Shown: positions 1-64,000 of the stretch, one piece after another
Layout of the letters: each line of letters opens with the position of its first letter
Position numbering within the stretch: the first letter of the stretch is position 1
Virus record (IMG/VR): IMGVR_UViG_3300043251_000023
Location: 1 to 64,000 of that record
Reading direction: 5' to 3' (one strand)
Length of the DNA: 64,000 nucleotides
From: a virus
The notes under the pieces: model-generated
Told to the model about the DNA's origin: nothing
Database searches by the model: none
The model's input: only the letters and a program-made list of their open reading frames with translations
Position numbers and translations under genes: made by a program

Positions 1-1
1 G

Positions 2-91
2 GAGATTGTCGAGGCCATGCGGGCGGACTGGCCGGAGGGTGCCTTGTGGCCGCTTACGCGCGCGGTAATCATCGAACGCTTTGCCCGCTGA
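2..91 (+). CDS. 3' end of an unidentified gene
   Basis: An open frame enters from the left edge and ends at TGA 89-91, giving 29 residues (ending in VIIERFAR). Composition is protein-like, with no stops. Too little is present to assign a family. Confidence 0.5.
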   Translation, partial: EIVEAMRADWPEGALWPLTRAVIIERFAR

Positions 92-151
92 GCCGAAAAT
101 ATCCCCACCTGTTCTTGCCCGGACTCGCCGACTCTGTTACGCCCCGCCGCC

Positions 152-367
152 ATGAGCGAGCCTGAGCAAATCGAAGACGAAGAGATCGAACTCGTCCCGG
201 TGCCGATGCGCCCGGAGACGCGCGCTGCGCTGCGCCGGTTTGCCGAACGGATCGGTGAGCCGCCCGGCATTGCGGCCGGGATGCTATTCGAAGACCTGCT
301 CGAGGATGAAGATTTTTGGGAAGCGTTCGAAGACTCGACCGAGGTCGAGCCGCAAACCCTTAACTGA
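152..367 (+). CDS. small acidic hypothetical protein
   Basis: A 71-residue, strongly acidic protein (runs such as EDEEIE near the N-terminus and EDLLEDEDFWEAFED near the C-terminus). No recognisable domain. It sits 11 nt ahead of the next gene in the same direction, and GAGGAGA between them serves that next gene. Acidic miniproteins like this are common next to phage DNA-metabolism genes; any DNA-mimic role would be a guess. Confidence 0.65.
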   Translation: MSEPEQIEDEEIELVPVPMRPETRAALRRFAERIGEPPGIAAGMLFEDLLEDEDFWEAFEDSTEVEPQTLN

Positions 368-378
368 GGAGAACGGCG

Positions 379-771
379 ATGGCGAAAAAAGGCGATCCGA
401 AGGAAGCAGTCCGCAAGGTTACATCGGCGCGCAAGCTGAAGGAATTGCTGGCGTCGGCCAGGTCGGTGCGCAACGATATTTCCGAACTGTCCGGCGGGTT
501 CGGCTCGGAGATCAAGCTCGCGGTGGAAAAGAACCACCTCCACCGCAAGGCGTTCCGCGCCGCCATTGCCGAAGACCGGATGGAGCCGGAAAAGCTCGCG
601 GAATATTACGAACAACTCGACTATTACCGCGACGTCTTGGGCCTTCTCGAGCGGGCACAGAACGCGCCGAAACTGCCGATGGGCGAAGCCACGGAAGGCG
701 AAGAGGAAGGCGAGACCGGCAACGGCACGGTTCATTCGTTCCCGGCGCCGAAAACCGTCGCGGCGGAATGA
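379..771 (+). CDS. helical hypothetical protein, weakly GapR/DUF2312-like
   Basis: 130 residues, predicted mostly helical up to about residue 95, then a Gly/Glu-rich tail. The stretch EIKLAVEKNHLHRKAFRAAI followed by DRMEPEKLAEYYEQLDYYRDVLG resembles the layout of the alphaproteobacterial nucleoid protein GapR (DUF2312): lysine-rich helices, then a 'kM.PeE...' segment and a final Tyr-rich helix. The likeness is by eye and weak. The SD is GAGGAGA at 366-372. Its stop overlaps the start of the RuvC-like gene (ATGA). Confidence 0.75.
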   Translation: MAKKGDPKEAVRKVTSARKLKELLASARSVRNDISELSGGFGSEIKLAVEKNHLHRKAFRAAIAEDRMEPEKLAEYYEQLDYYRDVLGLLERAQNAPKLPMGEATEGEEEGETGNGTVHSFPAPKTVAAE

Positions 772-1238
772 AGGTCCTGGGCATCGATCCAGGGTTAAGC
801 GGCGGTCTCGCGGTCGTCGAAAGCGGCGACCGCCCCCGGATAATCGGGATTATCGATGTCCCGACGACCGGGGAAAAGGCAAAGCGGCGGGTCGACGTCG
901 CCAAGGTTCTCGCCTTCCTTTGGGAACATCGGCCCGACCACGCCATCATCGAGCGCGCCCAAGCCATGCCGGAACAGGGCGCCAGCTCGGGCTTCATCTA
1001 CGGCCGAGCGGTCGGGGCGCTCGAAGCGATCGTCGAAGGGATGCAGGTCCCGCTAACGGTCATCGAGTCGACGGCATGGAAAAAGGCCCACGCCCTCATC
1101 AAGCGGGGCAAGGAAGACAGCCGGCAGCGGGCGATCAAACTCTTCCCCGCCGCGGCCGGTTTTGAGCGAAAGCTCGATCACAACAGGGCTGAAGCGGCGC
1201 TGATCGCGTGGTACGGGGTGATGCTGCTGAAAGGTTGA
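768..1238 (+). CDS. RuvC-like Holliday-junction resolvase
   Basis: 156 residues, the usual size for phage RuvC-type crossover-junction endonucleases, which cut branched DNA during recombination or before packaging. The RNase H-fold acidic residues are visible: D7 in GIDPGLSGG, E62 in AIIERAQ, and the C-terminal DHNRAEAALIA motif (D137, E142). ATG 768 is chosen because it overlaps the preceding stop by 4 nt; the frame stays open upstream to 240, but that part is a shadow of other genes. Probably translationally coupled to the gene before it. Confidence 0.9.
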   Translation: MKVLGIDPGLSGGLAVVESGDRPRIIGIIDVPTTGEKAKRRVDVAKVLAFLWEHRPDHAIIERAQAMPEQGASSGFIYGRAVGALEAIVEGMQVPLTVIESTAWKKAHALIKRGKEDSRQRAIKLFPAAAGFERKLDHNRAEAALIAWYGVMLLKG

Positions 1239-1240
1239 CC

Positions 1241-1801
1241 ATGTCGAGACACCACAAGACGCCGCCGCCGTACCGGCCGGAACCGCCGAAGCCGAACAAC
1301 TCGGCGGTCGTCATCGGCATCCTGGCTTTGCTTCTGCTTTTCGGGATCATTTTTTGGCTTTACGAGCCGCCGGCGCCGAAGCCGGTCCCGGCATTGCCGC
1401 CGATCAGCGGGCCGGTCGAACCGCCGCCCGTTGCGGAACCGGCCCCGGTTGTTGCGCCGGAACCCCCTCCCGTTGCGCCGGAGCCGCCCGCTGTTGCGCC
1501 CGAACCGGTTTCACCTCCGCCCCAGGAACCGGTTATTCCCGAAATCACACCGGTTCCCCCCGAAACCGCCGCGCCGCCGCCGCCGGACTTGCCCAATAGC
1601 GGCGTAAGCGCCGCGCCGCCGCCGGTAGCCATCCCCACAACGCCCTTGGCGAGCCCGCCCGTTGCCCATCCGGCCGCCCCGCCCCGACACAGGGTTCATC
1701 CCCGCCCGACGCACCGCCACGCGCCCCGACGCGGACGTGGGGGGTGCCAAGCGTGCCGGGAGCCGATGCCGGCGGACGAGTATTGCTGCGGGGTCTATTG
1801 A
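1241..1801 (+). CDS. membrane-anchored proline-rich protein
   Basis: 186 residues: a short cytosolic N-terminus rich in His/Pro, one hydrophobic helix at about residues 22-41 (VVIGILALLLLFGIIFWLY), then a long Pro/Ala/Val/Glu-rich stalk of repeated PPPVAPEP-like units, a basic His/Arg segment and a Cys-containing tail (CQACREP...EYCCGVY). The TonB-like layout suggests a periplasm-spanning tether, but no TonB box or C-terminal domain is seen. The stop overlaps the next start (TGATG). Function unknown. Confidence 0.75.
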   Translation: MSRHHKTPPPYRPEPPKPNNSAVVIGILALLLLFGIIFWLYEPPAPKPVPALPPISGPVEPPPVAEPAPVVAPEPPPVAPEPPAVAPEPVSPPPQEPVIPEITPVPPETAAPPPPDLPNSGVSAAPPPVAIPTTPLASPPVAHPAAPPRHRVHPRPTHRHAPRRGRGGCQACREPMPADEYCCGVY

Positions 1802-2415
1802 TGCTGCTCGACGCGCTGCCTAAACGGCACTTTGGGGCGATCCTCGCGGATCCTCCCTGGCATTTTCGCTCCCGAACGGCGCTGCAATCATCAAACTGGA
1901 CCAGCCGCCGGGATGCCGAAAAACATTTCGCCACCATGGGGCGGGAAGATATAGCGGCGCTGCCGGTAGGCGACTACGCCGCGCCGGACGCGCATCTTTT
2001 CCTTTGGGTGACTGGTCCCTGCCTTCCCTACGCTTTCGATGTGATGAAGGCGTGGGGCTTCCGCTATTCGGCGGTTGCCTTCACTTGGGTAAAGCTGAAG
2101 CGATCACACGACGCGCTTCAACTTCGCGTCCTGCCGACCATCGAGGGCGATCTTCATGTTGGGCTCGGATTGACCACGCGGAAGAACGCCGAATTTTGCC
2201 TCCTTGGACGGCGCGGCAATGCCAAGCGCCTGTCCAAAAAGGTGCGCGAAATTATCCTTTCGCCAGTACGCGAACACTCGCGCAAGCCTGAAGAGGCCGC
2301 AACCCGCATCGAGGAATACTGCGCCGGCCCTTATCTTGAATTGTTCGCCCGTTCCGAGCGTCCCGGATGGATTTGCCGCGGCGACGAGGTCGGCAAGTTT
2401 TCCGCCGCCGCCTAG
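1801..2415 (+). CDS. MT-A70 family DNA N6-adenine methyltransferase
   Basis: 204 residues. The catalytic motif DPPW is at residues 17-20 (ILADPPWHF), followed by the typical HLFLWVTGP strand, the AWGFRYSAVAFTWVK segment and VREHSRKPEE, all hallmarks of phage MT-A70 enzymes, which methylate adenine at N6 in DNA. ATG 1801 overlaps the preceding stop by one base; the in-frame ATG at 1744 lies within the previous gene and would add an unrelated N-terminus. It may protect phage DNA from restriction or affect regulation by methylation. Confidence 0.93.
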   Translation: MLLDALPKRHFGAILADPPWHFRSRTALQSSNWTSRRDAEKHFATMGREDIAALPVGDYAAPDAHLFLWVTGPCLPYAFDVMKAWGFRYSAVAFTWVKLKRSHDALQLRVLPTIEGDLHVGLGLTTRKNAEFCLLGRRGNAKRLSKKVREIILSPVREHSRKPEEAATRIEEYCAGPYLELFARSERPGWICRGDEVGKFSAAA

Positions 2416-2543
2416 TTTCCATCCCGGAATCGAATCGGCTATAGTCCCTGAGTCGGCAGGCCAGCCGGCTTCTACGGGCGGGATTTGAGCTTGGGTCTCC
2501 ACCCCGGCTCGGCCCGCCCGCCCAACGCCCAGTGGAGGGGCAA

Positions 2544-2594
2544 ATGACCGTGACAATTCACGCCCGATTTTCGCCCGCGCCGACGAGGCGCTGA
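2544..2594 (+). CDS. possible 16-residue leader peptide
   Basis: A very short frame (MTVTIHARFSPAPTRR) with a good ribosome site (GGAGGGG at 2534-2540) whose TGA overlaps the next ATG. It could act as a translational coupler for the endonuclease gene. The 128 nt before it (2416-2543) hold no other gene. Small enough to be chance. Confidence 0.35.
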   Translation: MTVTIHARFSPAPTRR

Positions 2595-3064
2595 TGAGCG
2601 ATCATTTTCGATCACATTGGGAACGCCGACTCGGCCGCTGCGAAAGCCCGATCGAATCGATGCTATTGGAGCAATTCTGCGCTGCGGCGGTTGAATGGGG
2701 TTACGACGTCGGCCGCGCAGTCAAGGTCCAATCCGAAACCATAGTCGTTAAGCCGCAAGCGCATGTAGATCGCTGGCGCGTCGACTTCCTGATCACCTTC
2801 GACTTTTTCGGAAGTCTGATCGAGATCATCGTCGAGTGCGACGGCCATCAATGGCACGAACGGACGAAATCGCAAGCCACGAAAGACCGCTCGCGCGACC
2901 GCGCGCTTCAATCTCTCGGCTATGAGGTTCTGCGGTTCACCGGCTCAGAGATAAACGCGGCGCCAGCTCGATGCGCCTTCGAAGTTTTGGACCGCATCAT
3001 GGAGTTTCAAACCGCGTGCTTTGTCCACGCCGTCGAAACGGCAGAACGGAAAGACGCGCGATGA
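2594..3064 (+). CDS. DUF559/Vsr-like PD-(D/E)XK endonuclease
   Basis: 156 residues. SPIESMLLEQF near residue 18, then RVDFLITF, IIVECDGHQWHERTK and YEVLRFTGSEI fit the DUF559 / very-short-patch-repair endonuclease fold: an N-terminal Glu, the catalytic Asp in RVDFLI, the E-x-D of VECDGHQWH, and the RFTGSEI strand. Such enzymes nick or cut DNA; the substrate is not apparent. Start and stop overlap both neighbours (TGATG and ATGA), so it belongs to the replication-gene run. Confidence 0.85.
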   Translation: MSDHFRSHWERRLGRCESPIESMLLEQFCAAAVEWGYDVGRAVKVQSETIVVKPQAHVDRWRVDFLITFDFFGSLIEIIVECDGHQWHERTKSQATKDRSRDRALQSLGYEVLRFTGSEINAAPARCAFEVLDRIMEFQTACFVHAVETAERKDAR

Positions 3065-3753
3065 TCGATGACGATCGCCTTCCGTGGTTCCATTGCTTCC
3101 CGTCGAAGTGGCTTGATGCTCTCGGCGGTCTGCCGGCAGACCAGAAGCTCGTCTATTCGATCATGCTTTTACGCATCTACGACGCCCGCGGCGCCTGCAT
3201 GGACTCGCTCGACGCGATCGCGACCCGCTGTGGGATCAACAAGAGGCGCACGACCGACGCTTTAGACGCTCTATTCAGAGCCGGAAAATTGGTTCGAATC
3301 GAGGGCGGAATCCATAACCCAAGGGCCATCGAACATATCGAGCGCGGCAATGCCCTCCGGGCGGAGCGCCAAAGGGCCGGCGCGGGAGGCGGCAAGAGGG
3401 CGGCGGAAATTCGCAAGCAAAATCAAACAGGGCCGCCTAGCAAAGCTATAGCTAGAGGCAAGCAGAAAGAGAAAGAGGTAGAAGACTCCTTATTCCCTAA
3501 CGGGAATAAGGCGCCGGTTTTGAAAAACGGAAACACTGAAGAGGCCGATCTATTCCGCCGTGGAAAGGAAATACTCGGCCCAGAAGCGGGCGGTCTTATC
3601 AAAAAGGTTTTGAAAGCCAAAGATGGGAACGTTCCGCAGGCGCGAGCCGCAATCGAAATGGCCGTCGGAAGAAACAATCCGCGCGAATACATCGGCGGCG
3701 TGATCAGAGCCGGTAACAGAACGCACGACGACACTGTGGATGGCCGCCTATGA
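3061..3753 (+). CDS. replication-protein-like HTH protein (DUF1376/YdaU-like)
   Basis: 230 residues. The N-terminus (LPWFHCFPSKWLDALGGLPADQKLVYSIMLLRIYDARG) matches the pattern of DUF1376-type phage proteins, where a winged-helix domain (to about residue 90) precedes a charged linker and a C-terminal segment (EYIGGVIRAG) like those of replication initiators or loaders. It lies directly upstream of the primase-helicase, as such proteins usually do, so a role in starting replication or loading helicase is inferred. ATG 3061 overlaps the previous stop; upstream in-frame codons belong to the other gene. Confidence 0.8.
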   Translation: MIDDDRLPWFHCFPSKWLDALGGLPADQKLVYSIMLLRIYDARGACMDSLDAIATRCGINKRRTTDALDALFRAGKLVRIEGGIHNPRAIEHIERGNALRAERQRAGAGGGKRAAEIRKQNQTGPPSKAIARGKQKEKEVEDSLFPNGNKAPVLKNGNTEEADLFRRGKEILGPEAGGLIKKVLKAKDGNVPQARAAIEMAVGRNNPREYIGGVIRAGNRTHDDTVDGRL

Positions 3754-4061
3754 TCACCGCCGGCGAGATTCTGCGTGAGCATCGAATCGTCCTACGAGAT
3801 GAGACGATCGGCCGTCACTACGCGACCTGTCCGCAATGTTCGGCGAAACGGAAGCAGGCACACCGAAAGCTGAAATGCCTCGGCGTGACAATAAACGGCG
3901 ACGGCTTGAACTGGGGATGCAATCACTGTGGCTGGACAGGAGGGGGATTCTATGACCGGAAAAACGTTAGGCGCGCTGGGAGTGGCAGCGTTCGAGCATC
4001 GGGGCATATCTCCGGAAACGGCCGGGCGGTACGGGATATATACCGCGCGCCGGACCGATGA
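3750..4061 (+). CDS. primase zinc-binding domain protein
   Basis: 103 residues. Cys27-x2-Cys30 (CPQC) and Cys57-x2-Cys60 (CNHCGWTGG) form the zinc ribbon seen at the N-terminus of T7 gp4-type primases, where it reads the template for primer start. Here it is a separate frame that overlaps the primase-helicase gene by 110 nt. Residues after about 67 are a shadow of the helicase frame. Either two polypeptides act together, or a +1 frameshift near the GGGGG run at 3942-3946 fuses them. Confidence 0.7.
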   Translation: MITAGEILREHRIVLRDETIGRHYATCPQCSAKRKQAHRKLKCLGVTINGDGLNWGCNHCGWTGGGFYDRKNVRRAGSGSVRASGHISGNGRAVRDIYRAPDR

Positions 4062-5469
4062 TGGTGGTCTTGAACCGCACGAAAAAGGCAATGTCGTCGT
4101 CTTTCCGTTCTCCGACCGAGGCGCGGTCGTCAACGAAAAATATCGCGCGCCGTCGAAGAAGTTTTGGCAGCGCGCCGGCGGCAAGCGAACGTTCTGGAAC
4201 GCCGACGCTTTAGACGATCCGGCACTCGAGGACGGTCGAATGCCGCTGGTGATCACCGAGGGAGAGATCGACGCCCTGTCGGCGATCGAGTGTGGTTTTC
4301 CGCTCACCGTATCGGTTCCGGACGGGGCGCCGGGAGTGCCGGAAGGCGAAGAACCTGAGAACCTCGCGCCGCTCGACCCGAAGGCAGAGGATTCCGGAAA
4401 GTTCGAGTTTCTGTGGAACAACCGCGAGCGACTGGCGCGCGTCAAAAGGTTCGTCCTTGCCGTCGATAACGACGGACCAGGCAGACGATTGGCGGCCGAA
4501 CTCATGCGCCGGCTTTCCGCAGCCCGCTGCTCGTTTGTGATCTATCCGGACGGCTGCAAGGATCTCAACGACGTGCTGACAAAGGGCGGCGCCGAAGAGG
4601 TCGCGCGCGTCATCAATGCGGCTAAACCGTATCCGGTTCGCGGTCTTTATCGACTTTCGGAATTTCCGCAAAACGGCGCGCTGCCGACTTTTAGAACCGG
4701 ATGGTCGACGCTCAACAACAATCTTCGCTTATTCGCTGGCGAGTTCATGGTCGTCACCGGCATTCCTGGACACGGCAAATCGACATGGGTTTTGAACTTG
4801 CTTGCTGACGCCGCCGATCTTCATGGATGGCGTTCGGCGATCTTTTCACCGGAGATGCCGACTGTTCCCCAGTTGCGAGACAAGTTGCGGCGCATCACGC
4901 TTCGAGGTCCGATCGAGGGGTCGAGCCACGATATGATCGCCGAGGCCGACGAATGGATTGAGCGAAATTTCGTCTTCATTGATGTCGACCCGACCGGGAA
5001 GGACGATGAAGAGTATGATCTGGATTGGGTGCTTGATCGCGCGACCGACGCTGTTCTGCGCGATGGCGTCCGTGTGCTGGTGATCGACCCTTGGAACGAG
5101 ATCGAACACGCCAAGCGGCGAGACGAGACGATGACGGATTACATCGGTCGCGCCATCCGCGCGATGAAGCGATTTGCGCGTCTATATGAAGTTGCCGTGA
5201 TCGTGGTCGCTCATCCAACCAAAGACGTCGCCAAGGAGGGAAAAAGCCGGCCGCCGACGCTTTATGACATCGAAGGTTCGGCACACTGGTTCAACAAGTG
5301 TGATCATGGAATCGTCGTCGACTGGCCGGATTCAAACATCGCCGAAAGCGTGATCCGCGTCGCAAAGGTTCGATTCGAGGAAAGCGGCGAACGCGGTCAG
5401 GTGCGGTTAAAGTTTGACAGGTATTCGGGCCGGTATGATCTGTTGATCCGCGAGGAGACGCCGCCATGA
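3952..5469 (+). CDS. primase-helicase (TOPRIM + RecA-like DnaB/gp4 family)
   Basis: 505 residues from ATG 3952, chosen because AGGAGGGG (3939-3946) lies just upstream; a GTG at 3928 is also in frame. Residues 1-225 are the primase TOPRIM region, with the catalytic Glu in VITEGEIDALS (about 103) and VDNDGPG (about 171-177) plus KDLNDVL. Residues 260-480 are the RecA-like helicase core: Walker A GIPGHGKST (about 270-278), Walker B VLVIDPWNE (about 375-383) and VIVVAHPTKD. It unwinds the fork and lays primers. The zinc finger usual for this family is in the overlapping upstream gene. Confidence 0.95.
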   Translation: MTGKTLGALGVAAFEHRGISPETAGRYGIYTARRTDDGGLEPHEKGNVVVFPFSDRGAVVNEKYRAPSKKFWQRAGGKRTFWNADALDDPALEDGRMPLVITEGEIDALSAIECGFPLTVSVPDGAPGVPEGEEPENLAPLDPKAEDSGKFEFLWNNRERLARVKRFVLAVDNDGPGRRLAAELMRRLSAARCSFVIYPDGCKDLNDVLTKGGAEEVARVINAAKPYPVRGLYRLSEFPQNGALPTFRTGWSTLNNNLRLFAGEFMVVTGIPGHGKSTWVLNLLADAADLHGWRSAIFSPEMPTVPQLRDKLRRITLRGPIEGSSHDMIAEADEWIERNFVFIDVDPTGKDDEEYDLDWVLDRATDAVLRDGVRVLVIDPWNEIEHAKRRDETMTDYIGRAIRAMKRFARLYEVAVIVVAHPTKDVAKEGKSRPPTLYDIEGSAHWFNKCDHGIVVDWPDSNIAESVIRVAKVRFEESGERGQVRLKFDRYSGRYDLLIREETPP

Positions 5470-5633
5470 GCGCGTGGGATGAGAACAAGAAAACATGGGT
5501 GCCGGAGCGGCCGATTATCGAGCGTTCCGACGACATCCGCGACGTGATGGAAGGGCCGATCGTCGGCGCGCTGGTATCGGTATTTCGCCAACTCGAGGAA
5601 ATGGGAGCGAAGCGCCATGGTCGCGATCAATGA
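5466..5633 (+). CDS. small hypothetical protein
   Basis: 55 residues (starts MSAWDENKKTWVPERP). It overlaps the helicase stop by 4 nt and the next gene by 17 nt. No domain recognised. The tight coupling suggests a real gene of the replication operon. Confidence 0.6.
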   Translation: MSAWDENKKTWVPERPIIERSDDIRDVMEGPIVGALVSVFRQLEEMGAKRHGRDQ

Positions 5634-5835
5634 ATCCGTGATCTACAAAAGCATGGCGGGCGAGCCTTGGGATGCGACAGTCGTCCGCGTCGGTCCTCCG
5701 GGATATGTCGACGTCACGCTTTCCGGTCCGTTCCTTCGTGAGCCGTTCGAACTTCACGCCGTTCGGTGGTACGACGATCCGGACGAGCCGAAGTCCGGAG
5801 CGCGGCCATGCGGGAAACAATATTCAGGAAAATAG
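5617..5835 (+). CDS. small hypothetical protein, SH3/beta-like
   Basis: 72 residues with alternating beta-like segments (WDATVVRVGPPGYVDVTLSG, FELHAVRWYDDP). GGGAGCGAAGCGCC precedes its ATG. The layout is like small phage proteins with an SH3-type barrel, but no family can be named. Last gene of the helicase run. Confidence 0.65.
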   Translation: MVAINESVIYKSMAGEPWDATVVRVGPPGYVDVTLSGPFLREPFELHAVRWYDDPDEPKSGARPCGKQYSGK

Positions 5836-5847
5836 TTTTTCTGGGTC

Positions 5848-5876
5848 TTGACGGCGTTCGCTTAAAACGCTTACAT
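5848..5876 (+). promoter_or_regulatory. promoter for the XRE-like regulator
   Basis: TTGACG (5848-5853), a 17-nt spacer, and TTACAT (5871-5876), 8 nt before the start of the regulator at 5884. The short distance leaves almost no leader, suggesting a leaderless or near-leaderless transcript. The spacer holds the presumed operator. Confidence 0.55.
5859..5869 (+). promoter_or_regulatory. presumed operator, site 1
   Basis: CGCTTAAAACG sits between the -35 and -10 hexamers. The same 11-mer occurs in reverse orientation at 5991-6001 inside the regulator gene. Two copies around a small HTH gene fit autorepression. Confidence 0.45.
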
Positions 5877-5883
5877 AAAATTT

Positions 5884-6096
5884 ATGACCGCAGCAGACGT
5901 GCGGAGAATGTTGCAACGGGCTTGTGAAAGAGCCGGGAGCCAACGCGCATGGGCGCGTGAGCATTCGGTTTCCGTTGTTTACGTCAATGACGTTTTAAGC
6001 GGAAACCGCGAGCCTGGCCCTGCGATTTTACAAGCGTTTGGGCTGGAAGCGGAGCGGCGCACCACATATAGGAAAAAAGGGCAACCAAATGGCTGA
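5884..6096 (+). CDS. Cro/XRE-like HTH regulator
   Basis: 70 residues. A helix-turn-helix is seen at about residues 16-45: SQRAWAREHSVSVVYVNDVL with SGNREPGPAIL following, the usual XRE/Cro pattern (Q..WA...GVS...V...L.G...P...IL..LG). Likely a DNA-binding repressor of its own promoter through the CGCTTAAAACG sites. The stop lies inside the next gene (8-nt overlap), so the two are co-transcribed. Confidence 0.8.
   Translation: MTAADVRRMLQRACERAGSQRAWAREHSVSVVYVNDVLSGNREPGPAILQAFGLEAERRTTYRKKGQPNG
5991..6001 (-). promoter_or_regulatory. presumed operator, site 2
   Basis: CGTTTTAAGCG on the plus strand is the exact reverse complement of the 11-mer at 5859-5869. It lies within the HTH gene. Spacing between the two centres is about 132 nt. 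Confidence 0.35.
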
Positions 6097-6718
6097 GCGC
6101 ACCATCGAGATTCCTGAAATCAAACTAGACCGGATCACCGTCAAGGTCGTTGGCACGTCGCCGCTGCTCACGAATCGGTTCGGCGAAAACGCCATTACGT
6201 CCATCGAAAACAAACAACAGAAAAAGGCCAAGGGCGTGAAGGAGGCGCGCGACCCCCACGCGGAGTTTGTCGAAAAACTGCATGTCATAAAAGCAGGTAA
6301 AAGCGATCTTGATGGCACGTTCGGCTATCCGTCCATCGGCATCAAAAAGTGTCTTGTCGTTGCCGGTGGGCGGTTCGCCGACGAAAAGATGACGCATCTG
6401 CGCGGCGCGATCAACATTCTCGGCAGCCTCATCGAAATCAAATCGCCACCCCCGACCATGCGGACGGACACCGTGCGCCTGCAGGGCGGCGTGACCAGCA
6501 TCGCCTATCGGCCGTCGTTCTGGCCGTGGGAAATGGAAATTCCGGTTGTGTATAACGCAGGCATCATCGGCCCCGCGCAAATCCTCAACCTTTTCCAGAT
6601 TGCCGGTTTTGCGGTAGGATTCGGCGCATGGCGCCCCGAACTTAACGGCGTGTTCGGCCAGTTCGTTTTGAAGGATTCCGCCGAAGTCCAGACGAAAGGA
6701 CGGGCCAAGGCGGGATAA
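6089..6718 (+). CDS. conserved phage protein of unknown function
   Basis: 209 residues from ATG 6089, after AGGAAAAAAGGG. Mostly beta-strand-like: ITVKVVGTSPLLTNRFGE at the N-terminus, a Lys-rich linker, a central FGYPSIGIKKCLVVAGGRFADEK and a C-terminal GFAVGFGAWRPELNG. The GTSPLL(x)4F signature recurs in uncharacterised phage proteins of similar length encoded near replication or repeat regions. No catalytic motif seen. It is co-transcribed with the XRE-like regulator and followed by a large non-coding repeat region. Confidence 0.8.
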   Translation: MAERTIEIPEIKLDRITVKVVGTSPLLTNRFGENAITSIENKQQKKAKGVKEARDPHAEFVEKLHVIKAGKSDLDGTFGYPSIGIKKCLVVAGGRFADEKMTHLRGAINILGSLIEIKSPPPTMRTDTVRLQGGVTSIAYRPSFWPWEMEIPVVYNAGIIGPAQILNLFQIAGFAVGFGAWRPELNGVFGQFVLKDSAEVQTKGRAKAG

Positions 6719-6841
6719 AACACAAGAGCAGACTCGATTTGCTATGCGTTGAACAGACCTTAAGACAGTCAACGAGCATCTGTAGCGAAAAGAAAACAGG
6801 CGCATAGATCGGAGCGGACTCGACAACACTACACAACAAGA

Positions 6842-7237
6842 GAAAAGTTTAATCCATTTGCCAATAGAGGAGATTAGCAAACTAAGGACGCGACGAGAAT
6901 CGAGAACACGCGAAATGCTTTGTCCATTTGCTATAAGAAAAGCTGAGAGCAAATTTGCGTAGCCTAGCCTTGACACGCAAAGCATCGACGTGAGAACCGC
7001 TGAAATGAAAAGTTTAATTCCTTTGCCATCTGAATGGAGCCGACACGAGGCGAGGCGCGGAGAAAACCCGTGACGACAAATGAAAAGTTTAAACAATTTG
7101 GGCATTTGATAAGAAAAGCTTAGCTGTGACGACAATGGACAACCGAACAACCGAGAAGAAATGTTTTTGTTTGGCCCTTTATCAAAAGAGCCGATTTGCG
7201 TTGCAGAGACGCGCGTAGAAATGTCGTCACGACAATC
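6842..7237 (+). repeat. AT-rich imperfect tandem repeat array (possible origin or regulatory array)
   Basis: The 527-nt gap 6719-7245 has no plus-strand gene. From 6842 it holds units that begin GAAAAGTTTAATCCATTTGCC or variants at about 6842, 6912 (GAAATGCTTTGTCCATTTGC), 7007, 7082, 7158 (GAAATGTTTTTGTTTGGCCC) and a short one at 7218, spaced 60-95 nt. GTGACGACAA occurs at 7070 and 7126 and GTCACGACAA at 7226. The region is clearly more AT-rich than its surroundings and sits between replication genes and a DNA-binding regulator. An iteron origin, a multi-operator region or a small-RNA cluster are the options. Confidence 0.6.
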
Positions 7238-7245
7238 GAGATGAA

Positions 7246-8307
7246 ATGTCTATATCGATCAAAGAGTATTTTGCGCTGGCTGGAACGTCGTTCACCAACG
7301 ACGATGCGCGGGTTATCGGCCCGGTTCTCCAAGAGATTGCCACCGATGGTAGCGTGACCGCAGAGGCGGTCGTGCAGGCCGCGCATTCCGCAAATAGCCC
7401 ACTGCGCAGCTATTTCGAGTGGGACGACAAAAAGGCTGCTCACCAATATCGAGTCGGCCAAGCCAACTACATGATAAACGCTGTCCGCGTGCGCTTTGTC
7501 AGCGCCGGCAAGGAATATGCGACGCGCGCTTATCGGGTTGTCACCAAGCAGTACGAAGGCGACGCGGCCGGATGGGATGAAGACGAGCGATCCGTCGAAA
7601 TCGTGCGGTCGCCGAACGATGAAATCTTGGCCGCGCTGCGGGAGGTTGATGCGTGGCGCGTCAAATATGCTCACCTTTCCACCTTCCAGAATGCCAAATC
7701 GTTTTTGGTGCCGATCTTCAACCAGATTGCCGAGTTCCGCGCGGATTTGGCTGGCAAAGAGGCTATGCCCATAGACGGGGCGCTCGGCGAGCTTACCCAA
7801 TGGGTTCAAAAATATGGCGACGCCGATGCCGTGTCCGCCTCTGCTCTCCTTGGCGAGCACATTCACTACATGGTGGAGGCGATCAACGAGTCCTGGGAAA
7901 ACTTTGGACGCTTCAAGCATGATCCGGCATTGCGTCGGTCTCTGGTGGAGGAAGAAAACGAGGAATTGCGCGAGCGCGTCCGGATTTTGGAGGAGATGTT
8001 AAACGGGAAGGAAAGTCTGCCGCCGGAATTGAGGTTGACCGCAAGCGAGGAGCGCGTCGTGTCAGCCCTGCTGTCGCGAGACGTTATGACCAAAGAGGCC
8101 ATTTCGATGGCGCTCTATTCCGACCGCCCCGATGTTGCGCCAGAATTAAAAATTGTCGACGTATTCGTGTGCAAAATCAGAGCGAAGATTGAATCGCACG
8201 GGTTGAAAATCGAAACGCATTGGGGACGCGGCTATTCGATGCCGGCGGAGAGTAAGCAAGAGCTGCGCGGCATGATCGCCGCGCGCAAAGAGGCCGCAGC
8301 GGCATGA
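7246..8307 (+). CDS. regulator with a CtrA/OmpR-type winged-helix DNA-binding domain
   Basis: 353 residues. The C-terminal region (about 262-333) has the OmpR-family winged helix in its alphaproteobacterial CtrA form: LTASEERVVSALL, then PELKIVDVFVCKIRAKI and ETHWGRGYSM, nearly the CtrA pattern (ELKIIDVFICKLRKK, WGRGY). No receiver domain precedes it. Instead residues 50-80 carry SYFEWDDKKAAHQYRVGQA, a module seen in uncharacterised rhizobial and phage proteins, then a helical region with a coiled coil at about 230-255. Likely binds DNA without phosphorylation control; the repeats just upstream are plausible targets. It overlaps the next gene by 4 nt. Confidence 0.85.
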   Translation: MSISIKEYFALAGTSFTNDDARVIGPVLQEIATDGSVTAEAVVQAAHSANSPLRSYFEWDDKKAAHQYRVGQANYMINAVRVRFVSAGKEYATRAYRVVTKQYEGDAAGWDEDERSVEIVRSPNDEILAALREVDAWRVKYAHLSTFQNAKSFLVPIFNQIAEFRADLAGKEAMPIDGALGELTQWVQKYGDADAVSASALLGEHIHYMVEAINESWENFGRFKHDPALRRSLVEEENEELRERVRILEEMLNGKESLPPELRLTASEERVVSALLSRDVMTKEAISMALYSDRPDVAPELKIVDVFVCKIRAKIESHGLKIETHWGRGYSMPAESKQELRGMIAARKEAAAA

Positions 8308-9038
8308 AACCTTTGCGTCGATTTGCAGATCATGGCGACGCCGGCGCGCCTTACTCACTGGCCCCGTCGCATATCGCCGCGCGGCTTGGCACAAGCCTTT
8401 ATCGCGAAGGGCGCCTAGGCTTCCCCAAGGGCAAAACGCTCCTAACCAGCGGCCATAACAATCGCAAGATCGGCGCCGTCATCCAAAAGGGTAGATGGAA
8501 GGGCTACCCGGTCTTTACCTTGACCCTGGAGGAACGCGCCACCTGTCCGCGCTCATGCGCGCATTGGCTCGATTGCTACGGTAACAAGATGAACTGGCCT
8601 ACTCGATGGATGAATGACGCGGACCTGATACCGACAATCGGTAGGAACCTATCGGATTTATCGAGAAACGTCCCGAATTTCGTTATCCGGCTTCATGTCC
8701 TTGGCGACTTTTATTCAGTCGCCTACGTCGAGCAATGGGCGCGATGGCTCGATGAATTTTCCGGCTTGCACGTCTACGGCTACACGGCTTGGCAGCCGGA
8801 TACTGCGATCGGTCGCACCGTCGCCGCACTCGCGGAAGCCCGCTGGGATCGTTTTGCGGTTCGCACGTCGAACGGCGTCGTGGCCGAACGCACGACTGCC
8901 ACGATCTACGAGGCCAACGCCAGCGGCCAAATAAATGGCGGCACGGTCTGTCCGGTACAGACAGGAAAAACCGAATGTTGCGCGACGTGTGCTTTATGCT
9001 GGCAGACGCAGAAGCGCATCATCTTCCTGGCGCACTAG
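8304..9038 (+). CDS. Gp88-like cysteine-rich phage protein
   Basis: 244 residues. Resembles the phage 'gene product 88' group. A Cys cluster C81-x3-C85-x5-C91 (CPRSCAHWLDCYG), the conserved RLHVLGDFYSVAYVEQW segment, and a C-terminal Cys cluster (CPVQTGKTECCATCALCW) suggest a metal or Fe-S binding protein. Biochemical role unknown in the family as far as I know. The last 45 nt overlap a convergent minus-strand gene. Confidence 0.8.
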   Translation: MKPLRRFADHGDAGAPYSLAPSHIAARLGTSLYREGRLGFPKGKTLLTSGHNNRKIGAVIQKGRWKGYPVFTLTLEERATCPRSCAHWLDCYGNKMNWPTRWMNDADLIPTIGRNLSDLSRNVPNFVIRLHVLGDFYSVAYVEQWARWLDEFSGLHVYGYTAWQPDTAIGRTVAALAEARWDRFAVRTSNGVVAERTTATIYEANASGQINGGTVCPVQTGKTECCATCALCWQTQKRIIFLAH

Positions 9039-9398
9039 GCTGGCGTTATATTGAATCTCCTCGACCCGCCATCCCGCCCGCACCAAGGTATTCGCATAAT
9101 CCGCCAGGACGCGCCGCAGCGCGACCCTCCCCGCCTCGGTGATGACGGTGTGCGTCGGCCGGAAGACCTTGGTCGGCCTCCCGCTCGGCTTCGCCGGTCG
9201 AATGAATCCGCGGTTGACCAGTGCGGTTAGGCTTTTTTGAATTTGGCAGGCGCGATCGCGTTCGAACGGATCGACGATGGAAACCGACTGGATGATCGGG
9301 ACGAAGCGCCCGTCAACATGCTCCATCAGCAAATCCCGCATCCCCGCGGAAACGTAATCTTCCTTGTTGTAGCGGAGCCGCTTGCGCTGAAGTGCCAT
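8994..9398 (-). CDS. winged-helix-like regulator, convergent
   Basis: 134 residues on the minus strand. Upstream of its ATG the minus strand reads AGGAAAAGGGAAAAGCC, a good ribosome site. Charged N-terminus (MALQRKRLRYNKEDY), then a segment that looks like a winged helix (QIQKSLTALVNRGFI...VITEAGRVALRRVL). A transcriptional regulator is a fair guess. It faces into the Gp88-like gene and overlaps its end by 45 nt, marking a transcription boundary between the replication block and the accessory block. Confidence 0.6.
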   Translation of the reverse strand: MALQRKRLRYNKEDYVSAGMRDLLMEHVDGRFVPIIQSVSIVDPFERDRACQIQKSLTALVNRGFIRPAKPSGRPTKVFRPTHTVITEAGRVALRRVLADYANTLVRAGWRVEEIQYNASLVRQEDDALLRLPA

Positions 9399-9557
9399 GG
9401 CTTTTCCCTTTTCCTATACTTATCCCCAGGGCACATTAGGCTCGTTTCGGGGCGGCCGTCCAGCGGGACGGGGGACTAGCGCGGCGTGATTTTTAGCCCT
9501 ATAGTGGGAATCGGTACGGAATGGGAAGGCAGCGACAATCGACAGGTTAACCGTCAG

Positions 9558-9740
9558 ATGGATGACTTAGACGAACTCGAAAAAATTGCGGCCCAAACCG
9601 ATTGGCACCCTGGCCGATCAAAGGCGAATGGCGGCCCAAAACGCGGCCGGGCGCCGAAGCCGAATGTGGGGAGCGCTCGGCAGCGTTTACGGCGAGCACA
9701 GGCGGCAAGCCTTTCGATGAAGCGTCGCAGAGAAAAGTAA
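9558..9740 (+). CDS. small basic protein
   Basis: 60 residues: an acidic N-terminus (MDDLDELEKIAAQ) and a very basic, Gly/Pro-rich rest (GGPKRGRAPKPN, RQRLRRAQ, MKRRREK), AT-hook-like in composition. The frame is open from a GTG at 9486, but ATG 9558 gives the more protein-like product. It may bind nucleic acid; no family known to me. Confidence 0.55.
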   Translation: MDDLDELEKIAAQTDWHPGRSKANGGPKRGRAPKPNVGSARQRLRRAQAASLSMKRRREK

Positions 9741-9778
9741 CAACAAGTATGTCGCCAACTTAGAGGTAGGAGGACACC

Positions 9779-10075
9779 GTGAAAGCCAATCAATACTGGA
9801 CACCATATTGGTGCGGGACGCCGGACACGCTCGCCGATTACCTCAACGAACAGCCGCTCGCGCGGCTAGGACCTTACCTGCCTCAAGCGGGAAGTCTCTG
9901 TCAGGACCGGAAGCCTTTCGACGATCCTGACCTTGTGACAGGGCTATGCCAGCGGCACCTAGGAGACGCAACGCCGCCGTTCTTTCATCTGGAATACGAC
10001 GCCGGCAAGGTGATCGGCATGAACAACATCGCCTGCGGTCTCGCGCCTTACCTGCCGCCATACTCCGGGTGCTGA
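9779..10075 (+). CDS. hypothetical protein
   Basis: 98 residues, GTG start behind a strong Shine-Dalgarno (GGTAGGAGG at 9764-9772). Aromatic and Pro-rich N-terminus (YWTPYWCGTPDTLADYL) and three Cys. No domain recognised. First gene of a run of small accessory genes. Confidence 0.65.
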   Translation: MKANQYWTPYWCGTPDTLADYLNEQPLARLGPYLPQAGSLCQDRKPFDDPDLVTGLCQRHLGDATPPFFHLEYDAGKVIGMNNIACGLAPYLPPYSGC

Positions 10076-10078
10076 CCA

Positions 10079-10327
10079 ATGAAAGAGCCAGCACAAGTCA
10101 TCGCCGATGCAATCCGAACAAACCTGCATCAGCCTCACCGCGCCAAGGAAGCCGCTCAGGCGGTGATTGGCGCGCTGGCGTCCGCAGGCTTCGCGATTAT
10201 TCCGCGGCGCCCCGGTAGGAGCCGCCTGGTCGTAGAGCGCAATCCAGGACCGCGCCCTTTGATGACCAACGCAATAGCCGGCGACCAAGGACGGCGCGGC
10301 GTTTTTACAGATGAAGACGCCGAGTGA
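10079..10327 (+). CDS. hypothetical protein
   Basis: 82 residues. An N-terminal helix pair (AQVIADAIRTNLHQPHRAKEAAQAVIGAL) is followed by FAIIPRRPG and an acidic end. Starts 3 nt after the preceding stop. Unknown. Confidence 0.55.
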   Translation: MKEPAQVIADAIRTNLHQPHRAKEAAQAVIGALASAGFAIIPRRPGRSRLVVERNPGPRPLMTNAIAGDQGRRGVFTDEDAE

Positions 10328-10354
10328 TACGGAATTAGCAGAAAGGAAAAGAGC

Positions 10355-10567
10355 ATGACGATACAGGCAACTGAGGCGATAGATGTGGCACGCGCGCTGC
10401 ACCGTCTCTCGTATCTCGAAATGATGGACCTCGCCGAATCTCTCTGCGGCACCATCAGGCAGCGAGAAGAAGATGGCGAGAAACCAGACTGCACCGACCG
10501 AGACACTATGGCCGATATTCTCAGGTGGTGGGCCGAGTGCCGCATCGACGCCGTGGAGAGTGAGTAA
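10355..10567 (+). CDS. hypothetical helical protein
   Basis: 70 residues, helical and acidic (LSYLEMMDLAESL, MADILRWWAECRIDAVE). AAAGGAAAAGAGC precedes the ATG. Overlaps the next start by one base (TAATG). Unknown function. Confidence 0.65.
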   Translation: MTIQATEAIDVARALHRLSYLEMMDLAESLCGTIRQREEDGEKPDCTDRDTMADILRWWAECRIDAVESE

Positions 10568-10779
10568 TGAAGATCACCATCGATAAGAACATTCCACGGC
10601 CGAATTTTGGCTACGAACTACCATTTGGACAGATGGAGATTGGCGATTCGTTCCTACTGCCCAAGGGTGTCTCGCAAGCCTACGCAAGACAGCTCATTGC
10701 CCGATTTCAAAAGGGCAAAACAACACGATTCTCGTTGCTCAAAGTCGATGATGGTTATCGTTGCTGGCGCGTCGCGTAA
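10567..10779 (+). CDS. conserved small phage protein
   Basis: 70 residues. The pattern FGQMEIGDSFLLPKG...ARQLIARFQKG....FS.LKVDDGYRCWRV belongs to a small family common in proteobacterial phages and prophages; its role is unknown. Translationally coupled to the upstream gene. Confidence 0.75.
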   Translation: MKITIDKNIPRPNFGYELPFGQMEIGDSFLLPKGVSQAYARQLIARFQKGKTTRFSLLKVDDGYRCWRVA

Positions 10780-10825
10780 AACGCCGACTTATGACAGATT
10801 AGCGTCCAACTTTTCGGAACATAAA

Positions 10826-11116
10826 ATGGGAAATGTGATCCACAAAACTGTGCCGATCCAAGTGTGGGCCGAGGTTGATGAAGGCATCGCCGACATGGTG
10901 CGCTATCTCAACACCATCCCAGGCGTCCGCACACATTCAAGCTGCCAGGGCACGATTGGTGAAGGCGGTCCCGAACCTTATCCGCCCTATGTCATGGTGA
11001 CCTGGGATTCGGATGAAACACTCGCGCGGCTAAAAGCCGAGTTTGACATGAGCGACTGCGACGGCGAATGCGAAGGCCAATACGGCTGTGCTTCCCCTCG
11101 CACATCAACGAATTGA
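10826..11116 (+). CDS. hypothetical protein
   Basis: 96 residues from ATG 10826; the frame is open further upstream, but there it is the shadow of the previous gene. IQVWAEVDEGIADMVRYLN, VRTHSSCQGT and YPPYVMVTWDSDETLARLKAEF suggest an alpha/beta fold. The phrase THSSCQG is found in a family of uncharacterised phage proteins. Confidence 0.65.
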   Translation: MGNVIHKTVPIQVWAEVDEGIADMVRYLNTIPGVRTHSSCQGTIGEGGPEPYPPYVMVTWDSDETLARLKAEFDMSDCDGECEGQYGCASPRTSTN

Positions 11117-11126
11117 GGATTTGGGG

Positions 11127-11330
11127 ATGAGTCCCGGACTGGTGAAAAATGACAGGCGGACCAGGAACGTGCGCGACGCCTCGCGCCAGCCGTCATTCGT
11201 AGTCGCTGGCTCCGTAACCCAGCCATCCCCGCCAGAAAAGAGATCGCCGGCCACGAGGCCGGCGTCCCAGGTAACTCCTACAGCGTCCCGTAGGAAGCGG
11301 ACACCCGTCGTCCGGGGCCGTATGTGGTGA
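11127..11330 (+). CDS. doubtful small ORF
   Basis: 67 residues, Arg/Ser/Pro-rich, after GAGGATTTGGGG. Composition is not clearly protein-like and frames on the other strand are also open. Could equally be untranslated. Confidence 0.3.
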   Translation: MSPGLVKNDRRTRNVRDASRQPSFVVAGSVTQPSPPEKRSPATRPASQVTPTASRRKRTPVVRGRMW

Positions 11331-11339
11331 GAACATAGC

Positions 11340-11597
11340 ATGACGCCCGCCACCCTGCAACTCAGAGAAATGGCCCGTGCGATCCGGGAGGATCGGATTT
11401 CTAGAGGACTGTCCGTTGACAAATACTACGATCAGGTTCTTGGCCCTTATTTGGACGGACTTCAAGATCGAAGCGGCGGCAGATGTTCGGCAATGACCTA
11501 CTACGACGGCAGACCGTTTCGGCAATGCCTCAGAGCGGTGAAATCTGCCGGACTTTGCTACCAGCATCTGATGCTTCGACGTGAGGTTGACGGCTAA
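11340..11597 (+). CDS. small Cys-containing hypothetical protein
   Basis: 85 residues. A helical first half (LREMARAIREDRISRGLSVDKYY) is followed by RCSAMTYYDGRPFRQCLR...SAGLCYQHLML, where three Cys and one His could bind a metal. Unknown family. Confidence 0.6.
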   Translation: MTPATLQLREMARAIREDRISRGLSVDKYYDQVLGPYLDGLQDRSGGRCSAMTYYDGRPFRQCLRAVKSAGLCYQHLMLRREVDG

Positions 11598-11623
11598 CTT
11601 CTGCATAGCATGGGATTTTTTAA

Positions 11624-12109
11624 ATGGACGCGCTGGACCACAATGCCTTCGCTACTAGCCTTGCGGACTATCTCAAAACCGCAGGCCCGCGACGACGGCT
11701 CACTTGGGAGAACATCACGTTCAACTGCGGTGACGGCGCGGATGCCTATAGCTGTCGCCCTGACGTGTTTTCTATCGTGCCGGCGCTCGATCCTCAGCAC
11801 ACCCGGCCATGGACATGCGAGGTCAAGGTCTCGCGTGCTGATTTTCTCTCCGATGTGCGATCTGAAAAGTGGAAACGCTACCGGCGCTTTTCTTGTCGCA
11901 TCTGGTTTGCCGCTCCGGAACAGATGATACGCCCAAACGAATTGCCGGAAGGCGTCGGGCTTCTAGAATTTCGCAAGCCGGAATGGGTGCCGGTAGTGCG
12001 CCCAAAATTCTGCAAGGGCTGGGAGTTGTCAGGCCGCGATCTAATGCGCCTGATCCTAGGCAAGTGGGGCACCTACGCCGACCGTCTTGAAATGGAAAAG
12101 GCCGCCTGA
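11624..12109 (+). CDS. MmcB-like PD-(D/E)XK DNA-repair nuclease
   Basis: 161 residues. RPDVFSIVP (catalytic Asp), CEVKVSRADFLSD (E-x-K) and FSCRIWFAAPE match the MmcB family of alphaproteobacteria, a restriction-nuclease-fold protein named for mitomycin sensitivity and linked to SOS repair. Length is similar to the family. In a phage it may process DNA during recombination or replication. The promoter downstream at 12152 begins a new unit. Confidence 0.8.
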   Translation: MDALDHNAFATSLADYLKTAGPRRRLTWENITFNCGDGADAYSCRPDVFSIVPALDPQHTRPWTCEVKVSRADFLSDVRSEKWKRYRRFSCRIWFAAPEQMIRPNELPEGVGLLEFRKPEWVPVVRPKFCKGWELSGRDLMRLILGKWGTYADRLEMEKAA

Positions 12110-12151
12110 CAATCGGCGACATACTGAGGTTTAGCATGGACCTAGGCCCAC

Positions 12152-12180
12152 TTGACACCTAGGCCCGAATATGCAATACT
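12152..12180 (+). promoter_or_regulatory. promoter with flanking direct repeat
   Basis: TTGACA (12152-12157), 17-nt spacer, AATACT (12175-12180). A 10-mer ACCTAGGCCC occurs twice at 12140-12149 and 12157-12166, exactly 17 nt apart, flanking and overlapping the -35 element; it looks like an operator. A small hairpin (GGGC/GCCC at about 12194-12207) lies in the leader before the gene at 12224. Confidence 0.55.
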
Positions 12181-12223
12181 CCATAAATCGGAAGGGCAAT
12201 CCTGCCCGCTGATGGAGAGACAG

Positions 12224-12601
12224 ATGGAACGGTCAACAGCAATTAAGAGGCTCGGCAAACTCCTTGGTAAAAACTTTGGCTATCGCATCAATGACAAGGC
12301 ACCCACACAAGAAGAGCGCGCCGCAGCGAAAGAAGCACTCAAACCGGCTTGCGCGGAACGGGATGCTCTAAAGGAAAAGCGCGACGAACGACATCGAGCA
12401 ATCCTAGCGGCAGACGCGGAGTACCAAAATCTTCACGCCCAGCACAGAGCGGCAACCGAGCGCGTGGATAAGCTCGGGTCTGTAACTCGCCACTACAAAA
12501 TTACGGTCGGCGTCTCGACAAGCATTTTCTTCCGCATCATGGCCGAAGGCGATTCGTGGGAGGAAGTCATTGCCGTTCTGACGAAGGAAAGGGCCACCTA
12601 A
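12224..12601 (+). CDS. hypothetical coiled-coil protein
   Basis: 125 residues from ATG 12224, chosen because GGAGAG lies 5 nt upstream; the frame is open to 12152. Lys/Ala/Glu-rich helical middle (EERAAAKEALKPACAERDAL...), likely a coiled coil, then a beta-like end (VTRHYKITVGVSTSIFFRIMAEGDSWEEVIAVL). First gene behind the TTGACA promoter and coupled to an HTH gene. Unknown role. Confidence 0.65.
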   Translation: MERSTAIKRLGKLLGKNFGYRINDKAPTQEERAAAKEALKPACAERDALKEKRDERHRAILAADAEYQNLHAQHRAATERVDKLGSVTRHYKITVGVSTSIFFRIMAEGDSWEEVIAVLTKERAT

Positions 12602-12805
12602 ATGTCCCCTGCTCAATTTCGTTCCGCACTCGACCGCCTCAAACTCAGTCAGCTTGGGGCGGGTCGGCTGTTCGGCGCGGAAAGCGAGCGCACCCCGCGC
12701 CGGTGGGCATCGGGCGAACGGGCGGTTCCTAAGTCGGTTGCCATCCTGCTTCGCCTCATGCTCGCCGGCAAAGTCACAACGAAAGATATTGAGTCCGTAC
12801 AATGA
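12602..12805 (+). CDS. HTH DNA-binding protein
   Basis: 67 residues. A helix-turn-helix like the YdaS/XRE group: FRSALDRLKLSQLGAGRLFG...RTPRRWASGERAVPKSVAILLRLML. Probably binds DNA. Adjacent to the stop of the coiled-coil gene and overlapping the next start. Confidence 0.75.
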   Translation: MSPAQFRSALDRLKLSQLGAGRLFGAESERTPRRWASGERAVPKSVAILLRLMLAGKVTTKDIESVQ

Positions 12806-12894
12806 ACCTCTCCGCTTTGATGGAATCCTACCGCACCGACCCGGTGTCGAACTTCGCCAAGCTCGAATACTGCACGCGGCGGGTGATGCCATGA
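12802..12894 (+). CDS. 30-residue peptide gene
   Basis: A tiny frame (begins MNLSALMESYRTDPV) that overlaps both neighbours by ATGA. Perfect stop-start coupling on both sides argues that it is translated. Function unknown. Confidence 0.5.
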   Translation: MNLSALMESYRTDPVSNFAKLEYCTRRVMP

Positions 12895-13091
12895 ACCTCC
12901 CCGCCGACAAAATCCCAACCGACGCCACGGCATTCAAGAAATGGGCCGATGCCGCCTGCACTGATTGGCCTGGCGGACTGCAAGTCCTCGCCTATCGCGC
13001 TTGGCAATGGCTGGACGGGATGAAGTTTAGGACAGCCGCAGACCATGAGGCGTTTATGACTAGGTACAAGCAACACATCGGGCAATCGTGA
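12891..13091 (+). CDS. small hypothetical protein
   Basis: 66 residues, helical and aromatic (FKKWADAACTDWPGGLQVLAYRAWQWLDGMKF). Coupled to the preceding mini-gene. Unknown family. Confidence 0.6.
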   Translation: MNLPADKIPTDATAFKKWADAACTDWPGGLQVLAYRAWQWLDGMKFRTAADHEAFMTRYKQHIGQS

Positions 13092-13103
13092 AGGATCACC
13101 GCC

Positions 13104-13265
13104 ATGGACAGCGAAGATGCGGTTGAGAGAGACTTCAAATCTGGCGGTCTGAGTTACATCGACGCAATCGAGCGGCTTCAAGGGTTAGGTGTCGAACCTC
13201 ACAAGGCAGAAATGAAAGTATGCCAATGGGATGACGACAACGAAGCTGAGAAAGTAGGACCCTAA
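13104..13265 (+). CDS. small acidic protein
   Basis: 53 residues, too short to stand out by length but clearly coding-like: DAVERDFKSGGLSYIDAIERL then VEPHKAEMKVCQWDDD. The helix-turn layout SYIDAIERLQGLGVEPHKAE is seen in short phage proteins of unknown role. AAGGATCACCGCC precedes the ATG. Confidence 0.55.
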   Translation: MDSEDAVERDFKSGGLSYIDAIERLQGLGVEPHKAEMKVCQWDDDNEAEKVGP

Positions 13266-13487
13266 ATGGATTGGAACATGAACTATCTGGGGCGCAGGTC
13301 CACTAGGCCAACCAAAAGGAGCGGAGCCGACAAGGGCGGCAACTTCCGCAAAGGCCAACAGCAGAGGTGTCCCGGTTCGATCCCGAGCGCGGCCTGCGTC
13401 TCAGATAGTTCATACCGCGCCAGCCGGGAGAACACCCATACCGTGCAGCGGATGCGGATGGAAAAGAGCAGCGAGAAGGTGGCGTGA
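13266..13487 (+). CDS. doubtful ORF over a structured RNA
   Basis: 73 residues, starting right after the previous stop (TAAATG) behind TAGGA. The product is Arg/Ser/Gly-rich and not protein-like, and most of it coincides with the long inverted repeat at 13278-13413. More likely an untranslated RNA element than a gene. Confidence 0.25.
   Translation: MDWNMNYLGRRSTRPTKRSGADKGGNFRKGQQQRCPGSIPSAACVSDSSYRASRENTHTVQRMRMEKSSEKVA
13278..13413 (+). ncRNA. structured RNA: 21-bp stem enclosing a tRNA-like T-arm
   Basis: Arm 13278-13298 (ATGAACTATCTG...CGCAGG) pairs with 13393-13413 (CCTGCG...CAGATAGTTCAT) over 21 positions, 19 Watson-Crick and 2 G-U. The 94-nt loop has a hairpin GCGG-CAACTT-CCGC and the T-arm consensus GGTTCGATCCC at 13374-13384, preceded by GCAGAGG as in many tRNAs. 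It is not a normal tRNA: the T-arm is not next to the acceptor strand, no D-arm is seen and the length is wrong. It could be a tRNA-derived element, a regulatory RNA or a processing signal. The two G-U pairs suggest the RNA is what matters. Confidence 0.5.
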
Positions 13488-13488
13488 T

Positions 13489-13725
13489 ATGTACGAGCTT
13501 TGCTTGCCCGACTGGCCAGTTGGCCCTCAAATAAACCAAGCATGTTGCACAGAAGCGGGACTATGTGCAGCCCGAGCCTCGGACGGTAGCATCAGGTCAC
13601 GGCGGCAGGCCAGTGAGGATACCGAGGACGACGGCGGTCTTGTTGGAAGTGACCTTCTCGACCGTTCGTTAGCCGCCAACTTTTACCGACTGCTGCGTCG
13701 TTACTCGCCAACTTCACGAGGATGA
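13489..13725 (+). CDS. doubtful small ORF
   Basis: 78 residues after AAGGTGG. Mixed composition, no domain. It lies between the structured RNA and the next clear gene; GCCAACTT appears twice at its end (13676 and 13707) and once before the gene at 9779. Possibly untranslated leader sequence. Confidence 0.3.
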   Translation: MYELCLPDWPVGPQINQACCTEAGLCAARASDGSIRSRRQASEDTEDDGGLVGSDLLDRSLAANFYRLLRRYSPTSRG

Positions 13726-13726
13726 A

Positions 13727-14332
13727 ATGATCGCCGCGCTCTTTGTCGAAACCAACGGATGCTACTTCGGCTTGCCGAACGTGGACCCGTGGGACGAGCA
13801 GAGAGACGCGCGGCACTACGCCGGCCCGCATCGCGTAGTTGCGCATCCCCCGTGCGAGCGCTGGGGACGCTATTGGGGCGGCGGCCCTAGCGCCAAGGTC
13901 AAGCGCATCAAGGGAAGCGACGGCGGCTGCTTTGGCGCAGCGCTCGCGTCTGTGCGTCGCTGGGGCGGCATCCTAGAGCATCCCGAAGCAAGCCATGCTT
14001 GGAGCCATTTTGGCCTGAATAAACCACCTCGTAAGGGCGGCTGGGTTGTTGCCGACTTCTGCGGCGGATGGACCTGCTGCGTTGAACAGGGGCACTACGG
14101 GCATCGAGCTCGCAAGGCAACATGGCTTTATGCAAATGGCATCGAATTGCCGTCGCTGCGCTGGGGATCGTGTGGACCGAAGGCGCGTCTAGATGGCGGC
14201 TGGCACCATGGCGATACCGAGCGATATGCCGGCCCGCGTTTAAAGGCCAACGAAACTGCCGCGACGCCAATCGAGTTTCGCGACTTGTTGCTTTCGATGG
14301 TTGCGCCGCTCGCAATGGCAAGAGCAGGCTAA
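13727..14332 (+). CDS. conserved phage protein with a PPC motif
   Basis: 201 residues. VVAHPPCERWGRYW (PPC at 41-43), then GGCFGAALASVRRWGGILEHPEASHAW and a Cys-rich middle (FCGGWTCCVEQGHYGH). This layout is typical of a phage family sometimes compared with cytosine methyltransferases because of the PPC and EHP motifs; a full SAM-binding domain is not evident, so enzymatic activity is uncertain. The SD is GAGG at 13718-13721. Confidence 0.75.
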   Translation: MIAALFVETNGCYFGLPNVDPWDEQRDARHYAGPHRVVAHPPCERWGRYWGGGPSAKVKRIKGSDGGCFGAALASVRRWGGILEHPEASHAWSHFGLNKPPRKGGWVVADFCGGWTCCVEQGHYGHRARKATWLYANGIELPSLRWGSCGPKARLDGGWHHGDTERYAGPRLKANETAATPIEFRDLLLSMVAPLAMARAG

Positions 14333-14350
14333 CACGGGGTTAACAGGCAC

Positions 14351-14629
14351 ATGACCGACATCCGACCACCCAATTACATTCCGACGCTCGATGAGGCGGT
14401 GCGCTACATTCGCAGCAATCCGGCTGTAGCATGGGAGATTTTGCGCGAGCAAATAGGTCTAGCCACAGAGGCCGAAGCCGTTTCCGATGGCCGCCTTCGT
14501 GAATTGTGGAAGCTCAACGGCGGCGCGGTTGGCAAAGGAAACCGCGCATGGATTGAGGTTGACCTGCTCCCGCGCCTTCTGCGCGAGGTTGTAAGCGCCG
14601 TCGTCCGGGCGGCAAGGCATGAGATTTAG
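14351..14629 (+). CDS. hypothetical helical protein
   Basis: 92 residues: TLDEAVRYIRSNPAVAWEIL followed by helical segments. Preceded by TTAACAGGCAC immediately before the ATG, a leader shared with neighbouring small genes. Unknown function. Confidence 0.6.
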   Translation: MTDIRPPNYIPTLDEAVRYIRSNPAVAWEILREQIGLATEAEAVSDGRLRELWKLNGGAVGKGNRAWIEVDLLPRLLREVVSAVVRAARHEI

Positions 14630-14648
14630 GCACAGTAAGGACGCTAGC

Positions 14649-14873
14649 ATGGAAAAGAAACCCCACAAAGTTATGACCCGCGAAGAATACGCGGCAATGC
14701 CAATCCTCGGCTGGCATGAAGTCTGCCGCGACGTGGATGGATTTGGGGGTATAGGCGTTCGTTTCTTAGAACAAAAACGGTCGCGCGGCGGCTCCAAGGT
14801 TTCGATTATCGGCAAAGGATGGTCGACTCGCAGGCGTTCAAAATATTTGCAGCCCGTAAAATCACGGGGTTAA
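14649..14873 (+). CDS. small hypothetical protein
   Basis: 74 residues from ATG 14649, behind GGCACAGTAAGGACGCTAGC. TREEYAAMPILGWHEVC then a basic, Gly-rich tail. Unknown. Confidence 0.55.
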   Translation: MEKKPHKVMTREEYAAMPILGWHEVCRDVDGFGGIGVRFLEQKRSRGGSKVSIIGKGWSTRRRSKYLQPVKSRG

Positions 14874-14878
14874 CGCTT

Positions 14879-15067
14879 ATGCGCTGCAAGATTGACGGTT
14901 GGCTTAACAATGACAACTGCACCGTCGCGTGCGAGTGCCACCTTGACCCACGCAACAATGGTCGGCAGGCAGGCCCCCTGATGGTCCGACACATCATCGA
15001 CGGCCACGAGGTTCTGTTGCCGGCAGACGCGCAATTCGACCGCGATGATCTTGGCGGCACGTATTGA
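14879..15067 (+). CDS. small Cys-containing hypothetical protein
   Basis: 62 residues from ATG 14879. CKIDGWLNNDNCTVACECHLDP has four Cys and one His and could bind zinc. The frame is open upstream to 14819 but overlaps the previous gene. Unknown. Confidence 0.5.
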   Translation: MRCKIDGWLNNDNCTVACECHLDPRNNGRQAGPLMVRHIIDGHEVLLPADAQFDRDDLGGTY

Positions 15068-15090
15068 AAACAGGCACAGTCAGGACGTTA

Positions 15091-15885
15091 ATGCCCAGAA
15101 TCGAGACCATAGGCGCCGCGACACTCTATCTCGGAGACTGCGGCGAGATATTGCCGACGCTCGACGGTATAGACATCGCCGTCACTAGCCCGCCCTACAA
15201 TCTCGGCAGCGCGCCTTGGGCTCACCTGGGGCACTGGAAGCCCGGCAATGCGGCCGGCGCAGGGGGACGAGCAAAATGGAAATCGGGCGCCAGCAGCGAC
15301 GGCGTCGCCTACGGCGAGCATGACGACACAATCCCATGGGCGGAATACGTCGCATGGCAGCAATCCATCGTGTCTCTGATCTGGGATGCGCTTGCCGATA
15401 ACGGCGCGCTGTTTTTCAACCACAAGCCTCGCGTGATAGGCACGAAACTGTGGACCCCTTTAGAGCTGATCCTGCCGCCGGCGGAGTTGCGCCAGATCAT
15501 AGTGTGGTCGCGGCCGGGAGGAATGAACTACAGCCCAGCCTCGTTCGTACCCACGCATGAATGGATTTTATTGCTGGCAAAGCCTGCATTCCGCCTCAAG
15601 TCGAAGGGCGTTTCAGGCCTCGGCGACGTGTGGCCCATGCGCCCGGAAAAGAACGAGCATCCGGCGCCGTTCCCGATCGATCTTCCGGCGCGCGTGCTCG
15701 AAGCAACCGCGGGTAAGACCGTCCTTGATCCGTTCATGGGTTCTGGCACGACGGGCGTTGCCTGCGCCCGCACCGGCCGAAGGTTTATCGGCATCGAGAA
15801 AGACCGCCGCTGGTTTGATCTTGCCTGCGAGCGAATTGATCTGGCGTCACGTCAGCCCGACATGATTGCTGAAAACAGGCACTAA
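15091..15885 (+). CDS. beta-class DNA adenine/cytosine-N4 methyltransferase
   Basis: 264 residues. Motif IV SPPY at 33-36 (VTSPPYNLGS) comes before motif I DPFMGSGTTGVAC (about 213-225), the order of beta-class amino-methyltransferases, to which the cell-cycle enzyme CcrM belongs. WSRPGGMNYSP and PTHEWILLLAK are typical of solitary phage enzymes. No restriction partner is nearby. ATG 15091 is used; a TTG at 15064 is also in frame but overlaps the previous gene. Likely protects phage DNA or reprograms methylation; the target sequence cannot be read from the sequence. Confidence 0.93.
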   Translation: MPRIETIGAATLYLGDCGEILPTLDGIDIAVTSPPYNLGSAPWAHLGHWKPGNAAGAGGRAKWKSGASSDGVAYGEHDDTIPWAEYVAWQQSIVSLIWDALADNGALFFNHKPRVIGTKLWTPLELILPPAELRQIIVWSRPGGMNYSPASFVPTHEWILLLAKPAFRLKSKGVSGLGDVWPMRPEKNEHPAPFPIDLPARVLEATAGKTVLDPFMGSGTTGVACARTGRRFIGIEKDRRWFDLACERIDLASRQPDMIAENRH

Positions 15886-15891
15886 CCGCCG

Positions 15892-16032
15892 ATGCAGCGA
15901 GATTTGAAATGGCACTTCTGGAAGTTCGTGCACAACGCTCTAATCCACCCGTGGCTTGCGCTACCGTGGGAACCGCGGTGGGCACAACGAGCGCACGACT
16001 GGACCGCGAAGCGGTGTGAAGGCGGCGGTTAA
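15892..16032 (+). CDS. 46-residue phage miniprotein
   Basis: Short Trp/His-rich frame (KWHFWKFVHNALIHPWLALPW...AHDWTAKRC). The pattern H-N-x-x-x-H-P-W-L ... H-D-W-T is common in tiny phage proteins of unknown role. The stop sits in a perfect 16-bp palindrome (16023-16038, centred on GTTAAC). Confidence 0.6.
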   Translation: MQRDLKWHFWKFVHNALIHPWLALPWEPRWAQRAHDWTAKRCEGGG

Positions 16033-16060
16033 CCGCCGAACAGCATGGAGACCAAATAAA

Positions 16061-16351
16061 ATGGCGCTCAGCAAGCGAGATAAAGCCAACGCCGCTCAAC
16101 TCAGGCTATTGGTTTCGATGGTCGCTGACATCAAGGCACTCGTGGTTGCCAAAAAGCCACTGCCGGAAATCAGTCTCAAGGTAGTGCCGGAATGGTGTCG
16201 CAACAACCCAGGACGGGCGGCAAAGACCATCACGCTATTGCGCGACGCGCTTATGAGAACCATCGGGCACTGTGACCGAGCAAAGCATAAGGACAGCAAA
16301 TATCGCGATGAGCGTGATGCCATTGTGGATGCCCTTGGTGGCCCGCGCTGA
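16061..16351 (+). CDS. hypothetical helical protein
   Basis: 96 residues from ATG 16061, behind CATGGAGACC. Lys/Ala-rich, helical (SKRDKANAAQLRLLVSMVADIKAL...). No domain recognised. Its leader holds CCGAACAGCATGGAG, like those of nearby genes. Confidence 0.6.
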   Translation: MALSKRDKANAAQLRLLVSMVADIKALVVAKKPLPEISLKVVPEWCRNNPGRAAKTITLLRDALMRTIGHCDRAKHKDSKYRDERDAIVDALGGPR

Positions 16352-16392
16352 GAAAAACAGACACATACCCGTCCAAAGCAGGGAGATTGAAA

Positions 16393-16764
16393 ATGCCGCG
16401 GAATATCTCTTTCGCCATGACGACCGAGCAGGTCCGCAAGCGCACCAAGACAGTGACTCGGCGCATGGGCTGGAAAAACCTTAGGCAGGGCGAAGTCCTC
16501 ACGGCTGTCGTCAAGTGCCAGGGCCTCAAGAAGGGTGAGAGGGTCGAGACATTGGCGACGATCCGAGTGAAGGACGCGCGCCGGGAATTTCTCGACCGCA
16601 TGGAGGCCGATCCGGTCTACGGCTTGCAGGAGTGCGCTCGCGAAGGTTTCGATTTTTCTCATCCGATGGGTACGCCAGCCAGTTTCATCGACGGTTTCTG
16701 CGCATCACATAAGGGCTGCAGGTCGGACAGCATAGTGACGCGGATCGAATTCGAATACGTCTAG
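16393..16764 (+). CDS. ASCH-like phage protein
   Basis: 123 residues. ISFAMTTEQVRKRTKTVTRRMGW, then NLRQGEVLTAVVKCQGLKKG and VTRIEFEYV match the small ASCH-type proteins of phages (beta-barrel related to PUA; RNA or modified-nucleotide binding proposed for the superfamily). ATG 16393 follows GCAGGGAGATTGAAA. Confidence 0.8.
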   Translation: MPRNISFAMTTEQVRKRTKTVTRRMGWKNLRQGEVLTAVVKCQGLKKGERVETLATIRVKDARREFLDRMEADPVYGLQECAREGFDFSHPMGTPASFIDGFCASHKGCRSDSIVTRIEFEYV

Positions 16765-16791
16765 CGACATATCAGTAGCAGGGAGATTAAA

Positions 16792-16992
16792 ATGACGGAT
16801 GCCGAACTTTCGGAGTTGAGATACGCAGAACGCAACCACGGTAGAAATTTTGTGACTGCACTCGAAAACGAACCGCACAACATCATTATCAACAGCCTTA
16901 CCGAACGCGGCTTCTTTCGTGACGGCGGCCCATCGGCATCTGGCCGCTGGCGTGAACTCACACCGCTCGGACGTTCGGCACTTGGCCGTTAA
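16792..16992 (+). CDS. small winged-helix-like protein
   Basis: 66 residues ending SLTERGFFRDGGPSASGRWRELTPLGRSAL, the turn-and-wing pattern of small winged-helix proteins. Behind GCAGGGAGATTAAA, almost the same leader as the preceding gene. DNA binding is inferred only. Confidence 0.55.
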   Translation: MTDAELSELRYAERNHGRNFVTALENEPHNIIINSLTERGFFRDGGPSASGRWRELTPLGRSALGR

Positions 16993-17008
16993 TCAGTAGT
17001 TTTCCGCC

Positions 17009-17473
17009 ATGACCGACTGGCAGATCAGATCGATGGAATTGGGGGATGTTCCGGCTGCGATCGCGGTTGGTCAAATGTCATATGGAGACGAAGTTGTTCC
17101 GCTATTCAACACCAACATCGAGAGTGACTTGCTGGATGCCTTCTCTACCGCGGCCAAGCGCCCGACCTATTTTGTTGCGGAACATGACGGGGCGCCAATT
17201 GGCTTTGCCGGATGGTGCAGGAGTTACCTGACATGGAAGGTTGCCGTTTTTAGTTACTGCCACATTCTTCCTACATGGCAGCGTCTAGGCTTAGGGCGGG
17301 CGTTCGTCGAAACTCGTCTAATGGACATTCACAATCGCGCCCCGGAAATCACAATGATACTCGTCAATACATGGGCTACAGACATCTATAGACGCTACGG
17401 CTTTAAGTCTCTCGTTTTCGACGACGAGGCGTTCGACGAGGGGCACTTGATGAAGATGATGTTGGCGCAATAA
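17009..17473 (+). CDS. GNAT-family N-acetyltransferase
   Basis: 154 residues. Standard GNAT order: N-terminal IRSMELGDVPAAIAVG, YFVAEHDGAPIGFAGW (beta 4), HILPTWQRLGLGRAFVETRL (acetyl-CoA pyrophosphate loop Q/RxxGxG/A), then ILVNTWATDIYRRYGFKSL. Transfers an acetyl group from acetyl-CoA to an amine; the target is unknown. A lone accessory gene. Confidence 0.88.
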   Translation: MTDWQIRSMELGDVPAAIAVGQMSYGDEVVPLFNTNIESDLLDAFSTAAKRPTYFVAEHDGAPIGFAGWCRSYLTWKVAVFSYCHILPTWQRLGLGRAFVETRLMDIHNRAPEITMILVNTWATDIYRRYGFKSLVFDDEAFDEGHLMKMMLAQ

Positions 17474-17496
17474 CATCACATAAGCAGGCAGACGCC

Positions 17497-17736
17497 ATGA
17501 ACGATCTTACCGACGAATGGAAAATCCCGGAGCAGCATCCCATTTTCAAGATCGGGCCGCTGTCCTACTACTGGCTTTGGATTAATGAAGGGACCGAACA
17601 CCAGCACAGAGGCTTTGTGCTCAACTGGCACACGCGCAAGCGAATGATCTACTTGACCGACTGGACATGGTGGCGACCGTTCAAACTATTTCCCCTCGCC
17701 ATGATTGCGAGCCTCGACATAACGAACAGGCGCTAA
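17497..17736 (+). CDS. hypothetical protein, Trp-rich
   Basis: 79 residues with many Trp/Tyr (YYWLWINEG, RKRMIYLTDWTWWRPF). Possibly beta-rich. Behind AAGCAGGCAGACGCC. Unknown. Confidence 0.55.
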   Translation: MNDLTDEWKIPEQHPIFKIGPLSYYWLWINEGTEHQHRGFVLNWHTRKRMIYLTDWTWWRPFKLFPLAMIASLDITNRR

Positions 17737-17759
17737 ACCCCCAACAGCAGGCAACTCCA

Positions 17760-17936
17760 ATGGCAACGCCAAATGTAACGATGGAAACAAGGGCTGCCGC
17801 CGAAGCGGTCTATTTTTTGTGGCAGACGTTTTCGCCCAGCGACGCCCCGCGGTCGCTTCAACAATGGGTCGATGCGCTAGAGAAAAAATGGCCCGATCTT
17901 TCCGCATCGCTTTTCACCGCAGCTCGGGACGAGTAA
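17760..17936 (+). CDS. small hypothetical protein
   Basis: 58 residues (TRAAAEAVYFLWQTFSPSDA, LQQWVDALEKKWPDL), helical. ATG 17760 follows CCAACAGCAGGCAACTCC. Unknown. Confidence 0.5.
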   Translation: MATPNVTMETRAAAEAVYFLWQTFSPSDAPRSLQQWVDALEKKWPDLSASLFTAARDE

Positions 17937-17938
17937 CG

Positions 17939-18091
17939 ATGACAATATTGGGAATCAATTGTGCTGTGTGTGGCAAGCCCTGCAAGTGGGTAAGTGCCGA
18001 CTCGAACGGCATGGCGCCAAACAAATTCGGCGGCTGGTATTGTGAGCCATGCGATACCTATTCCGAAACCGATGTGGGAGTGGAAGAATAA
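17939..18091 (+). CDS. 50-residue zinc-ribbon protein
   Basis: CAVCGKPC near the N-terminus and CEPC at about 38-41 form a four-Cys zinc ribbon. Two nucleotides separate it from the preceding stop. Such miniproteins may bind nucleic acids or proteins; role unknown. Confidence 0.6.
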   Translation: MTILGINCAVCGKPCKWVSADSNGMAPNKFGGWYCEPCDTYSETDVGVEE

Positions 18092-18122
18092 CGCCGAGTT
18101 AACGCCCAAATGAAAGCCGTCG

Positions 18123-18536
18123 ATGTCTAGGCACCACATGAAAGCGAGCGCCAAAAAGAGGGTCAATATCTTCGACGCCTGCGAGCGCGCGGGCAAGGTG
18201 ATACTCGATGCCGGCTTTGAGTTTCGGTATCAGTCCAAGATCACCGAGACCAAATACTACGGCCTGCCCGGTCGTCCGCATAATATCCGCGTGTCGTGCC
18301 ACAAGTCGAAACGCGGGCCGATAGGGATGCCGGAGACAGTCGCCAAGATCACGTTTCACGCTGGCGGTTGCGAGACGCCGAACTGCATCGCTATCTCGGA
18401 CGAGGCATTCGAACACATGGTTGCTGTCGCGATTGGCTTCTACGTCATGAAATCGAACGGACCAATGCGGTCAAGTTGGAACGGTAAGAAGGGCACATGG
18501 GAAGCATCTCATGGCGCTGCTACAATTTCCGTCTAA
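18123..18536 (+). CDS. hypothetical protein
   Basis: 137 residues, basic N-terminus, mixed alpha/beta core (GKVILDAGFEFRYQSKITE, VAKITFHAGGCETPNCIAIS). An ATG at 18111 in another frame shows the start region is not fully certain. No domain recognised. Confidence 0.6.
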   Translation: MSRHHMKASAKKRVNIFDACERAGKVILDAGFEFRYQSKITETKYYGLPGRPHNIRVSCHKSKRGPIGMPETVAKITFHAGGCETPNCIAISDEAFEHMVAVAIGFYVMKSNGPMRSSWNGKKGTWEASHGAATISV

Positions 18537-18558
18537 TCCCTGAACAGCAGGAAGAACC

Positions 18559-18840
18559 ATGAGAACCGATGAGGCAATGAAGGTCGAGACCATTGCGCAG
18601 CTTCACGATACGGCCTGCCATGAGGTCGCGCGCCTCACTGAGCTCCGCGAATCAGACGCGAAGGTGATCGCGGCGTTGAGGGCAACAATTCTGAACATCG
18701 GCGATCTTGCGGACAAGGCCACTCATGGCGGCGGTACTACTTTCTTGTATGGCGTCACACTGCGGGATATTATTTTCCGATGCGCTACGGCGTTATCGCC
18801 GACAGGTGAGCAGACAGCAGGGAGAAGCAATGATGTTTAA
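18559..18840 (+). CDS. hypothetical helical protein
   Basis: 93 residues; helical (VETIAQLHDTACHEVARL, SDAKVIAALRATIL). Leader is CTGAACAGCAGGAAGAACC. Overlaps the next gene by 11 nt. Unknown. Confidence 0.55.
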   Translation: MRTDEAMKVETIAQLHDTACHEVARLTELRESDAKVIAALRATILNIGDLADKATHGGGTTFLYGVTLRDIIFRCATALSPTGEQTAGRSNDV

Positions 18841-19111
18841 GGACGTGCTCTTTATCGACAATCCTCGTTCGTGGCCGCCGTGTGAGCCAGCGTCCGATCC
18901 GGACTGGATCAAGCACGTTCATTGTGACAGCGCTCGATGGCATACGCCGTCATGGGGCTTGTATCATAGCTGGCGCGGTGAGCGCGCGATTGAGCGATGT
19001 TCGCAGGCTTGTTGTATCGTCAACAAAATAGCCGCTGAACAACTTGCTGAAATCGGCATAAAGGCCACCTTTGTCACACACAAAGACGGCAAGATACTTC
19101 CGCGTTCATAA
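18830..19111 (+). CDS. hypothetical protein
   Basis: 93 residues from ATG 18830 (ATGATG; the second is equally possible), behind CAGCAGGGAGAAGC. Trp/His/Cys-containing first half (SWPPCEPASDPDWIKHVHCDS) then ERCSQACCIVNKIAAEQL. May bind metal. Unknown family. Confidence 0.55.
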   Translation: MMFKDVLFIDNPRSWPPCEPASDPDWIKHVHCDSARWHTPSWGLYHSWRGERAIERCSQACCIVNKIAAEQLAEIGIKATFVTHKDGKILPRS

Positions 19112-19131
19112 GCGATTAGCCGGGAGAACCC

Positions 19132-19392
19132 ATGAGCACAGCAGAACAGATTGTTAATCGAGCGCTCCAAAAAGTCGGTCGCGATCCTCGCATCGATCCC
19201 AAGCCAGGTGATATCGTGCGCTCGGATTATCCGTCGATTGGCGAGCGCCATGTAATCCATGCGAACGAATGTGGCGTTTCCTATTGGCGCATTCGGCCTA
19301 ACGGTAGGCGATATGATGGGTACTGCCTCCCCGGCATTTGGCAAAAATGGTGCCGAGGCCATAGGGCCGCTATCATCCAAACAGGCGGTTAA
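19132..19392 (+). CDS. hypothetical protein
   Basis: 86 residues: a short helix, then a beta-like segment (PGDIVRSDYPSIGERHVIHA, VSYWRIRPNGRRYDGY). GCCGGGAGAACCC precedes the ATG. Unknown. Confidence 0.55.
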   Translation: MSTAEQIVNRALQKVGRDPRIDPKPGDIVRSDYPSIGERHVIHANECGVSYWRIRPNGRRYDGYCLPGIWQKWCRGHRAAIIQTGG

Positions 19393-19416
19393 TGGCCAAT
19401 AAGCACGGAGAAAATC

Positions 19417-19587
19417 ATGGGCTACAAAATGTCGCTCTATTCTTGCACCTGCCGGATGAACTCGGTCAATTCGGCGTCGCTCGATCCGCCCGAGCCGATC
19501 CTTGATCCGTGGTGCCCGATCCACGGCAAAGACCCTGATGTGGAATACGAAAAACGACGCGACGACGCGCTGTGGGATCGGAAATGA
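19417..19587 (+). CDS. small Cys-containing protein
   Basis: 56 residues. SLYSCTCRMNS and DPWCPIHGKD give a Cys/His set that could bind zinc. Behind GCACGGAGAAAATC; its TGA overlaps the next ATG. Confidence 0.55.
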   Translation: MGYKMSLYSCTCRMNSVNSASLDPPEPILDPWCPIHGKDPDVEYEKRRDDALWDRK

Positions 19588-19886
19588 GCGATCTTGCTCT
19601 CGCCCTCGACTACAATCCCTTTGACGGGGATTTTGGTGATGTCGGTGATCGCGAACTACGCGACAAGATCGTGCAATTCAGGAAGCCACGCCGATGCCAT
19701 TGCTGCGGTCATAACGTCAAGCCGGGCACGACCGGGAGAAGCCTTACCATGCTGTGGATGAGCGACGGGATTATGTCCTACGCCTACTGTCACGAATGCA
19801 CCGAAGCGCAAGCCAAGTCGTGGACCGATGAAGGAAGGGCGCTCGACAAACGCTTCGCTCTGCGCGGCCGAGCAAAAGCCGGTTAA
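19584..19886 (+). CDS. zinc-ribbon protein
   Basis: 100 residues. CHCCGHNVKPG and AYCHECTEAQA supply the Cys pairs of a zinc ribbon. ATG 19584 overlaps the previous stop (ATGA). Last gene of the accessory run before the terminator. Role unknown. Confidence 0.65.
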   Translation: MSDLALALDYNPFDGDFGDVGDRELRDKIVQFRKPRRCHCCGHNVKPGTTGRSLTMLWMSDGIMSYAYCHECTEAQAKSWTDEGRALDKRFALRGRAKAG

Positions 19887-19977
19887 CAAGAGATCAGCCT
19901 CTTGCCTCCAGCCCCTGTTCCCACTAAAAGCCCGGCTAGTGGCGTAACGCAGTGATGCGTGAGTCCCTTTTCCCCGA

Positions 19978-20015
19978 GGCGGTCCGGAATAAACCCCGGG
20001 CCGCCTTTCCTTTTT
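19978..20015 (+). terminator. rho-independent terminator ending the accessory run
   Basis: GGCGGTCCGG (19978-19987) pairs with CCGGGCCGCC (19996-20005) with one G-U, loop about 8 nt, followed by TTTCCTTTTT. It separates the accessory block from the packaging genes. Confidence 0.75.
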
Positions 20016-20042
20016 CAGGGATCCGCCGCTAAGATCGTTCGC

Positions 20043-20273
20043 ATGGGAATCACCATAACCGCCGACGAATCCATGGTGCCCCCGCGCCCGACTGCGCTCG
20101 TCCTGACCTGCGACGGGGACCATGGCGACCTCTTCGGTACGATCACCGGAACGTTCATGCACGCCGACGGCTTTGCCGCCGAGCACGCCCTTGCCATGCG
20201 CGCCGGCTGGAAAGAGCGGGACGGCAAAGGCCGGGGGCGTCCATGGCTATGCCCGCTCTGCTCAGGAAAGTAG
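20043..20273 (+). CDS. small protein with a C-terminal Cys pair
   Basis: 76 residues: TALVLTCDGDHGDLFGTI, a helix AAEHALAMRAGWKER, and WLCPLCSGK at the end. The Cys pairs suggest a small zinc-binding fold. Sits between two transcription units. Confidence 0.55.
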   Translation: MGITITADESMVPPRPTALVLTCDGDHGDLFGTITGTFMHADGFAAEHALAMRAGWKERDGKGRGRPWLCPLCSGK

Positions 20274-20378
20274 CGCCCCGATCGTCACCGCCCAGACCGC
20301 GACCGTCGCCAAGAACGCCGACAGGGCGACCAACTCCTCCGGGCCCAGCAATATCCAGATCATCCACAGTTTACGCAT
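20262..20378 (-). CDS. 38-residue membrane miniprotein, minus strand
   Basis: Short minus-strand frame (starts MRKLWMIWILLG, then ELVALSAFLATVAVWAVTIG): strongly hydrophobic, with one or two membrane helices. GAGGATAGCC precedes its ATG, the same type of ribosome site as before the portal gene. Its end overlaps the 3' end of the plus-strand gene by 12 nt. Possible holin-like or exclusion peptide; unproven. Confidence 0.5.
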   Translation of the reverse strand: MRKLWMIWILLGPEELVALSAFLATVAVWAVTIGALLS

Positions 20379-20486
20379 GGCTATCCTCGTTAAGTGAACG
20401 AGAATCACCGTAGCCCCGAAGGGTTTAAGCTTTCCTAATCAGGAGCCCTCGCCAAACCTATCCGAACCTATATGCTCGGAGACGCT

Positions 20487-21134
20487 ATGGATGAGACCCT
20501 TAAATCCCCGCCAGAGGCCCCGGGACGGCCCACAGAGGCCCTGCCCGTTGCGCCAAAGCTGACCAAGGCAGGTCGGCCGCGCAAAAAAACGGGCCCACCC
20601 AAGGGCGTCCGGCCTGGCGGCAAACAGAAGGGGTCGAAGAACAAGGCCACGCTCGCCCGGGAAAAGCAGGTGCGGGAGGAACTTGAGCGGCTGAAGGCGC
20701 AAGAGGCGGCCGCGCAGGCCGCTATCGCGGCGGAGGTTGAGAAGGCAACGGGCAAGCCGCCGGTATCGGGCAAGGACGTGCTGATCCAGCTTGTGAGCGT
20801 CTACATGGGGCTGACGGCGCTTTACCAACCGTGGGCGCAGTGGAGCGTGGTCAACGGGGTGCGCACGAACTCGAACCCAAATTATGACGAGGCCATGTTC
20901 CGGCACTATTCAGCGATGGCGAAGGAAACCGCGGCGGTCCTTACGCCGTTCCAGCACCCGCGCTATTCGGCGATGGTCGTCGGGGCATCGGTCGTCACCA
21001 AGGTCGAAATCGACGGCGGCTTCCCGTCCGATTTCAGGGCGCCGGTCGGGCTCGGGACCGTGTTGCCAGCCCTCACCGTGATTTCAGCAGAGGATGAGGA
21101 ACCGCCGGCGTTGCCGAAGGTCGTGAACGAATGA
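20487..21134 (+). CDS. candidate terminase small subunit
   Basis: 215 residues from ATG 20487, behind CGGAGACGCT; an ATG at 20472 is in frame. Pro-rich N-terminus with AT-hook-like RPRKKTGPPKG, a long charged helix (about 60-95) and a C-terminal domain (DVLIQLVSVYMGLTALYQPW). Position just upstream of the large terminase and a DNA-binding N-terminus support a packaging-site recognition role. No recognised small-terminase domain is visible, so the name rests on context. Confidence 0.6.
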   Translation: MDETLKSPPEAPGRPTEALPVAPKLTKAGRPRKKTGPPKGVRPGGKQKGSKNKATLAREKQVREELERLKAQEAAAQAAIAAEVEKATGKPPVSGKDVLIQLVSVYMGLTALYQPWAQWSVVNGVRTNSNPNYDEAMFRHYSAMAKETAAVLTPFQHPRYSAMVVGASVVTKVEIDGGFPSDFRAPVGLGTVLPALTVISAEDEEPPALPKVVNE

Positions 21135-21198
21135 GGGCTTTCGTGCGAATGCTGGTCGAAGGGTGTCGTCTCCGCCGTGCACAGCGGAGATGGCGCCG

Positions 21199-22545
21199 AT
21201 GAGCGACGTCGGCATGGTGCCGTTCGAGGCGCAGACCGCCCGCGTGACGCTCCCCACGTTCCACCCCGCCCAGGCGAAGCTCCGCTGGCTCATGTCCCAA
21301 GCGCCCTACGTCGTGGCCCGCTGCGGTCGCCGGTGGGGCAAGAACGTGATCGGCGAATCGGTGGCGATCGATGACGCCGCGAAAGGCCGCTACGTCGGCT
21401 GGTTCGCCCCGGAGCGGAATCGGCTTCTCGAATCCTACAACGTGATCGTCGAGGCGCTCGACCCGATCAAGAAAAGCTCGGACAAGACGCACGGCATCAT
21501 CCGGACGATTACTGGCGGCCGCGTTGATTTCTGGTCGCTCGAGGACGAGAACGCTGGGCGCTCCCGAAAGTATCACCGTGTCATCGGCGACGAGATCGCT
21601 TTCACCAAGCCCAACACGATCGATATCTGGACCAAGTCGATCAAGCCGACGCTTCTCGACTACGGCGGCCGGGCATTGATGATGTCGAATACAAACGGGA
21701 TCGACAGCACCAATTTCCTATATGCGCTGTGCCATGACGCCGCCTACGGGTTTGTCCAGTTTCATGCGCCGACCCAATCAAATCCGTTCCTGCCTAGAGA
21801 GGCCGTGGAGGCGTTGCAAAGGGACAATCTGCCGCTGGTTTATCAGCAAGAGTTCCTCGCAGAATTTGTCGACTGGTCAGGATCCGCCTTTTTCTCGCGG
21901 GATAAGCTGTTGGTGAATGGCGAGCCGATGGATATGCCGATCCGCTGCGAAGCGGTCTATGCGGTCATTGATTCTGCCACGAAAACCGGCAAGACGAACG
22001 ATGGCACCGGCGTGGTGTTTTTCGCCCTAATCCGCAATCACATCCGGCCAGTCGGTGTGGACGGCCAAGTCGGCCCTGCCTATCGGCTAGTCATCGTCGA
22101 CTGGGATCTGGTCCAGATCGAAGGCGCGCTGCTCGAGACGTGGTTGCCGACGGTCTTTCAAATCCTCGGCGACCTTGCGGCAAAATGCCAAGCCAACCGC
22201 GGAAGCCTCGGCGTTTTCATCGAGGACAAATCGTCGGGCATGATCCTGCTGCAGCAGGCGCGACGTCGCGGCTGGCCCGCGTTCCCGATCGAATCGCCGC
22301 TGACAAAGGTGGGCAAGGACGAGCGTTGTATTTCGGTTTCTGGCTACGTTTACCAGGAGCTTTGCAAGATAGCGCGCCCGGCCTACGACAAGGTCACAAA
22401 TTACAAGGGGACCGTGCGGAATCATCTTCTCGGCCAGGTCGTCGGTTTTCGGGTCGGGGACAAGGATTCCACACGCGAAGATGACCTGACCGACTGTTTC
22501 GCGTATGGTCTGGCGATCGCGCTTGGAAACGCAGAGGGATTCTGA
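21199..22545 (+). CDS. terL: terminase large subunit
   Basis: 448 residues. Translocase ATPase: Walker A-like CGRRWGKN at about 42-49, Walker B VIGDEIAF at about 128-135. The RNase H-like nuclease follows: AVIDSATKTGKTNDGTGVVFF (catalytic Asp), FIEDKSSG, and a late Asp pair in DDLTDCFAYGLAIA. It cuts concatemers and drives DNA into the prohead. ATG 21199 is preferred for spacing to GGAG; GTG 21163 and ATG 21190 are in frame. The stop overlaps the next start (TGATG). Confidence 0.93.
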   Translation: MSDVGMVPFEAQTARVTLPTFHPAQAKLRWLMSQAPYVVARCGRRWGKNVIGESVAIDDAAKGRYVGWFAPERNRLLESYNVIVEALDPIKKSSDKTHGIIRTITGGRVDFWSLEDENAGRSRKYHRVIGDEIAFTKPNTIDIWTKSIKPTLLDYGGRALMMSNTNGIDSTNFLYALCHDAAYGFVQFHAPTQSNPFLPREAVEALQRDNLPLVYQQEFLAEFVDWSGSAFFSRDKLLVNGEPMDMPIRCEAVYAVIDSATKTGKTNDGTGVVFFALIRNHIRPVGVDGQVGPAYRLVIVDWDLVQIEGALLETWLPTVFQILGDLAAKCQANRGSLGVFIEDKSSGMILLQQARRRGWPAFPIESPLTKVGKDERCISVSGYVYQELCKIARPAYDKVTNYKGTVRNHLLGQVVGFRVGDKDSTREDDLTDCFAYGLAIALGNAEGF

Positions 22546-22688
22546 TGTGGACGACGGCTTTCGTCATCGCTTTCCTCGCCGCGCTGTGGGTCGTGTGGGC
22601 GCTGATCTTCTGGGGCAAGGCGCCGAACGCGACGGAGGTCGCTGGGCGGCGCCTCGTCAACCAGGCCCGGCGCCGACGGCCGTTCTGA
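22545..22688 (+). CDS. 47-residue single-pass membrane protein
   Basis: One membrane helix (AFVIAFLAALWVVWALIFW, residues 5-23) and a basic tail (GRRLVNQARRRRPF). Coupled to the terminase gene. Unknown function. Confidence 0.6.
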   Translation: MWTTAFVIAFLAALWVVWALIFWGKAPNATEVAGRRLVNQARRRRPF

Positions 22689-22708
22689 TTCAACAGGGAG
22701 AGACTACG

Positions 22709-22912
22709 ATGGACGACAGGGAAATTCGCGTTCGATGTATCGAAGCTGCGGTGAAGATGGCGGAATCAGTTAGGGCGAGCGGATATATCGCTTTTGACCC
22801 GCTCGACAAGGCCAAGCAGTTCTATGCCTGGGCCACCGAACCGGCACCGAGAATTATCGATCTAATGGGCGTGAAGTCGCCCACAGATGCCGCAGAGAGG
22901 AGCGCGCAGTGA
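22709..22912 (+). CDS. small helical protein
   Basis: 67 residues (REIRVRCIEAAVKMAESV, DPLDKAKQFYAWATEP). Found in similar form beside phage structural genes; role unknown. CAACAGGG leader at 22691. Coupled to the next gene by GTGA. Confidence 0.65.
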   Translation: MDDREIRVRCIEAAVKMAESVRASGYIAFDPLDKAKQFYAWATEPAPRIIDLMGVKSPTDAAERSAQ

Positions 22913-23268
22913 CCGAATCTCCAATGAACGGCGCTGCTACCGAGGAGCAAGTCCTCCCCGCGCTCCCCGATGCCCAGGCCGCGCCGAAGGTCGACCCGAA
23001 CGCCGCGATCGACGCGCAGCTCGGGCCCATCGTCGGCGTCATGGTCCGCGGCATCATGTCGGGCGCAACCGGGATTTCCCCGGCCATCATCCTCAATGCC
23101 ATCGCCCGGCAGACCGGCAAGATGCTGGCGCTGAGCGTGGCCGGAAATCCGGTCGACCAGGTCGCCAAGGCGCGGCGCGATTTTGCGGACTCATTCCGCG
23201 ACGGCCTCGCCAAGGTCTCGATTCTGCAGGCGGGGAACCTGCCGCAGCAGCCACCGCCCCGAGGATAG
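22909..23268 (+). CDS. hypothetical protein upstream of portal
   Basis: 119 residues, GTG start overlapping the previous stop. Ala/Pro-rich N-terminus, then a helical middle (GPIVGVMVRGIMSGATGISPAII, IARQTGKMLALSVAG). Position between terminase and portal suggests a packaging or head role, not demonstrated. Confidence 0.65.
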   Translation: MTESPMNGAATEEQVLPALPDAQAAPKVDPNAAIDAQLGPIVGVMVRGIMSGATGISPAIILNAIARQTGKMLALSVAGNPVDQVAKARRDFADSFRDGLAKVSILQAGNLPQQPPPRG

Positions 23269-23271
23269 CGA

Positions 23272-24837
23272 ATGTTCGGCCAGATCGACGTCAACGGCTC
23301 ATCGCTCGGCAACGCTCTTTCCGAGATGCTCACCTTCCCCGATATTGAACCGGGTGACCTCCCATCTTATGAAATATGTAAAACCATCTGGTTATTCCAC
23401 GTACTCGGGAAAAAATTAGTTGAAGGCCCGATCACGCTCGCGCAGTCGCAACCGCGCGAAATCGCTATTCCAGATTCACCAGAGGACCACGTCCGCGATC
23501 AGTTCGTACGGCAATGGGAAGCTGACCGTTGTGATGAAGTAATTTACAACGTGGTGTCAGTCTCGCGGGCCTATGGCATTGGTACGCTGGCAGTCGTGGC
23601 TGAAGGCGTCGACCCAAGTGAGCCAATTGAATCTGACAAGCTCGCCGACCTGCAAATCGCATTCTCCGTCTTCGACCCGCTGAACACCGCGGGTAGCCTC
23701 GTGCTGAACCAGAACCCGAACTCGATCGATTTCATGAAAGTGACGGCGATCTCGGTATCGGGCAAGCCTTATCACCGCTCTCGTACCGTTACGATCATGA
23801 ACGAGCGGCCGGTCTATATCGCCTACACGCCGTCGGCGTTCGGTTTCGTGGGGCGGTCGGTATTCCAGCGTGCGCTGTTCCCGCTAAAATCCTTTATCCA
23901 GACGATGCTGACCGATGACCTTGTGACCAAGAAGGCTGGGGTGTTCATCCTCAAGCTGTCGACGGCCGGGGCAATTATCGATCAGATCATGCAGGCGTCC
24001 GCTTCGCTTAAGAGGTTCTTCATCAAGATCGCGACTATCGGCAACGTGATCTCCGTCGGGAAGGACGAGGAAGTCGAGACGCTGAACATGCAGAACATCG
24101 ACAAGGCGTTTGGCATGGCGCGGACGAACATTTTGGAGAACATCGCGACGGCGGCGGACATGCCGGCGATCATTTTGAAGCAGGAGACCTTCGCGGAAGG
24201 CTTTGGAGAAGGCACCGAGGACGCGAAGATGGTCGCGGGCTTCATCGATTCGTTCCGCCGCCACGTCGCCCCGGTCTATTCGTTCATGGACCGGATCACG
24301 ATGCGGCGGGCTTGGAACAAGGATTTTTACAAGACGATCCAGAAGAAATTCCCCGAGGCTTACGGGGATATGCGCTACGAGGATGCGTTTTATCAGTGGT
24401 CGCAGTCGTTCACGGCGAAGTGGCCGAACCTGCTGACCGAGCCGGATTCGGAAAAGGTCAAGACCGATGACGTCAAGCTGAAGGCGATCATCGCGACGGT
24501 CGAGGTCTTCGGCCCGATGCTCGACCCGGAGAACAAGGCGACACTGATCGGGTGGGCGCAGGACAACATCAACCAGAACAAGCTAATGTTCCAGGAGCCG
24601 ATGATCCTCGACCTGGAGGCGCTGAAGAACTACGAGCCGCCTGTCCCGGCTACGGAGCCCAACGAGCCGAAGCCGTTCGCGGCGACCGATTCGGCTACCG
24701 CCCGCTCCGTCCGCCGCCGCGTCATGCGCAAGCTCGACGACGCCGAACTCGACGACCTTGTGACGATGATGAGCCAGAACCCGGCTGGTCTTCCAAAGCC
24801 AAACGGCCACATCAAAGCCCTGGCGCCGCCGAACTAG
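23272..24837 (+). CDS. portal protein (DUF1073-like)
   Basis: 521 residues. GYNVVS-type region (IYNVVSVSRAYGIGTLAVVAEG), AFSVFDPLNTAGS, KPYHRSRTVTIMNERPVYIAY, FPLKSFIQTMLTDDLVTKKAGVF, and MPAIILKQETFAEGFGEGTEDAK fit the DUF1073 portal family. It forms the dodecameric ring through which DNA enters. The last ~50 residues are a variable Arg-rich and acidic tail. GAGGATAGCG precedes the ATG. Confidence 0.88.
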   Translation: MFGQIDVNGSSLGNALSEMLTFPDIEPGDLPSYEICKTIWLFHVLGKKLVEGPITLAQSQPREIAIPDSPEDHVRDQFVRQWEADRCDEVIYNVVSVSRAYGIGTLAVVAEGVDPSEPIESDKLADLQIAFSVFDPLNTAGSLVLNQNPNSIDFMKVTAISVSGKPYHRSRTVTIMNERPVYIAYTPSAFGFVGRSVFQRALFPLKSFIQTMLTDDLVTKKAGVFILKLSTAGAIIDQIMQASASLKRFFIKIATIGNVISVGKDEEVETLNMQNIDKAFGMARTNILENIATAADMPAIILKQETFAEGFGEGTEDAKMVAGFIDSFRRHVAPVYSFMDRITMRRAWNKDFYKTIQKKFPEAYGDMRYEDAFYQWSQSFTAKWPNLLTEPDSEKVKTDDVKLKAIIATVEVFGPMLDPENKATLIGWAQDNINQNKLMFQEPMILDLEALKNYEPPVPATEPNEPKPFAATDSATARSVRRRVMRKLDDAELDDLVTMMSQNPAGLPKPNGHIKALAPPN

Positions 24838-24889
24838 ACTTAGGCCCTCGAATGGGCTAAAAATCCCATGTTCAACAGGGAGAGGCGCC

Positions 24890-25267
24890 ATGATCCACGA
24901 AAATATGATGTTTGCCGATTTCAGCGAAGCTAATCGGCTACGCTGCGAATCGTCGGAAGGCTTTAACCACAAACTTTCCGATTGGAGCACATCCGATTGG
25001 ATGACGGCTATCATGGGAGAACTTGGTGAGGCGGCGAATGTCGCCAAAAAACTTAACCGTATCCGCGACGGAATCCCCGGCAACAAAGAAACCGAGAAAG
25101 AATTACGCGGTAAACTCTTCAGTGAACTCGGCGACACATTTGTCTATCTCGACCTGCTTTGCCAGTCGCTCGGCTTCACCATTGGGGAAGCTGCTTGCAT
25201 GGTATTTGAACGCAAATCGCTTGAGATCGGCTATCCTCGATCCTTGCAAAAGGTTCGCAGAGAATGA
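24890..25267 (+). CDS. MazG-like nucleotide pyrophosphohydrolase
   Basis: 125 residues, all-alpha. MGELGEAANVAKKLNR supplies the ExxE(x)12-28 part and FSELGDTFVYLDLL the ExxD part of the MazG/dUTPase-like metal site. Such enzymes hydrolyse NTPs or dNTPs to NMP and pyrophosphate; in phages they are thought to change nucleotide or ppGpp pools. Embedded between portal and head genes, preceded by a CAACAGGG leader (24873). Confidence 0.85.
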   Translation: MIHENMMFADFSEANRLRCESSEGFNHKLSDWSTSDWMTAIMGELGEAANVAKKLNRIRDGIPGNKETEKELRGKLFSELGDTFVYLDLLCQSLGFTIGEAACMVFERKSLEIGYPRSLQKVRRE

Positions 25268-25449
25268 GCGCGCCCGGCAGCGGGGACGACGCGATCACGC
25301 TCAAGATGGCGGATCGCATCCGCAAGCTGGCGGTAGACGGCTACGTGCGAATCGAGGGCAACCGCTGGATTTTGACGCCGAAGGGCTGGGCGGTCCTCTT
25401 CGCCGAGGCGGAGCCGCCGATGTACAAGCCGAAGGGGAAGTCGCCGTGA
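25264..25449 (+). CDS. small winged-helix-like protein
   Basis: 61 residues: ITLKMADRIRKLAVDGYVRIEGNRWILTPKGWAVLFAEA has the helix-strand-wing shape of a half winged helix. Overlaps both neighbours by 4 nt. Function unknown. Confidence 0.6.
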   Translation: MSAPGSGDDAITLKMADRIRKLAVDGYVRIEGNRWILTPKGWAVLFAEAEPPMYKPKGKSP

Positions 25450-25577
25450 GCAGTGCTCTGATCGTTGGCCTTTTTATCGGCGGTATTTTTTCCGCTGTGG
25501 TTCTATGGATTGACCATCAAGAGGCCATCCGTCACGAAAAATGGCATCGAGATTTTGGGGTGGGGAAGTTGCCATGA
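25446..25577 (+). CDS. 43-residue single-pass membrane protein
   Basis: GTG start. One membrane helix (ALIVGLFIGGIFSAVVLWI) then a charged tail (DHQEAIRHEKWHRDF). Overlaps both neighbours (GTGA, ATGA). Confidence 0.6.
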   Translation: MSSALIVGLFIGGIFSAVVLWIDHQEAIRHEKWHRDFGVGKLP

Positions 25578-25843
25578 CTGAAGCAGCGTGGATGACAGAA
25601 TTGATAAATGAGGCCCGAGCGATCAGCGCCCGGACAGACGCGACGATACGCGACCGGCGGAGTTTTGATCAGCGATGGCTGCGTTATAAAGCGCGGCTGG
25701 CTGAGAAAGAACGCGCAGAAAAAGAACAAAGAACTCGGATAAAATGGCCAGCGCCTAGAGAATTGGCTGCGTCTCGGCAGGTAATTTCCGAGTGGCGCGT
25801 GGACGATTCCGGTAATAGCTTTCGCTTCAATCGAGGGATTTGA
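25574..25843 (+). CDS. hypothetical charged helical protein
   Basis: 89 residues; long charged helix (FDQRWLRYKARLAEKERAEKEQ) probably coiled coil. Coupled at both ends. Unknown. Confidence 0.55.
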   Translation: MTEAAWMTELINEARAISARTDATIRDRRSFDQRWLRYKARLAEKERAEKEQRTRIKWPAPRELAASRQVISEWRVDDSGNSFRFNRGI

Positions 25844-26001
25844 TGAATCTGGGCTGGCTACAGACACCACTCTCGAAAATCCGTTTTGTGCGGCGCCAAA
25901 ACCACCACAAAGCGGACCGCCCGCCCGGACCTAAACTACCAATTCCGGCACAAGCCGGAGTCCGTACCGGCCCGGAAGACCGGAAAATAGGGGTGTTCTG
26001 A
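25843..26001 (+). CDS. small basic ORF
   Basis: 52 residues, basic and Pro-rich, start overlapping the previous stop (TGATG). No domain; composition only moderately protein-like. Confidence 0.4.
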   Translation: MNLGWLQTPLSKIRFVRRQNHHKADRPPGPKLPIPAQAGVRTGPEDRKIGVF

Positions 26002-26039
26002 TCGAGAAACCGATCTAACACAACCGCGCGAGCGGCGCA

Positions 26040-26127
26040 TTCGCAGGATGAGGCCCTAGTTCTGGCAGGCCCATACCAGTGGGTTCCTTGATAGAAATAT
26101 CCAGGAGGCTGGGGCCTCATTTGCGAA
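26040..26127 (+). ncRNA. intergenic structured RNA or regulatory hairpin
   Basis: Arms 26040-26059 (TTCGCAGGATGAGGCCCTAG) and 26109-26127 (CTGGGGCCTCATTTGCGAA) pair almost fully with one bulge and one mismatch. The loop holds a smaller hairpin CCCA-TACCAG-TGGG. No T-tract follows, so it is not a classic terminator. It fills most of a 145-nt gap in an otherwise overlapping gene string, upstream of 26147. Confidence 0.5.
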
Positions 26128-26146
26128 GGAGTTAAGTATAGAAATC

Positions 26147-26323
26147 ATGACCGCCAAGATCGTCCGCTACCCCGACCCGGACCGAAAGAGCCGCCACGCG
26201 GACTCGGTCGACCGCGACCTCGCCGACTCGGCGATAATCATCGTCCTGCCGATCATCCGGATCGAGCGGTACGCGGAGCCGAAGCCGCGCGTGAGGCGCA
26301 AGGCGCGAAGGAGGGAAACGTGA
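26147..26323 (+). CDS. small basic protein
   Basis: 58 residues. RKSRHADSVDRDLADSAIIIVLPIIRIERY then a basic tail (KPRVRRKARRRET). First gene after the structured element. Unknown; overlaps the next start. Confidence 0.55.
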   Translation: MTAKIVRYPDPDRKSRHADSVDRDLADSAIIIVLPIIRIERYAEPKPRVRRKARRRET

Positions 26324-26490
26324 GCGAACGACCCCATTGCTGCAAAATCGGCTGCGATAAGCGCGCCGAATACGAAGTTCGATATGGTGTCAAACCGGAC
26401 GACTATGTTCACGCCTGTCTCGAACATATACCGGATTTGATGACGGACGCAGCGCGCCACTACATTGATAGAATCGAGCCGCCACGCTGA
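26320..26490 (+). CDS. 56-residue Cys/His protein
   Basis: GTG start overlapping the previous stop. PHCCKIGCDKRAEYEVRYG and HACLEHIPDL give a Cys/His pattern like small zinc-binding phage proteins. The stop overlaps the next gene by one base. Confidence 0.6.
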   Translation: MSERPHCCKIGCDKRAEYEVRYGVKPDDYVHACLEHIPDLMTDAARHYIDRIEPPR

Positions 26491-27482
26491 TGCCGAAGCA
26501 GCAGACCTTCCAGGACGTCCTCGCGGCCGCGATCAGCGATCTCGTAACGCACGGCTACGATTCGGCGGAGCGCGTCGAGAAGTGGGTCCGCGAACTCCGC
26601 ATGGCGGCCGAGCGGTCGCTGATCTCCGCGGCCTCACTCGAACAGCAACTCCGCGACGGCCTAGCCGCCGTCTACCGCCGGATGGTCGATCAAGGCGGCG
26701 CGCTCCGCTACAACCCCGGCGTCGAGCGGTTCACGCTGGAGAAACTCCGGCCGGCGCTGCGGGGGGAGTTGGACCGGCGGATTCTCGCGTCCGCGAATCT
26801 CATCAAGCTCAACCGTGCGCAGGCAATCGACAAGACGCTGCAACGCTTTCAGGGCTGGTCGACATCGATCCCGAAGGGCGGCGTGTCCGGCGAATCGCGC
26901 GCAGAGGTCAAGGCGAACGTCCGCAAGTCGCTCGCGTCGCTGACGTGGGAAGAGCGCCGAGTTGCCATCGATCAGGGCGCAAAACTCGTTGCGGCAATCA
27001 ACGATATTATCGCCGTCGATGGCGGAGCCATCGCAGGTTTCTGGGTGAGTCATTACAAACAGCAAGGCTACAATTTTAGGCCTGACCATGCCGAACGAGA
27101 TTCGCGAGAGAACGGCGGCCAGCCTTTCCTCATCCGAGACAGTTGGGCCGCGCGCGCCGGGTTCGTGAAAAAGGGAAAGTTGGGATATGCCGACGAGGTC
27201 ACCGCGCCAGCGCAAGAACCCTTCTGCCGGTGCTATTTTCGATTCGCGTACGCATTAAGAGATTTGCCGCCCGAGATGCTGACAGCCAAAGGCAAAGCCG
27301 CGCTCGCCTCCGTCCGTGGCGGCGAGGAAGTCCGTTCCGCCCGGCAGGCCCGCGCCGATTCGGCAGGTCCAGAGGTGGCCCCGAAGATCGGTCCCGAGGC
27401 GGAGCGGTATCGGCTGCAGAAAATGGTGGACGGCCTGAAGCGGGATTATGCGAGGATTTACGGGGGGCTACCGCCCGTCTAA
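26490..27482 (+). CDS. Mu gpF-like minor head protein
   Basis: 330 residues. Helical N-terminal two thirds; the C-terminal part has the NGGQPFLIRDSW...ADEVTAPAQEPFCRCYF pattern of phage head-morphogenesis (Mu gpF / SPP1 gp7-like) proteins, where Cys and a Pro-phase loop are conserved. Such proteins bind the portal and enter the head during assembly. Located soon after the portal gene as expected. Confidence 0.78.
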   Translation: MPKQQTFQDVLAAAISDLVTHGYDSAERVEKWVRELRMAAERSLISAASLEQQLRDGLAAVYRRMVDQGGALRYNPGVERFTLEKLRPALRGELDRRILASANLIKLNRAQAIDKTLQRFQGWSTSIPKGGVSGESRAEVKANVRKSLASLTWEERRVAIDQGAKLVAAINDIIAVDGGAIAGFWVSHYKQQGYNFRPDHAERDSRENGGQPFLIRDSWAARAGFVKKGKLGYADEVTAPAQEPFCRCYFRFAYALRDLPPEMLTAKGKAALASVRGGEEVRSARQARADSAGPEVAPKIGPEAERYRLQKMVDGLKRDYARIYGGLPPV

Positions 27483-27511
27483 AATCGGCGAATCAACAGG
27501 GAAAATTTCCA

Positions 27512-27688
27512 ATGCAATCTCTACTAGATGCGATATGGCAGGAAAGGCACCTTGTCGGGGTGGCCGCTGGCTATACGATATGCAATGCCTTTCACGGCAA
27601 CCTTGATCTTGTGCCGCTCAATATCGCCATTTCAATCGGTTATATTTGGGCCGTTCATCGCTGGCGCCCCTACAAGTTACTGCAATGA
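27512..27688 (+). CDS. small membrane protein
   Basis: 58 residues, two hydrophobic segments (HLVGVAAGYTICNAF, LVPLNIAISIGYIWAV). CAACAGGG leader at 27494; the stop overlaps the next start by 4 nt. Unknown. Confidence 0.6.
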   Translation: MQSLLDAIWQERHLVGVAAGYTICNAFHGNLDLVPLNIAISIGYIWAVHRWRPYKLLQ

Positions 27689-28260
27689 GGCTCCGCGACA
27701 CGAACAAGCACCAAGACCTCGGCGAACTAAAGACGTTCGTCAATCTCGCGGTCGAACTCGACGTCCGGCGCTATCTCGAAATCGGAAGCCGCAACGGCGA
27801 CTCGTTCTTCGCGGTGATGGCGAACCTCCGGCCGGGCGCGTTCGGCATGTCGATTGACCTGCCGGAGAACGCGGAGACGATGGGGCGCATGGCTGCGACG
27901 CTTATCGAACTGCGCAACATGGGCCAGCGGACGGCCTTGCTCTATGAATCATCGCGGGAAACGTCCGCGTTGTGGGCGGCGAAGGCGAACGCGCCGTTCG
28001 ATCTTGTCCTGATCGACGGCGACCATACCTACGGCGGCGTAATCTCGGACTGGACCGATTATCAGGCGTTCGGGAAGGTCGTGGCCGTGCACGACATCGA
28101 CGCGCCGGCGGGATGGAAGTCGAGCGGCTTGCCGAACGAGGTCGGGCGGTTCTGGCGAGAACTCAAATCCGGCCTTCACACGCCGCCGCGCGCCGCGCAC
28201 GAGGCCCGCGAGTTCATCACGCCCGGCTCGAAGATGGGCTATGGGGTTGTTTTCCGATGA
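27685..28260 (+). CDS. class I SAM-dependent methyltransferase
   Basis: 191 residues. Motif I YLEIGSRNGDSFF, later DLVLIDGDHTYGGVISDW and VVAVHDIDAPAGW match the Methyltransf_24 type that often modifies sugars or small molecules. Followed at once by a GNAT-like gene and a glycosyltransferase-like gene, so a role in making or decorating a glycan on the virion, DNA or host surface is inferred. Confidence 0.82.
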   Translation: MRLRDTNKHQDLGELKTFVNLAVELDVRRYLEIGSRNGDSFFAVMANLRPGAFGMSIDLPENAETMGRMAATLIELRNMGQRTALLYESSRETSALWAAKANAPFDLVLIDGDHTYGGVISDWTDYQAFGKVVAVHDIDAPAGWKSSGLPNEVGRFWRELKSGLHTPPRAAHEAREFITPGSKMGYGVVFR

Positions 28261-28727
28261 GCCGCAAATTCACCGTGGAGCGGATCGACCTCGGCGAAGC
28301 CAATGTTTTCGTGGTTGCCTATCATCGGCATCACAAGCCCGTAGTCGGGCATCTTTTCTCGATTGCGGCAGCAACCGCAGATTCGCTCGATGGTGGCGCC
28401 AGGAAGATCGTTGGCGTAGCGATTATCGGCCGCCCAGTAAGCAGACACCGCGACGACGGTGTGACGGCCGAAGTAACCCGGCTCTGCACTGACGGCACCA
28501 AGGACGCCTGCTCGTTCCTCTACGGGGCCAGCGCCAAGGCTTGCTTCGCCCTCGGCTTCAAGAAGGTCGGAACCTACATCCTCGCCAGCGAGCCGGGCAC
28601 GTCGTTGATGGCGGCGGGCTGGCGCATGATCGCGGAAACGCCGGGGCGAAGCTGGTCAGTACCGTCGCGCCCGCGCATCGATAAGCATCCGCTGCAAAAA
28701 CGGCTGCTGTTCGAAGCGCAAGTCTGA
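28257..28727 (+). CDS. XF1762 / GNAT-like phage protein
   Basis: 156 residues. ANVFVVAYHRHHKPVVGHLFSI, VGVAIIGRPVSR, TAEVTRLCTDGTKDACSFLYG and SLMAAGWRMIAE follow the XF1762-family pattern (GNAT-fold, common in phages; substrate unknown). Overlaps the methyltransferase gene by 4 nt, so the two are made together. Confidence 0.8.
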   Translation: MSRKFTVERIDLGEANVFVVAYHRHHKPVVGHLFSIAAATADSLDGGARKIVGVAIIGRPVSRHRDDGVTAEVTRLCTDGTKDACSFLYGASAKACFALGFKKVGTYILASEPGTSLMAAGWRMIAETPGRSWSVPSRPRIDKHPLQKRLLFEAQV

Positions 28728-28740
28728 CTGGGGAATTAGG

Positions 28741-29691
28741 ATGCGCGAGGTCTTCATTTCGATCCCGGCGTGGGGCCGCCACTACGTCGAGATGGCGACC
28801 CGCTACACGCTGCCGGCGATATGGGCGTCGCTACTGGCTTGGGATCGTGATGTCCGGGCAACGTTCATCGTCCACACCGACGAGCGCACGCTGTTTCGAA
28901 GGTCGGTCCCCGGCCTGCGGATAGACTTCCGGCCGGTCCAGCGAGGCATAGGGGCGGGCAATCTCGGGGACTGGGTCGCGTTCGAGCGCGCGCACCGGGA
29001 AGCAATCGAGCGAACGCCGGCCGGCGCGCTCCTCGTTCTCCTGAACTCCGACACCGTCGTGTCGATCGAGACCATGCGGGTCGTCAATGCCGCGCTGCGC
29101 GGGAACGTCAAGGTCGGCGTTTCGGTCGGCATCCGAACGCTGATCGACGGCAACGTCTGCCCTATAGGCGTGACCGCGGACGTCCTGGCGCGGTGGTGCT
29201 GGTCGCACCGGCACCACCTGACCGACGACATGCTGTGGGGAACCGGAGCCGCGCAGCAGCCGACGCAGATGTTCTTCCAGCACGACGACCATGACCGGGA
29301 CGTCTCGATGCACTGCTTCCACCTGACGCCGATGTTCATCGTCAAGGACCGGGAATTGAAGTTCGGCGGGACCATCGACGACGGGATGCTAGCGAACTAC
29401 GACGACCACGAGATCGCCTATTTCCGAGACCGGCCGTTCGTGATCGCGGAGCTTTCGCCGTTCGACAAGCATCACCCGCACGGCAAGCCCTTGACCAGCG
29501 TCGAGGCAGTGACGATGGACGGAACGCGCCAGGTCCATCCTGCACACTTGCGGAATTTCAAGCAGCAGTTCACCGTGTTCGGGAAGCCGCCGCTGCATCC
29601 CGCCGCGCAGGCGATCATCGGGGCGTTGGAGAAGCTCAATGCGCGAAATGCGTCTGACCGACCAAGAACTCCAGGCGCTCGTCGCGCCTAG
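28741..29691 (+). CDS. glycosyltransferase-like protein, copy 1
   Basis: 316 residues. FISIPAWGRHYV at the N-terminus, LLVLLNSDTVVSIETM (a D-x-D-like acidic site in a GT-A-type fold), VSVGIRTL, MLWGTGAAQ, HCFHLTPMFIVKDRELKFGGTIDDGMLANYD. The same blocks occur in order in 38841-39785, so the two are paralogs. A nucleotide-sugar transferase is the best guess; donor and acceptor are unknown. Lies after the methyltransferase and GNAT-like genes. Confidence 0.7.
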   Translation: MREVFISIPAWGRHYVEMATRYTLPAIWASLLAWDRDVRATFIVHTDERTLFRRSVPGLRIDFRPVQRGIGAGNLGDWVAFERAHREAIERTPAGALLVLLNSDTVVSIETMRVVNAALRGNVKVGVSVGIRTLIDGNVCPIGVTADVLARWCWSHRHHLTDDMLWGTGAAQQPTQMFFQHDDHDRDVSMHCFHLTPMFIVKDRELKFGGTIDDGMLANYDDHEIAYFRDRPFVIAELSPFDKHHPHGKPLTSVEAVTMDGTRQVHPAHLRNFKQQFTVFGKPPLHPAAQAIIGALEKLNARNASDRPRTPGARRA

Positions 29692-29929
29692 GCTCGTCGC
29701 GCGGCTGCGCAAGGCCGGCTTCAAAATGGGGCGGATGGAGGCCGAGTTTCCGTCGGCGATGTTTGTCCCGATCAGTCTCGATCTCGTCGGATGGTGCAGT
29801 TTCACACGGGACGCCGACGGATTCTGGACGATTCAGCAGGACGAGGCGCGGATCGCGGAGGTCGTCGCGGACGCGCACGAGATGCACTACGAGGCGATCA
29901 CCGGGCGGGAAGCGCCGCGGGCGTCTTAA
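29639..29929 (+). CDS. hypothetical protein
   Basis: 96 residues, overlapping the end of the preceding gene by 53 nt. LTDQELQALVAPRLVARLRKAGF then beta-like segments and IAEVVADAHEMHYEAITG. No domain recognised. Confidence 0.6.
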   Translation: MREMRLTDQELQALVAPRLVARLRKAGFKMGRMEAEFPSAMFVPISLDLVGWCSFTRDADGFWTIQQDEARIAEVVADAHEMHYEAITGREAPRAS

Positions 29930-29965
29930 CGTTCCGGCGCGATGATCGACGGCGGCGGGTCGGTA

Positions 29966-30448
29966 TCAGGCGGCGGCCCAGCCGGCATTCCCCGACAGCG
30001 CGCTGTGTCGCTCCCCGAGGCCGCGAAAGGGCAGATTGGCGCCCCCTCCGATGAGCGCGTCACCGGCGACCAAGATCAGGGCGATCAGGGCGATGACGGT
30101 AATTACGAAACTCACCGCCTGAACGATTGGCGGGCTGAGTCCCATGTTGGCGGCGAGCCATGTCAAGAACAGGTCGATCAGGAACAGGACGACGATCAGC
30201 ACCAAGACGGCGACCGCGAAGATAACGATCGACTGCGGGGTCGCGGAGACGCCGCCTCCTCCGAAGCCAAGCACGCCAGCGATGGCGATGATGAACGCGA
30301 TCAGGATCAAGCACCCGACCACGATCTTCGCGATCTTGGCGAGGAACGGGTCCTTGGCGACTCGGTCGATGGTGAGGAAGAAGATAGCGCCGACCGCAAA
30401 CAAAACGATGATGGTGATCAGGAAGCCGAGCAACCCAGAGCCGTTCAT
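29966..30448 (-). CDS. four-helix membrane protein, minus strand
   Basis: 160 residues from the ATG at 30448, chosen for GGAGGATGCGCC on the minus strand; the frame is open 22 codons further. Membrane helices at about 6-27, 41-61, 73-98 and 108-129, separated by short loops, then a Gly/Arg-rich tail. It is one of few minus-strand genes inside the head module, so it probably has its own promoter (TATGAT at 30518-30523 read on the minus strand is a possible -10). An exclusion or lysis-timing protein is possible; nothing in the sequence proves it. Confidence 0.65.
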   Translation of the reverse strand: MNGSGLLGFLITIIVLFAVGAIFFLTIDRVAKDPFLAKIAKIVVGCLILIAFIIAIAGVLGFGGGGVSATPQSIVIFAVAVLVLIVVLFLIDLFLTWLAANMGLSPPIVQAVSFVITVIALIALILVAGDALIGGGANLPFRGLGERHSALSGNAGWAAA

Positions 30449-30546
30449 GGCGCATCCTCCAGCGGGACACGCATAATTTTGTCGCTCCCGCGAACTTGTG
30501 GTAGGAACCATCATACCACCTTTTAAGTTCCAGAGGGTTGGGGACC

Positions 30547-30822
30547 ATGCCGCTGACCGCCAAGGGCGAAGAGATCAAATCCGCGCTCACCAAGGAGTAC
30601 GGCAAGGAAAAGGGCGAGCAGGTCCTCTACGCGGGCAAGAACAAAGGCACGTTCACTGGGATCGATTCCACCCCCGCCGGCCTAAATACCGTCATCGACG
30701 CAGTCTGCTCGATGTGCGACAGCATCGACAAGATGACCGCGCGGCTCGGAGCGCACTGCGACGACCGGCGGGTGATCGGCGGCGTCGGGCATGACGCGAC
30801 GAACATCAAGGTCGTCTCGTGA
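30547..30822 (+). CDS. conserved small phage protein
   Basis: 91 residues. GEEIKSALTKEYGKEKGEQVLYAGKNKGTFTGID is a pattern found in small proteins beside phage protease and capsid genes. ATG 30547 follows AGAGGGTTGGGGACC. Overlaps the next start by 4 nt. Role unknown. Confidence 0.7.
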   Translation: MPLTAKGEEIKSALTKEYGKEKGEQVLYAGKNKGTFTGIDSTPAGLNTVIDAVCSMCDSIDKMTARLGAHCDDRRVIGGVGHDATNIKVVS

Positions 30823-32744
30823 AAGCTGCCGGGATTTTGCTCGTATCGATGAATGGAAACGCTTTGTTTCTCCGGCGGACCGCGAGCGCGCCCGATTGCC
30901 CCGCGTGTTGGGATTTTCCCGGTGGCGGCCAAGAAGGCGACGAGACCGCCGAGCAGACCGCGATCCGCGAGACCCGCGAGGAGATCGGCCACGTCCCCGA
31001 CGGCATCAGAATCCTCCACACCCGAACCCGATCCGGCTCCGCGCTGCAAGGCGTGGCTGGTCCCGGCGCGTCGCCGCTTGGCAACCCTGTTGACGGCGGC
31101 GCGCCGACGGCCCCTTCGATTGTCCCAGCGATGCCGGTCGATGTGGACTACACGACGTTCCTGCAAAAAGTGACGAACGAGTTCGTGCCGGAGCTCAACG
31201 ACGAGCACGACGGCTACGCCTGGTCGCCGATCACGGCGCCGCCCGAACCGCTGCATCCCGGTTGCCGGATCGCGCTCGAGCGTCTGTCGATGGACGAACT
31301 CGACGTCGCGCGGGCGATGGTCGACGGTCGCCTCGTCTCGCCGCAACGCTATGAAAACGTGACTTTGTGGGCGATTCGCATAACCGGGACGGGTGGTTCG
31401 TTCCGGCCCAAGGTCGAGGAATTTGTCTACCGCGATGCCGACATCCACCTGACCGAACGGATGCTGGCCCGCTGCAACGGCCTCCCGGTGATCTTCAAAC
31501 ACCCCGCCAAGGCGCTCCTGAACAGCGAGGAGTTCGCTAATCGTATTGTGGGGACCATTTTTTTGCCGTATGTTGCCGGCGATGAGGTCTGGGGCATCGC
31601 CAAAATCTACGACGATGAAACCAACCGGCTCTTAGACGAGGAGAACCTTTCCACCTCACCCGGCGTGAACTTCAAGGACTTCAAGGTCAATCGAAGTCTG
31701 CGCATGGAGGATGGTTCGAAGGTTCTCATCGAAGGCAAACCGAGTCTCGTCGACCACGTCGCGATTTGCGAGTTGGGCGTCTGGGACAAGGGCGGCGACC
31801 CGAGCGGCATTCGTTCCGAATCACGAGAGGACACAGCGATGGCTGACGAAGCGAAAAAGGAAGAGGCCAAGGACGATGCCGCGAAGAAGGATGCGGTCGC
31901 AGAGCAGCCCAAGATGGACGCCAAGAAAGACGCTGCCAAGGACGACGCCGCCCGCAAGGACGCGGACGCCGGCAAGTCCTTAGACGAAAAGCTCTCCCAC
32001 GTTCTCGATGCCGTCACCGGGTGCATGGACGCCGTGAAACGGGTCGACGCCCGGATGGACGCGATGGACGAGGAGAAGAAGAAAGCCGACGCGGCCAAGA
32101 AGGACGAGTTCCCGGACAAGAAGGAAGAAGCCGAAAAGACCGCCGCCGACAAGGCGAAGAAGGACGCGGCCGACAAGGAGGAGGAAGAAAAAAAGAAGGC
32201 CGACGCCGCCAAGAAAGACGAGGAAGACAAGGCGAAAGCCGATACCGCCGGTCTGGGCGACCGGATCGCCGCCGTCGAGCGCGCCGTCAAGGCGACCGAC
32301 GCGAAGATCATGCCGATCCCGGACGACGATCATTCCCGCCTCGCCGACGCTTGGGCAATCGCTGACGATGCCTGCCGGGCGCTGGGGATGAACGGCCCGC
32401 GCGCGATGCCGGGCGAGACCTCCGCGCAGTTCCGGCGCCGGGTGGTCAAGCTCCTCAAGCCGCACAGCGCGACCTGGAAGGACGTCGACATCGCCACGGC
32501 CGCCTATGCCGACGAAGCGATGTTCGCCGTCGTCGAGAAGCAGGTCCTCACCGACGCTGCGAAGGCGGCGCGCGACCCGGCCAATGTCGCCGGCGACCAG
32601 CTCCGCATGATCGAGCGCAAGGCGGACGGCCACACGATTCGCGAGTTCGTCGGTCGGCCGGCTGCCTGGATGAACCAGTTTGCCGGGCCGGTTCAGCTCC
32701 GCGGCGAGGGCAAGTTCCTTACCGACAATCTCGGCAAGAACTGA
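30819..32744 (+). CDS. Nudix / DUF2213 prohead protease / scaffold fusion
   Basis: 641 residues in three parts. 1-165: Nudix hydrolase, with the box GGQEGDETAEQTAIRETREE followed by IG at about residues 36-57. 173-335: DUF2213-type prohead protease region (VTLWAIRITGTGG, LTERMLARCNGLPVIFKHP, NRIVGTIFLPYVAGDEVWGIAKIYD, NLSTSPGVNFKDF). 341-641: a Lys/Ala/Asp/Glu-rich coiled-coil scaffold ending in a globular domain. Protease plus scaffold before the capsid gene is normal; a Nudix domain at the front is not. Nudix enzymes cleave nucleoside-diphosphate-linked compounds. Confidence 0.85.
   Translation: MKAAGILLVSMNGNALFLRRTASAPDCPACWDFPGGGQEGDETAEQTAIRETREEIGHVPDGIRILHTRTRSGSALQGVAGPGASPLGNPVDGGAPTAPSIVPAMPVDVDYTTFLQKVTNEFVPELNDEHDGYAWSPITAPPEPLHPGCRIALERLSMDELDVARAMVDGRLVSPQRYENVTLWAIRITGTGGSFRPKVEEFVYRDADIHLTERMLARCNGLPVIFKHPAKALLNSEEFANRIVGTIFLPYVAGDEVWGIAKIYDDETNRLLDEENLSTSPGVNFKDFKVNRSLRMEDGSKVLIEGKPSLVDHVAICELGVWDKGGDPSGIRSESREDTAMADEAKKEEAKDDAAKKDAVAEQPKMDAKKDAAKDDAARKDADAGKSLDEKLSHVLDAVTGCMDAVKRVDARMDAMDEEKKKADAAKKDEFPDKKEEAEKTAADKAKKDAADKEEEEKKKADAAKKDEEDKAKADTAGLGDRIAAVERAVKATDAKIMPIPDDDHSRLADAWAIADDACRALGMNGPRAMPGETSAQFRRRVVKLLKPHSATWKDVDIATAAYADEAMFAVVEKQVLTDAAKAARDPANVAGDQLRMIERKADGHTIREFVGRPAAWMNQFAGPVQLRGEGKFLTDNLGKN
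31839..32744 (+). CDS. possible nested scaffold protein (internal start)
   Basis: An in-frame ATG (codon 341 of the fusion) has GAGAGG 8 nt upstream and begins exactly where the protease region ends and the charged coiled coil starts (MADEAKKEEAKDD). Translation here would give a 301-residue free scaffold, as lambda Nu3 is made inside gene C. Not proven. Confidence 0.4.
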   Translation: MADEAKKEEAKDDAAKKDAVAEQPKMDAKKDAAKDDAARKDADAGKSLDEKLSHVLDAVTGCMDAVKRVDARMDAMDEEKKKADAAKKDEFPDKKEEAEKTAADKAKKDAADKEEEEKKKADAAKKDEEDKAKADTAGLGDRIAAVERAVKATDAKIMPIPDDDHSRLADAWAIADDACRALGMNGPRAMPGETSAQFRRRVVKLLKPHSATWKDVDIATAAYADEAMFAVVEKQVLTDAAKAARDPANVAGDQLRMIERKADGHTIREFVGRPAAWMNQFAGPVQLRGEGKFLTDNLGKN

Positions 32745-32797
32745 TCGCGCTTTTCAACAGGGTCGAAGGCTAGAGAACTGAAACTCAGGAGAACCAG

Positions 32798-33700
32798 ATG
32801 GTCGCGTCCGTCACCTTCCAGCCCTACCTGCAGAGCGGCGGCAACGCTGGTCTCTTCAACGTTCAGTCCAGCGGCTATCGGCAGGGCACGGCGATGCCCG
32901 ATCCCTCGACCCGCTATCGCTTGCGGGGTGGCATCTTGGCGACGACCGAGACGCTACCGATGTGGGGAGGGGTCGGCGTCTACGCGAACGTCCCTGGCGG
33001 CGGCTATCCCGGAACGCAGGGCGTTCCTGGTTCCCCGAGCGGTTCTCTCGGTCCGATCCTCGGCCGCGCTACGGCGCTGACCGGTACCACAAAGCTCGCC
33101 GGCTTCTCAGTCTTCGACGAAGCCTACGGCATGATCACGTCGCCGCAATCTCCGGTCCCGCTGGCTGGCTCCGGAATGCAGGTCAACTACTACCCGCTCG
33201 GCTCGCTGGCGCGCATCGTGGTCGCCTGCGATCCGTCCCTGACGTCGCTCCGCGGTGGCACGACCTACCAGCCGGCGGTCGCGTGGGACTTCACGAACCA
33301 GCTTCTCATCCCCGAACTCGGTACGCTCGTGATCTCGTCCGGCACCTACGTCTCCGCCACCGGCGTGATCACGCTGACGATGGCGGTCGCTCCCACCTTC
33401 AGCCCCGGCGACTCGCTCACTCTTGCATCGCTCACCGGCACCGGCGCCTTTGCCACGCTCGACGGCACCTGGACGGTTCTGACCGTTGTTGGTTCCGTGG
33501 TCACTTTGCAGGGTCCGGTCGCGGCTGGCGCGGCGACGATCACCGGCGGCAACGCCACGGTCGGCGGCTCGGCCAGCCAGGCGCTCCCGGTCAACGTACT
33601 CGACATCAATCCGTCGAACTCCGAGACCGTCGTCTACAACTCGACGACCGGCTTCGCGACGTACAACTATTCCGGCGCCGCAGCCCTTATCCAGATTTGA
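32798..33700 (+). CDS. capsid decoration-like structural protein
   Basis: 300 residues, beta-rich, Gly/Ser/Thr-rich. It lies between scaffold and major capsid genes, where decoration or stabilising proteins are often encoded. Residues about 185-262 (GVITLTMAVAPTFSPGDSLTLASL...) look like an inserted Ig/beta domain related to that in the tail genes. TCAGGAGAACCAG precedes the ATG; a CAACAGGG copy lies 36 nt upstream. Confidence 0.6.
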   Translation: MVASVTFQPYLQSGGNAGLFNVQSSGYRQGTAMPDPSTRYRLRGGILATTETLPMWGGVGVYANVPGGGYPGTQGVPGSPSGSLGPILGRATALTGTTKLAGFSVFDEAYGMITSPQSPVPLAGSGMQVNYYPLGSLARIVVACDPSLTSLRGGTTYQPAVAWDFTNQLLIPELGTLVISSGTYVSATGVITLTMAVAPTFSPGDSLTLASLTGTGAFATLDGTWTVLTVVGSVVTLQGPVAAGAATITGGNATVGGSASQALPVNVLDINPSNSETVVYNSTTGFATYNYSGAAALIQI

Positions 33701-33752
33701 GGACAGCAGAACGTCAGGCGTCAATCGTTTAACGGAACGAGGAAAATAGACC

Positions 33753-34775
33753 ATGTCGATTCAGGCGCACGCTTACACCACGTTGAACCCCTCGTTCATC
33801 GAGCCGGAGTTTCTCATCCAGTACAGCCAAGCGTCGGGCTTCATCGACGTCTTGGCCGAAGGGCAGATGCGGGTTCGTCTCTCCGAGGACGACCTCATCG
33901 TCTACATGAAGCAGATGAACTTCCGGGCGAAGATCGCGGCGAACACGGCGGGTTCTCAGGAACTCCCCGGCGTCGACATCTTGGCGACCATGATCTCGGC
34001 GCCGACCTACCTCCTCCAGGTCCGCAACCAGTACAATCACCACGACGTTGCCGCCGGTTCCCGGTGGGGCTTCGCGGTGCCGGAGGCCTACCGCCTCGGC
34101 GGCCGGCAGGCGAACTACCAGCTCGCCCGCGACGCTTGCCTCTTCGGCATGAACCCGCAGAACGGCGAGGGCCTCATCAACGCGACCGGAGCGACGGCGA
34201 TCAATCTGCCGCCGGACACATTCGGCAACTCGACGGTCGTGACCTACGACAACGGCCAGATGGCGTTCTTCATCGCGCAGCAGGTCCTCAACATCAAAAC
34301 GCGGACCTATCAGCTCGGTCTCGGCAAGAAGATCACCATCCTCGGCCCGCAGCGGACGCTCGGCTTGTTCGAGTACAACATCGTCCAACTCGTCCAGTAT
34401 CAGCGGCCGGGCGCCGGCACGACCTCGACTGCGGGGACCGTCAAGGAAATTTTGATGGCGAACGGCGACACGCTTATCTGGGCCTACGACGACACGCTGA
34501 TCGGCGCGGGCGCGGGCGGGACGGACGCGATCATCATCTGTATGCCCGAGGTCGACAAGCCGAAGGGCGACCAGCCCGTGAACACGAACATCTTCGCCAG
34601 CTTGCTTCCCGGTTCGAAGGTCTGCCTGACGCAATACTGCGACATGGCGGCCCCGCGCGAGATTGTCTCGCCGATGGCCGGCGGCGCTACGGATTTCCTG
34701 CAGGAATGGAGGATCTCAAGCGGCTGGGCAGCGCGAGCGCAGGCTTTGACCGTGCTCAGCGCGCAATATCAATAG
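33753..34775 (+). CDS. major capsid protein (DUF2184-like)
   Basis: 340 residues. FIEPEFLIQYSQASGFIDVLAEG, RAKIAANTAGSQELPGVDI, NYQLARDACLFGMNPQNGEGLIN and the C-terminal CDMAAPREIVSPMAGGATDFLQEW fit the DUF2184 capsid family with an HK97 fold. Directly downstream of scaffold and decoration genes. No delta-domain cleavage site is apparent from the sequence. AACGAGGAAAA precedes the ATG. Confidence 0.85.
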   Translation: MSIQAHAYTTLNPSFIEPEFLIQYSQASGFIDVLAEGQMRVRLSEDDLIVYMKQMNFRAKIAANTAGSQELPGVDILATMISAPTYLLQVRNQYNHHDVAAGSRWGFAVPEAYRLGGRQANYQLARDACLFGMNPQNGEGLINATGATAINLPPDTFGNSTVVTYDNGQMAFFIAQQVLNIKTRTYQLGLGKKITILGPQRTLGLFEYNIVQLVQYQRPGAGTTSTAGTVKEILMANGDTLIWAYDDTLIGAGAGGTDAIIICMPEVDKPKGDQPVNTNIFASLLPGSKVCLTQYCDMAAPREIVSPMAGGATDFLQEWRISSGWAARAQALTVLSAQYQ

Positions 34776-34812
34776 GCCCAGTGAGGGTCTCCGAGGGAGC
34801 CTAGTGACTTCC

Positions 34813-34848
34813 GAGGCGGTGGGTAGCTAGGCACCCGCAGGCCGCCTC
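34813..34848 (+). other. intergenic hairpin after the capsid gene
   Basis: GAGGCGG (34813-34819) pairs with CCGCCTC (34842-34848), with an inner GGGT/ACCC pairing. No T-run follows, so it may attenuate or protect the capsid transcript rather than terminate it fully. Confidence 0.45.
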
Positions 34849-34875
34849 ACTATTCAACAGGGGAACGAAAGCGTC

Positions 34876-35454
34876 ATGGCAAAGCTCTATATCGCAAATG
34901 TCAGCCGCCAGAATCAGATCGTCTGCTTCCGCCTGGACTACGGGCCGGACGGCGAATTGAAGGATACCAATCGGCGTTTTGAGCCCGCGCGCCAGCAAGA
35001 GATTCCGCCCGGTCGGCAAGTCATGATCGGCGGCGACATGCACATGCGCCAGATCGAGGACATCGTTAAGCAGCTTCAGCCTTACGGGCTGGTCGGCGCG
35101 CTTGACGCTCCGCGGCAGCGCGCGATCGCTCCTTTGGTCTTCAACGTGGTCAACCCGGTCACGGCGAAAGTCATGGAAAGCGTCCGCGACACGAACGCGG
35201 AGCTTCTGACCGCCGACGGCCACGAGCGGCGCCAGAAGGCCGCCGTCGCGACGAACGACATCGTCCAGACCACGGTGGCGCAGCAGTTCGCCGAGGTCGG
35301 CATCGAGGATAAGCCCGCCGACCGGACGGACGTGACGTTCGAGCAGCAAGAGCAGAGCGAGGCCGGGGAGAAGACCATCGCGGAGGGCTACCGCGTTGAG
35401 GCCGGCGCCGCTGCCCCGCCGAAGAACAAGGGCGGGCGTCCCCGCAAGAAGTAG
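34876..35454 (+). CDS. hypothetical virion-region protein
   Basis: 192 residues. LYIANVSRQNQIVCFRLDYGPDG at the start, a helical middle, and an AT-hook-like end (KNKGGRPRKK). CAACAGGG leader at 34855. Similar proteins follow DUF2184-type capsid genes; function unknown. Confidence 0.65.
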   Translation: MAKLYIANVSRQNQIVCFRLDYGPDGELKDTNRRFEPARQQEIPPGRQVMIGGDMHMRQIEDIVKQLQPYGLVGALDAPRQRAIAPLVFNVVNPVTAKVMESVRDTNAELLTADGHERRQKAAVATNDIVQTTVAQQFAEVGIEDKPADRTDVTFEQQEQSEAGEKTIAEGYRVEAGAAAPPKNKGGRPRKK

Positions 35455-35457
35455 CGC

Positions 35458-35988
35458 ATGACGGCCCCACAGCCCACGCTTGCGGGGTTCCAGGATTTCA
35501 TCGTCAACACGATGCAGATCAGCACGACGGTCCTACCGTCGAGCTCGCCTGTTATTCCATTCGCGTTTTCGGTCGCGCTCGCCATCGTCAACCAGGCGCT
35601 CCAGTGCGTTCCGGTTCCCTCGACAGACGCCGCCGGCGTTTCGCTCAATTCCGGCGGCTACACGATCTACGCCCTCGCGGTTTACAATCTCGCCGGATCA
35701 AACCTCCTGGCCTACGCGCAAGACCTTCCCGATGCTCCGGTCGTCAAGGGCAGCGGCGATCCTGGCCTGCCGTTCTTTGCTTGGACGCGCCAGCAATGGC
35801 AGATCAACGCTTTCGTGTCCGGCGTCGTGCAGTCGACCGCCGATGAATCAACGTCGATGTCGCTGGTCGTGCAAGATGCTGCTAAGATGTTCACGCTTGC
35901 CAACCTTCAGCAGTTGAAGGACCCATATGGTCGGCAATTTCTTGCGCTATCGCAAAGTTACGGGCCATCGACGTTCGGCATCAGTTAA
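35458..35988 (+). CDS. head-completion-like protein
   Basis: 176 residues. TLAGFQDFIVNTMQISTTVLP and FAFSVALAIVNQAL then a helical end. Encoded 3 nt after the previous stop in the usual position of head-tail adaptors. No family motif can be confirmed by eye. Confidence 0.6.
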   Translation: MTAPQPTLAGFQDFIVNTMQISTTVLPSSSPVIPFAFSVALAIVNQALQCVPVPSTDAAGVSLNSGGYTIYALAVYNLAGSNLLAYAQDLPDAPVVKGSGDPGLPFFAWTRQQWQINAFVSGVVQSTADESTSMSLVVQDAAKMFTLANLQQLKDPYGRQFLALSQSYGPSTFGIS

Positions 35989-35997
35989 GGAACCGCT

Positions 35998-36288
35998 ATG
36001 ACCGCGACATCATTCGGCAACGCCGGACTCGTCAATACGCAGCTCAACATCAACCAGCCCATGGTCCTAAAGGCATCGGCTGGGGGAGTGCTGACGGTGA
36101 ACGTCACGGTCGCCGGATCGACCGCCGGTGCCATCTACGACTCGCCAACCACAGGCGGAAACGGGACCGGAAGTCTCATCGCGACGCTGCCGAATACGGT
36201 CGGTCCGATCAACATCGCGTTCCCCTGCCAGACCGGCATCACGGTCGTCCCGGGCTCGGGGCAATGCGTTTCGGTTGTTTACCAATAG
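35998..36288 (+). CDS. small beta-rich virion protein, paralog of 39804-40103
   Basis: 96 residues, beta-sandwich-like: VTVAGSTAGAIYDS, then IATLPNTVGPINIAFPCQTGI and PGSGQCVSVVY. The gene at 39804-40103 has the same order (GTIYDS ... IPDTAGG ... PVQNGITIQPGAGQMLTVVY), so one arose by duplication. A small decoration or fibre-associated protein is plausible. Confidence 0.65.
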   Translation: MTATSFGNAGLVNTQLNINQPMVLKASAGGVLTVNVTVAGSTAGAIYDSPTTGGNGTGSLIATLPNTVGPINIAFPCQTGITVVPGSGQCVSVVYQ

Positions 36289-36298
36289 GCGGGTAGTG

Positions 36299-36808
36299 AT
36301 GCCCATACTTCATCTCGGCGTGATCGACATTGCGTACATTGCGCCGCAGCCTACTGGCCCGCAGCGGAAAGCGCCGAAGCGTGTCCCGAAGAAGCCGCGG
36401 GCAAAAATCCACGCGAGATGGCGGGCAAAGTACGCAAACCTGACGACTGGCGACGTGGCTGAGATACTCGAGGCCAAATATCATATCTTTCAAAATTTCT
36501 ACCAGATCCACGAGCAGGACGTAGCGAACGACGTGACCGATTCAATGCAGGGCGCGGTCGAGAGTTATCTCATGGGCGCGCCGCTGAACCTCAATCCGTT
36601 CGGCTCGGCAACGTCGTCGATTGAGAACCGGATGAAGCAGTTCTTGGCGAACAGCGAGATGGAAAAGATCGGCTTCCCCGGCGTGCCGACGCAGGCGGCG
36701 CTCGAAGGTTTTAATCCGCGGTTCAAGAATCCGCGCACCGGCGTTCGCAGACCGTCGTTCATAGCGACAGGCTTGCTACAGGCGTCGATGACGGCGTGGG
36801 TGGACTGA
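36299..36808 (+). CDS. neck/connector-like protein
   Basis: 169 residues. Basic Pro/Lys-rich N-terminus, then helical HARWRAKYANLTTGDVAEIL and FKNPRTGVRRPSFIATGLLQASMTAWVD, an ending typical of phage tail-completion or neck proteins. ATG 36299 starts just after the previous stop. Assignment by context. Confidence 0.6.
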   Translation: MPILHLGVIDIAYIAPQPTGPQRKAPKRVPKKPRAKIHARWRAKYANLTTGDVAEILEAKYHIFQNFYQIHEQDVANDVTDSMQGAVESYLMGAPLNLNPFGSATSSIENRMKQFLANSEMEKIGFPGVPTQAALEGFNPRFKNPRTGVRRPSFIATGLLQASMTAWVD

Positions 36809-36809
36809 C

Positions 36810-37841
36810 ATGGCCGGCGCACAGGAGGCCCTCACCGCGAAGAACCCGATGGCCGCCGATCTGGCGGCCGGGGTCGAAGCCTTATCGCGCGTCCAGGAGA
36901 TCACGTTCACGCGGTACATCCGGCTCGTGTTGCCTATCGATGGATTCGTATTTTGGGTGAACGCTTCAATCGTCAGCCGGTCGGCGCTGGTAAATGCAGC
37001 CCTCGTGAACAAGGTAGAGCCGAATCAGTCTCCCGAAACGGTCGTCGATGCGCCGACGTTCAATGCCAAAGGATCGCTGCACTACGCGACGGACCTGCGG
37101 CAGGAGGCCGGCGAGTATTACGGCGCGGAGCGGATGGTCTTCACGGCCGAAGAGCCGGTGAACGATCTTTCGGCCATTGCGCCGGGGACGCTGTGGATTG
37201 GCGAGTTTGAGGGCAAGCGGTTTGCGTTCTCGAGCCGGTCGTCGTTCTACATGCAGTCCGATCTTTTTCACTACGTCGGGTTTGCGGTTTATCCGGACAT
37301 GGAGACGCAGATTATCGACGACCTCTCGGGCTTCGACTCGACGAACGTGATCGTCTCCAACAGCCTCCCGGCGTGGCTGGCGCTCAACGGCCGCAACCCG
37401 GTCTATGGCTTCAACACGCTCGGGATCACGCTTTTCCCGTCGTTCCTGTCCCCGCAGAACGAGCCGCCGCCGTTCGGAACGGTCGACATCCCGCCGGAGT
37501 CCACTGAGGCTTTGGCGTCGGCGCCGACGATTGACCCGGCAACCTCGACGCATGTCCAGCTTTGCGCGGAGACGGTCAAGATCACGCTATGGGGCACGCG
37601 GAATTTCAGGGCGCTCGATTTTGTCGATGCCGTCTATCAGTACAGTTCCGACTTTGAGCCGTTCGGGATTATGAACATGCCGGTGGTGCAGGACGAGAAA
37701 CGGACGCAAGCCGAGCTCGGGACCATTGCGATGAAGAAGTCCGTGACTTTCAAGGTGAGCTATTTGCAGAACCGCATAAACGACATCGCGCGGCAGTACA
37801 TCGCCAGCGCGATCCCTTCGTTCTACATCGGCAAAGCCTAG
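36810..37841 (+). CDS. structural protein of the head-tail region
   Basis: 343 residues, alpha/beta (VQEITFTRYIRLVLPIDGFVFW, SLHYATDLRQEAGEYYGAERM). Homologous frames occur at this place in related myoviruses as uncharacterised virion proteins. Immediately follows the connector gene. Confidence 0.65.
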   Translation: MAGAQEALTAKNPMAADLAAGVEALSRVQEITFTRYIRLVLPIDGFVFWVNASIVSRSALVNAALVNKVEPNQSPETVVDAPTFNAKGSLHYATDLRQEAGEYYGAERMVFTAEEPVNDLSAIAPGTLWIGEFEGKRFAFSSRSSFYMQSDLFHYVGFAVYPDMETQIIDDLSGFDSTNVIVSNSLPAWLALNGRNPVYGFNTLGITLFPSFLSPQNEPPPFGTVDIPPESTEALASAPTIDPATSTHVQLCAETVKITLWGTRNFRALDFVDAVYQYSSDFEPFGIMNMPVVQDEKRTQAELGTIAMKKSVTFKVSYLQNRINDIARQYIASAIPSFYIGKA

Positions 37842-37891
37842 CTTGTGGTTTCCCCGGCCGGCGCGGTATCCTTGCCGAAGGGGTTGCCGTC

Positions 37892-38692
37892 ATGGACATT
37901 GCTGATCCGACGAACGTCGTCGCGCCCGCCTATCTCGGGGCGATGTGGTTTGATTCCGCTTCCAACGTTTTTTATCAGGCGCGCGGACTCACTGCGGCTG
38001 ACTGGGTCTTCGTCCCGCCGGCGGACATGGTCGGGTCGTTCGTTAAGATTTACGACCAGTTCTACGGGCTTCCCGAAGACGACCCCAAGAACGCCGATGC
38101 CGCAACCAGATACGGCGACGCCAAACTCGTTCGGGATACGATGGCGCTGTCCGGTGTCGAGGTCCTTGGGCTTGGGGGTCTGCGCTGGCGCGCGGCGAGC
38201 GGGACCGAGGTCTTCCAGGTCCGGCTTCACTTTCACAAGGTCGATGGGTTTATGCTGTTCGCCGGCTTTGCCAAGGAGGCGCGGGCCTATGCGATGCCAT
38301 CCGGTGTCGGGTTCGAAATGTCGAACGGATTCCTGCGGTTCAATGGCAACAGCAAGGAAATCGCGCCGGGCGAGATCGTCATCTTACGAATCGAGGGGGC
38401 AGTCCATTCTGCCAAGGCGTTCGTCAACGACGAGCCGCTCGGAAAGGTCACGGTCACGGAGGTCCCGCCGATCCCCATCGTCGCACTTTTCGACGTCGGC
38501 CCCGGCCCGCGGCCTGTGGCGCCGGGATATGAACACGCGCTAAAGCGGAATGTGGAGCGATCACGAGATTCAGCGGTCAATGTTGGCGCGCCGCTGGACG
38601 GACAATCAAAGCGCCGACCTTTTTCGGAGATAGAACCCGATGAGCGACCAAGAAGTGAAGGCCATGATCACCAAGGCGGCCAAGGCCGATAA
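37892..38692 (+). CDS. hypothetical structural protein
   Basis: 266 residues. AYLGAMWFDSASNVFYQARGL and FVPPADMVGSFVKIYDQFYGLPEDDPKNA are phage-like; the last ~45 residues are hydrophilic and overlap the next gene. Function unknown. Confidence 0.6.
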   Translation: MDIADPTNVVAPAYLGAMWFDSASNVFYQARGLTAADWVFVPPADMVGSFVKIYDQFYGLPEDDPKNADAATRYGDAKLVRDTMALSGVEVLGLGGLRWRAASGTEVFQVRLHFHKVDGFMLFAGFAKEARAYAMPSGVGFEMSNGFLRFNGNSKEIAPGEIVILRIEGAVHSAKAFVNDEPLGKVTVTEVPPIPIVALFDVGPGPRPVAPGYEHALKRNVERSRDSAVNVGAPLDGQSKRRPFSEIEPDERPRSEGHDHQGGQGR

Positions 38693-38789
38693 GTCGGATG
38701 ACGCCTTGCGATTCTCTCAGGCGGCCTGCAATGCCGCAAATGCGATGTGTTCGCTGGCGAGCGCGAGCAAAATCAAAACCGAAAAGTGA
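38640..38789 (+). CDS. 49-residue helical protein
   Basis: Overlaps the previous gene by 53 nt. Helical (KAMITKAAKADKSDDALRFS, ACNAANAMCSLAS). TCGGAGATAGAACCCG precedes its ATG. Resembles small phage helical proteins; role unknown. Confidence 0.6.
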   Translation: MSDQEVKAMITKAAKADKSDDALRFSQAACNAANAMCSLASASKIKTEK

Positions 38790-38795
38790 AACGAA

Positions 38796-38822
38796 GGGGC
38801 CGCTCTCCGTTGGGGCGGCCCC
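38796..38822 (+). other. GC-rich hairpin after the head module
   Basis: GGGGCCGC (38796-38803) pairs perfectly with GCGGCCCC (38815-38822). It lies just after a stop codon. No T-run follows, so it is at most a weak terminator or mRNA-stability element at the head-tail boundary. Confidence 0.5.
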
Positions 38823-38840
38823 GCCCAATCGGTGCAGGGA

Positions 38841-39785
38841 ATGATCCAGCACGGCATCAAGCGGCGGATGGTGATCGCCGTCCCGGCCTGGGGCGACTAC
38901 GTCAAGGTCTTCCTCGGTCCCGTTTTGCGCAGCCATAGGGCGGCCATAGCCGAGCTTCAGCGCGAGACAGGCGGGACGGTCGATATTCGGTACGTCGTCA
39001 TGACGGACGCACCGGAGGCCGTTGCTAGGGCACTAGGGGGCTATCCGCTGACCCTCGTTCCGCTGCCGGCGTCGTCGGGGTTGGTGTTCCAAACTCTGTG
39101 CGACGGCCACCGGGAAGCCATAGAGGCGGCCCGGGAGGGCGACCGGGTCGTTTTACTGAACGCCGACATCATGGTTTCGACCGGCGCCTTCGCGGCTATC
39201 GAGCGCGCCTTTCGCCGCGGCAAGCGGGCGGTCGTCTGCGGCGGCACCCGGACGCTGCTCCGGCCTTGGCATCGCTACCCGCCACCGCTGCCCGGCCGCG
39301 CGTTGGCCTGGTGGGCGTACCAGCACGCGCACCCGATCACGAAGCTCATGTTCTGGGGCACCGGAACAACCGGCTATCCGTGCACGGTCTATTTCAGGAA
39401 GGGCGACAACGTCGTCCTGAGAGGATTCCACATTCACCCGATCGCCATCGTCAAGGACCGCGATCTTCCGTTCTCAGGCTCGATCGACCTGAACCTGATG
39501 GACAACTATCGCTTCGAGGAGACGCATCTCGTCACTGATTCGGCCGAACTGGCGATCGCGGAAATCTCGGCGGAGTGGAAGAAGCACGACGATTCCGGGC
39601 GGCCTTTCGACGTCGCGACAATCACGGAGTGGGCGATCAGGGGAGCACGATCATCGCACTGGTGGAATTTCCGCCATCGTATTATGATCGCCGGCGACGC
39701 GGAGGCCGACGCAGGGGACACAGCGGTCGCCGAGGAAGTTCTAAGGCTCTGTCCCTATACCGCTGCCCTCAAGGCGGCGCTCTGA
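38841..39785 (+). CDS. glycosyltransferase-like protein, copy 2
   Basis: 314 residues from ATG 38841 (GTG 38832 and ATG 38868 also in frame). MVIAVPAWGDYVKVFL, VVLLNADIMVSTGAF, CGGTRTLL, LMFWGTGTTG, FHIHPIAIVKDRDLPFSGSIDLNLMDNY. Same motif order as 28741-29691. Likely a nucleotide-sugar transferase of GT-A type. Placed between head and tail genes, next to a small beta-rich virion protein that could be its target; that link is speculative. Confidence 0.7.
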   Translation: MIQHGIKRRMVIAVPAWGDYVKVFLGPVLRSHRAAIAELQRETGGTVDIRYVVMTDAPEAVARALGGYPLTLVPLPASSGLVFQTLCDGHREAIEAAREGDRVVLLNADIMVSTGAFAAIERAFRRGKRAVVCGGTRTLLRPWHRYPPPLPGRALAWWAYQHAHPITKLMFWGTGTTGYPCTVYFRKGDNVVLRGFHIHPIAIVKDRDLPFSGSIDLNLMDNYRFEETHLVTDSAELAIAEISAEWKKHDDSGRPFDVATITEWAIRGARSSHWWNFRHRIMIAGDAEADAGDTAVAEEVLRLCPYTAALKAAL

Positions 39786-39803
39786 CACAGAGGAACTGCC
39801 GCC

Positions 39804-40103
39804 ATGCCGCAAGGCCCCATTCAAACCTTCGATTTCACGGATGGCAACAAGGTTGCCTTCAACGTCAACCAGCCGATTGCGCTGTCCGGCAGAATGCTCG
39901 CCAGCATCAACGTGGTCACGGCCGGGACCGGCGTCGGCACGATCTACGACTCGGCGTCGACGGCGAACTGCACCACGGCGAACGCGGTCTGCCCGATCCC
40001 TGACACTGCCGGCGGTGTCTCCGTGGCCCTCGGTATTCCGGTGCAGAACGGCATCACGATTCAGCCCGGCGCGGGGCAGATGCTCACGGTGGTCTACCGC
40101 TAA
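39804..40103 (+). CDS. small beta-rich virion protein, paralog of 35998-36288
   Basis: 99 residues. VAFNVNQPIALSGRMLASINVV then GTIYDSASTANC and PVQNGITIQPGAGQMLTVVY. Paralogous to 35998-36288. Sits between the glycosyltransferase-like gene and the sheath. Confidence 0.65.
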   Translation: MPQGPIQTFDFTDGNKVAFNVNQPIALSGRMLASINVVTAGTGVGTIYDSASTANCTTANAVCPIPDTAGGVSVALGIPVQNGITIQPGAGQMLTVVYR

Positions 40104-40142
40104 CGCGGCTTCTGATTCGCCCTCGAAGGGAAGGCCGCCGAT

Positions 40143-41789
40143 ATGTCGAATCCCATAGTTTCCGTAGCGGTGAGCGTACAGATTGCGCCGTCGCCGTCGA
40201 CGCTGCAAAAGCAAGGCGCCTTCATCTCGCAGGGGTCTACGAACACGTCCCCGGGAACGATGTCGCTGCTGACGCAGTATTCGGGGCTCGCATCTTTGCT
40301 CAAGGGCGCGCTGGCGATCTCATCGCTGACCTATGCGGGAGGGACGATCACGGCGATCACGGCGACCCCGCACGGCTTCGCTATCGGCGACACGATCGAA
40401 CTGACCATCGCGGCCGCGGCCCCGTCCGGCTACAACGGCACGTTCCTCTGCCAGATCACCGGCACGTCGTCCTTCGCCTACGTCGTCCCGTCGAACCCCG
40501 GCGCCAACACCGCGCCCGGCACGTACACCGAGGAGGACGTCGCCGAGCTCGTCGCGATGGCGACCACGTTCTTCGCGCAGGGTTCCGCGCAGGCAGTCTC
40601 CGTCCTTGAACTTGGGCCCGGCAACGCCTCCGACGGCGTGACCTTCCTGACGGCCTGGATCGCCGCGAACCCCGGGACGTTCTATTCCTTCCTCGTTCCC
40701 CGCTACTGGGACGGGAACGCCTCGTTCCTGACGATGCTCGGCAACTTCAACGCCACGACGGCGAAGGTCTACTTCTTCGTCACGACGACGCTTGCCACCT
40801 ACGGGCTCTACACGTCGCTCCAGAAGTGCTGCGTGCCCCTGATCGAGGCGCCGGCCTACGGCGCGTGGGCGGCGAACGCTCTGACCGCACTGTCCTTCAG
40901 CGCCGGCTCCGGGGCGGGCAACGTCACCGCGACGACCACGACGGCCCATGGCGTCCTGCCGGGGCAGTATTTCACGATCTCGGGCTGCGTCCCTGCGGGC
41001 TACAACGGGACCTTCCTGGCGCTGCCCGGCACGACCGGAAGCACGCTGGTCTACGCGGTCGCCGCGAACCCCGGACCGGAGACGACGCTCGGCACGCTCG
41101 TCGCGAGCCAGTACACGTCGGGCGGCATCCCGGTCACCGAGTTCAGCCTCGCCTCGGTCTTCTGGGTGACGCTCAACTACAGCCCGTCGTCGACGAACAA
41201 GGTGACGCAGCTCAACCAGGCCTTCGTGGTCGGGGTGACGCCGTTCCCGCTGCAGGGCAACGCGGCGCTTCTGACGACGCTCAATGTCGCCGCGATCAAC
41301 GTGATCGGCACCGGCGCGCAGGGCGGCATCTCGAACACGCTCGTCCAGGGCGGTTTCACCAAAGACGGCAATCCGTTCAAGTATTGGTATTCGATCGACT
41401 GGGTGCAGATAAACCTCGCGCAGGCGGTCACCGCAGCGATCATCAACGGCGCGAACAACCCGCAAAATCCGGTCGACTACAACCAAGCCGGCGTGAACGT
41501 CCTCCAGCAGGCGGCGGTGACGACGATGACCACCGGCGTCGGCGACGGTCTCGTGCTTTACCCGATCAAGGGAACGACGCTCAACGCGGCCTCCTTCCAA
41601 GCGGCGCTCGACGCCGGGACCTACAACACAAACACGCTGGTCAATGCCGATCCTTTCGCGAGCTACGTGGTCGAAAACCCGAACGACTACGGGCTCGGGC
41701 GCTATAACGGCATCTCCGTCGTTTACACGCCGCTGCGAGGGTTCCAGACCGTGCAGATCAACGTGACCGTCAGCAACTTCGCGGGATGA
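40143..41789 (+). CDS. tail sheath protein (DUF3383-like) with two inserted domains
   Basis: 548 residues. FISQGSTNTSPGTMSLLTQYSGLA, WIAANPGTFYSFLVPRYWD, PFKYWYSIDWVQINLAQAV and GRYNGISVVYTPLRGFQ fit the DUF3383 sheath family, whose ring stack contracts during infection. Two beta inserts at about 58-128 and 248-322 share ATPHGFAIGD / TTAHGVLPGQ and GYNGTFL motifs. The inserts probably project from the sheath surface. Its presence makes this a contractile-tailed phage. Confidence 0.85.
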   Translation: MSNPIVSVAVSVQIAPSPSTLQKQGAFISQGSTNTSPGTMSLLTQYSGLASLLKGALAISSLTYAGGTITAITATPHGFAIGDTIELTIAAAAPSGYNGTFLCQITGTSSFAYVVPSNPGANTAPGTYTEEDVAELVAMATTFFAQGSAQAVSVLELGPGNASDGVTFLTAWIAANPGTFYSFLVPRYWDGNASFLTMLGNFNATTAKVYFFVTTTLATYGLYTSLQKCCVPLIEAPAYGAWAANALTALSFSAGSGAGNVTATTTTAHGVLPGQYFTISGCVPAGYNGTFLALPGTTGSTLVYAVAANPGPETTLGTLVASQYTSGGIPVTEFSLASVFWVTLNYSPSSTNKVTQLNQAFVVGVTPFPLQGNAALLTTLNVAAINVIGTGAQGGISNTLVQGGFTKDGNPFKYWYSIDWVQINLAQAVTAAIINGANNPQNPVDYNQAGVNVLQQAAVTTMTTGVGDGLVLYPIKGTTLNAASFQAALDAGTYNTNTLVNADPFASYVVENPNDYGLGRYNGISVVYTPLRGFQTVQINVTVSNFAG

Positions 41790-41800
41790 GGAACTGAAAC

Positions 41801-42250
41801 ATGGCTGGCAGCGGCAATCCCCTCATTGCGCAGGGCTTCCTCAACAGGGTTCGAGGTTCCACGGTTTGGGCGAATTTTCCCGCGCTGAACGTCACCGCTC
41901 CCTATCTCGATAAAGAGGGCATCAACCTTCGGCTCGAAGGCGAGATGTCGATGCAGCACGGCACGATGTCCGGACTCGTTCAGTCGCCGGAACCATACGT
42001 CCCGGTGTCCGTCGTCATCGCGCTGTTGAAGACGCAATCCTTGTCCGACTCATACAAGGCGCAGTTTGAGACAAACTCCGTGCTAGGACCGGGCACCGTG
42101 TGGCCGGACGTGTCGAGCGGCCTATCGCAATTCAACCTTCACAACATGTCGATCCAGAGTGTCGGGGATCTTCTCTTCAACGGCACCACGCCAATCTTCG
42201 CGATTACTTGTCGCGGATTTTACGTAGTCAATAATTCCCTGTGGAATTAA
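41801..42250 (+). CDS. tail tube protein
   Basis: 149 residues. LIAQGFLNRVRGSTVW, a central VVIALLKTQSLSDSYKAQFE and DLLFNGTTPIFAITCRGFYVVN. Position right after the sheath and ahead of the chaperones fits the tube protein that polymerises inside the sheath. GAGGAACTGAAAC precedes the ATG. Confidence 0.78.
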   Translation: MAGSGNPLIAQGFLNRVRGSTVWANFPALNVTAPYLDKEGINLRLEGEMSMQHGTMSGLVQSPEPYVPVSVVIALLKTQSLSDSYKAQFETNSVLGPGTVWPDVSSGLSQFNLHNMSIQSVGDLLFNGTTPIFAITCRGFYVVNNSLWN

Positions 42251-42284
42251 AGGCTTACGCGACTAAATCAACAGGGGTCTTCCT

Positions 42285-42989
42285 TTGCGCATTGATCGCC
42301 GCTTGAACCTCGTCGTGCCGGTTTACGGCGAGGAAGTCCCAAAGCTCGACGCCGACGGCAAGCCGGTGATGGAAAACGGCGAGCCAGTGATGGATCGGCC
42401 AGTGATCGCGCAGGTTCACTCGACGCCGCTACCGGCCGAAGTCGTCGACCGCTATTTCATGATCCTGGCGCAGACGTTCTCCGCGATCTTCTCGAATGGC
42501 CTTGGAGTCCTCGGCGGCCCAGCGGTGGCGATGAAGCTGCTGCGATCGCTCTCGCGGGATCAGAAGATATGGGACGACGACCCGCGCACCGGTCTGGTGG
42601 GCGTCAAGAAGGGCGTCGTCGACGAGATCGAACGCCTGACGACGGTGAACGTCCCGGACGGTTCTGGATGGACGCCGGTCCCCTTGGCGATCGCGGTGGA
42701 GCGAAACTTCATCTCCGAGGAGGACAAGGCGGAGGTCGAGAACGCCATCGTTTTTTTTATTGTCGGTTCGGCCACGCTCGCGCGCGCGCAGCGCAAGGAG
42801 ATGCTGACGGCGGCTGCGGGTCTGTGGGGTGCGCGAACGTCGCCGTTGAGCTCTACGGAGTTCACGGATTCCTTGAAGACGTCGACCGGGACCGTCAGTT
42901 CTGGCGAGAAGTCCCCTGCTCCTGCGCCAAGCGCGCCCGGACCTGCGAATGCGATGGTGGACGGGAAACCTGCGTCGCTGCCAGTCTGA
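42285..42989 (+). CDS. tail-assembly chaperone, G-type
   Basis: 234 residues from a TTG start after a CAACAGGGG leader (42269). VVPVYGEEVPKLDADGKPV, an aromatic middle and a Pro/Ala-rich tail (SPAPAPSAPGPANA). Between tube and tape measure, where lambda G/GT-like chaperones lie. The -1 frame stays open past its stop to 43111, so a frameshifted longer product is likely. Confidence 0.7.
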   Translation: MRIDRRLNLVVPVYGEEVPKLDADGKPVMENGEPVMDRPVIAQVHSTPLPAEVVDRYFMILAQTFSAIFSNGLGVLGGPAVAMKLLRSLSRDQKIWDDDPRTGLVGVKKGVVDEIERLTTVNVPDGSGWTPVPLAIAVERNFISEEDKAEVENAIVFFIVGSATLARAQRKEMLTAAAGLWGARTSPLSSTEFTDSLKTSTGTVSSGEKSPAPAPSAPGPANAMVDGKPASLPV

Positions 42990-43111
42990 CCTTCGCCGCC
43001 GGGGAAGGCTTCGCGGAGTTTGTGAGCGAGGTCGAGGGCTTCCGGTACGCGACCGCGGCGGAATGGCGTGATAGGCTGCTCCTCGCTCTCCTGATGAAGA
43101 AGGGGACGTGA
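42962..43111 (+). CDS. frameshift extension of the tail-assembly chaperone (T-type)
   Basis: The -1 frame relative to 42285-42989 encodes GEGFAEFVSEVEGFRYATAAEWRDR and LLLALLMKKGT, a protein-like segment without a good start of its own (GTG 43022 gives only 29 residues). CGGGAAAC at 42962-42969 lies just before the zero-frame stop; a run of eight T at 42751-42758 (zero-frame GTT TTT TTT) is a classical slippery site farther upstream. Which is used cannot be decided here. Confidence 0.55.
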   Translation, partial: RETCVAASLTFAAGEGFAEFVSEVEGFRYATAAEWRDRLLLALLMKKGT

Positions 43112-43112
43112 C

Positions 43113-43394
43113 GTGGGAAGCCGCCTGCCATTCATCGGCGCGCGCTACGAACGCAACTGGCCGACAAAATGGCCGGCGCCGGTTGAAGGTTTACCCGTCC
43201 GCGTGACGATCTTGAACAACGCCGCCCCGCTCTATTTTGGCTGCGAGCCGTGCGTCTTGGTTCTGATGCCCTGGGATTTTCCTTGGCCCGAGCCGGAGTG
43301 GCGAACGACGGATAAAGTGCGCCTTCCTCTTGATCGTTTTCTAAGCGAATATCACCCGATAGAAAACGTCGTGGCGCTGCGCGAGGAGGCTTAA
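43113..43394 (+). CDS. small tail-region protein
   Basis: 93 residues, GTG start. Aromatic, Pro-rich (FIGARYERNWPTKWPAP, MPWDFPWPEPEW). Between chaperone and tape-measure genes. Unknown function; GAGGAGG near its 3' end serves the next gene. Confidence 0.6.
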   Translation: MGSRLPFIGARYERNWPTKWPAPVEGLPVRVTILNNAAPLYFGCEPCVLVLMPWDFPWPEPEWRTTDKVRLPLDRFLSEYHPIENVVALREEA

Positions 43395-43424
43395 ATTCCT
43401 GTAAAATCGCTGATCGACATCGAC

Positions 43425-45068
43425 TTGAACGATCAGAAGTTCGTCGCTTTCAAAAAGCTGCACGATCAATACACGGCCGCACTCGCGAAGGCCCCGGCCC
43501 AATGGTCTATGGTCAATGCTGCAATCGGAAAGACCACAGAATCGACGCGCAAGCAGTTGACGGTCACCCGCCAACTCGCGGCGGAAGCGGCCAAGGTCCC
43601 GGCGTCGCTCGAAGCCGCGGTCGTGAAGTGGACGGCAATCGACCGAATCACCCGGAACGTCGCGGGGACGGTCGGCTCGATCGCGCAGTCGATCTTCCGC
43701 ATCGGGGCGGTGACCGGCGTGGTTGGGGGTCTGTTGGGGCTGGGAGGCCTCTTCGGCATCGATCGGATGGCCTATGGCGTCGCGGCGGGGCGGCGCTCAT
43801 CGCTCGGCCTAGGCCTCGGCTACGGCCCGCAGCAGTCCTTTGGCGCGAACTTCGGCCGGCTGGTCGATCCCGAGTCGTTCCTGTCCGCCGTCGCCGGGGC
43901 GAAGTTCGACGTTAACCAAAGGGTCGGCCTCCTCGGCGCCGGGCTGACGCAGGCTCAAATTAACGGCGATACCGCGCAGACCGCCGTCGCGTTGCTCGAC
44001 AACCTTAAACGGATCGCCGACACCACCAATCCGGCTCTTTACGGTCAAGTCATCCAAGCCCGCAGGATGGGAAATTTCGTTTCCACCGAAGACTTGAACC
44101 GCCTCCACCAGACATCGGCGGCTGAATATCAGCAGGTGCGCGCAGGGTTTTACGCGAACGTCGGGAAGAACAACGTTCCCGGAGACGTACTCAAGGGCTG
44201 GCAGGACTTCACGACGCAGTTACAGAACGCCGGCAACTCGATCTTCAACACGTTCGTTCGGGGATTGGCCCCGCTCGCTCCGGGTCTGACGCGGCTGTCG
44301 GACGCGGCCGAAAAGACAATCCACAGCTTCATGGCGTCGCCCGCGCTCGGGGATTGGATCAAGAAGGTCGACGTCGGGCTCGAGAAGTTCGCCGGCTACG
44401 TCGGCACGCCGGAATTTCAGAAGAGCGTCGAATCGTTCGTCGAGGGACTTTCGAAACTCGCCTCAACGGTATGGCGGTTCGTCCAATGGTTCGGCGGCGG
44501 GACGGGCGGTGCGCACGTCGCGGACCGTGCCAAATGGGCGCGGCTTCACGGTATGGGCCTCGAAACGTCAGGGGAGATGCGCGCGCGCCGGGCGGCCGGA
44601 ACGGAAACCGCGCTCGGGCAACTCGGCCGCATCTTCGGGATCGGCGGCGGCACGATGACGATGGATCAGCTCATGGGCGTCGTCCGCAAGTCCGAGGCGA
44701 GCGGCGACCAAGCGGTGAGCCCAGCGGGCGCAATCGGCCGCTACCAGATCATGCCGGGGACCGGGGCGATGTACGGCGCGAGCCCGCAGCAACTCATGGA
44801 CCCGGCGACGAACGAGGCGGTGGCGCGGAAGTATCTCGCGTCGCTGGTCCAGAAGTACCACGGCGACACGCAGAAGGTCTTGGCCGCTTACAACTCCGGG
44901 CCGGGACGGGAGGACGCCGTTCTCGCCGGCAAGTCACAGATGCCGGCGGAGACCGCGCGCTACGTCGACCGCGCAAAGGGGCTTGACGGCTACGCGCCGA
45001 CGGTGGTGACCATCGAGACCAAGGCCGGGGCCGATGTGGCGGTCAGTATCAACGGATTGAAAAACTAG
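43425..45068 (+). CDS. tape-measure protein with lytic transglycosylase domain
   Basis: 547 residues from TTG 43425. Helical first 150 residues with a hydrophobic stretch (GAVTGVVGGLLGLGGLFGI), then a long helical body. The C-terminal ~110 residues are an SLT-type transglycosylase: VVRKSEASGDQAVSPAGAIG (catalytic Glu near 423), RYQIMPGTGAMYG, AVARKYLASL and VLAAYNSGPGR. It sets tail length and opens peptidoglycan on DNA entry. An in-frame ATT at 43395 has a better ribosome site (GAGGAGG, spacing 5) and gives a more natural N-terminus. Confidence 0.85.
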   Translation: MNDQKFVAFKKLHDQYTAALAKAPAQWSMVNAAIGKTTESTRKQLTVTRQLAAEAAKVPASLEAAVVKWTAIDRITRNVAGTVGSIAQSIFRIGAVTGVVGGLLGLGGLFGIDRMAYGVAAGRRSSLGLGLGYGPQQSFGANFGRLVDPESFLSAVAGAKFDVNQRVGLLGAGLTQAQINGDTAQTAVALLDNLKRIADTTNPALYGQVIQARRMGNFVSTEDLNRLHQTSAAEYQQVRAGFYANVGKNNVPGDVLKGWQDFTTQLQNAGNSIFNTFVRGLAPLAPGLTRLSDAAEKTIHSFMASPALGDWIKKVDVGLEKFAGYVGTPEFQKSVESFVEGLSKLASTVWRFVQWFGGGTGGAHVADRAKWARLHGMGLETSGEMRARRAAGTETALGQLGRIFGIGGGTMTMDQLMGVVRKSEASGDQAVSPAGAIGRYQIMPGTGAMYGASPQQLMDPATNEAVARKYLASLVQKYHGDTQKVLAAYNSGPGREDAVLAGKSQMPAETARYVDRAKGLDGYAPTVVTIETKAGADVAVSINGLKN

Positions 45069-45346
45069 CCGTTTGGGTGTCTCATCTGGTGGATCGCCTC
45101 GCTCCGCTCTTTCAGCCACTTGTCTTTGGCGCGATCCAGCATCATCGGATCAAGCGCAAACGCGATGCCTTCGCGTGTGAGCCAGTTCCAGCCGAACTCG
45201 GCGTGACAATAGCCAAGTTGGCAAAGCTCACCACGGCCCTGCTTTGAGGGAATGTCGCCGTCCTCAGTGGGGCCGAATAGGAACAGCTTTTCGAATACTT
45301 CCTGCGCGGCGCTCGACATTCCAAAAATAGTTTCACGAACGGTCAT
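45065..45346 (-). CDS. small conserved phage protein, minus strand
   Basis: 93 residues. MTVRETIFGMSSAAQEVFEKLF, DIPSKQGRGELCQLGYCHAE and WLTREGIAFAL match a small phage family of unknown role with a winged-helix-like look. It has the CAACAGGGAGA leader on the minus strand (45354-45364), supporting expression. Overlaps the tape-measure gene's end by 4 nt. An insertion between tail genes. Confidence 0.7.
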   Translation of the reverse strand: MTVRETIFGMSSAAQEVFEKLFLFGPTEDGDIPSKQGRGELCQLGYCHAEFGWNWLTREGIAFALDPMMLDRAKDKWLKERSEAIHQMRHPNG

Positions 45347-45402
45347 GTGCGATTCTCCCTGTTGCGTGCTAAGGATAGCGCGACCGTTCCGAGGACGCCA
45401 CC

Positions 45403-46143
45403 GTGGGAATCTCCGCCGGCTACGATGCCTTCCGTCTCAGCTTCGAGATCAGCCCGATCATCCTGACCGGCGGCATCGCGACGCTGATTCCCGGCGGCGC
45501 TCTTCCAATAATTTCCGTCACGGAGAGCCTAAACTTCGTCGACGGCCTTCTGTCTGGTGGCGAAGACCTCGACCTCGACGACTTCTTCGCGCACTTCGTT
45601 CCGATTCCCGGTTCGTCCCTCATCGACCAGCAGGTCGCGAAATACCCGCTGGCGAATCAGACCGTCGCAGCGAACGCGGTGATCACGCAGCCGCTCACGA
45701 TCTCTATGAGAATGATTTGCCCGGCCAAGGGTCCGGGCGGCTACGCGACGAAGCTCGCGACGATCATGGCGCTGCAGGCGGTCTTGAAGCAGCACAATGC
45801 TTCTGGGGGAACCTACATCGTCGCGACGCCGTCCTATTTTTACACGAACTGCCTCATGGTCGGGATGAAGGACACGTCGAACAGCGGCAGCGCGCAGGCG
45901 CAGAACACATATCAACTCGACTTTGAGCAGCCGCTTTTGACGCTCGCCGCCGCGCAAGCCGCGCAAAATAATCTGATGTCGCAGATCACGTCGGGCGTGC
46001 CGATTAACGGCGTGCCTTCTTGGAGCGGCCTCGGACCACCGACCGGAAATCCACAAAGCATCGCGGCAGTTGGAACCATCCCCGCCGCATCAAACACGGC
46101 TGGGACCGGCATCGGCGTGCCGCTCATCGGAGGTCCGTCTTGA
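45403..46143 (+). CDS. tail/baseplate protein
   Basis: 246 residues, GTG start. FEISPIILTGGIATLIPGGALPIISVTE, then beta-rich segments and a Gly/Ala/Pro-rich tail. In DUF3383-type myoviruses a protein of this look follows the tape measure and belongs to the baseplate hub. Coupled to the next gene by TTGA. Confidence 0.68.
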   Translation: MGISAGYDAFRLSFEISPIILTGGIATLIPGGALPIISVTESLNFVDGLLSGGEDLDLDDFFAHFVPIPGSSLIDQQVAKYPLANQTVAANAVITQPLTISMRMICPAKGPGGYATKLATIMALQAVLKQHNASGGTYIVATPSYFYTNCLMVGMKDTSNSGSAQAQNTYQLDFEQPLLTLAAAQAAQNNLMSQITSGVPINGVPSWSGLGPPTGNPQSIAAVGTIPAASNTAGTGIGVPLIGGPS

Positions 46144-46649
46144 CCACCTTCATCAACTTCACGCCGTCGGCCGTCCAGCCGTTCCAGTTCAGCCCAACGC
46201 TCGACGGGCAGCAGTACAACGCCATCATCACCTGGAACATCTTTCGCGGGCCGAACAACGCGACTTTCGGATTTTATCTGAATTTGTACGATTTGAGCGG
46301 CAATCTGATTGTCGCGCGCGCGCTGTCTGGAAGCGCCATCGGCCTAAACCTTCAAGCGTTATCGTGGGCGAACGGCATCGTGACCGGCACGACAGTCACT
46401 CCGCATAACTTCAAAATCGGCAAGTCCATTCCGCTCGCGATAACCGGTGCAGTACCCGATGGCTTCAATGGCGTCGCGCAGTGCTACATCATCAGTCCGA
46501 CGAGTTTCACCTTCCCGCTCGCAACAAATCCGGGCGCGGCGACTGCGTTCGGATCGGCATCATACGATGTCGACTTAACAGGCGGATATTTTGTCACATC
46601 GCGGATCGTTTACCGCGCGCCAAACAGACAATTTGAAATCTCACCTTAA
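46140..46649 (+). CDS. baseplate plug-like protein with an inserted domain
   Basis: 169 residues from TTG 46140, behind GGAGG. FTPSAVQPFQFSPTLDGQQYN...ITWN and FYLNLYDLSGNLIVARAL, then FVTSRIVYRAPNRQFEISP, is the pattern of small phage baseplate plug proteins. Residues 73-143 (TVTPHNFKIGKSIPLAI ... DGFNG) interrupt it with the same beta domain found in the sheath. Its end overlaps a convergent minus-strand gene by 9 nt. Confidence 0.7.
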   Translation: MTTFINFTPSAVQPFQFSPTLDGQQYNAIITWNIFRGPNNATFGFYLNLYDLSGNLIVARALSGSAIGLNLQALSWANGIVTGTTVTPHNFKIGKSIPLAITGAVPDGFNGVAQCYIISPTSFTFPLATNPGAATAFGSASYDVDLTGGYFVTSRIVYRAPNRQFEISP

Positions 46650-46919
46650 TGTCTGCTCCGCTTGCAATCTCTGCAGGAAACGCCAGATCGCCTTATAGCT
46701 TCCGATTCCTGTCAGTGCGATCTGGTGGGCGTTGAGTCCGCTTCGGTGAAGTTCGATGATCCGATCGTACCAACCGGGCGCTTTCTTTCGATAGCGACGG
46801 GATACCTCCCGCGTTGTTCCGTAATCGTATTTGCACGATGTGCATCGGCGCTGATTGCGCCTGATCCGATAGACCTTGGAACACCCGCATCTCGGGCAGC
46901 ACTCATTCTCCAGACCCAT
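46641..46919 (-). CDS. zinc-ribbon + HTH protein of a minus-strand cassette
   Basis: 92 residues. CCPRCGCSKVYRIRRNQRRCTSC is a zinc ribbon (Cys8-x2-Cys11 ... Cys27-x2-Cys30), followed by a helix-turn-helix (RIIELHRSGLNAHQIALTGI...). The layout is like InsA-type transposase or homing accessory proteins. AGAGGCGAAC precedes its ATG on the minus strand. It overlaps the upstream HNH gene by 208 nt in another frame. Confidence 0.75.
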   Translation of the reverse strand: MGLENECCPRCGCSKVYRIRRNQRRCTSCKYDYGTTREVSRRYRKKAPGWYDRIIELHRSGLNAHQIALTGIGSYKAIWRFLQRLQAEQTLR

Positions 46920-47857
46920 GTTCGCCTCTGATGTTCGGTCATCCCTGTGGCTGCGCTGAGAAGATCAAGAAGTTGGCGCATAGTAGCATCGACGTTTTGC
47001 CCGCGGCATTTGAACATAAACGTTAATTCACTGCGTCCTCGATCTACATCTAAACAGGCATCAAGCATCAATAGAGCGGCGTTCCCCATCGACTTCTGAA
47101 AATCGCGCCTCCGCATCATTGATGTGTATTGGCGTTCGGTAAGATCACCGCGTTTCTGATAGTGCAGACCACCGCGCGGTTCCGACCAATCAATGCTGAC
47201 GTTTGGCTGGATCGCCGCCGCCTCCATATCCCACTGCCAAGACCGGCCGGCGCGGAGTTGAAGCGCGGTGATCTTTTTTTCTGCATAAAGCTGCATGAGA
47301 ATGTCGCGTTCGGATGGCGCGACAAGCTTACCGCCATCTTCGGATTGATAATGCTCTACATTGAATTGCTGCCGCTCTGCCACATCAGCCATTGGGAAAG
47401 GCTGGTCTGCAAAGTCAGGTTTGTTGTCCCTCGGACGGTTTGCTAGATATTGCGCAACACTCTCAGCCAACGCCGACTCCATCGGGGTCCGTGGCGACTG
47501 CGGCTTCTGTGTGCGCTTCTGCCTCTTCCACCATCCGGGATGATCGGCCATGAACTGCTCCCATTGGGCGGGGAGCATGTCGCCCTTCAGATTATTGCAC
47601 TCTCTGCAGCACGGCACTAGCTGCGTGCCGCCAGCGGACGCGGGTACATAATGATCGCGCGTCGCGGCGACGCGCGAATGCGACGAAGTCCTCTCCATGA
47701 GTCGTTTGCAATAAGTGCACGGAAGCCCCTCGCCTTTGCGACCGCGAAGATTGAGCGGCGGCTCAACAAAGAAAAATGTTTTTGCTCCGGTGTTGCGGTC
47801 GATCTCTTTATAAAGAGGCTTGCGACCGTGTCCGTGCCGCGACGTTCTAGTGCCCAT
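46712..47857 (-). CDS. HNH endonuclease of a minus-strand cassette
   Basis: 381 residues, GAGGATTCTCT before the ATG. N-terminal HNH: CTYCKRLM (about 47-54), RDHYVPASAGG and VPCCRECNNLKGDMLPAQW. The middle and C-terminus are helical and charged; the last ~70 residues overlap the zinc-ribbon gene and look less conserved in composition. HNH enzymes of phages often promote spread of their own gene (homing) or act in packaging; its minus orientation inside the baseplate genes favours homing. Confidence 0.8.
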   Translation of the reverse strand: MGTRTSRHGHGRKPLYKEIDRNTGAKTFFFVEPPLNLRGRKGEGLPCTYCKRLMERTSSHSRVAATRDHYVPASAGGTQLVPCCRECNNLKGDMLPAQWEQFMADHPGWWKRQKRTQKPQSPRTPMESALAESVAQYLANRPRDNKPDFADQPFPMADVAERQQFNVEHYQSEDGGKLVAPSERDILMQLYAEKKITALQLRAGRSWQWDMEAAAIQPNVSIDWSEPRGGLHYQKRGDLTERQYTSMMRRRDFQKSMGNAALLMLDACLDVDRGRSELTFMFKCRGQNVDATMRQLLDLLSAATGMTEHQRRTWVWRMSAARDAGVPRSIGSGAISADAHRANTITEQRGRYPVAIERKRPVGTIGSSNFTEADSTPTRSH

Positions 47858-47953
47858 AGAGAATCCTCACCATCGCCAGTTCCAAGAAACTCGCCGCCAT
47901 CGATGGCCGGCGATAACAAAGCGCCGCAAGCAGGAAACAGCAGGCGGTAGCCA

Positions 47954-48985
47954 TCAGACACTCTCTGTCCAAGGACGATCTTCCGTGCCGAGCATCGGCT
48001 GATCAAAAGATATGCGAGGCCCGGCGCCATCGTATTTTAGGGGCAGCGTTTTGAAATGCTTGGTGATGTACCTCCCAACAGCATCGTTTAGGTCGCCGAC
48101 TGCAATATCGCCGGACAGCAGACCCACAATCATGTCCTGACAGACATCCGCGCGGATGTGCTCGGGCCAGCTATCAGGAACGGCACCATTGACCAGCAGC
48201 ACGAGATCGCGAGCACCGTCCGGCTTTTCGGGATCGTGCGCCATGAACGGATAAAATAATTGCTTGCTGCGAGCGATACCGCGTTCACGGTCGCGATAGT
48301 CTTGGCCCGCATTTTCGTGAGTCGATATGCGCCATTCGGCGCAGTCAATGCGGTCGCTAAATCGGTCAACGCGCTGCAACTCCCAACAATGTTGGCCACC
48401 GACCATCTTCACATATTCGGTTAGTCCCTCGATATTTTTGGTGACCGACGGATTGTCGTACAGGCGCCACAGAAAACTCCAAAGATGAGGCTTACTCGGC
48501 GGTCTCAGCGGCCCGCAGAGCTGCGAAAAGGCGGCGTTATTTACGAGCTTGAGACCATCGCTCATAGTCTCCGCTTCCGCCGCCATCATCAGTAATATAA
48601 AATTCCACATGCGATGAGCGCGCCCGCGGTTCATGGCGCCGCGATAAAGCAACAGCGGCGCAAATGTTTTTTCGATGCCCGGTCGGATGATCAGGTCCGA
48701 CAGATAGTTCATTCCGGGATTTGTTGCCGTTCCCGTAGAATACCAATGGTAAGGGCCCTTGCTCGAATTGAGCGCGCGAATCTGCTCCGGGCTCCGCTCG
48801 ATGCGCGGCTTGCTTTGACCCCCAGGGACTCCGAAGTGAAGTCGAAACCAGCCGCGCGTTCCGGTTTGGCGACCAATGCGATTGTGGATAGCCTCAACGC
48901 GCCCGCTTTCCGTTAGCGGGCCTGGCGCGATCCAGATGCCGCGAGCAATCTCGCGTTCCTGTGGCGTTATTTCTATGCTCGGCAT
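47954..48985 (-). CDS. unknown 343-residue protein of a minus-strand cassette
   Basis: AAGGGAGACTTAAGACC precedes its ATG. N-terminal ITPQEREIARGIWIAPGPL, a central alpha/beta region, and a C-terminal part (ADVCQDMIVGLLSGDIAVGD, ISFDQPM) that faintly recalls sigma-factor region 2 and 'SLDxP' tails. That likeness is weak. First gene of the cassette, 96 nt ahead of the HNH gene. The 178-nt gap 48986-49163 probably holds divergent promoters; TATAGA at 49131-49136 on the plus strand is a possible -10. Confidence 0.7.
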   Translation of the reverse strand: MPSIEITPQEREIARGIWIAPGPLTESGRVEAIHNRIGRQTGTRGWFRLHFGVPGGQSKPRIERSPEQIRALNSSKGPYHWYSTGTATNPGMNYLSDLIIRPGIEKTFAPLLLYRGAMNRGRAHRMWNFILLMMAAEAETMSDGLKLVNNAAFSQLCGPLRPPSKPHLWSFLWRLYDNPSVTKNIEGLTEYVKMVGGQHCWELQRVDRFSDRIDCAEWRISTHENAGQDYRDRERGIARSKQLFYPFMAHDPEKPDGARDLVLLVNGAVPDSWPEHIRADVCQDMIVGLLSGDIAVGDLNDAVGRYITKHFKTLPLKYDGAGPRISFDQPMLGTEDRPWTESV

Positions 48986-49163
48986 GGTCTTAAGTCTCCC
49001 TTGCGCTCCGGCCGATCAAGCCTGGAACGCGGTTCAAGGGTCACATCGCTGCGACACCGGGCGCAAGGAAGCAGGGGAAGTGGTGCCGCGTTCTGGGTCG
49101 CGTTGATCGCCGCGATGTCAGTTATGGTATAGAAGGACAGAATAGAAGTCCAGCGGGGCTGAT

Positions 49164-50192
49164 TTGCGCTACTACAGGATCGTCATTACTTCGGCCTCGG
49201 GAGACGTAATTTCCCCACCCGGATTCGCCGGTCTTCTGGGCGGGGCGACCTACACGAGTTTCGTAAATAATCAAACACTTCCAGAGGCTTGGGACATTGA
49301 ATTAGATATTCCCGTCATCGACGCGGCGACCAGTCAAGGCTTCGCGAACGCGCGCGTTTGGGGGATTTCCAATCAAGAAATCGGGCAGGCGAACAACCTC
49401 AACGGCAAGAACATCGCGATCTATGGCGGGATGCAAAAGGGGCTTCCGCTTGCGAACCCGGCGCAGTCCGGCCTGCTCGTCCAGGGGAACATCTTCCAGT
49501 GCTTCGGCAACAACATCGGGGTCGACCGGACGCTCGACTTCGTCATCCAGCCCGGAACGGCGACCGCGAGTGCGCCCGGCGGGACGGGATCGCTGAAGAC
49601 GCCGAAGAACATCGTCCTCCTTTGGAAGGCCGGGCAGACGCTCGCGACCGCGCTCGCCACGGCCTTATCGACGGCCTTCCCGGGCGTGCAGCAGCAAATC
49701 TCGATTTCCGCGAACCTCGTGCGCCAGGCCGACGACGTTCACGTCGTGCCGACGCTCGAACTTTTGGCGCAATACTGCCGACAGGCCAGTTTTGACATCG
49801 TCAAGACGTCCGGCTACGCGGGCGTCAGCATCACCTATTCCGGGAACACGATCTCGGTCTCGGACGGCACGTCGGGGACCGCGGTGGCGGGGACGACGCA
49901 GATCGCGTTTCAAGACCTCATCGGACAACCGACCTGGATCGAGGCGCCGAACATCCAACTTAAAACGGTGATGCGCGCCGATCTCGCGGTGGGGAACCAG
50001 ATCATGCTGCCGCCGACGCAGATTATCAACACGCAGCAGGCTAGTTCGGCGCTCGTGAACCAGCAGGTTTCCTTCCAGGGCGGCTTCAGCATCGTCAGCC
50101 TTCGGCACGTCGGCCACTTCCGGCAACCGTCCGCTGATGCGTGGGTGACCGTCATTGAAGCGGCGCCGAATCAGGTCGCGGCGGCCGCATGA
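49164..50192 (+). CDS. baseplate hub protein
   Basis: 342 residues, TTG start behind CAGCGGGG. YYRIVITSASGDVISPPG, WDIELDIPVIDAA, GKNIAIYGGMQKGLPLANPAQ and FQGGFSIVSLRHVGHFRQPSADAW follow phage hub (Mu gp44 / T4 gp27-like) proteins of DUF3383 myoviruses. It resumes the baseplate operon after the minus-strand cassette. Coupled to the spike gene by ATGA. Confidence 0.75.
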   Translation: MRYYRIVITSASGDVISPPGFAGLLGGATYTSFVNNQTLPEAWDIELDIPVIDAATSQGFANARVWGISNQEIGQANNLNGKNIAIYGGMQKGLPLANPAQSGLLVQGNIFQCFGNNIGVDRTLDFVIQPGTATASAPGGTGSLKTPKNIVLLWKAGQTLATALATALSTAFPGVQQQISISANLVRQADDVHVVPTLELLAQYCRQASFDIVKTSGYAGVSITYSGNTISVSDGTSGTAVAGTTQIAFQDLIGQPTWIEAPNIQLKTVMRADLAVGNQIMLPPTQIINTQQASSALVNQQVSFQGGFSIVSLRHVGHFRQPSADAWVTVIEAAPNQVAAAA

Positions 50193-50761
50193 GCAGTTCG
50201 CAGAAAGTCCCTGTCGCGCGGTCGCTCGAACTCTTCGCGAACCGCAAGGTCCGCGGCGCGCTGGCAACCTTGGGCCAATCGCTCCCGGCGACGGTGGTGT
50301 CGATTACCGGGGGGATCGTCACGGTCAAGTTCGCGCTGACGTCGCCTTACACGCTACCGAACGTGACGGTCCCGATTGTTGGGTCGGAGTACGTCCGCCT
50401 CCCGATCCAGGCAGGGTGCCCCGGCTTCGTCATGTCGGCCGACGCTTATCTCGGCGGCATGTCCGGCCTCGGGGGAGGAACCGCGGACCTTTCCCCGCGC
50501 GGCAACCTCTCGATGCTGGTCTGGACGCCGATCGGCAACAAGGCGTGGCAGGCGGTGATCGACGCCAACGCGATCGAGCTTTACGGACCGGACGGCGGCA
50601 TCATCCGAACCGCGGACAAGACGAGCATCGTGAGAGTTTCGTCCGCCGGCACTACGGTGACGCTCCCCGTCGGCGGCAATTTCGTGGTAAGCACGTTGCC
50701 GGTTGCCCCGGGACCGCCGGGGACGCTTTGGAACGATGGTGGCCAAGTGATGGTATCGTGA
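50189..50761 (+). CDS. baseplate spike protein (Gp138/gpV-like)
   Basis: 190 residues. LPATVVSITGGIVTVKFAL and VTVPIVGSEYVRLPIQAGCPG form the OB-fold of Gp138-type puncturing proteins, followed by SADAYLGGMSGLGGG...LSPRGNLSML and a beta-helical C-terminus (ELYGPDGGIIRTADKTS). It forms the membrane-piercing tip. Confidence 0.82.
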   Translation: MSSSQKVPVARSLELFANRKVRGALATLGQSLPATVVSITGGIVTVKFALTSPYTLPNVTVPIVGSEYVRLPIQAGCPGFVMSADAYLGGMSGLGGGTADLSPRGNLSMLVWTPIGNKAWQAVIDANAIELYGPDGGIIRTADKTSIVRVSSAGTTVTLPVGGNFVVSTLPVAPGPPGTLWNDGGQVMVS

Positions 50762-50762
50762 A

Positions 50763-51110
50763 ATGCGAACTTTTGGCCGCGTGGTCAATCCAGACGGAAG
50801 CAAGTCGTGGGTGGAAGTCACCACCGATGCTAACGGTTTTGATGACGCCGTGTGGATCACCACGCTTTGCCAAAACTTCCTATTGAATCTCAACGAGTCT
50901 CCGTTCGACGCCAACTGGGGATTGCCAGCGCAGCAATCCGTCCTTCAGCAGGTCCAGCCTGACTATTACGTCGCGCAGATTCAGCGGCAGTTTGCGCAAT
51001 ACTTCGCGAGCCTGATCATCTCCAAGGTGCCCGATGTGACAACGCCGACCTATAACGTGGCAGTGACCACAAATCAGGGCTCAAAAATTATCGTCCAGGT
51101 GCCGACATGA
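50763..51110 (+). CDS. gp25-like baseplate wedge protein
   Basis: 115 residues. WVEVTTDANGFDDAVWITTL, LCQNFLLNLNESPFDANWGLP and a C-terminal beta part are typical of the small gp25/W-like wedge proteins that start sheath assembly. Order spike, gp25, J matches other contractile tails. Confidence 0.8.
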   Translation: MRTFGRVVNPDGSKSWVEVTTDANGFDDAVWITTLCQNFLLNLNESPFDANWGLPAQQSVLQQVQPDYYVAQIQRQFAQYFASLIISKVPDVTTPTYNVAVTTNQGSKIIVQVPT

Positions 51111-52561
51111 GCAACACGGACTTCGAGTTTCCGGTCGTCATCACGTCGGCTGGGGTCCAACCGACGCCGCCAGCGACAATTCTCGCCGAACTTATCGCAA
51201 ACGTCAGCGCAACGAATCCTGGATATACGGCAGTTTTGCCCGGATCATTGATTCGCGATGTGTCGACTACGGAGGTCGGCGGCATCGCCCTGATCGACGC
51301 GGCGCGGGTCGAGACGCTGAACTCGATCTCACCCTACGCGGCGAACGACTTCCTGCTCTTGGAGCTCGGGCAAATCTATATCGGGCCGGGGGCGGCTCCG
51401 GGCGTCCCCACGAACACGTCGGTCTCGGTCGTCTTCACCGCCATAGACCCAAATACCAGCGCGCCGCTCGGCGGCCAAGTGATCGCGGTCGGTTTCACGG
51501 TTTCCGACGGGACCTACCAGTACATCGTCCAGGACGGCGGGGTCACGTCCTCGAACGGTCAAAGCCTGCCGCTGTTCTGCATCGCGACGGTCTCCGGTTC
51601 GTGGGCGGTCCCGTCGGGAAGCGTGACGCAACTCGTCACGGCAGAACCGCCGGACGTCAACCTGACGTGCTCCAACCCGCAGCCGGGCTTCGCCGGTCTC
51701 GCCGCGGAGACGACGGAGCAATTCCGCGCGCGCGTCCTGATGGCGGGCCAAGCGATCGGGACCGGGACCGAATCGCTCCTCAAGACGCAGTTGTTCCAGG
51801 TTTCCGGCGTCCAGCAGCGGCTCGTCTCCGTGCGCCAGCAGGGGGCGGCTTGGGAGGTGATCGTCGGCGGCGGCGACCCGTATCAGGTTGCCGGGGCTAT
51901 CTACGCCTCGGGGGTAAACATCGCCGGGCTGGTCGGATCGACGCTTTCGGTGACGAACATCACCAATGCGAACCCCGGGGTGGTGACGACGAACCTCAAC
52001 CATGGCTTCGCGACCGGGCAAGTCATAACGATGGCCGGCATCGTCGGGATGACGCCGCTCAACGGGATACCGCTCACGATCACGGTTCTGACGGAGAAGA
52101 CCTTCAGCATCGGCGTCGACACGACGGGTTATCCGCTCTACGTCAGCGGCGGCGTGGTTTCCCCGAACCTGCGCAATGCCACGCCGAACATCCGGGACGC
52201 GCCGGACCTTTACACGGTCCCCTTCGTCATCCCGCCGCAGCAGACGGTGACGATCGCGGTGACCTGGAACACGACGCTGCCGAACTTCGTCTCGCAGGCG
52301 GCGGTCGCGCAACTCGCCGCCACGGCAATCGCGGCCTACATCAATGGGATCGAGGTAGGGGCCCCGATCAGCCTGCTCGAGCTTGGGACGACGTTCGCCG
52401 CCGCGGTGATTTCCGTCATCGACCCGTCGACGATCTCGGTCCTGACGTTCGTCGTTTCGATCAACGGGGTCTCGACGGCGCCGACCGGACAGTTAGTCCA
52501 GGGCGATCCGGAGAGCTATATGTTTTCAACGGTCGCCGGCATCGCCGTAACGCAGGTCTAG
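51107..52561 (+). CDS. baseplate J-like protein with an inserted domain
   Basis: 484 residues. PGSLIRDVSTTEVGGIALID, FAGLAAETTEQFRARVLMAGQ and VIDPSTISVLTFVVSINGV fit the baseplate J / gp6-type family. Residues about 281-353 (VTTNLNHGFATGQVITMAGI ... GVDTTGYPLY) are an inserted beta domain like those in the sheath and plug. Forms the wedge ring around the hub. Confidence 0.82.
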   Translation: MSNTDFEFPVVITSAGVQPTPPATILAELIANVSATNPGYTAVLPGSLIRDVSTTEVGGIALIDAARVETLNSISPYAANDFLLLELGQIYIGPGAAPGVPTNTSVSVVFTAIDPNTSAPLGGQVIAVGFTVSDGTYQYIVQDGGVTSSNGQSLPLFCIATVSGSWAVPSGSVTQLVTAEPPDVNLTCSNPQPGFAGLAAETTEQFRARVLMAGQAIGTGTESLLKTQLFQVSGVQQRLVSVRQQGAAWEVIVGGGDPYQVAGAIYASGVNIAGLVGSTLSVTNITNANPGVVTTNLNHGFATGQVITMAGIVGMTPLNGIPLTITVLTEKTFSIGVDTTGYPLYVSGGVVSPNLRNATPNIRDAPDLYTVPFVIPPQQTVTIAVTWNTTLPNFVSQAAVAQLAATAIAAYINGIEVGAPISLLELGTTFAAAVISVIDPSTISVLTFVVSINGVSTAPTGQLVQGDPESYMFSTVAGIAVTQV

Positions 52562-52562
52562 C

Positions 52563-53636
52563 ATGGCGAGCCCGGTCTCCCTTTACGCGCCAGCGGCGAC
52601 CGTCGTCACGGTGGGCGGCCAGCCGATCACGGCGGCCTATGGGCCTTTGCTCGGCGGCTTCATCCAGAATCCGTATAGCAACATCGACCAGGGGACGATC
52701 TTCGCGGAGCCGCTGTTCGTCAGCATCGATGGCCCTGCGGCGCTCTCCGACACCGGAACGACGACACGCCTCGAGGCCGGGGGCATTTTTCAGATCCCGC
52801 CGGGGCTAACCGGGAACGTCAGCGTCAACGCGGAAACCTCCGGGCACAAGTTCTCTGGGGTGGTCTTCCAATCTTCGACCCCGTTCCCGCCGACGCCGCA
52901 ACCCGGCACTTTCCCGCCGTCCGAGCCGACGGTGGTGACGACCGTCATCCCGTCCTACCTCTACCAGCAATACCAGGACGACGACGATCTCCAGGCTTTC
53001 GTCGAGGCTTACAACGCCCTGGCACAGGGTTACGTCGACTGGTTCGTGAACACGCCGCTTCCGGTCTACACGAACGCCCTGATCGCCGGGCCGCTTCTGG
53101 ATTGGGTTGCCGGCGGCGTCTACGGCATGATTCGGCCAGCGCTTTCCTCCGGGCGCAACCGGGACATCGGCCCAGTGAACACCTACGGGCCGAACACGCT
53201 GGAGCCCAACCGGCGGAAGGAAATCGGCCCACGGAACGTCGTCGCGACCTCCGACGATGTTTTCAAGCGGATAATGACGTGGAATTTTTACAAGGGGGAC
53301 GGCAACGTCTTCGACATCCGGTGGCTGAAGCGGCGGATCAAGAGGTTCCTGATCGGCCCCAACGGAACGGCGCCGAACGTCGATGAGACCTACGAAATTA
53401 GCGTGACCTACGGCAACGGAGTCATCGCGATTCGCATCAGCGTCGGAACGCGGACGGTCACCGGCGGCGCGCTGCCAAATCGTTTCGGCTGCAATAGGCT
53501 GACGCCGAACGCGCTGAAAACCTTGTTCGTCCCGTCGCCGACGGTTCCTTTTCCGCTCGCGCCGGTACTGCAACAAGCACTACAGTCAGGCGTGCTACAA
53601 ACTCCATTCCAATATGCTATAACGATTGCGGTCTAG
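52563..53636 (+). CDS. tail protein linking baseplate to fibres
   Basis: 357 residues. N-terminal domain (about 1-105: VTVGGQPITAAYGPLLGGFI, LEAGGIFQIPPGLTGN, ETSGHKFSGVVF) is shared with 55676-56002. The rest (QAFVEAYNALAQGYVDWFVN, VYGMIRPALSSG, FKRIMTWNFYKGDG, WLKRRIKRFL) matches DUF2612-like tail proteins. A baseplate-periphery or fibre-attachment role is likely. Confidence 0.75.
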   Translation: MASPVSLYAPAATVVTVGGQPITAAYGPLLGGFIQNPYSNIDQGTIFAEPLFVSIDGPAALSDTGTTTRLEAGGIFQIPPGLTGNVSVNAETSGHKFSGVVFQSSTPFPPTPQPGTFPPSEPTVVTTVIPSYLYQQYQDDDDLQAFVEAYNALAQGYVDWFVNTPLPVYTNALIAGPLLDWVAGGVYGMIRPALSSGRNRDIGPVNTYGPNTLEPNRRKEIGPRNVVATSDDVFKRIMTWNFYKGDGNVFDIRWLKRRIKRFLIGPNGTAPNVDETYEISVTYGNGVIAIRISVGTRTVTGGALPNRFGCNRLTPNALKTLFVPSPTVPFPLAPVLQQALQSGVLQTPFQYAITIAV

Positions 53637-53647
53637 GAGGGCAGGCA

Positions 53648-54280
53648 GTGTCCATATTTTTGATGGCGAATAATGCGTCGAGCACGCTCGCCGCGCCCAT
53701 ATCGAACTCCGCGACGACGGTCTCGCTCGCGGTCGGAACGGGAGCGCTGTTTCCCAACCCTAGCGCCGGCCAGCAATTCCCCCTCACCTTCAACGATGCC
53801 GCGACCGGGCTTTTGACGGAGATCGTCTATTGCACCTCGAGGGCCGGGGACACGCTCACCATCGTCCGGGCGCAGGAAGGAACGACTGCGCAGGCGTGGC
53901 TGGCGGGAGACCTCGCGGCGAACCTCATCACGGCAGGATTGCTCGCGGCCTACCAGCAGAGCGCGGCGCTCAGCCCGGCGCGGACGGTCACGGCCTCCGG
54001 GGCCTTCGCGATGAGCACGGCCGATGCCGGCGGAGGCGTCGGTCTTGACAGGATTGTCGGCCCTGCGGTTTCCTCGACCACGCTCCCGGTCTCGACCGAT
54101 GGGCAAACCTACTGGATCGAGGACCTCGCCAGGAACTTCAACGCCTATCCGGTGACGGTGACATTTCCCGGGGGAACGACTGGACCGAACGGCGCCGCGA
54201 CGGTCACGCTCAATGTCAACGGTCAGTGCGCGCAGTTCCGCTTCTACGCCGACAGCAACATTTGGAGTTTCCGACCATGA
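53648..54280 (+). CDS. tail fibre protein
   Basis: 210 residues, GTG start after AGGAGGG. ANNASSTLAAPISNSATTVSL, TEIVYCTSRAGDTLTIVRAQ, EGTTAQAW is the usual N-terminal module of phage fibre proteins; the C-terminal part is beta-rich. Overlaps the next gene by 4 nt. Confidence 0.72.
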   Translation: MSIFLMANNASSTLAAPISNSATTVSLAVGTGALFPNPSAGQQFPLTFNDAATGLLTEIVYCTSRAGDTLTIVRAQEGTTAQAWLAGDLAANLITAGLLAAYQQSAALSPARTVTASGAFAMSTADAGGGVGLDRIVGPAVSSTTLPVSTDGQTYWIEDLARNFNAYPVTVTFPGGTTGPNGAATVTLNVNGQCAQFRFYADSNIWSFRP

Positions 54281-55674
54281 CGAAGAGAATCGCCGCCTTT
54301 GCGGCCGGTCTTTTCCTTCTCCTCGCCTTCGCCTTCCCGGCGGCGGCGCAGTTCGACCAGGCGTCCTACGCCGGGACCGGAGCGGGCTCCGCGAACGCGC
54401 AGACCATCACCTTGCCGAACGCCACGCAATACAGCGATCTTCTCGGCGTTCTGATCAAGTACATTCCCGGCGTGACGAACACGGCCGCGGCCACGCTCGC
54501 CGTATCCGGTAACGGCGGTGCGCTGACCGGCGGTCCCATCTCTTTCCGCAAGCCGTCCATCGGCGGTCTGGTCGCCCTGACCGGCACCGAACTGATCGTC
54601 GGGCAACCCGTTTGGATCATGTACGACGGGACCTATTTCGACGTTCTGAGTGTGACCAGCAGCACGGTGACGGCCGCGAATCTCGCAAACTCGGCGCTCG
54701 GTTTTATGCCAGTCAATTCTCAGCTCAATGCTGCGGTGTCGGCTAACGCGCTGACGATCTCACTGTGTTCGGCCAACTCCGGCAGCAATACGTGCATCAA
54801 TCCAAGCGCGACGAGTCCGGTCCTGATCCCGTTCCGTGATTCCACGATTGCCTTTGGTGATCCGACTATCGTTCCGGTCACTGGCGCGCTCAGCTTCACC
54901 ATCGCGTCTGGGCAAACGATGGGCTGCGTCAATAACCAGATGTGCCGGCTCTGGATTCTCGCCTTCAACAATGCCGGGACGGTCCAGCTTTGCGCGTTCA
55001 ACGCGCTCAGCGGAACGTCGGTGGCGCCGATCAACGAGGGCGTCCTGCAGACGAGCCAGTCCGGCACTTCAGGCGGCTCGTCGGCGCAGCTTTATTACTG
55101 CAACGCCTCGGCGGTGACGAACAAGGCGGTCCGCATCCTCGGCTACGTCGAGATCAGCGAGTCCACGGCGGGGACTTGGGCGACCGGGCCGACCTACGTT
55201 CAGTTGTTCGGCCCGGGCGTGAAGAAGCCCGGTGACGTAGTCCAGCGCATTTTCTCGACTAATAGCACTTCGTATTCGTCGACGACGTCCTACGCGGCGG
55301 CGACGAATTTCAACCAAGCCATCACGCCGACGTCGGCGGCAAACCCTGTGTTTGTTCATGCAGAAGCCAATTACCAGACGACCGCGAACGACGGCAGCAA
55401 CGCTCAGATCGGCCGAACGAGTTGCTCGAATCTGGTGGGGAATAATGCGGTGCTCAGTGGAAGCACCGCCGTGATTGGCATGGCGCCAGTATCGGCCATC
55501 GACTCCCCAAACACCACCTCGTCCGTCACTTACGTTCTGTGCCTGAAATCGTCGGTTAATGGCGCGACCGCGTTCAACAATAATACCGGCAACATCAGTT
55601 CGATGTCGGTCGAGGAGATTATGGGCGCGCTAGAACCGGCGAACGACGACCAACCGCTCCGCATGGTGGGCTGA
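54277..55674 (+). CDS. fibre-like protein with a signal peptide
   Basis: 465 residues. Residues 1-25 (MTKRIAAFAAGLFLLLAFAF then PAAAQ) are a textbook Sec signal peptide with an AxA-Q cleavage site. The mature part starts with the fibre module (SYAGTGAGSANAQTITLPNA, VWIMYDGTYFDVL) and a long beta-rich, Ser/Thr-rich region. A signal peptide on a virion protein is odd because virions assemble in the cytoplasm. Confidence 0.75.
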   Translation: MTKRIAAFAAGLFLLLAFAFPAAAQFDQASYAGTGAGSANAQTITLPNATQYSDLLGVLIKYIPGVTNTAAATLAVSGNGGALTGGPISFRKPSIGGLVALTGTELIVGQPVWIMYDGTYFDVLSVTSSTVTAANLANSALGFMPVNSQLNAAVSANALTISLCSANSGSNTCINPSATSPVLIPFRDSTIAFGDPTIVPVTGALSFTIASGQTMGCVNNQMCRLWILAFNNAGTVQLCAFNALSGTSVAPINEGVLQTSQSGTSGGSSAQLYYCNASAVTNKAVRILGYVEISESTAGTWATGPTYVQLFGPGVKKPGDVVQRIFSTNSTSYSSTTSYAAATNFNQAITPTSAANPVFVHAEANYQTTANDGSNAQIGRTSCSNLVGNNAVLSGSTAVIGMAPVSAIDSPNTTSSVTYVLCLKSSVNGATAFNNNTGNISSMSVEEIMGALEPANDDQPLRMVG

Positions 55675-55675
55675 C

Positions 55676-56002
55676 ATGGCAGCGACTCCCGTCACGCCGC
55701 AACCGGCGCTCAACTCTCAGGTCGCCGTCGGCGGAACCGCGGTGAATGTCTTCGGGCCGGCGCCGAATGGCGGCTATCTCCAGAACCCGGCGTCGGCAAA
55801 CGATCAGGGCATCGGCGCTGCGGAAGACTTGATCGTCAATCCAGTCACCGCGGCAGTCGCGCCCGGCGTCGCCGGCGGCGTCAATGGAACGAACTTCCGC
55901 ATCCCCCCCGGCGGGGGATGGAATCTCATCGCTGGACAGACGACTCCTACTTCGATGAACGCGGCAACGTCGGGCCACAAGATAAGCGGCGTGTCTTATT
56001 GA
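55676..56002 (+). CDS. small tail-region protein sharing a domain with 52563-53636
   Basis: 108 residues. NSQVAVGGTAVNVFGPAPNG, LQNPASANDQGIGAAEDLIV, IPPGGGWNLIAG and ATSGHKISGVSY match the N-terminal domain of 52563-53636. A duplicated attachment module, probably a fibre adaptor. Confidence 0.68.
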   Translation: MAATPVTPQPALNSQVAVGGTAVNVFGPAPNGGYLQNPASANDQGIGAAEDLIVNPVTAAVAPGVAGGVNGTNFRIPPGGGWNLIAGQTTPTSMNAATSGHKISGVSY

Positions 56003-56012
56003 GGAACGAAAA

Positions 56013-59000
56013 ATGCTGAATATCGCGCGCGCATTTGCGTTCCTTGCCGTCGTTGCATTCGGCGGTTCCGCCGTTGCACAACCTGGTCCGGGACAAAATA
56101 GCGGCCCGGTCCCACCGCCGTCGCCTTGGCTCTATGCGGCGCCGCAGATTTATCCCCCGACTGGATCTTGCGTGACGATGCCGCAGACCGTGCCAGGCGG
56201 CTGCCCGGGCGCAGGCAACGCGATCAACGTCTCTGGCGGCTATTATCTTAACGGCGTTGCCCTTGATAGCATAAGCAGCGTCACGCCTCCTCTAAGTGTC
56301 AGCTCTGGAGTTCTCAGCATTCTCAATGGGACCTCCATTGCCAATCCCGGTACGGGAACGCTTGAAGATTTAGTGCCATCGCAGACGATCACCGGAACCA
56401 GCAAAGTTTACGCCACGGTCGATCTCTGGAAGCGGACACGACGTTCCAATTCCGGAACGGCGATGACCGACACGCTACCGGCTTCTTCGGCAACGGGCAT
56501 GGTCAATGGCGCCCGCATTGAGATCAAGAACGTGGATGCTTCGGCGACGGACACGGTCAGTGCCGGCGCCGGGACGACAATCATTGGCGGGGCATCCTTC
56601 TCGCTCCAGGCAGGCCGCGACCTAGAGTTGACCTATGACCTCGCAAACACGACGTGGCGAGCGGAGGCCAATACCGATACCGCGGCGCTCATCAATCAGC
56701 CGAACTTCTACAGCGCGGACAACTATTTTGGTTCGGGCCGTCCAGTGTGCGACCCGCGTGCAAAAGGGGCAGTTGGCAACGGGAGCACAGACGACAGCGC
56801 GGCGTTCAAGGCTTGCCGCGTGGCACTTGATGCTATTGGCGGCGGCGTTATCTATGTGCCGCCAGGGAATTACTGTCTAAAGACCGCCGACGCGAACAAC
56901 GCGGTCATCGCAATTTCGGCAACGCCGATCACGGTCATCGGCGCCGGCATCAACGTCTCAAATCTATGGACCTGCGGTACCGACGTTACAATCGGTTACG
57001 CGAATATCGTTGGCGCCGGCTTCTTGAATTTGAGCTACCTGGGCAAAGGGGGTCAAGGTAACCCTAACGACACCACCTTTGGTGCTACGTCGCCAGCTTT
57101 CAAATTTGATACGTCATGCGGTATTTGTCGGATCAGTTACGTGCGCGGCTTTGGCGGCCTCTATGCTCTGCAAAACCTTGGCTTTGATAGCTGGGTATCG
57201 GACTTCTCATTCGGCTACACTTACGGCAACGCGATCATGTATGAGGCTGGCAACGGCCATCGGGTGGAACATGGCGCGCTGGATCAAAATTGGCCGGTCG
57301 TTCTGCCGAACCAAAATTCAGTCACGATCAGCGCGTGGCAAGCGACGCATTCCTACAGCGGCAACGGCGCTTCGAACACGAATGTCGTTTCGACGCAAGG
57401 CTACAATATTCAGCTTGTGAGTGCGAGTTGCACTAGCGGCGGTACCGCGCCGCCCTTGAATAATTACGGAACTGTGATTGTGGATGGGTCCTGTTCCTGG
57501 CAACTCGTCGGCAACACGACCTATTACGGGGAGGATTGCGACGGGAATTGCGCCGAACTTATCCTGCATGGCGAGGTCGATCTGAATTGCGGCGGCTGCA
57601 CATACGACTTCGCCATGACGAACAACAATGCTGGAACCGCCCCCAACGTTGTGACCGTCGACGGATCAAGCATCGGGCAGGCCATAATCGCACCTATCGG
57701 GCTGCTCGCCGGGTCAGGGTTTACGCTGTCGAACAGCCATATCGCGACCTCCGTACAGGGTGGGGCGTTGGGCCTATACGTCCCGGCAAGCGGCTTCACC
57801 GGGGACGCGTCCATTGTCGGCAATAGATTTAGCGGGGGCGGCGCGTGCATCGGAATTGGCACTGCGCCGTCTGGACAGGCCGGATATACGATAACCGCTA
57901 ACCGGTTTTTAAGCTGTTCCCAGGCTATCGATTATTTCAATACCGGGGCGGCGCTGCACATTACGGCCGGTCACAATACGATGGTCGGCGTCAGCAATGC
58001 GTGGGTGTCGCCCGCCGGCTCAAGCTATTACGAATTCACCAATAACGATGTGGGTGGAGCGGCAGTCACCTTCACGAGTGGGGACGCCAACAAGAAGATC
58101 GCCGGCAACGACGGTTCGGCAACGCCTGTTAGTAACGGTGGCACTGGTTTAGCTACATTGACAGCGCACGCGGTTCTGCTCGGCGAGGGCGCCGGTAACG
58201 TCGCCTTTGCCACCATCGGCACCGGTGGCAGGCTGTTGATCGACCAGGGCGCGGTCGATCCCGTCTTCACCGCGATGAGCGGCGACGCCGCGCTGGCAGC
58301 GAGCGGCGCGCTAACGCTGGCGACAGTGAACGGCAACGTCGGCACCTTCGGCGGCGCCAACGCCATCCCGAGCATCACCGTCAACGGCAAGGGCCTCGTC
58401 ACCGCCGTCTCGACCGTGGCGCCGAACCCGACCCAGGTTAACGGCGTCTCCTTCGGCGCCGCACCGATCGGCACCAACACCGTCTGCGTTGCGACCAGCA
58501 CCACTGCTTGCGCTTGGAGTTCGGTGCCGAACGCGGCGCTCGCCAACTCGACGATCTCGGGCGTCTCGCTCGGCGGCAGCCTCGCGGTGCTGAGCTACGG
58601 AACGCACCTGACCAACGGGGCCGGGGCCGGCTCCTACAACGGCTCCGCCGCGTCAACGCTCGCGACTGACGCGACCAACACCAACACGGCGTCGACCATC
58701 GTCGCCCGCGACGGCTCCGGCAACTTCTCCGCCGGGACAGTCACGGCCAGCCTGACGGGGCACGCGTCACTGGACCTCGCGCTGACCGGGGGGGCGATGT
58801 CGGGCAACATCGCGATGGCCGGCAACTCGCTCACTGGAGCGATGGGGCTGAACGGCGTCGAGACGATTCTCAGCGGCGGCAACATCGGCTTCGGCACCGA
58901 GACCAACCCGCAGGCGGCGTTCGTCTTCAGCGCGAACACCACGACCGGCATCACGTTTCCGGTCAACACGAGCGGGCTCTGGTCGATCAGCGCCAACTCC

Positions 59001-59702
59001 GGCAACGTGCCGGGGTTCAACGCCCTGGCGTTTGCCACGAACGGCAGCAACTTCTTCTTTCGCGCCGACGGCACCGCGGCGAGCCCCACGGCGCTCGCGC
59101 TCAACGACAACATCGGCGCCATCACCTGGGGCGGCTACGCCGGGTCCACCGCCGGCTACGTCTCCAGCAAGGCCCGCATCGCGGGCATCGTGATCGACGC
59201 CTCGGGCTACGGCACCTCGACGCAGGGCACCGGCATCGAGTTCGACGCCACGCCGTCCGGCAGCACCACCCGCGCCCAGGCCGGTCGCTTCATGGCGGGC
59301 TTCATCGTGGGCACCGGCACGACCGACCCCGGCGCCGGTAATGAACTTGTCGGTGGTCATATCCTAGCAACCGGAACGGCGCCGACGATTTCTGCCTGCG
59401 GCACCGGAACGCCGACGATCTCCGGCGGCGACAACTTCGGGACCGTGGTGGCTGGCACTGTCGCCACGTCGTGCGTCGTCAACTTCGGAGCGACCTGGGG
59501 TGCCGCCCCGCGTTGTGCCGTCTCGTCGGGAACAGCCATTGCTTCTTTGACTGTCAGCGCCACGACGACGCAACTGACGATCACCGGGACCGCGCTCGGC
59601 GGCGACACGATCAACTGGGTCTGCGGGAGCACCGCCAGCCTGGAACCGAATGGTTCGCCGGCCAACGACAATGCGCCACCGTGGCTATCCAAAGCCGCTT
59701 GA
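56013..59702 (+). CDS. tail fibre with pectate-lyase-type beta-helix and signal peptide
   Basis: 1229 residues. Residues 1-23 are a Sec signal peptide (ARAFAFLAVVAFGGSAVAQ). About 240-700 form a right-handed beta-helix: CDPRAKGAVGNGSTDDSAAF and GGGVIYVPPGNYCLK are the start of the pectate_lyase_3 fold seen in capsule depolymerases. The rest has fibre repeats (TGLATLTAHAVLLGEGAGN, GGANAIPSITVNGKGLVTAV) and a Cys-containing end. It probably binds and may cut host surface polysaccharide. Confidence 0.8.
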   Translation: MLNIARAFAFLAVVAFGGSAVAQPGPGQNSGPVPPPSPWLYAAPQIYPPTGSCVTMPQTVPGGCPGAGNAINVSGGYYLNGVALDSISSVTPPLSVSSGVLSILNGTSIANPGTGTLEDLVPSQTITGTSKVYATVDLWKRTRRSNSGTAMTDTLPASSATGMVNGARIEIKNVDASATDTVSAGAGTTIIGGASFSLQAGRDLELTYDLANTTWRAEANTDTAALINQPNFYSADNYFGSGRPVCDPRAKGAVGNGSTDDSAAFKACRVALDAIGGGVIYVPPGNYCLKTADANNAVIAISATPITVIGAGINVSNLWTCGTDVTIGYANIVGAGFLNLSYLGKGGQGNPNDTTFGATSPAFKFDTSCGICRISYVRGFGGLYALQNLGFDSWVSDFSFGYTYGNAIMYEAGNGHRVEHGALDQNWPVVLPNQNSVTISAWQATHSYSGNGASNTNVVSTQGYNIQLVSASCTSGGTAPPLNNYGTVIVDGSCSWQLVGNTTYYGEDCDGNCAELILHGEVDLNCGGCTYDFAMTNNNAGTAPNVVTVDGSSIGQAIIAPIGLLAGSGFTLSNSHIATSVQGGALGLYVPASGFTGDASIVGNRFSGGGACIGIGTAPSGQAGYTITANRFLSCSQAIDYFNTGAALHITAGHNTMVGVSNAWVSPAGSSYYEFTNNDVGGAAVTFTSGDANKKIAGNDGSATPVSNGGTGLATLTAHAVLLGEGAGNVAFATIGTGGRLLIDQGAVDPVFTAMSGDAALAASGALTLATVNGNVGTFGGANAIPSITVNGKGLVTAVSTVAPNPTQVNGVSFGAAPIGTNTVCVATSTTACAWSSVPNAALANSTISGVSLGGSLAVLSYGTHLTNGAGAGSYNGSAASTLATDATNTNTASTIVARDGSGNFSAGTVTASLTGHASLDLALTGGAMSGNIAMAGNSLTGAMGLNGVETILSGGNIGFGTETNPQAAFVFSANTTTGITFPVNTSGLWSISANSGNVPGFNALAFATNGSNFFFRADGTAASPTALALNDNIGAITWGGYAGSTAGYVSSKARIAGIVIDASGYGTSTQGTGIEFDATPSGSTTRAQAGRFMAGFIVGTGTTDPGAGNELVGGHILATGTAPTISACGTGTPTISGGDNFGTVVAGTVATSCVVNFGATWGAAPRCAVSSGTAIASLTVSATTTQLTITGTALGGDTINWVCGSTASLEPNGSPANDNAPPWLSKAA

Positions 59703-59740
59703 CCGCGCTATTCTTGAGTTCGTCAACAGGGAAAACCACC

Positions 59741-60223
59741 ATGCGAATCATCGCCATTGCTCTTGCCGCCATCGCCATTGTGACGCCAGCCGCCGCTCAA
59801 TCTCCAAAGCCACTCACCGTCCTGCAATGCCTCACCGTTCTTAAAGGCCTCTCCGCTCTCGGCTGCGTCGGCGAACAACTCGACGGGACGTGCACGCCCG
59901 ACGCCAAGCAGTACAAACTCGGCGCGCTCCGGCTGACCACCGGCCTGAATATCTCGCGCCTTCAGGACTTGGCGAACACGGTCCAGCGCGCGCAGAACGG
60001 CTTCAACTCAGAACTGCCGCCGCTCGATCCGAAGGCCTTCGATGCCGACAAGGTCGCGCGCGGCAACCAGATTCAAGCGAACTGGAACAAGATTATCGAC
60101 GCGGAGTGCCCGGTCCAGCCCGGCCACATCAAGGCGTCCGACTTGAAGCTCGGCGATGGTCCGGACGAGAACGCGGTCCCGCCGTCCGTACTTGGGGCGC
60201 TGGCGCCGATCATTGACCCCTGA
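59741..60223 (+). CDS. secreted hypothetical protein
   Basis: 160 residues. Sec signal peptide (RIIAIALAAIAIVTPAAAQ), then a helical mature part with three Cys (LQCLTVLKGLSALGCVGEQL, DGTCTPDAKQYKLG). CAACAGGG leader at 59724. Between fibre and endolysin genes, so a periplasmic lysis or exclusion role is possible; unknown family. Confidence 0.65.
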   Translation: MRIIAIALAAIAIVTPAAAQSPKPLTVLQCLTVLKGLSALGCVGEQLDGTCTPDAKQYKLGALRLTTGLNISRLQDLANTVQRAQNGFNSELPPLDPKAFDADKVARGNQIQANWNKIIDAECPVQPGHIKASDLKLGDGPDENAVPPSVLGALAPIIDP

Positions 60224-60236
60224 CCGGGAGGCAAAA

Positions 60237-61067
60237 GTGCAGCATCCTTTTCAAGTTCTCAGCCCGGAATACACGCATCTGCTCGCGCAGATGAAGATCA
60301 CGCGAGTCGCTGACGTCGACGCGACGGCGGAGAGGTTGCTGAAGTATGTCGACGCCGGACATTACGATGCTGGGTGTAAGGCAACCGGAGTCCCGATCAT
60401 CGTCGCCGCCGCTTCCTTCGAGCGGGAGGCGTCGTCAAACTTCAACCTCAACCCGGCGCAGGGATGGCCGCTGCACGAAAAGTCGAAATGGACTCCCTAC
60501 AATGGCCCATTTGACGATTGGACGACGGCGCAGATCGCGGCCTACAAGATCGACGGCCTTGACAAGATCGGAGCCGCAAACTGGTCATGGGAATACGGTT
60601 GCTATGAGGAGGAGGGATTCAACGGGTGGGGTTACCGCGCGCACGGCATCCCGTCGCCGTACCTCTTCGGTGGGACCAATATCCAGAAGCCTGGAAAGTA
60701 CACCTCAGACGGCCGCTTCGATGCGTCCGTGATGGACACGCAGCTTGGGGTGATCCCGATCATGCTTCGGATGGTCCAGATCAGGCCGTCTCTCGCGCTG
60801 CCGTTTCCTTTCCCCGCCGCCACAGCGAGCCCGGTTGTCGTCCCGGTCCCGACGCCGGCGCCCGTCGGGCTGCAGAACGCGGAGATGCTCCAGAACGCCT
60901 TGAATGAACTCGGCGCCGACCCGAAACTCGCCGTGGACGGCAACTTCGGAAGACAGACGCGGCGCGCGCTGATCGCTTTCCAGGCCGCGAACGGTCTCGA
61001 ACCTGATGGCTTGGCAGGCCCGCTCACCTGGAAAATTATCAACTCCAAGATCGCGATGCCGAAGTAA
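60237..61067 (+). CDS. endolysin with C-terminal peptidoglycan-binding domain
   Basis: 276 residues, GTG start after GGGAGGC. Catalytic part (about 1-200): IIVAAASFEREASSNFNL (likely catalytic Glu), YEEEGFNGWGYRAHGIPSPY, VMDTQLGVIP, a muramidase type common in phages. Pro/Val linker, then a PG_binding_1 domain at about 225-274 (LQNALNELGADPKLAVDG, FGRQTRRALIAFQ, DGLAGPLTWKII). Degrades the wall at lysis; no signal peptide, so a holin is needed. Confidence 0.85.
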   Translation: MQHPFQVLSPEYTHLLAQMKITRVADVDATAERLLKYVDAGHYDAGCKATGVPIIVAAASFEREASSNFNLNPAQGWPLHEKSKWTPYNGPFDDWTTAQIAAYKIDGLDKIGAANWSWEYGCYEEEGFNGWGYRAHGIPSPYLFGGTNIQKPGKYTSDGRFDASVMDTQLGVIPIMLRMVQIRPSLALPFPFPAATASPVVVPVPTPAPVGLQNAEMLQNALNELGADPKLAVDGNFGRQTRRALIAFQAANGLEPDGLAGPLTWKIINSKIAMPK

Positions 61068-61083
61068 TCAACAGGGGAAGCCG

Positions 61084-61452
61084 ATGCAGAACAGCGAATC
61101 CTGGAGCAACACGCAGAAGATTCTCGCGTTCGTCATCGTCGACGCGCTGATCGTCGTCATCCTGATTTGGATATTTCACCCGCCAACCGGAGACGCCGCG
61201 TCGAACTCCGTTCTCAATGTCCTCGTCGGCGCGCTGGTTGGGATGGCCGGCATGGTCGCCACCTTTTATTTTGGTTCGTCTCAGGGCTCGAAGGACAAGG
61301 ACCAGGCGTTGATCGGCGTCGCGACTCAGTCCGGAACAGGGAACGGCGGCGGTTCGACCTCGACCGCGACGGTGACGGCCCCGAGCGCGACAAGTCCTGG
61401 CTCCGCCACCGTGACCTCCACCGACCCCGCAACCCCAGCAAAGGCAGTCTGA
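61084..61452 (+). CDS. holin candidate
   Basis: 122 residues. Two membrane helices at about 12-31 (ILAFVIVDALIVVILIWIF) and 43-64 (VLNVLVGALVGMAGMVATFYF), then a Ser/Thr-rich soluble tail. Located right after the endolysin, with a CAACAGGGG leader (61069). Holin by context and topology. Confidence 0.65.
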   Translation: MQNSESWSNTQKILAFVIVDALIVVILIWIFHPPTGDAASNSVLNVLVGALVGMAGMVATFYFGSSQGSKDKDQALIGVATQSGTGNGGGSTSTATVTAPSATSPGSATVTSTDPATPAKAV

Positions 61453-61455
61453 CTC

Positions 61456-61611
61456 ATGAACCCCGCACTCACCGCCGTCCTCGCCAACAACAAGGCCGAT
61501 GTTCTTGCTATCGTCCAGAAGATCGGCCTAGAAACCATTATCGAACTGGCCCCACACTTTGCGGCCATCTTGGCCACTGCGCAGGCGGCGTCAGTTCCGA
61601 AGACCGCCTGA
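61456..61611 (+). CDS. 51-residue helical protein
   Basis: Helical and hydrophobic in part (VLAIVQKIGLETIIELAPHFAAI). Three nucleotides after the holin candidate. Possibly part of the lysis set; unknown. Confidence 0.55.
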   Translation: MNPALTAVLANNKADVLAIVQKIGLETIIELAPHFAAILATAQAASVPKTA

Positions 61612-61707
61612 CGATTTCTGTTAGGTGTTGTGCCGAAGACACAGCCTCGGCGCGACTCGGCGTGTAGGATGCCCCCGTAAATTTTCAACAACAGGGGAGT
61701 CATCCCA

Positions 61708-62514
61708 ATGACGCGCAAGTTTCTCCTGGCGACGACCGCGCTCGTCGCTCTGAGCGCCTCCGCTTTCGCCGCCGATCTTCCGTTGAAAGCACCGCCTGCC
61801 GCTCCTGCTGCTGCCGGTTCCGGCTGGTACGTTGGCATTCTCACCGAAGCCGACGTTGCTCAATCGAACGTGAGTGGCACGAACGTATTCGCGACCAGCC
61901 TCGCCAGCGGTAATCTGACCGCAACCGGCGGCGCCGTGGGTGGCGAGTTCGGCTATATCGGGAATGGTCCCATCGGGTGGTATCGACTTCAGGCCACTGG
62001 CGAATGGAGCGACATTTCTGGCGCCGAGACCGTTCAATCGACGGCAACGACCAGCGCGGCGAGTGCAGCCGTTGCGAGCCGATGGTCCGCGACCCAAGAG
62101 TTCGACATCGGCTTCGAGTGGATTCAAAAAATCTACGCGGCGCTACCGACTCTCGGCGTCATCAACTTCCCGACGTTTACTCCGATCACGCCGACAGTCC
62201 CCGTCGGGGCACCGCGCCAGTACGTTGGCGTCGGCATCAAGGAAGCCGGCCTAACCGGCACCTTTGGCGCCGCTCAGGGTACCTCTGTCGGCGTCTACCC
62301 GATGATCACCGGCGGCTTCATCTGGCCAACGCTCAACGCGGCCGGCAAGCCGAACGGTGGCGCGATCGACGCCTCCGCCGGCGTGGCGTTTCCGGTCAAG
62401 GGATTCACCGTGGGGAACGCCTTCGCGACGGATGGTGCCCCTCTGACGCTCGGCGCTGGCGCTAGCCTCGGCACGCAGTACTGGACCCGGCTGAGCTACC
62501 AGTTCGGCCTGTGA
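61708..62514 (+). CDS. porin-like outer-membrane protein
   Basis: 268 residues. Signal peptide (MTRKFLLATTALVALSASAF then AA), mature N-terminus ADLPLKAPPAAP as in many Rhizobiales outer-membrane proteins, alternating beta strands (GEFGYIGNGPIGWYRLQATG...) and an aromatic C-terminal strand (YWTRLSYQFGL). An outer-membrane beta-barrel is likely. Its leader has CAACAACAGGGG (61686-61697). In a phage it may block superinfection or change permeability; a host origin is inferred. Confidence 0.75.
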   Translation: MTRKFLLATTALVALSASAFAADLPLKAPPAAPAAAGSGWYVGILTEADVAQSNVSGTNVFATSLASGNLTATGGAVGGEFGYIGNGPIGWYRLQATGEWSDISGAETVQSTATTSAASAAVASRWSATQEFDIGFEWIQKIYAALPTLGVINFPTFTPITPTVPVGAPRQYVGVGIKEAGLTGTFGAAQGTSVGVYPMITGGFIWPTLNAAGKPNGGAIDASAGVAFPVKGFTVGNAFATDGAPLTLGAGASLGTQYWTRLSYQFGL

Positions 62515-62548
62515 GACTGGAACTCTTCGGCCTAGTCGCCTAATCTTG

Positions 62549-62578
62549 AGCCGTCGCGAATCCCTCGCGGCGGCTTTT
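62549..62578 (+). terminator. rho-independent terminator after the porin-like gene
   Basis: AGCCGTCGCG (62549-62558) pairs with CGCGGCGGCT (62566-62575) with one G-U, followed by TTTT. The CAACAGGG leader of the next gene begins immediately after. Confidence 0.7.
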
Positions 62579-62601
62579 CAACAGGGAAAGGGAGAAATCC
62601 G

Positions 62602-63111
62602 ATGTCAGAGTTCACCGATCAGAGGCGCAAGATTTACGACGCGGCAGCGGCGTTCATTAGTCAGTTCGGCGAGGGCGCCAACAGTATCTGCGATCAGATG
62701 GCGGACGCGGAGGCCAAGTTCGAGGAGCAGACCGTCGTCATCGCGTCGCAGAACGAAACGATCAAGTCGCTGCAGGAAGAGAACGAACGCATCACGGCCG
62801 ATTTTCAAGTCAGGATTGACCTGCAGGAGCAGGAGATAACAGCCCTGCGGAGCCAACTCGGGCAGAAGAGTAAGGAGTTCTCCGGGCTCTCGCGGACGGT
62901 CCATTCAATGATCATCAGCGCCAGGAACATCGTCTCCCTCGGCGCGCACGGTATGAACCTCGTGGCCCGCGACGCGGTGGGAGACAAAATCGTCACGCAG
63001 CTCCGCGGCCACCCGCAGCGGCAGACGACGGCAGAAGGCGCGTCGCTGAGTTCGGTCCTCAACGCCGCCGGGGAACGCCTTCCGACGGAGCGCGAGCGGG
63101 CGACCGGCTAA
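62602..63111 (+). CDS. coiled-coil protein
   Basis: 169 residues. A coiled coil at about 30-100 (QNETIKSLQEENERITADF, LQEQEITALRSQLGQKSKEF), then a basic, less ordered C-terminus. Overlaps the next start by one base. Unknown function. Confidence 0.65.
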   Translation: MSEFTDQRRKIYDAAAAFISQFGEGANSICDQMADAEAKFEEQTVVIASQNETIKSLQEENERITADFQVRIDLQEQEITALRSQLGQKSKEFSGLSRTVHSMIISARNIVSLGAHGMNLVARDAVGDKIVTQLRGHPQRQTTAEGASLSSVLNAAGERLPTERERATG

Positions 63112-63584
63112 TGCCGATCATTGTCCGATTCGTTCGCAGTATCGGGCTAGCCTCAGACGGCATCGTCGCCCTTGAAAAGACGGCGATGCCGTTTACGCCT
63201 TCGCACGTCGAGGCGCTCACGCCTGACGGGTTTCTCCTCGGCGCCCATCTATCCGGCGGGACGCAGAAGCGGCCGAGAGACTACGACGCGGGACAATTCA
63301 GCCACGAGTTATTCCTGACGCTAGAGGCGACCGATGACCAGGCGGCCGCCTTCTACGCCTTCCTCGATAAACACGTTGGCGAACCCTACGACTGGAAGGC
63401 AATCCTCGGCTTCATTTTGCCGGAACACGAACACACCCTTGATCACGCCATTTGCTCGGCCCTGATCGCGCTCGCGCTCCGGGCCTGCAATTACTTCCGG
63501 TGGCCGCTGGCTGCGCCGGCGCATTTGGTCGATCCCCGCGATCTCCTGCTCATCCTCAGCGCCCGCATGGCTGTGCCGATGTGA
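63111..63584 (+). CDS. permuted papain-like (YiiX/NlpC-type) protein
   Basis: 157 residues. TPSHVEALTPDGFLLGAHLS supplies a His-x-Glu, and DHAICSALIALALRA the Cys, the order seen in permuted papain-fold YiiX-type proteins. VGEPYDWKAILGF is also typical of this phage family. Could be a peptidase or thioesterase; target unknown. Followed by a terminator. Confidence 0.7.
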   Translation: MPIIVRFVRSIGLASDGIVALEKTAMPFTPSHVEALTPDGFLLGAHLSGGTQKRPRDYDAGQFSHELFLTLEATDDQAAAFYAFLDKHVGEPYDWKAILGFILPEHEHTLDHAICSALIALALRACNYFRWPLAAPAHLVDPRDLLLILSARMAVPM

Positions 63585-63610
63585 AACCGGCCGATTCGTG
63601 GTAAACAGCG

Positions 63611-63639
63611 CCTCGGCCTTCACTGGCCGGGGCTTTTTT
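63611..63639 (+). terminator. rho-independent terminator
   Basis: CCTCGGCC (63611-63618) pairs with GGCCGGGG (63625-63632) with one G-U; including the flanking G and C the stem is 9 bp, followed by TTTTTT. Confidence 0.8.
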
Positions 63640-63652
63640 ATGGGGCAGGTCG

Positions 63653-64000
63653 ATGGCGGACGATAAACCGGAGGACAACAGCATCAGAGAGTTGCGGGAA
63701 GCTGCCCGCGAACTCAAGGACGCCGTCGCTTTCGTTCGAACGCATCGCCGGGATTGGGCACCACAGGAAGGTTCGATCACGTTGCCACCAGAGGCGACGG
63801 GCTGGAATTTCACGACGTTCGAGAAATACATCAACCAGCGGTTCGGCGATCTTTCGCTTCAACTTCGGGAACGGTATGAGGCGCAGCAGACCGGCGTCAC
63901 CGCCGCGCTCGCCGCCGCCGAGAAGGCGGTCAACGCCGCGCTGATCGCTGCTGAGAAAGCGGTGGATAAGGCCGAAGGCGCGCAGCAACTCCGCAATGAG
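63653..64000 (+). CDS. coiled-coil phage protein, 5' part
   Basis: Open to the right edge (116 codons). Charged N-terminus, ITLPPEATGWNFTTFEKYIN, then QTGVTAALAAAEKAVNAALI repeats with AAEKAV units forming a coiled coil, typical of a phage protein family found near lysis genes. The start is GATGG after a GGGGCAGG site. Confidence 0.65.
   Translation, partial: MADDKPEDNSIRELREAARELKDAVAFVRTHRRDWAPQEGSITLPPEATGWNFTTFEKYINQRFGDLSLQLRERYEAQQTGVTAALAAAEKAVNAALIAAEKAVDKAEGAQQLRNE

Follow-up and report, generated by a model that had tools for sequence, protein, structure and literature searches.

The head (prohead) protease encoded in the window (the whole 64,000-nucleotide stretch that was analysed) is joined in one polypeptide to an upstream Nudix hydrolase domain and a downstream charged scaffold, and comparisons among related sequences indicate that the N-terminus of this polyprotein behaves as an exchangeable cargo slot, a property newly described here. 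The exchangeable front end seen in relatives suggests that enzymes enter the particle by way of the head protease, and the reading we favour, to which we would give an even chance, is that effector enzymes are brought into the procapsid on the protease-scaffold, to be released and subsequently injected. The domain pair, the PHROG family, and effectors borne by MuF and portal proteins are already known from the papers cited in part below; a search of the open-licence literature turned up no account of a head protease that bears effectors as cargo.

Domains of the polyprotein and their conservation

The 641-codon frame is unbroken in the ORF reading of the window, and the proposal of an initial annotation that Nudix, protease and scaffold lie in one chain is borne out: the Nudix domain occupies residues 1-158, the protease residues ~155-335, and the charged scaffold, also anticipated there, extends from Met341 with a composition rich in K, E, D and A from about residue 341. 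A profile search assigns this chain to a single PHROG family of 'unknown function' (Table 1). The gene starts within a four-base overlap with a small upstream ORF, for which neither Pfam nor PHROG gave a match, and the order of the module is MuF-like gene, other inserted genes, polyprotein gene and then major capsid gene, the last also matching PF09950 slightly under the Pfam cut-off (E=6.1e-6). Position as a head-protein fusion inside a head module is one of the features by which virion-delivered effectors are recognized. The source IMG/VR record, a virus contig, is 73,543 bases in full.

Table 1. Coordinates of the polyprotein gene, its parts and its neighbours in the window
Feature	Position	Strand	Details
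MuF-like head morphogenesis protein, same head module	26490..27482	+	phrog_324 E=1.3e-17
Small upstream ORF, 94 aa, 'LTAKGEEIKSALTKEYG..' motif	30538..30822	+	overlaps polyprotein GTG start (GTGA)
Nudix - head protease - scaffold polyprotein	30819..32744	+	641 aa, GTG start; PHROG 6216 residues 4-624, E=9e-124
Nudix domain, residues 1-158	30819..31292	+	PF00293 E=5.7e-13; model aligns to Nudix structures, best Z 18.1
Nudix box GX5EX7REXXEEXG, residues 36-57	30924..30989	+	strict pattern in 71/86 non-redundant homologs
Head (prohead) protease, T4 gp21/herpesvirus-protease fold, DUF2213-like	31281..31823	+	pLDDT 93.7; 5jbl Z 10.5
GAGAGG Shine-Dalgarno-like site, 8 nt 5' of internal ATG	31825..31830	+	duplex energy -5.8 kcal/mol
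Putative nested scaffold frame from Met341, 301 aa	31839..32744	+	Met column 69/86 rows; family ribosome-site test; separate ORFs
Conserved gene between protease and capsid genes	32798..33700	+	phrog_6268 E=6.3e-44
Major capsid protein	33753..34775	+	phrog_6671 E=1.5e-128; phrog_264 'major head protein' E=3.6e-6

Homologs were drawn from IMG/VR, one-genome-per-species contigs and phage records, yielding 112 protease-bearing ORFs, or 86 non-redundant ones once those more than 90% identical were dropped (loci are denoted by L numbers). Isolate phages, prophages and metagenomes all contain further examples of the fusion, the outcome of a search that the initial annotation had called for: IMG/VR contigs carry it at 100, 90 and 52%, and full-length relatives occur in Shewanella phage vB_Sb_QDWS (43%), Pantoea PdC23, Yersinia vB_YenM phages and Klebsiella Chronis, RothC and RothD, within a total of 63 matched phage records, the majority of which matched by Nudix alone. 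A frameshift or assembly error joining two genes, against which that annotation had cautioned, was rejected in view of the intact frame, the full-length homologs in isolate phages and IMG/VR contigs, and the span of PHROG 6216 along the chain. Among the Nudix-only IMG/VR matches L004-L079, 28 of the 76 records were examined and a DUF2213 match was present only in L008, so that most are free Nudix genes of other phages with no relation to the fusion. L008 and L213 represent a second, deeper branch in which Nudix is fused to a canonical DUF2213 domain. Seventeen DUF2213 places were found in samples of 399 and 385 genomes, one of them the already known L194, and among the other 16 canonical places a fused Nudix was present, as judged from short loci only, in L213 alone, which makes the fusion rare in this branch. 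An association of DUF2213 with PF00293 has been recorded in Pfam-based work that treats DUF2213 as a putative essential bacterial domain (PMC8770471). That record and PHROG 6216, which spans the whole window protein, hold the same domain pair, and neither assigns it a role in the parts consulted; the passages of PMC8770471 at hand contain nothing on cassette exchange, ADP-ribosyltransferases, PBECR1 or a scaffold start.

The N-terminal domain matches Pfam NUDIX over residues 2-141, well above the family cut-off, and contains the complete Nudix box that the initial annotation described, in its strict pattern though with two U positions (T52, H58) that are not hydrophobic. The worry that the box might not be conserved is answered by the homologs, of which 7 have a variant box and 8 lack a Nudix in frame, the rest being strict. 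G36, R50, E51, E54 and E55 are invariant in 79/79 rows of alignment A3, whose rows were picked for having a Nudix match. In the structure model the best alignment is to 4dyw (Z 18.1, 2.0 A, 122 residues of the 1-158 segment), and since many Nudix structure classes tie, no substrate class is concluded from the fold. The sole pointer to the ADP-ribose or NAD-type signals envisaged as substrates, a hint from sequence, is that the chain of a few relatives also includes an ADP-ribosyltransferase; an open-licence literature search for Nudix with anti-defence and ADP-ribose gave nothing usable.

Pooled pN/pS values are 0.18 for Nudix and 0.135 for the protease across 30 close pairs that are not all independent, as several contigs sit in two pairs under different locus numbers and one contig pair entered twice (L100/L102 and L285/L288; removed once for the dS comparison below). 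Between the window and L002, dN/dS is 0.055. The strict box and purifying selection predict that the domain is probably an active enzyme. They also weigh, together with the invariant catalytic residues, against the view of the Nudix as a degenerate, functionless passenger, which we consider very improbable even though gains and losses are frequent and at least one member with a variant box, L184, has a catalytic-box Glu replaced by Lys.

The initial annotation had described the protease as DUF2213-type, and here a head-protease fold is supported and the family membership is not. Pfam DUF2213 (PF09979) matches residues 201-320 at E=0.0011 and 19.4 bits, below the curated cut-off of 22, which is exceeded by some homologs such as the L171 protein (30.6 bits); the window protease is accordingly filed as DUF2213-like and not as a DUF2213 member. 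A model of residues 1-344 built with 78 relatives has a mean pLDDT of 90.6 and a pTM of 0.87. The protease, modelled alone, aligns with the T4 gp21 capsid protease (5jbl) over 130 residues at 2.7 A, and herpesvirus proteases rank next (Z 7.6 and below). Plain Foldseek gives even its best rows weak E-values, between 1e-3 and 7e-3 (5jbl at 7e-3), and the match of the model to a gp21/herpesvirus-type fold stands above unrelated rows and secures the identity of the predicted protease. Conservation agrees with this assignment: His228 (31500-31502) and Ser278-Thr279-Ser280-Pro281 (Ser278-Thr-Ser280 at 31650-31658) are kept in 86/86 rows, Asp312 in 85/86 and His313 in 84/86, making His228 and Ser278/Ser280 the candidate catalytic His and Ser. 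The triplet [LIMV]xE, which has the shape of the T4 gp21 cleavage motif, stands at residues 158-160 and is present there in 67/85 rows; it may be a cleavage site and serves as a lead, as its Glu is kept in Nudix-free members too and may therefore be structural.

A nested scaffold start

An in-frame internal start at 31839 with a good ribosome site, capable of producing free scaffold as in lambda Nu3, had also been proposed. By sequence comparison the start is conserved across the family: the column of Met341 holds Met in 69/86 rows, and 77/81 proteins have their first Met no more than 45 residues past the protease end. The 21 bases upstream of this first Met pair with the anti-Shine-Dalgarno sequence at a mean of -6.0, compared with -4.45 for synonymous versions (Wilcoxon p=2.7e-10), whereas the relation is reversed at 162 control internal Mets (-2.5 vs -3.0 for synonymous versions). 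These values come from a test that uses the first Met; an earlier variant, which took the best of several Mets, was biased. The quality claimed for the ribosome site of the window itself did not hold, as its -5.8 is no better than that of synonymous versions of this gene, and support for the nested start thus comes from the family. In nine loci (L116, L126, L132, L133, L156, L162, L164, L165 and L170), and in L187 too, the scaffold is a separate ORF starting near the junction. In the lambda C/Nu3 arrangement, the scaffold similarly arises from an in-frame start within the protease gene. The protease encoded by lambda C belongs to another fold family and is not known to carry N-terminal cargo, however, whereas the window gene combines a predicted in-frame scaffold start after the protease with N-terminal cargo and a different protease fold.

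Exchange of N-terminal cassettes among relatives

When the matches listed from all sets were grouped at 90% protease identity, 84 of the 106 clusters had Nudix, 3 were mixed and 19 were without, such that at least one fused member was present in 87. A repeat search with a Nudix-free query (A2), made to lower bias, found fused Nudix in 60/80 loci and 36/48 clusters among the matches listed. Within the 19 Nudix-free clusters, L190 is frameshifted and L247, L286 and L258 have a Nudix gene upstream; in 15 no Nudix was found in the available stretch, the length of which varies. Eight of the 19 (L178, L223, L233, L235, L237, L238, L268 and L284) have only a short motif before the protease, corresponding to PHROG 16759 in the members tested. 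A separate Nudix gene lies directly before the protease in L247 (ATGA overlap) and apparently in L286 (possible TTGA overlap), and any covalent loading is therefore not universal.

A protease tree of 108 rows requires a minimum of 14 changes in the fused state; the minimum is 13 when the frameshifted L243 is dropped and 11 when the separate-gene rows are dropped too. However, many branches of this tree are weak, and the starred branches alone force 7 changes with L243 still included. Close relatives place the difference precisely. L264, with Nudix, and L261, without it, differ by one in-frame 405-nt gap between nearby flanks that are ~98.5% identical, and L245 (Nudix) and L251 (none) by one in-frame 399-nt gap between flanks ~89-91% identical, the latter absence being found in L252 as well. 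The records of L261, L251 and L252, all fragments, contain no Nudix elsewhere. L244/L243 was rejected as a third such pair, the two loci being 99.98% identical with one single-base gap that points to a frameshift or sequencing error. The dS of Nudix exceeds that of the protease in 24/28 close pairs, not all of them independent, as expected if the cassette is exchanged.

These patterns bear on whether the Nudix is instead an assembly part, one that senses or binds a nucleotide or metal to time protease activation or that shapes the procapsid core. Such a role would fit with the prediction of Nudix and protease as one well-ordered unit in the model described above, and with retention of the domain by most members. 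We nevertheless judge it improbable, given the clean absence of Nudix between flanks about 89-99% identical, the existence of separate-gene forms, the unrelated cargo found in the same slot, and the fact that the conserved residues are the catalytic ones. Regulation of the protease through nucleotide binding, as put forward in the initial annotation, is disfavoured on the first three of these grounds.

The unrelated cargo comprises a PF03496 ADP-ribosyltransferase before Nudix in L227 (E=5.5e-19) and L166 (E=3e-18) and a PBECR1 nuclease before Nudix in L226 (E=4.4e-9), while L218, L274, L169 and L214 bear other N-terminal regions in which Pfam and PHROG recognise no enzyme. The N-terminal cassettes seen are thus Nudix, ADP-ribosyltransferase plus Nudix, PBECR1 plus Nudix, unknown, and none, with non-Nudix effector cassettes in only three architectures (L227, the L166 group and L226). 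Between homologous blocks there are 618 bases in L256 vs 33 in L263, 739 in L227 vs 40 in L242, and 622 in L226 vs 40 in L242, each difference being a multiple of three; in these alignments with Nudix-only kin, the added domain is cleanly inserted ahead of Nudix. L256 and L166 fall into one 90% cluster, and L263 is among the Nudix-only members of that cluster. Such exchange for other effector domains is a further feature by which virion-delivered effectors are recognized.

The head protease as a possible carrier of effectors

Both protease and scaffold belong to the interior of the procapsid. In T4, the gp21 protease processes packaged proteins such as Alt, an ADP-ribosyltransferase that is injected; packaged proteins of this kind are dispensable for assembly (PMC5694885, in part). 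This precedent and the exchange pattern lead us to infer that the Nudix is loaded as an effector and that the protease frees it. Our proposal starts from features established by sequence comparison, namely the fusion, the conserved active-site residues of Nudix and protease, the conserved scaffold start and the exchange of N-terminal cassettes; its loading, cleavage, retention, injection and substrate are steps that we infer. The fused Nudix would be loaded into the procapsid because protease and scaffold assemble inside it, and the protease would then cut itself free of cargo and scaffold. A separate scaffold from the internal start would supply the bulk of the scaffold, so that only a minority of chains would carry protease and cargo. 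At least some of the Nudix would remain in the head and enter the next host with the DNA, where, early in infection, it would hydrolyse a nucleotide-type metabolite or defence signal. The broader version of this proposal, a general cargo bay in which Nudix, ADP-ribosyltransferase and PBECR1-type cassettes would be loaded as protease fusions, freed in maturation and passed to the next host by injection, the protease acting as both loader and releaser, is more tentative and falls a little short of an even chance.

The likeness to T4 Alt and the internal proteins lies in a gp21-fold protease together with, in a few relatives, ADP-ribosyltransferase cargo. The T4 cargo consists of separate proteins targeted by a short N-terminal sequence, however, whereas here the cargo is covalently joined to the protease chain (PMC5694885, in part). 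The same account describes scaffold and core fragments as exiting the T4 head, and by analogy a freed 17-kDa Nudix might be lost; the suggestion of the initial annotation that the Nudix part is released or lost late in assembly is plausible. Loss of this kind would suit a different explanation, that the Nudix works late in the producing cell on oxidised or excess nucleotides, NAD derivatives, capped RNA or a defence signal, with the protease fusion serving only for co-expression and no Nudix needed in the virion. The late position of the gene, the intact catalytic box and the separate-gene forms L247 and L286 are all consistent with it. The main argument against cargo carriage is that most members carry Nudix, making it nearer a default part than the ADP-ribosyltransferase or PBECR1, so that Nudix may have had an older role, whether in assembly or in the producing cell. 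We regard the producing-cell explanation as unlikely, if the most serious competitor to cargo carriage, since a free-standing gene would do equally well and since the slot also takes ADP-ribosyltransferase and PBECR1 domains, for both of which delivery by the virion has been predicted (PMC5512222, in part).

If cargo carriage by the protease-scaffold is correct, the maturation protease constitutes a further effector-carrier route, one with release built in. Why head modules hold Nudix enzymes would become directly testable in cultured Shewanella, Pantoea, Yersinia and Klebsiella phages, for which the natural Nudix-plus/Nudix-minus pairs provide a guide.

Effector enzymes are also borne by MuF and portal head proteins and by polyvalent proteins, and they can swap among close relatives, as with a VIP2-like ADP-ribosyltransferase present in Percival and absent in Floof (PMC5512222, PMC5576092, PMC7302621, each in part). 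The window family resembles these systems in having enzymes that are fused to a head protein and swapped between close relatives, and differs in that the carrier is the maturation protease-scaffold instead of MuF or portal; the passages available from those papers name no protease carrier and no Nudix cargo of this kind. The cassettes themselves have kin on other carriers. Pseudomonas phages Orisa01-03 and Orimi01 encode 65% identical kin of the L227 ADP-ribosyltransferase, located at the portal C-terminus in Orisa03, the one genome examined, and a 27% identical relative of it is carried on a MuF protein of MW202455. A match of phrog_595 ('head maturation protease') to the ADP-ribosyltransferase was not used as a precedent, as the genome matches to this family each fall on a different stretch of the profile and seem to represent several distinct proteins. 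The PBECR1 cassette has kin (56-60%) within large proteins that bear tail-lysozyme, ddrB-ParB or SLT domains; one of these proteins matches 'internal virion protein with endolysin domain'. Nudix domains, too, appear on or near other head proteins: in Burkholderia phage Bcep781, a Nudix is located at the equivalent end of a portal protein from the family (PF06381) to which the Orisa03 portal belongs, and in Burkholderia phage Bm1 a 142-aa Nudix gene lies between the MuF and protease genes.

Short motifs and putatively tagged upstream ORFs

Three short conserved motifs of ~35 residues each, two of which correspond to PHROG 16759 and PHROG 2423, are found in the head-protease family loci of the window and its relatives, where the protease frame itself carries them at its N-terminus or, alternatively, they lie in a small to mid-sized ORF directly upstream. 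These motifs might serve as head-targeting tags. ORFs of 180-295 codons, counted stop to stop, that carry such putative tags are positioned directly upstream of the Nudix-protease gene in five related loci (L142, L141, L122, L131 and L132), and their C-terminal parts vary from one locus to another; these variable parts may be additional, separate cargo proteins.

Features of the window and related loci
Feature	Locus	Coordinates	Match or annotation
Methyltransferase-like gene	window	27646-28260	Methyltransf_24, E=7.2e-9
316-aa gene	window	28741-29691	no match
Motif-bearing 94-aa ORF	window	30538-30822	
Motif-bearing relatives	L227, L226, L216, L274, L142, L141, L131, L132		
ADP-ribosyltransferase at portal C-terminus	L289, Pseudomonas phage Orisa03	2270-4381	unannotated
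Split Nudix-protease-scaffold gene	L190, Kluyvera genomosp. 3 strain YDC799	5986-7600	
Yersinia phage homolog	L084	4986-6617	'glycosyl transferase'
Rac-SA53 homolog	L082	6001-7293	'TolA protein'
pPE4 homolog	L085	4001-5323	'TolA protein'

Disrupted versions of the fusion gene

Two viral contigs (L243 and L244) are 99.98% identical and differ by a single one-base gap that parts the Nudix from the protease frame, probably reflecting a sequencing error or a fresh mutation. In the Kluyvera strain, the gene is broken up and its pieces lie in frames that overlap, a pattern resembling that of a decayed prophage.

Neighboring genes, a portal fusion and homolog annotations

In the window, the methyltransferase-like gene and the unmatched 316-aa gene constitute insertions separating the MuF-like head morphogenesis gene from the protease gene. 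The ADP-ribosyltransferase match on the Orisa03 portal protein recurs in phages Orisa01, Orisa02 and Orimi01. Finally, the names assigned to the Yersinia phage, Rac-SA53 and pPE4 genes look wrong for head protease-scaffold homologs.

Follow-up and report, generated by a model that had tools for sequence, protein, structure and literature searches.

Tailed phages are assumed to produce and assemble their fibres in the cytoplasm, and, to our knowledge, soluble phage depolymerases are cytoplasmic surplus of virion tailspikes that carry no signal peptide. Phage T5 has the gene for Llp adjacent to that for its receptor-binding protein pb5, and infection by T5 is blocked when pb5 is added (PMC9586334). 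The Llp/pb5 pair offers a precedent, by analogy, for phage export of a protein whose gene neighbours that of a receptor-binding protein. A literature search returned no description of exported fibre-like phage proteins.

Here we describe candidates for such proteins in a 64-kb stretch of DNA (the window), taken from an IMG/VR virus record 73.5 kb long. The window encodes a terminase, a portal and head morphogenesis proteins together with a tail sheath and a baseplate wedge, a gene set that identifies the phage as contractile-tailed. Both here and in many uncultivated phages, some fibre tips have a predicted signal peptide and paired cysteines in the place of an anchor; with the anchor gone, this combination suggests that their probable fate is export and disulphide bonding, and not incorporation into particles within the cell.

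Results

Gene Order and Predicted Signal Peptides

Genes are named by their start in the window (Table 1). The tail module ends, in order, with the baseplate wedge gene 51107, 52563 (phrog_8212), the short fibre gene 53648, 54277, 55676 and 56013, followed by 59741, the endolysin gene, a small membrane protein gene (61084, holin-like by position) and 61708. Residues 1-95 of the 53648 product are 54-59% identical to tail fibres of Yersinia and Klebsiella phages, and the 55676 protein shows 38% identity over 107 aa (tblastn) to the homologue of 52563 in L005, a 93% relative of the window phage. The GTG start of the endolysin gene was inferred from similarity to the endolysin start in L002.

Table 1. 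Features of the fibre region and the genes downstream, in window positions.
Feature	Position	Strand	Basis or remark
Short signal-less tail-fibre protein, virion-type N-terminal domain	53648..54280	+	phrog_8469 tail fiber, E 1e-24
Predicted Sec signal peptide of 54277 protein, 24 aa, cleavage AAA^Q	54277..54348	+	Rule-based caller
Mature 54277 protein (predicted exported fibre tip)	54349..55674	+	AlphaFold, PDB fold search, Cys positions
C-terminal tail LEPANDDQPLRMVG of 54277 protein	55630..55674	+	Absent in signal-less members
Signal-less protein, 108 aa	55676..56002	+	Resembles N-terminal domain of baseplate-region protein 52563
Predicted Sec signal peptide of 56013 protein, 22 aa, cleavage AVA^Q	56013..56078	+	Rule-based caller
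Mature 56013 protein (predicted exported, fibre-like), 1207 aa	56079..59702	+	Cys positions, profile match, C-terminal domain comparison
Small predicted exported protein, 4 Cys, signal 59741-59797	59741..60223	+	No family; not a fibre
Endolysin with C-terminal PG_binding_1 domain	60237..61067	+	Pfam PF01471, E 3e-16; PHROG endolysin
Predicted exported outer-membrane-type protein, no Cys	61708..62514	+	Signal peptide, then AADLPLKAPP

Signal peptides were called throughout with a rule-based caller. The N-termini encoded at 54277 (MTKRIAAFAAGLFLLLAFAFPAAA^QFDQ), 56013 (MLNIARAFAFLAVVAFGGSAVA^QPGP) and 59741 (MRIIAIALAAIAIVTPAAA^QSPK) each combine a charged n-region, a hydrophobic core and an AxA/VxA-Q cleavage site, and so have the n-h-c organisation and AxA-type site by which Sec/signal peptidase I substrates are predicted. 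When the first 35 residues were shuffled, 0, 1 and 29 per 2000 shuffles, respectively, reached the native rule-based score. Of 1525 internal start codons in fibre-like ORFs, the caller scored one as a signal peptide, which argues that the calls are not a by-product of alanine-rich composition. The three signal peptides on which the original prediction was built can therefore be regarded as real, and a fourth, which it had missed, is found at 61708; the 61708 protein has a 28% relative in L012 (6779-7474). In L005 the equivalent of the 54277 signal (MRIVAFILGLFLLGVVPAAA^Q) differs by substitutions and a deletion and is still intact, amid flanking DNA 87-91% identical to that of the window, suggesting that the function of the segment has been kept and its letters have not.

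The 59741 product had been placed among the fibre-region proteins, an assignment that does not hold: it is a 160-aa protein, encoded just upstream of the endolysin, without a match to Pfam, PHROG or NCBIfam families, and not a fibre. Nor are 54277 and 56013 the otherwise standard fibre proteins that they had been taken for, as neither matches a Pfam, PHROG or NCBIfam tail family above cut-off.

A Signal Peptide in the Place of the Anchor

No N-terminal virion-attachment domain could be recognised in the 54277 and 56013 sequences, and the same is true of most signal-bearing proteins tested. Mature residues 9-86 of 54277 align instead to the interior (335-404) of the signal-less fibre L002 3237-5627, and mature residues 11-89 of an L003 protein align to 201-283 of the L016 fibre with 52% identity. 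Since the sequence after the signal often aligns in this manner to the interior of signal-less fibres, the signal appears to occupy the place of the former virion anchor. An exception is L014 14010-15986, where the signal lies ahead of an apparently intact N-terminal domain of the signal-less-fibre type; this arrangement fits a virion protein better, and we count it against free exported tips.

Signal-bearing genes frequently come after a short signal-less fibre gene. In the window the stop codon of 53648 and the start codon of 54277 overlap as ATGA, an overlap shared by L005 and also by L003, L055 and L067.

Fold and Cysteines of the 54277 Protein

The AlphaFold model of the 54277 protein is usable for residues 143-453 (54703-55635) and consists of beta-sandwich domains. 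In the PDB, once long low-TM matches to viral capsid proteins are set aside, the C-terminal part is best matched in fold by 9ib7, a TNF-like lectin from Photorhabdus (target TM 0.76, rmsd 2.8), and by the Pgp3 C-terminal domain; on the model, the C-terminal half thus resembles TNF-like lectins in fold. As expected of a fibre module, the domain is also found in Pseudomonas phage AH02 gp15, annotated as a tropism determinant and encoded after an annotated tailspike gene, and in further signal-less fibres.

The mature 54277 protein contains 8 cysteines arranged as 4 local pairs. Within its domain family, signal-bearing members have 2-6 cysteines and signal-less members 0-2 (exact p 0.0005, a value that ignores kinship). 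The cysteines of the signal-bearing members fall mostly, not always, in co-occurring alignment columns, gained or lost together as the pairs 15/24, 71/78, 86/94, 100/146, 104/118 and 163/179. None of them occurs in the signal-less AH02 gp15, and several signal-less members have a lone unpaired cysteine in column 104; L049 and L073 have a signal and just 2 cysteines in the C-terminal 310 aa. The family tree calls for roughly four switches between signal-bearing and signal-less states, of which well-supported branches force two or three, and the independent contrasts are too few for significant co-change of signal and cysteines. The original prediction had treated relatives lacking the signal segment as evidence against export. 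Such relatives of the same domain do exist, with other N-termini (virion-type where recognisable, e.g., L046) and few cysteines, whereas L005 keeps its signal.

The 56013 Protein

The mature 56013 protein contains 22 cysteines in 11 local pairs. The depolymerase-like beta-helix originally proposed for it is a tentative assignment: a putative pectate-lyase-like start at about 56766-56972 matches Pect-lyase_RHGA_epim (PF12708) with an E of 4e-5, below the curated cut-off, while the AlphaFold model of the beta-helix part is poor (pLDDT 45). A 4-Cys C-terminal domain (59310-59639) is conserved, with 66-68% identity in L002 and L003, and the protein ends in the tail LEPNGSPANDNAPPWLSKAA. Between the window and L005 the first 75 aa are 85% identical and the middle has been replaced, and this constant start with a swapped middle is the mosaic pattern of fibre tips.

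A Shared C-Terminal Tail

Searching IMG/VR DNA for exact copies of CTNGARCCNGCNAACGAYRAC returned 25 stretches. In about 11 contigs the sequence codes for a LEPAND(N/D) tail, 14-17 residues long, at the C-terminus of proteins that nearly all belong to the 54277 family; the other matches are about as many as expected by chance, by a rough estimate. All seven LEPAND(N/D) proteins with a readable N-terminus carry a signal peptide (L081 weakly), while signal-less members of the 54277 family stop short of the tail. It is missing from the signal-bearing L049 and L055, and a looser EPxNDN tail ends 56013 and its counterparts in L002 and L003. In the AlphaFold model of 54277 the tail is disordered. 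PANDN, part of the LEPAND(N/D) motif, may resemble the alphaproteobacterial tmRNA tag. Neither phages nor plasmids gave a match to a 21-aa tail query.

A Wider Class in Uncultivated Phages

Relatives of the fibre modules fetched from IMG/VR comprised 566 ORFs from about 45 loci, a sample gathered by similarity to signal-bearing fibres rather than a census. Among ORFs of at least 200 aa in this sample, a signal peptide was called in 38/113 fibre-like ORFs vs. 2/197 others (Fisher p 8e-17), a contrast that is understated if anything, since entries of L019 and L033 counted as signal-less appear signal-bearing by eye. Two or three signal-bearing fibre-like genes occur in succession in L003, L008, L014 and L049. 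As L003 is, judged by gene content, a phage of the tail-tubular type, the class is not tied to one tail type.

The mature parts of the fibre-like proteins contain 1.47 cysteines per 100 aa with a signal and 0.46 without (p 1e-7), and their number is even in 33/39 signal-bearing vs. 32/55 signal-less proteins; some fetch patterns contained cysteine, which inflates the first contrast and leaves the parity result less exposed. Enriched and paired cysteines are what would be expected of disulphide-bonded periplasmic or extracellular proteins, and a counter-example is the signal-less beta-helix L045 3532-4932 with 11 cysteines.

Apart from the pectate-lyase-like start, searches of the predicted exported proteins against Pfam, PHROG and NCBIfam were empty. 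Fibre-module scans of a genome collection gave no bacterial or prophage relative, and tblastn against phage isolates gave no signal-bearing relative. Among rhizobial phages, PBC5, phiM6 and Atu_ph08 have fibres that lack a signal peptide; a rhizobial alphaproteobacterium is a possible host of phages related to that of the window.

Discussion

We propose that the 54277 and 56013 proteins are fibre tips that have shifted to the Sec pathway, with a signal peptide where the virion-anchoring N-terminal domain was. Both would be expressed with the late fibre operon, translation of 54277 being coupled to that of the short signal-less virion fibre, and would then be exported to the periplasm, cleaved at AxA-Q, folded there as disulphide-bonded proteins, and freed upon cell lysis. 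The TNF-lectin-like tip and the pectate-lyase-like 56013 protein could then bind or cut surface glycans, a role that their predicted folds make plausible; possible effects are that progeny are kept off debris and sibling cells, that other phages are blocked, or that polysaccharide is cleared. The signal peptides, the cysteine pairing, the loss of the usual anchor, the gene coupling and the fold class of 54277 are the parts supported by the sequences, and from them we infer export itself, the disulphides, release at lysis, glycan activity and action free of the virion. Export of the two proteins with disulphides is the best-supported step and in our judgement very probable; the whole proposal, of anchor-less tips exported by Sec, disulphide-bonded, freed at lysis and acting on glycans, is one that we favour on balance.

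Sec export alone keeps a protein in the periplasm until lysis, a point that we count against the proposal.

The exported tips could instead be virion fibres that mature in the periplasm, meet the particles in oxidised form at lysis and dock there on short stub fibres without a signal (53648, for example); the conserved C-terminal tail or the constant N-terminal segment may provide the contact. This possibility is favoured by the fact that, in several phages, translation is coupled to that of a short fibre, and by the common, disordered tail on 54277-family members, and it would agree with the exchanged middle of 56013 behind a constant N-terminal 75 aa, as in virion fibres, with the annotation and gene position of the signal-less AH02 gp15, and with the fibre-type N-terminal domain behind the signal of L014 14010-15986. 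Against it, most signal-bearing proteins tested have no recognisable virion anchor, and we know of no tailed phage whose exported fibres dock after lysis; we consider it possible but doubtful, and prefer free action after lysis because the usual anchor has been lost. In its general form, that many uncultivated tailed phages send part of their adsorption apparatus through Sec, the disulphide-bonded tips maturing in the periplasm and joining virions at lysis by means of LEPAND(N/D)..VG, a tag for docking or sorting, the idea is likewise tentative; if true, the morphogenesis of tailed phages would not be wholly cytoplasmic.

It is improbable that the proteins pass through or lodge on the outer membrane ahead of lysis, LEPAND(N/D)..VG serving as a sorting or anchoring tag, and bring about superinfection exclusion by altering the cell surface. 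The restriction of the motif to signal-bearing members, wherever the N-terminus is readable, and the outer-membrane-type protein encoded at 61708 in the same region would suit such a role, but the tail is absent from the signal-bearing L049 and L055, and we are aware of no such signal for outer-membrane secretion. Between the two readings originally offered, hydrophobic fibre tips or export, the evidence favours the latter: uncleaved tips assembled in the cytoplasm would follow the rule for tailed phages, but the cleavage-site residues are conserved though the signal sequence varies, as in the rewritten L005 signal, and the cysteines are enriched and paired, making such tips very unlikely. Chance or wrong start codons, conceivable where calls are rule-based and some loci have several possible starts, are hardly credible given the near absence of calls at internal starts and the recurrence of the feature across dozens of loci.

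Free action of the exported tips would point to an overlooked extracellular arm of exported lectins and depolymerases, and docking to a periplasmic step in fibre maturation; in either case the signal-bearing fibre-derived class spans unrelated tail types, contractile here and tail-tubular in L003. Host-range prediction from fibre-like genes may include proteins that are absent from the virion. The combination of a signal peptide, an even cysteine count, an absent anchor and the LEPAND tail provides a signature by which any viral dataset can be screened.

Comparison with Known Systems

Ordinary fibres and tailspikes (AH02 gp15 and the signal-less L045-L048, L050 and L051) share with the putative exported class the TNF-lectin-like C-terminal domain, the repeat modules and the location in the fibre region, whereas the exported class has a signal for an anchor, paired cysteines and, on many members, the LEPAND tail. 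The superinfection-exclusion lipoproteins Llp of T5 and Cor are likewise phage-encoded and exported, and the gene for Llp adjoins that for the receptor-binding protein; T5 Llp, however, is small, lipidated and located at the periplasmic face, while the 54277 and 56013 proteins are large, non-lipidated and fibre-derived. The likeness to soluble phage depolymerases released at lysis lies in the pectate-lyase-like start of 56013. The C-terminal half of 54277 is predicted to share its fold with the C-terminal domain of Chlamydia Pgp3 and with TNF-like lectins (Photorhabdus PLTL), at about 10-15% sequence identity, but in 54277 the lectin-like part is fused to a phage fibre module.

Additional features

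Outer-membrane-type proteins are encoded in the window and in the related uncultivated phage loci L002 and L012, and possibly play a role in receptor masking or superinfection exclusion. The window product shares 28% identity with its L012 relative, and the L002 protein was likened to it through the signal and motif only. Lysis genes lie close by in the window and in L002.

Coordinates of the accessory features
Feature	Locus	Position	Remark
Outer-membrane-type protein	Window	61708-62514	Signal peptide, then AADLPLKAPP
Outer-membrane-type protein	L002	12082-12786	Signal peptide, then AADLPVKAPP
Outer-membrane-type protein	L012	6779-7474	Signal peptide, then AADLP
SGNH/GDSL hydrolase gp16	Sinorhizobium phage PBC5 (L084)	10482-11531	Near tail fibre gene
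Small exported-looking protein	L049	5005-5283	Sequence LRFCTIAIAIAFMMLPALAQQQ
Stand-alone 108-aa protein	Window	55676-56002	Resembles N-terminal domain of baseplate-region protein 52563
Baseplate wedge protein with inserted small domain (by eye)	Window	51107-52561, residues 268-349	phrog_584 match
Long tail protein with inserted small domain (by eye)	L003	10878-14102	Likeness to window copy by eye
PANDN core of C-terminal tail	Window; also tail-bearing IMG/VR contigs	55630-55650 (window)	

Judged from its sequence, PBC5 gp16 is a possible candidate for an exported enzyme of an isolated phage. Its N-terminus is a signal-like segment (MKTFGKVLAVMALLGCFASLDTVANAQ), at which the rule-based caller made no signal peptide call. 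The small L049 protein was set beside the signal-bearing window protein 59741 by gene position and exported look; signal-bearing fibre genes flank the former and likewise adjoin the latter.

The 108-aa protein shows 38% identity to the homologue of 52563 in L005, the 93% relative, and signal-bearing 56013 lies directly downstream. The window's baseplate wedge protein and the long tail protein of L003 have in common, by eye, an inserted small domain (NPGVVTT..HGFATGQVITM..GMTPLNG).

The PANDN core resembles the alphaproteobacterial tmRNA tag (ANDN..AA); it might act as an SspB/ClpXP-type motif, clearing precursor left unexported.
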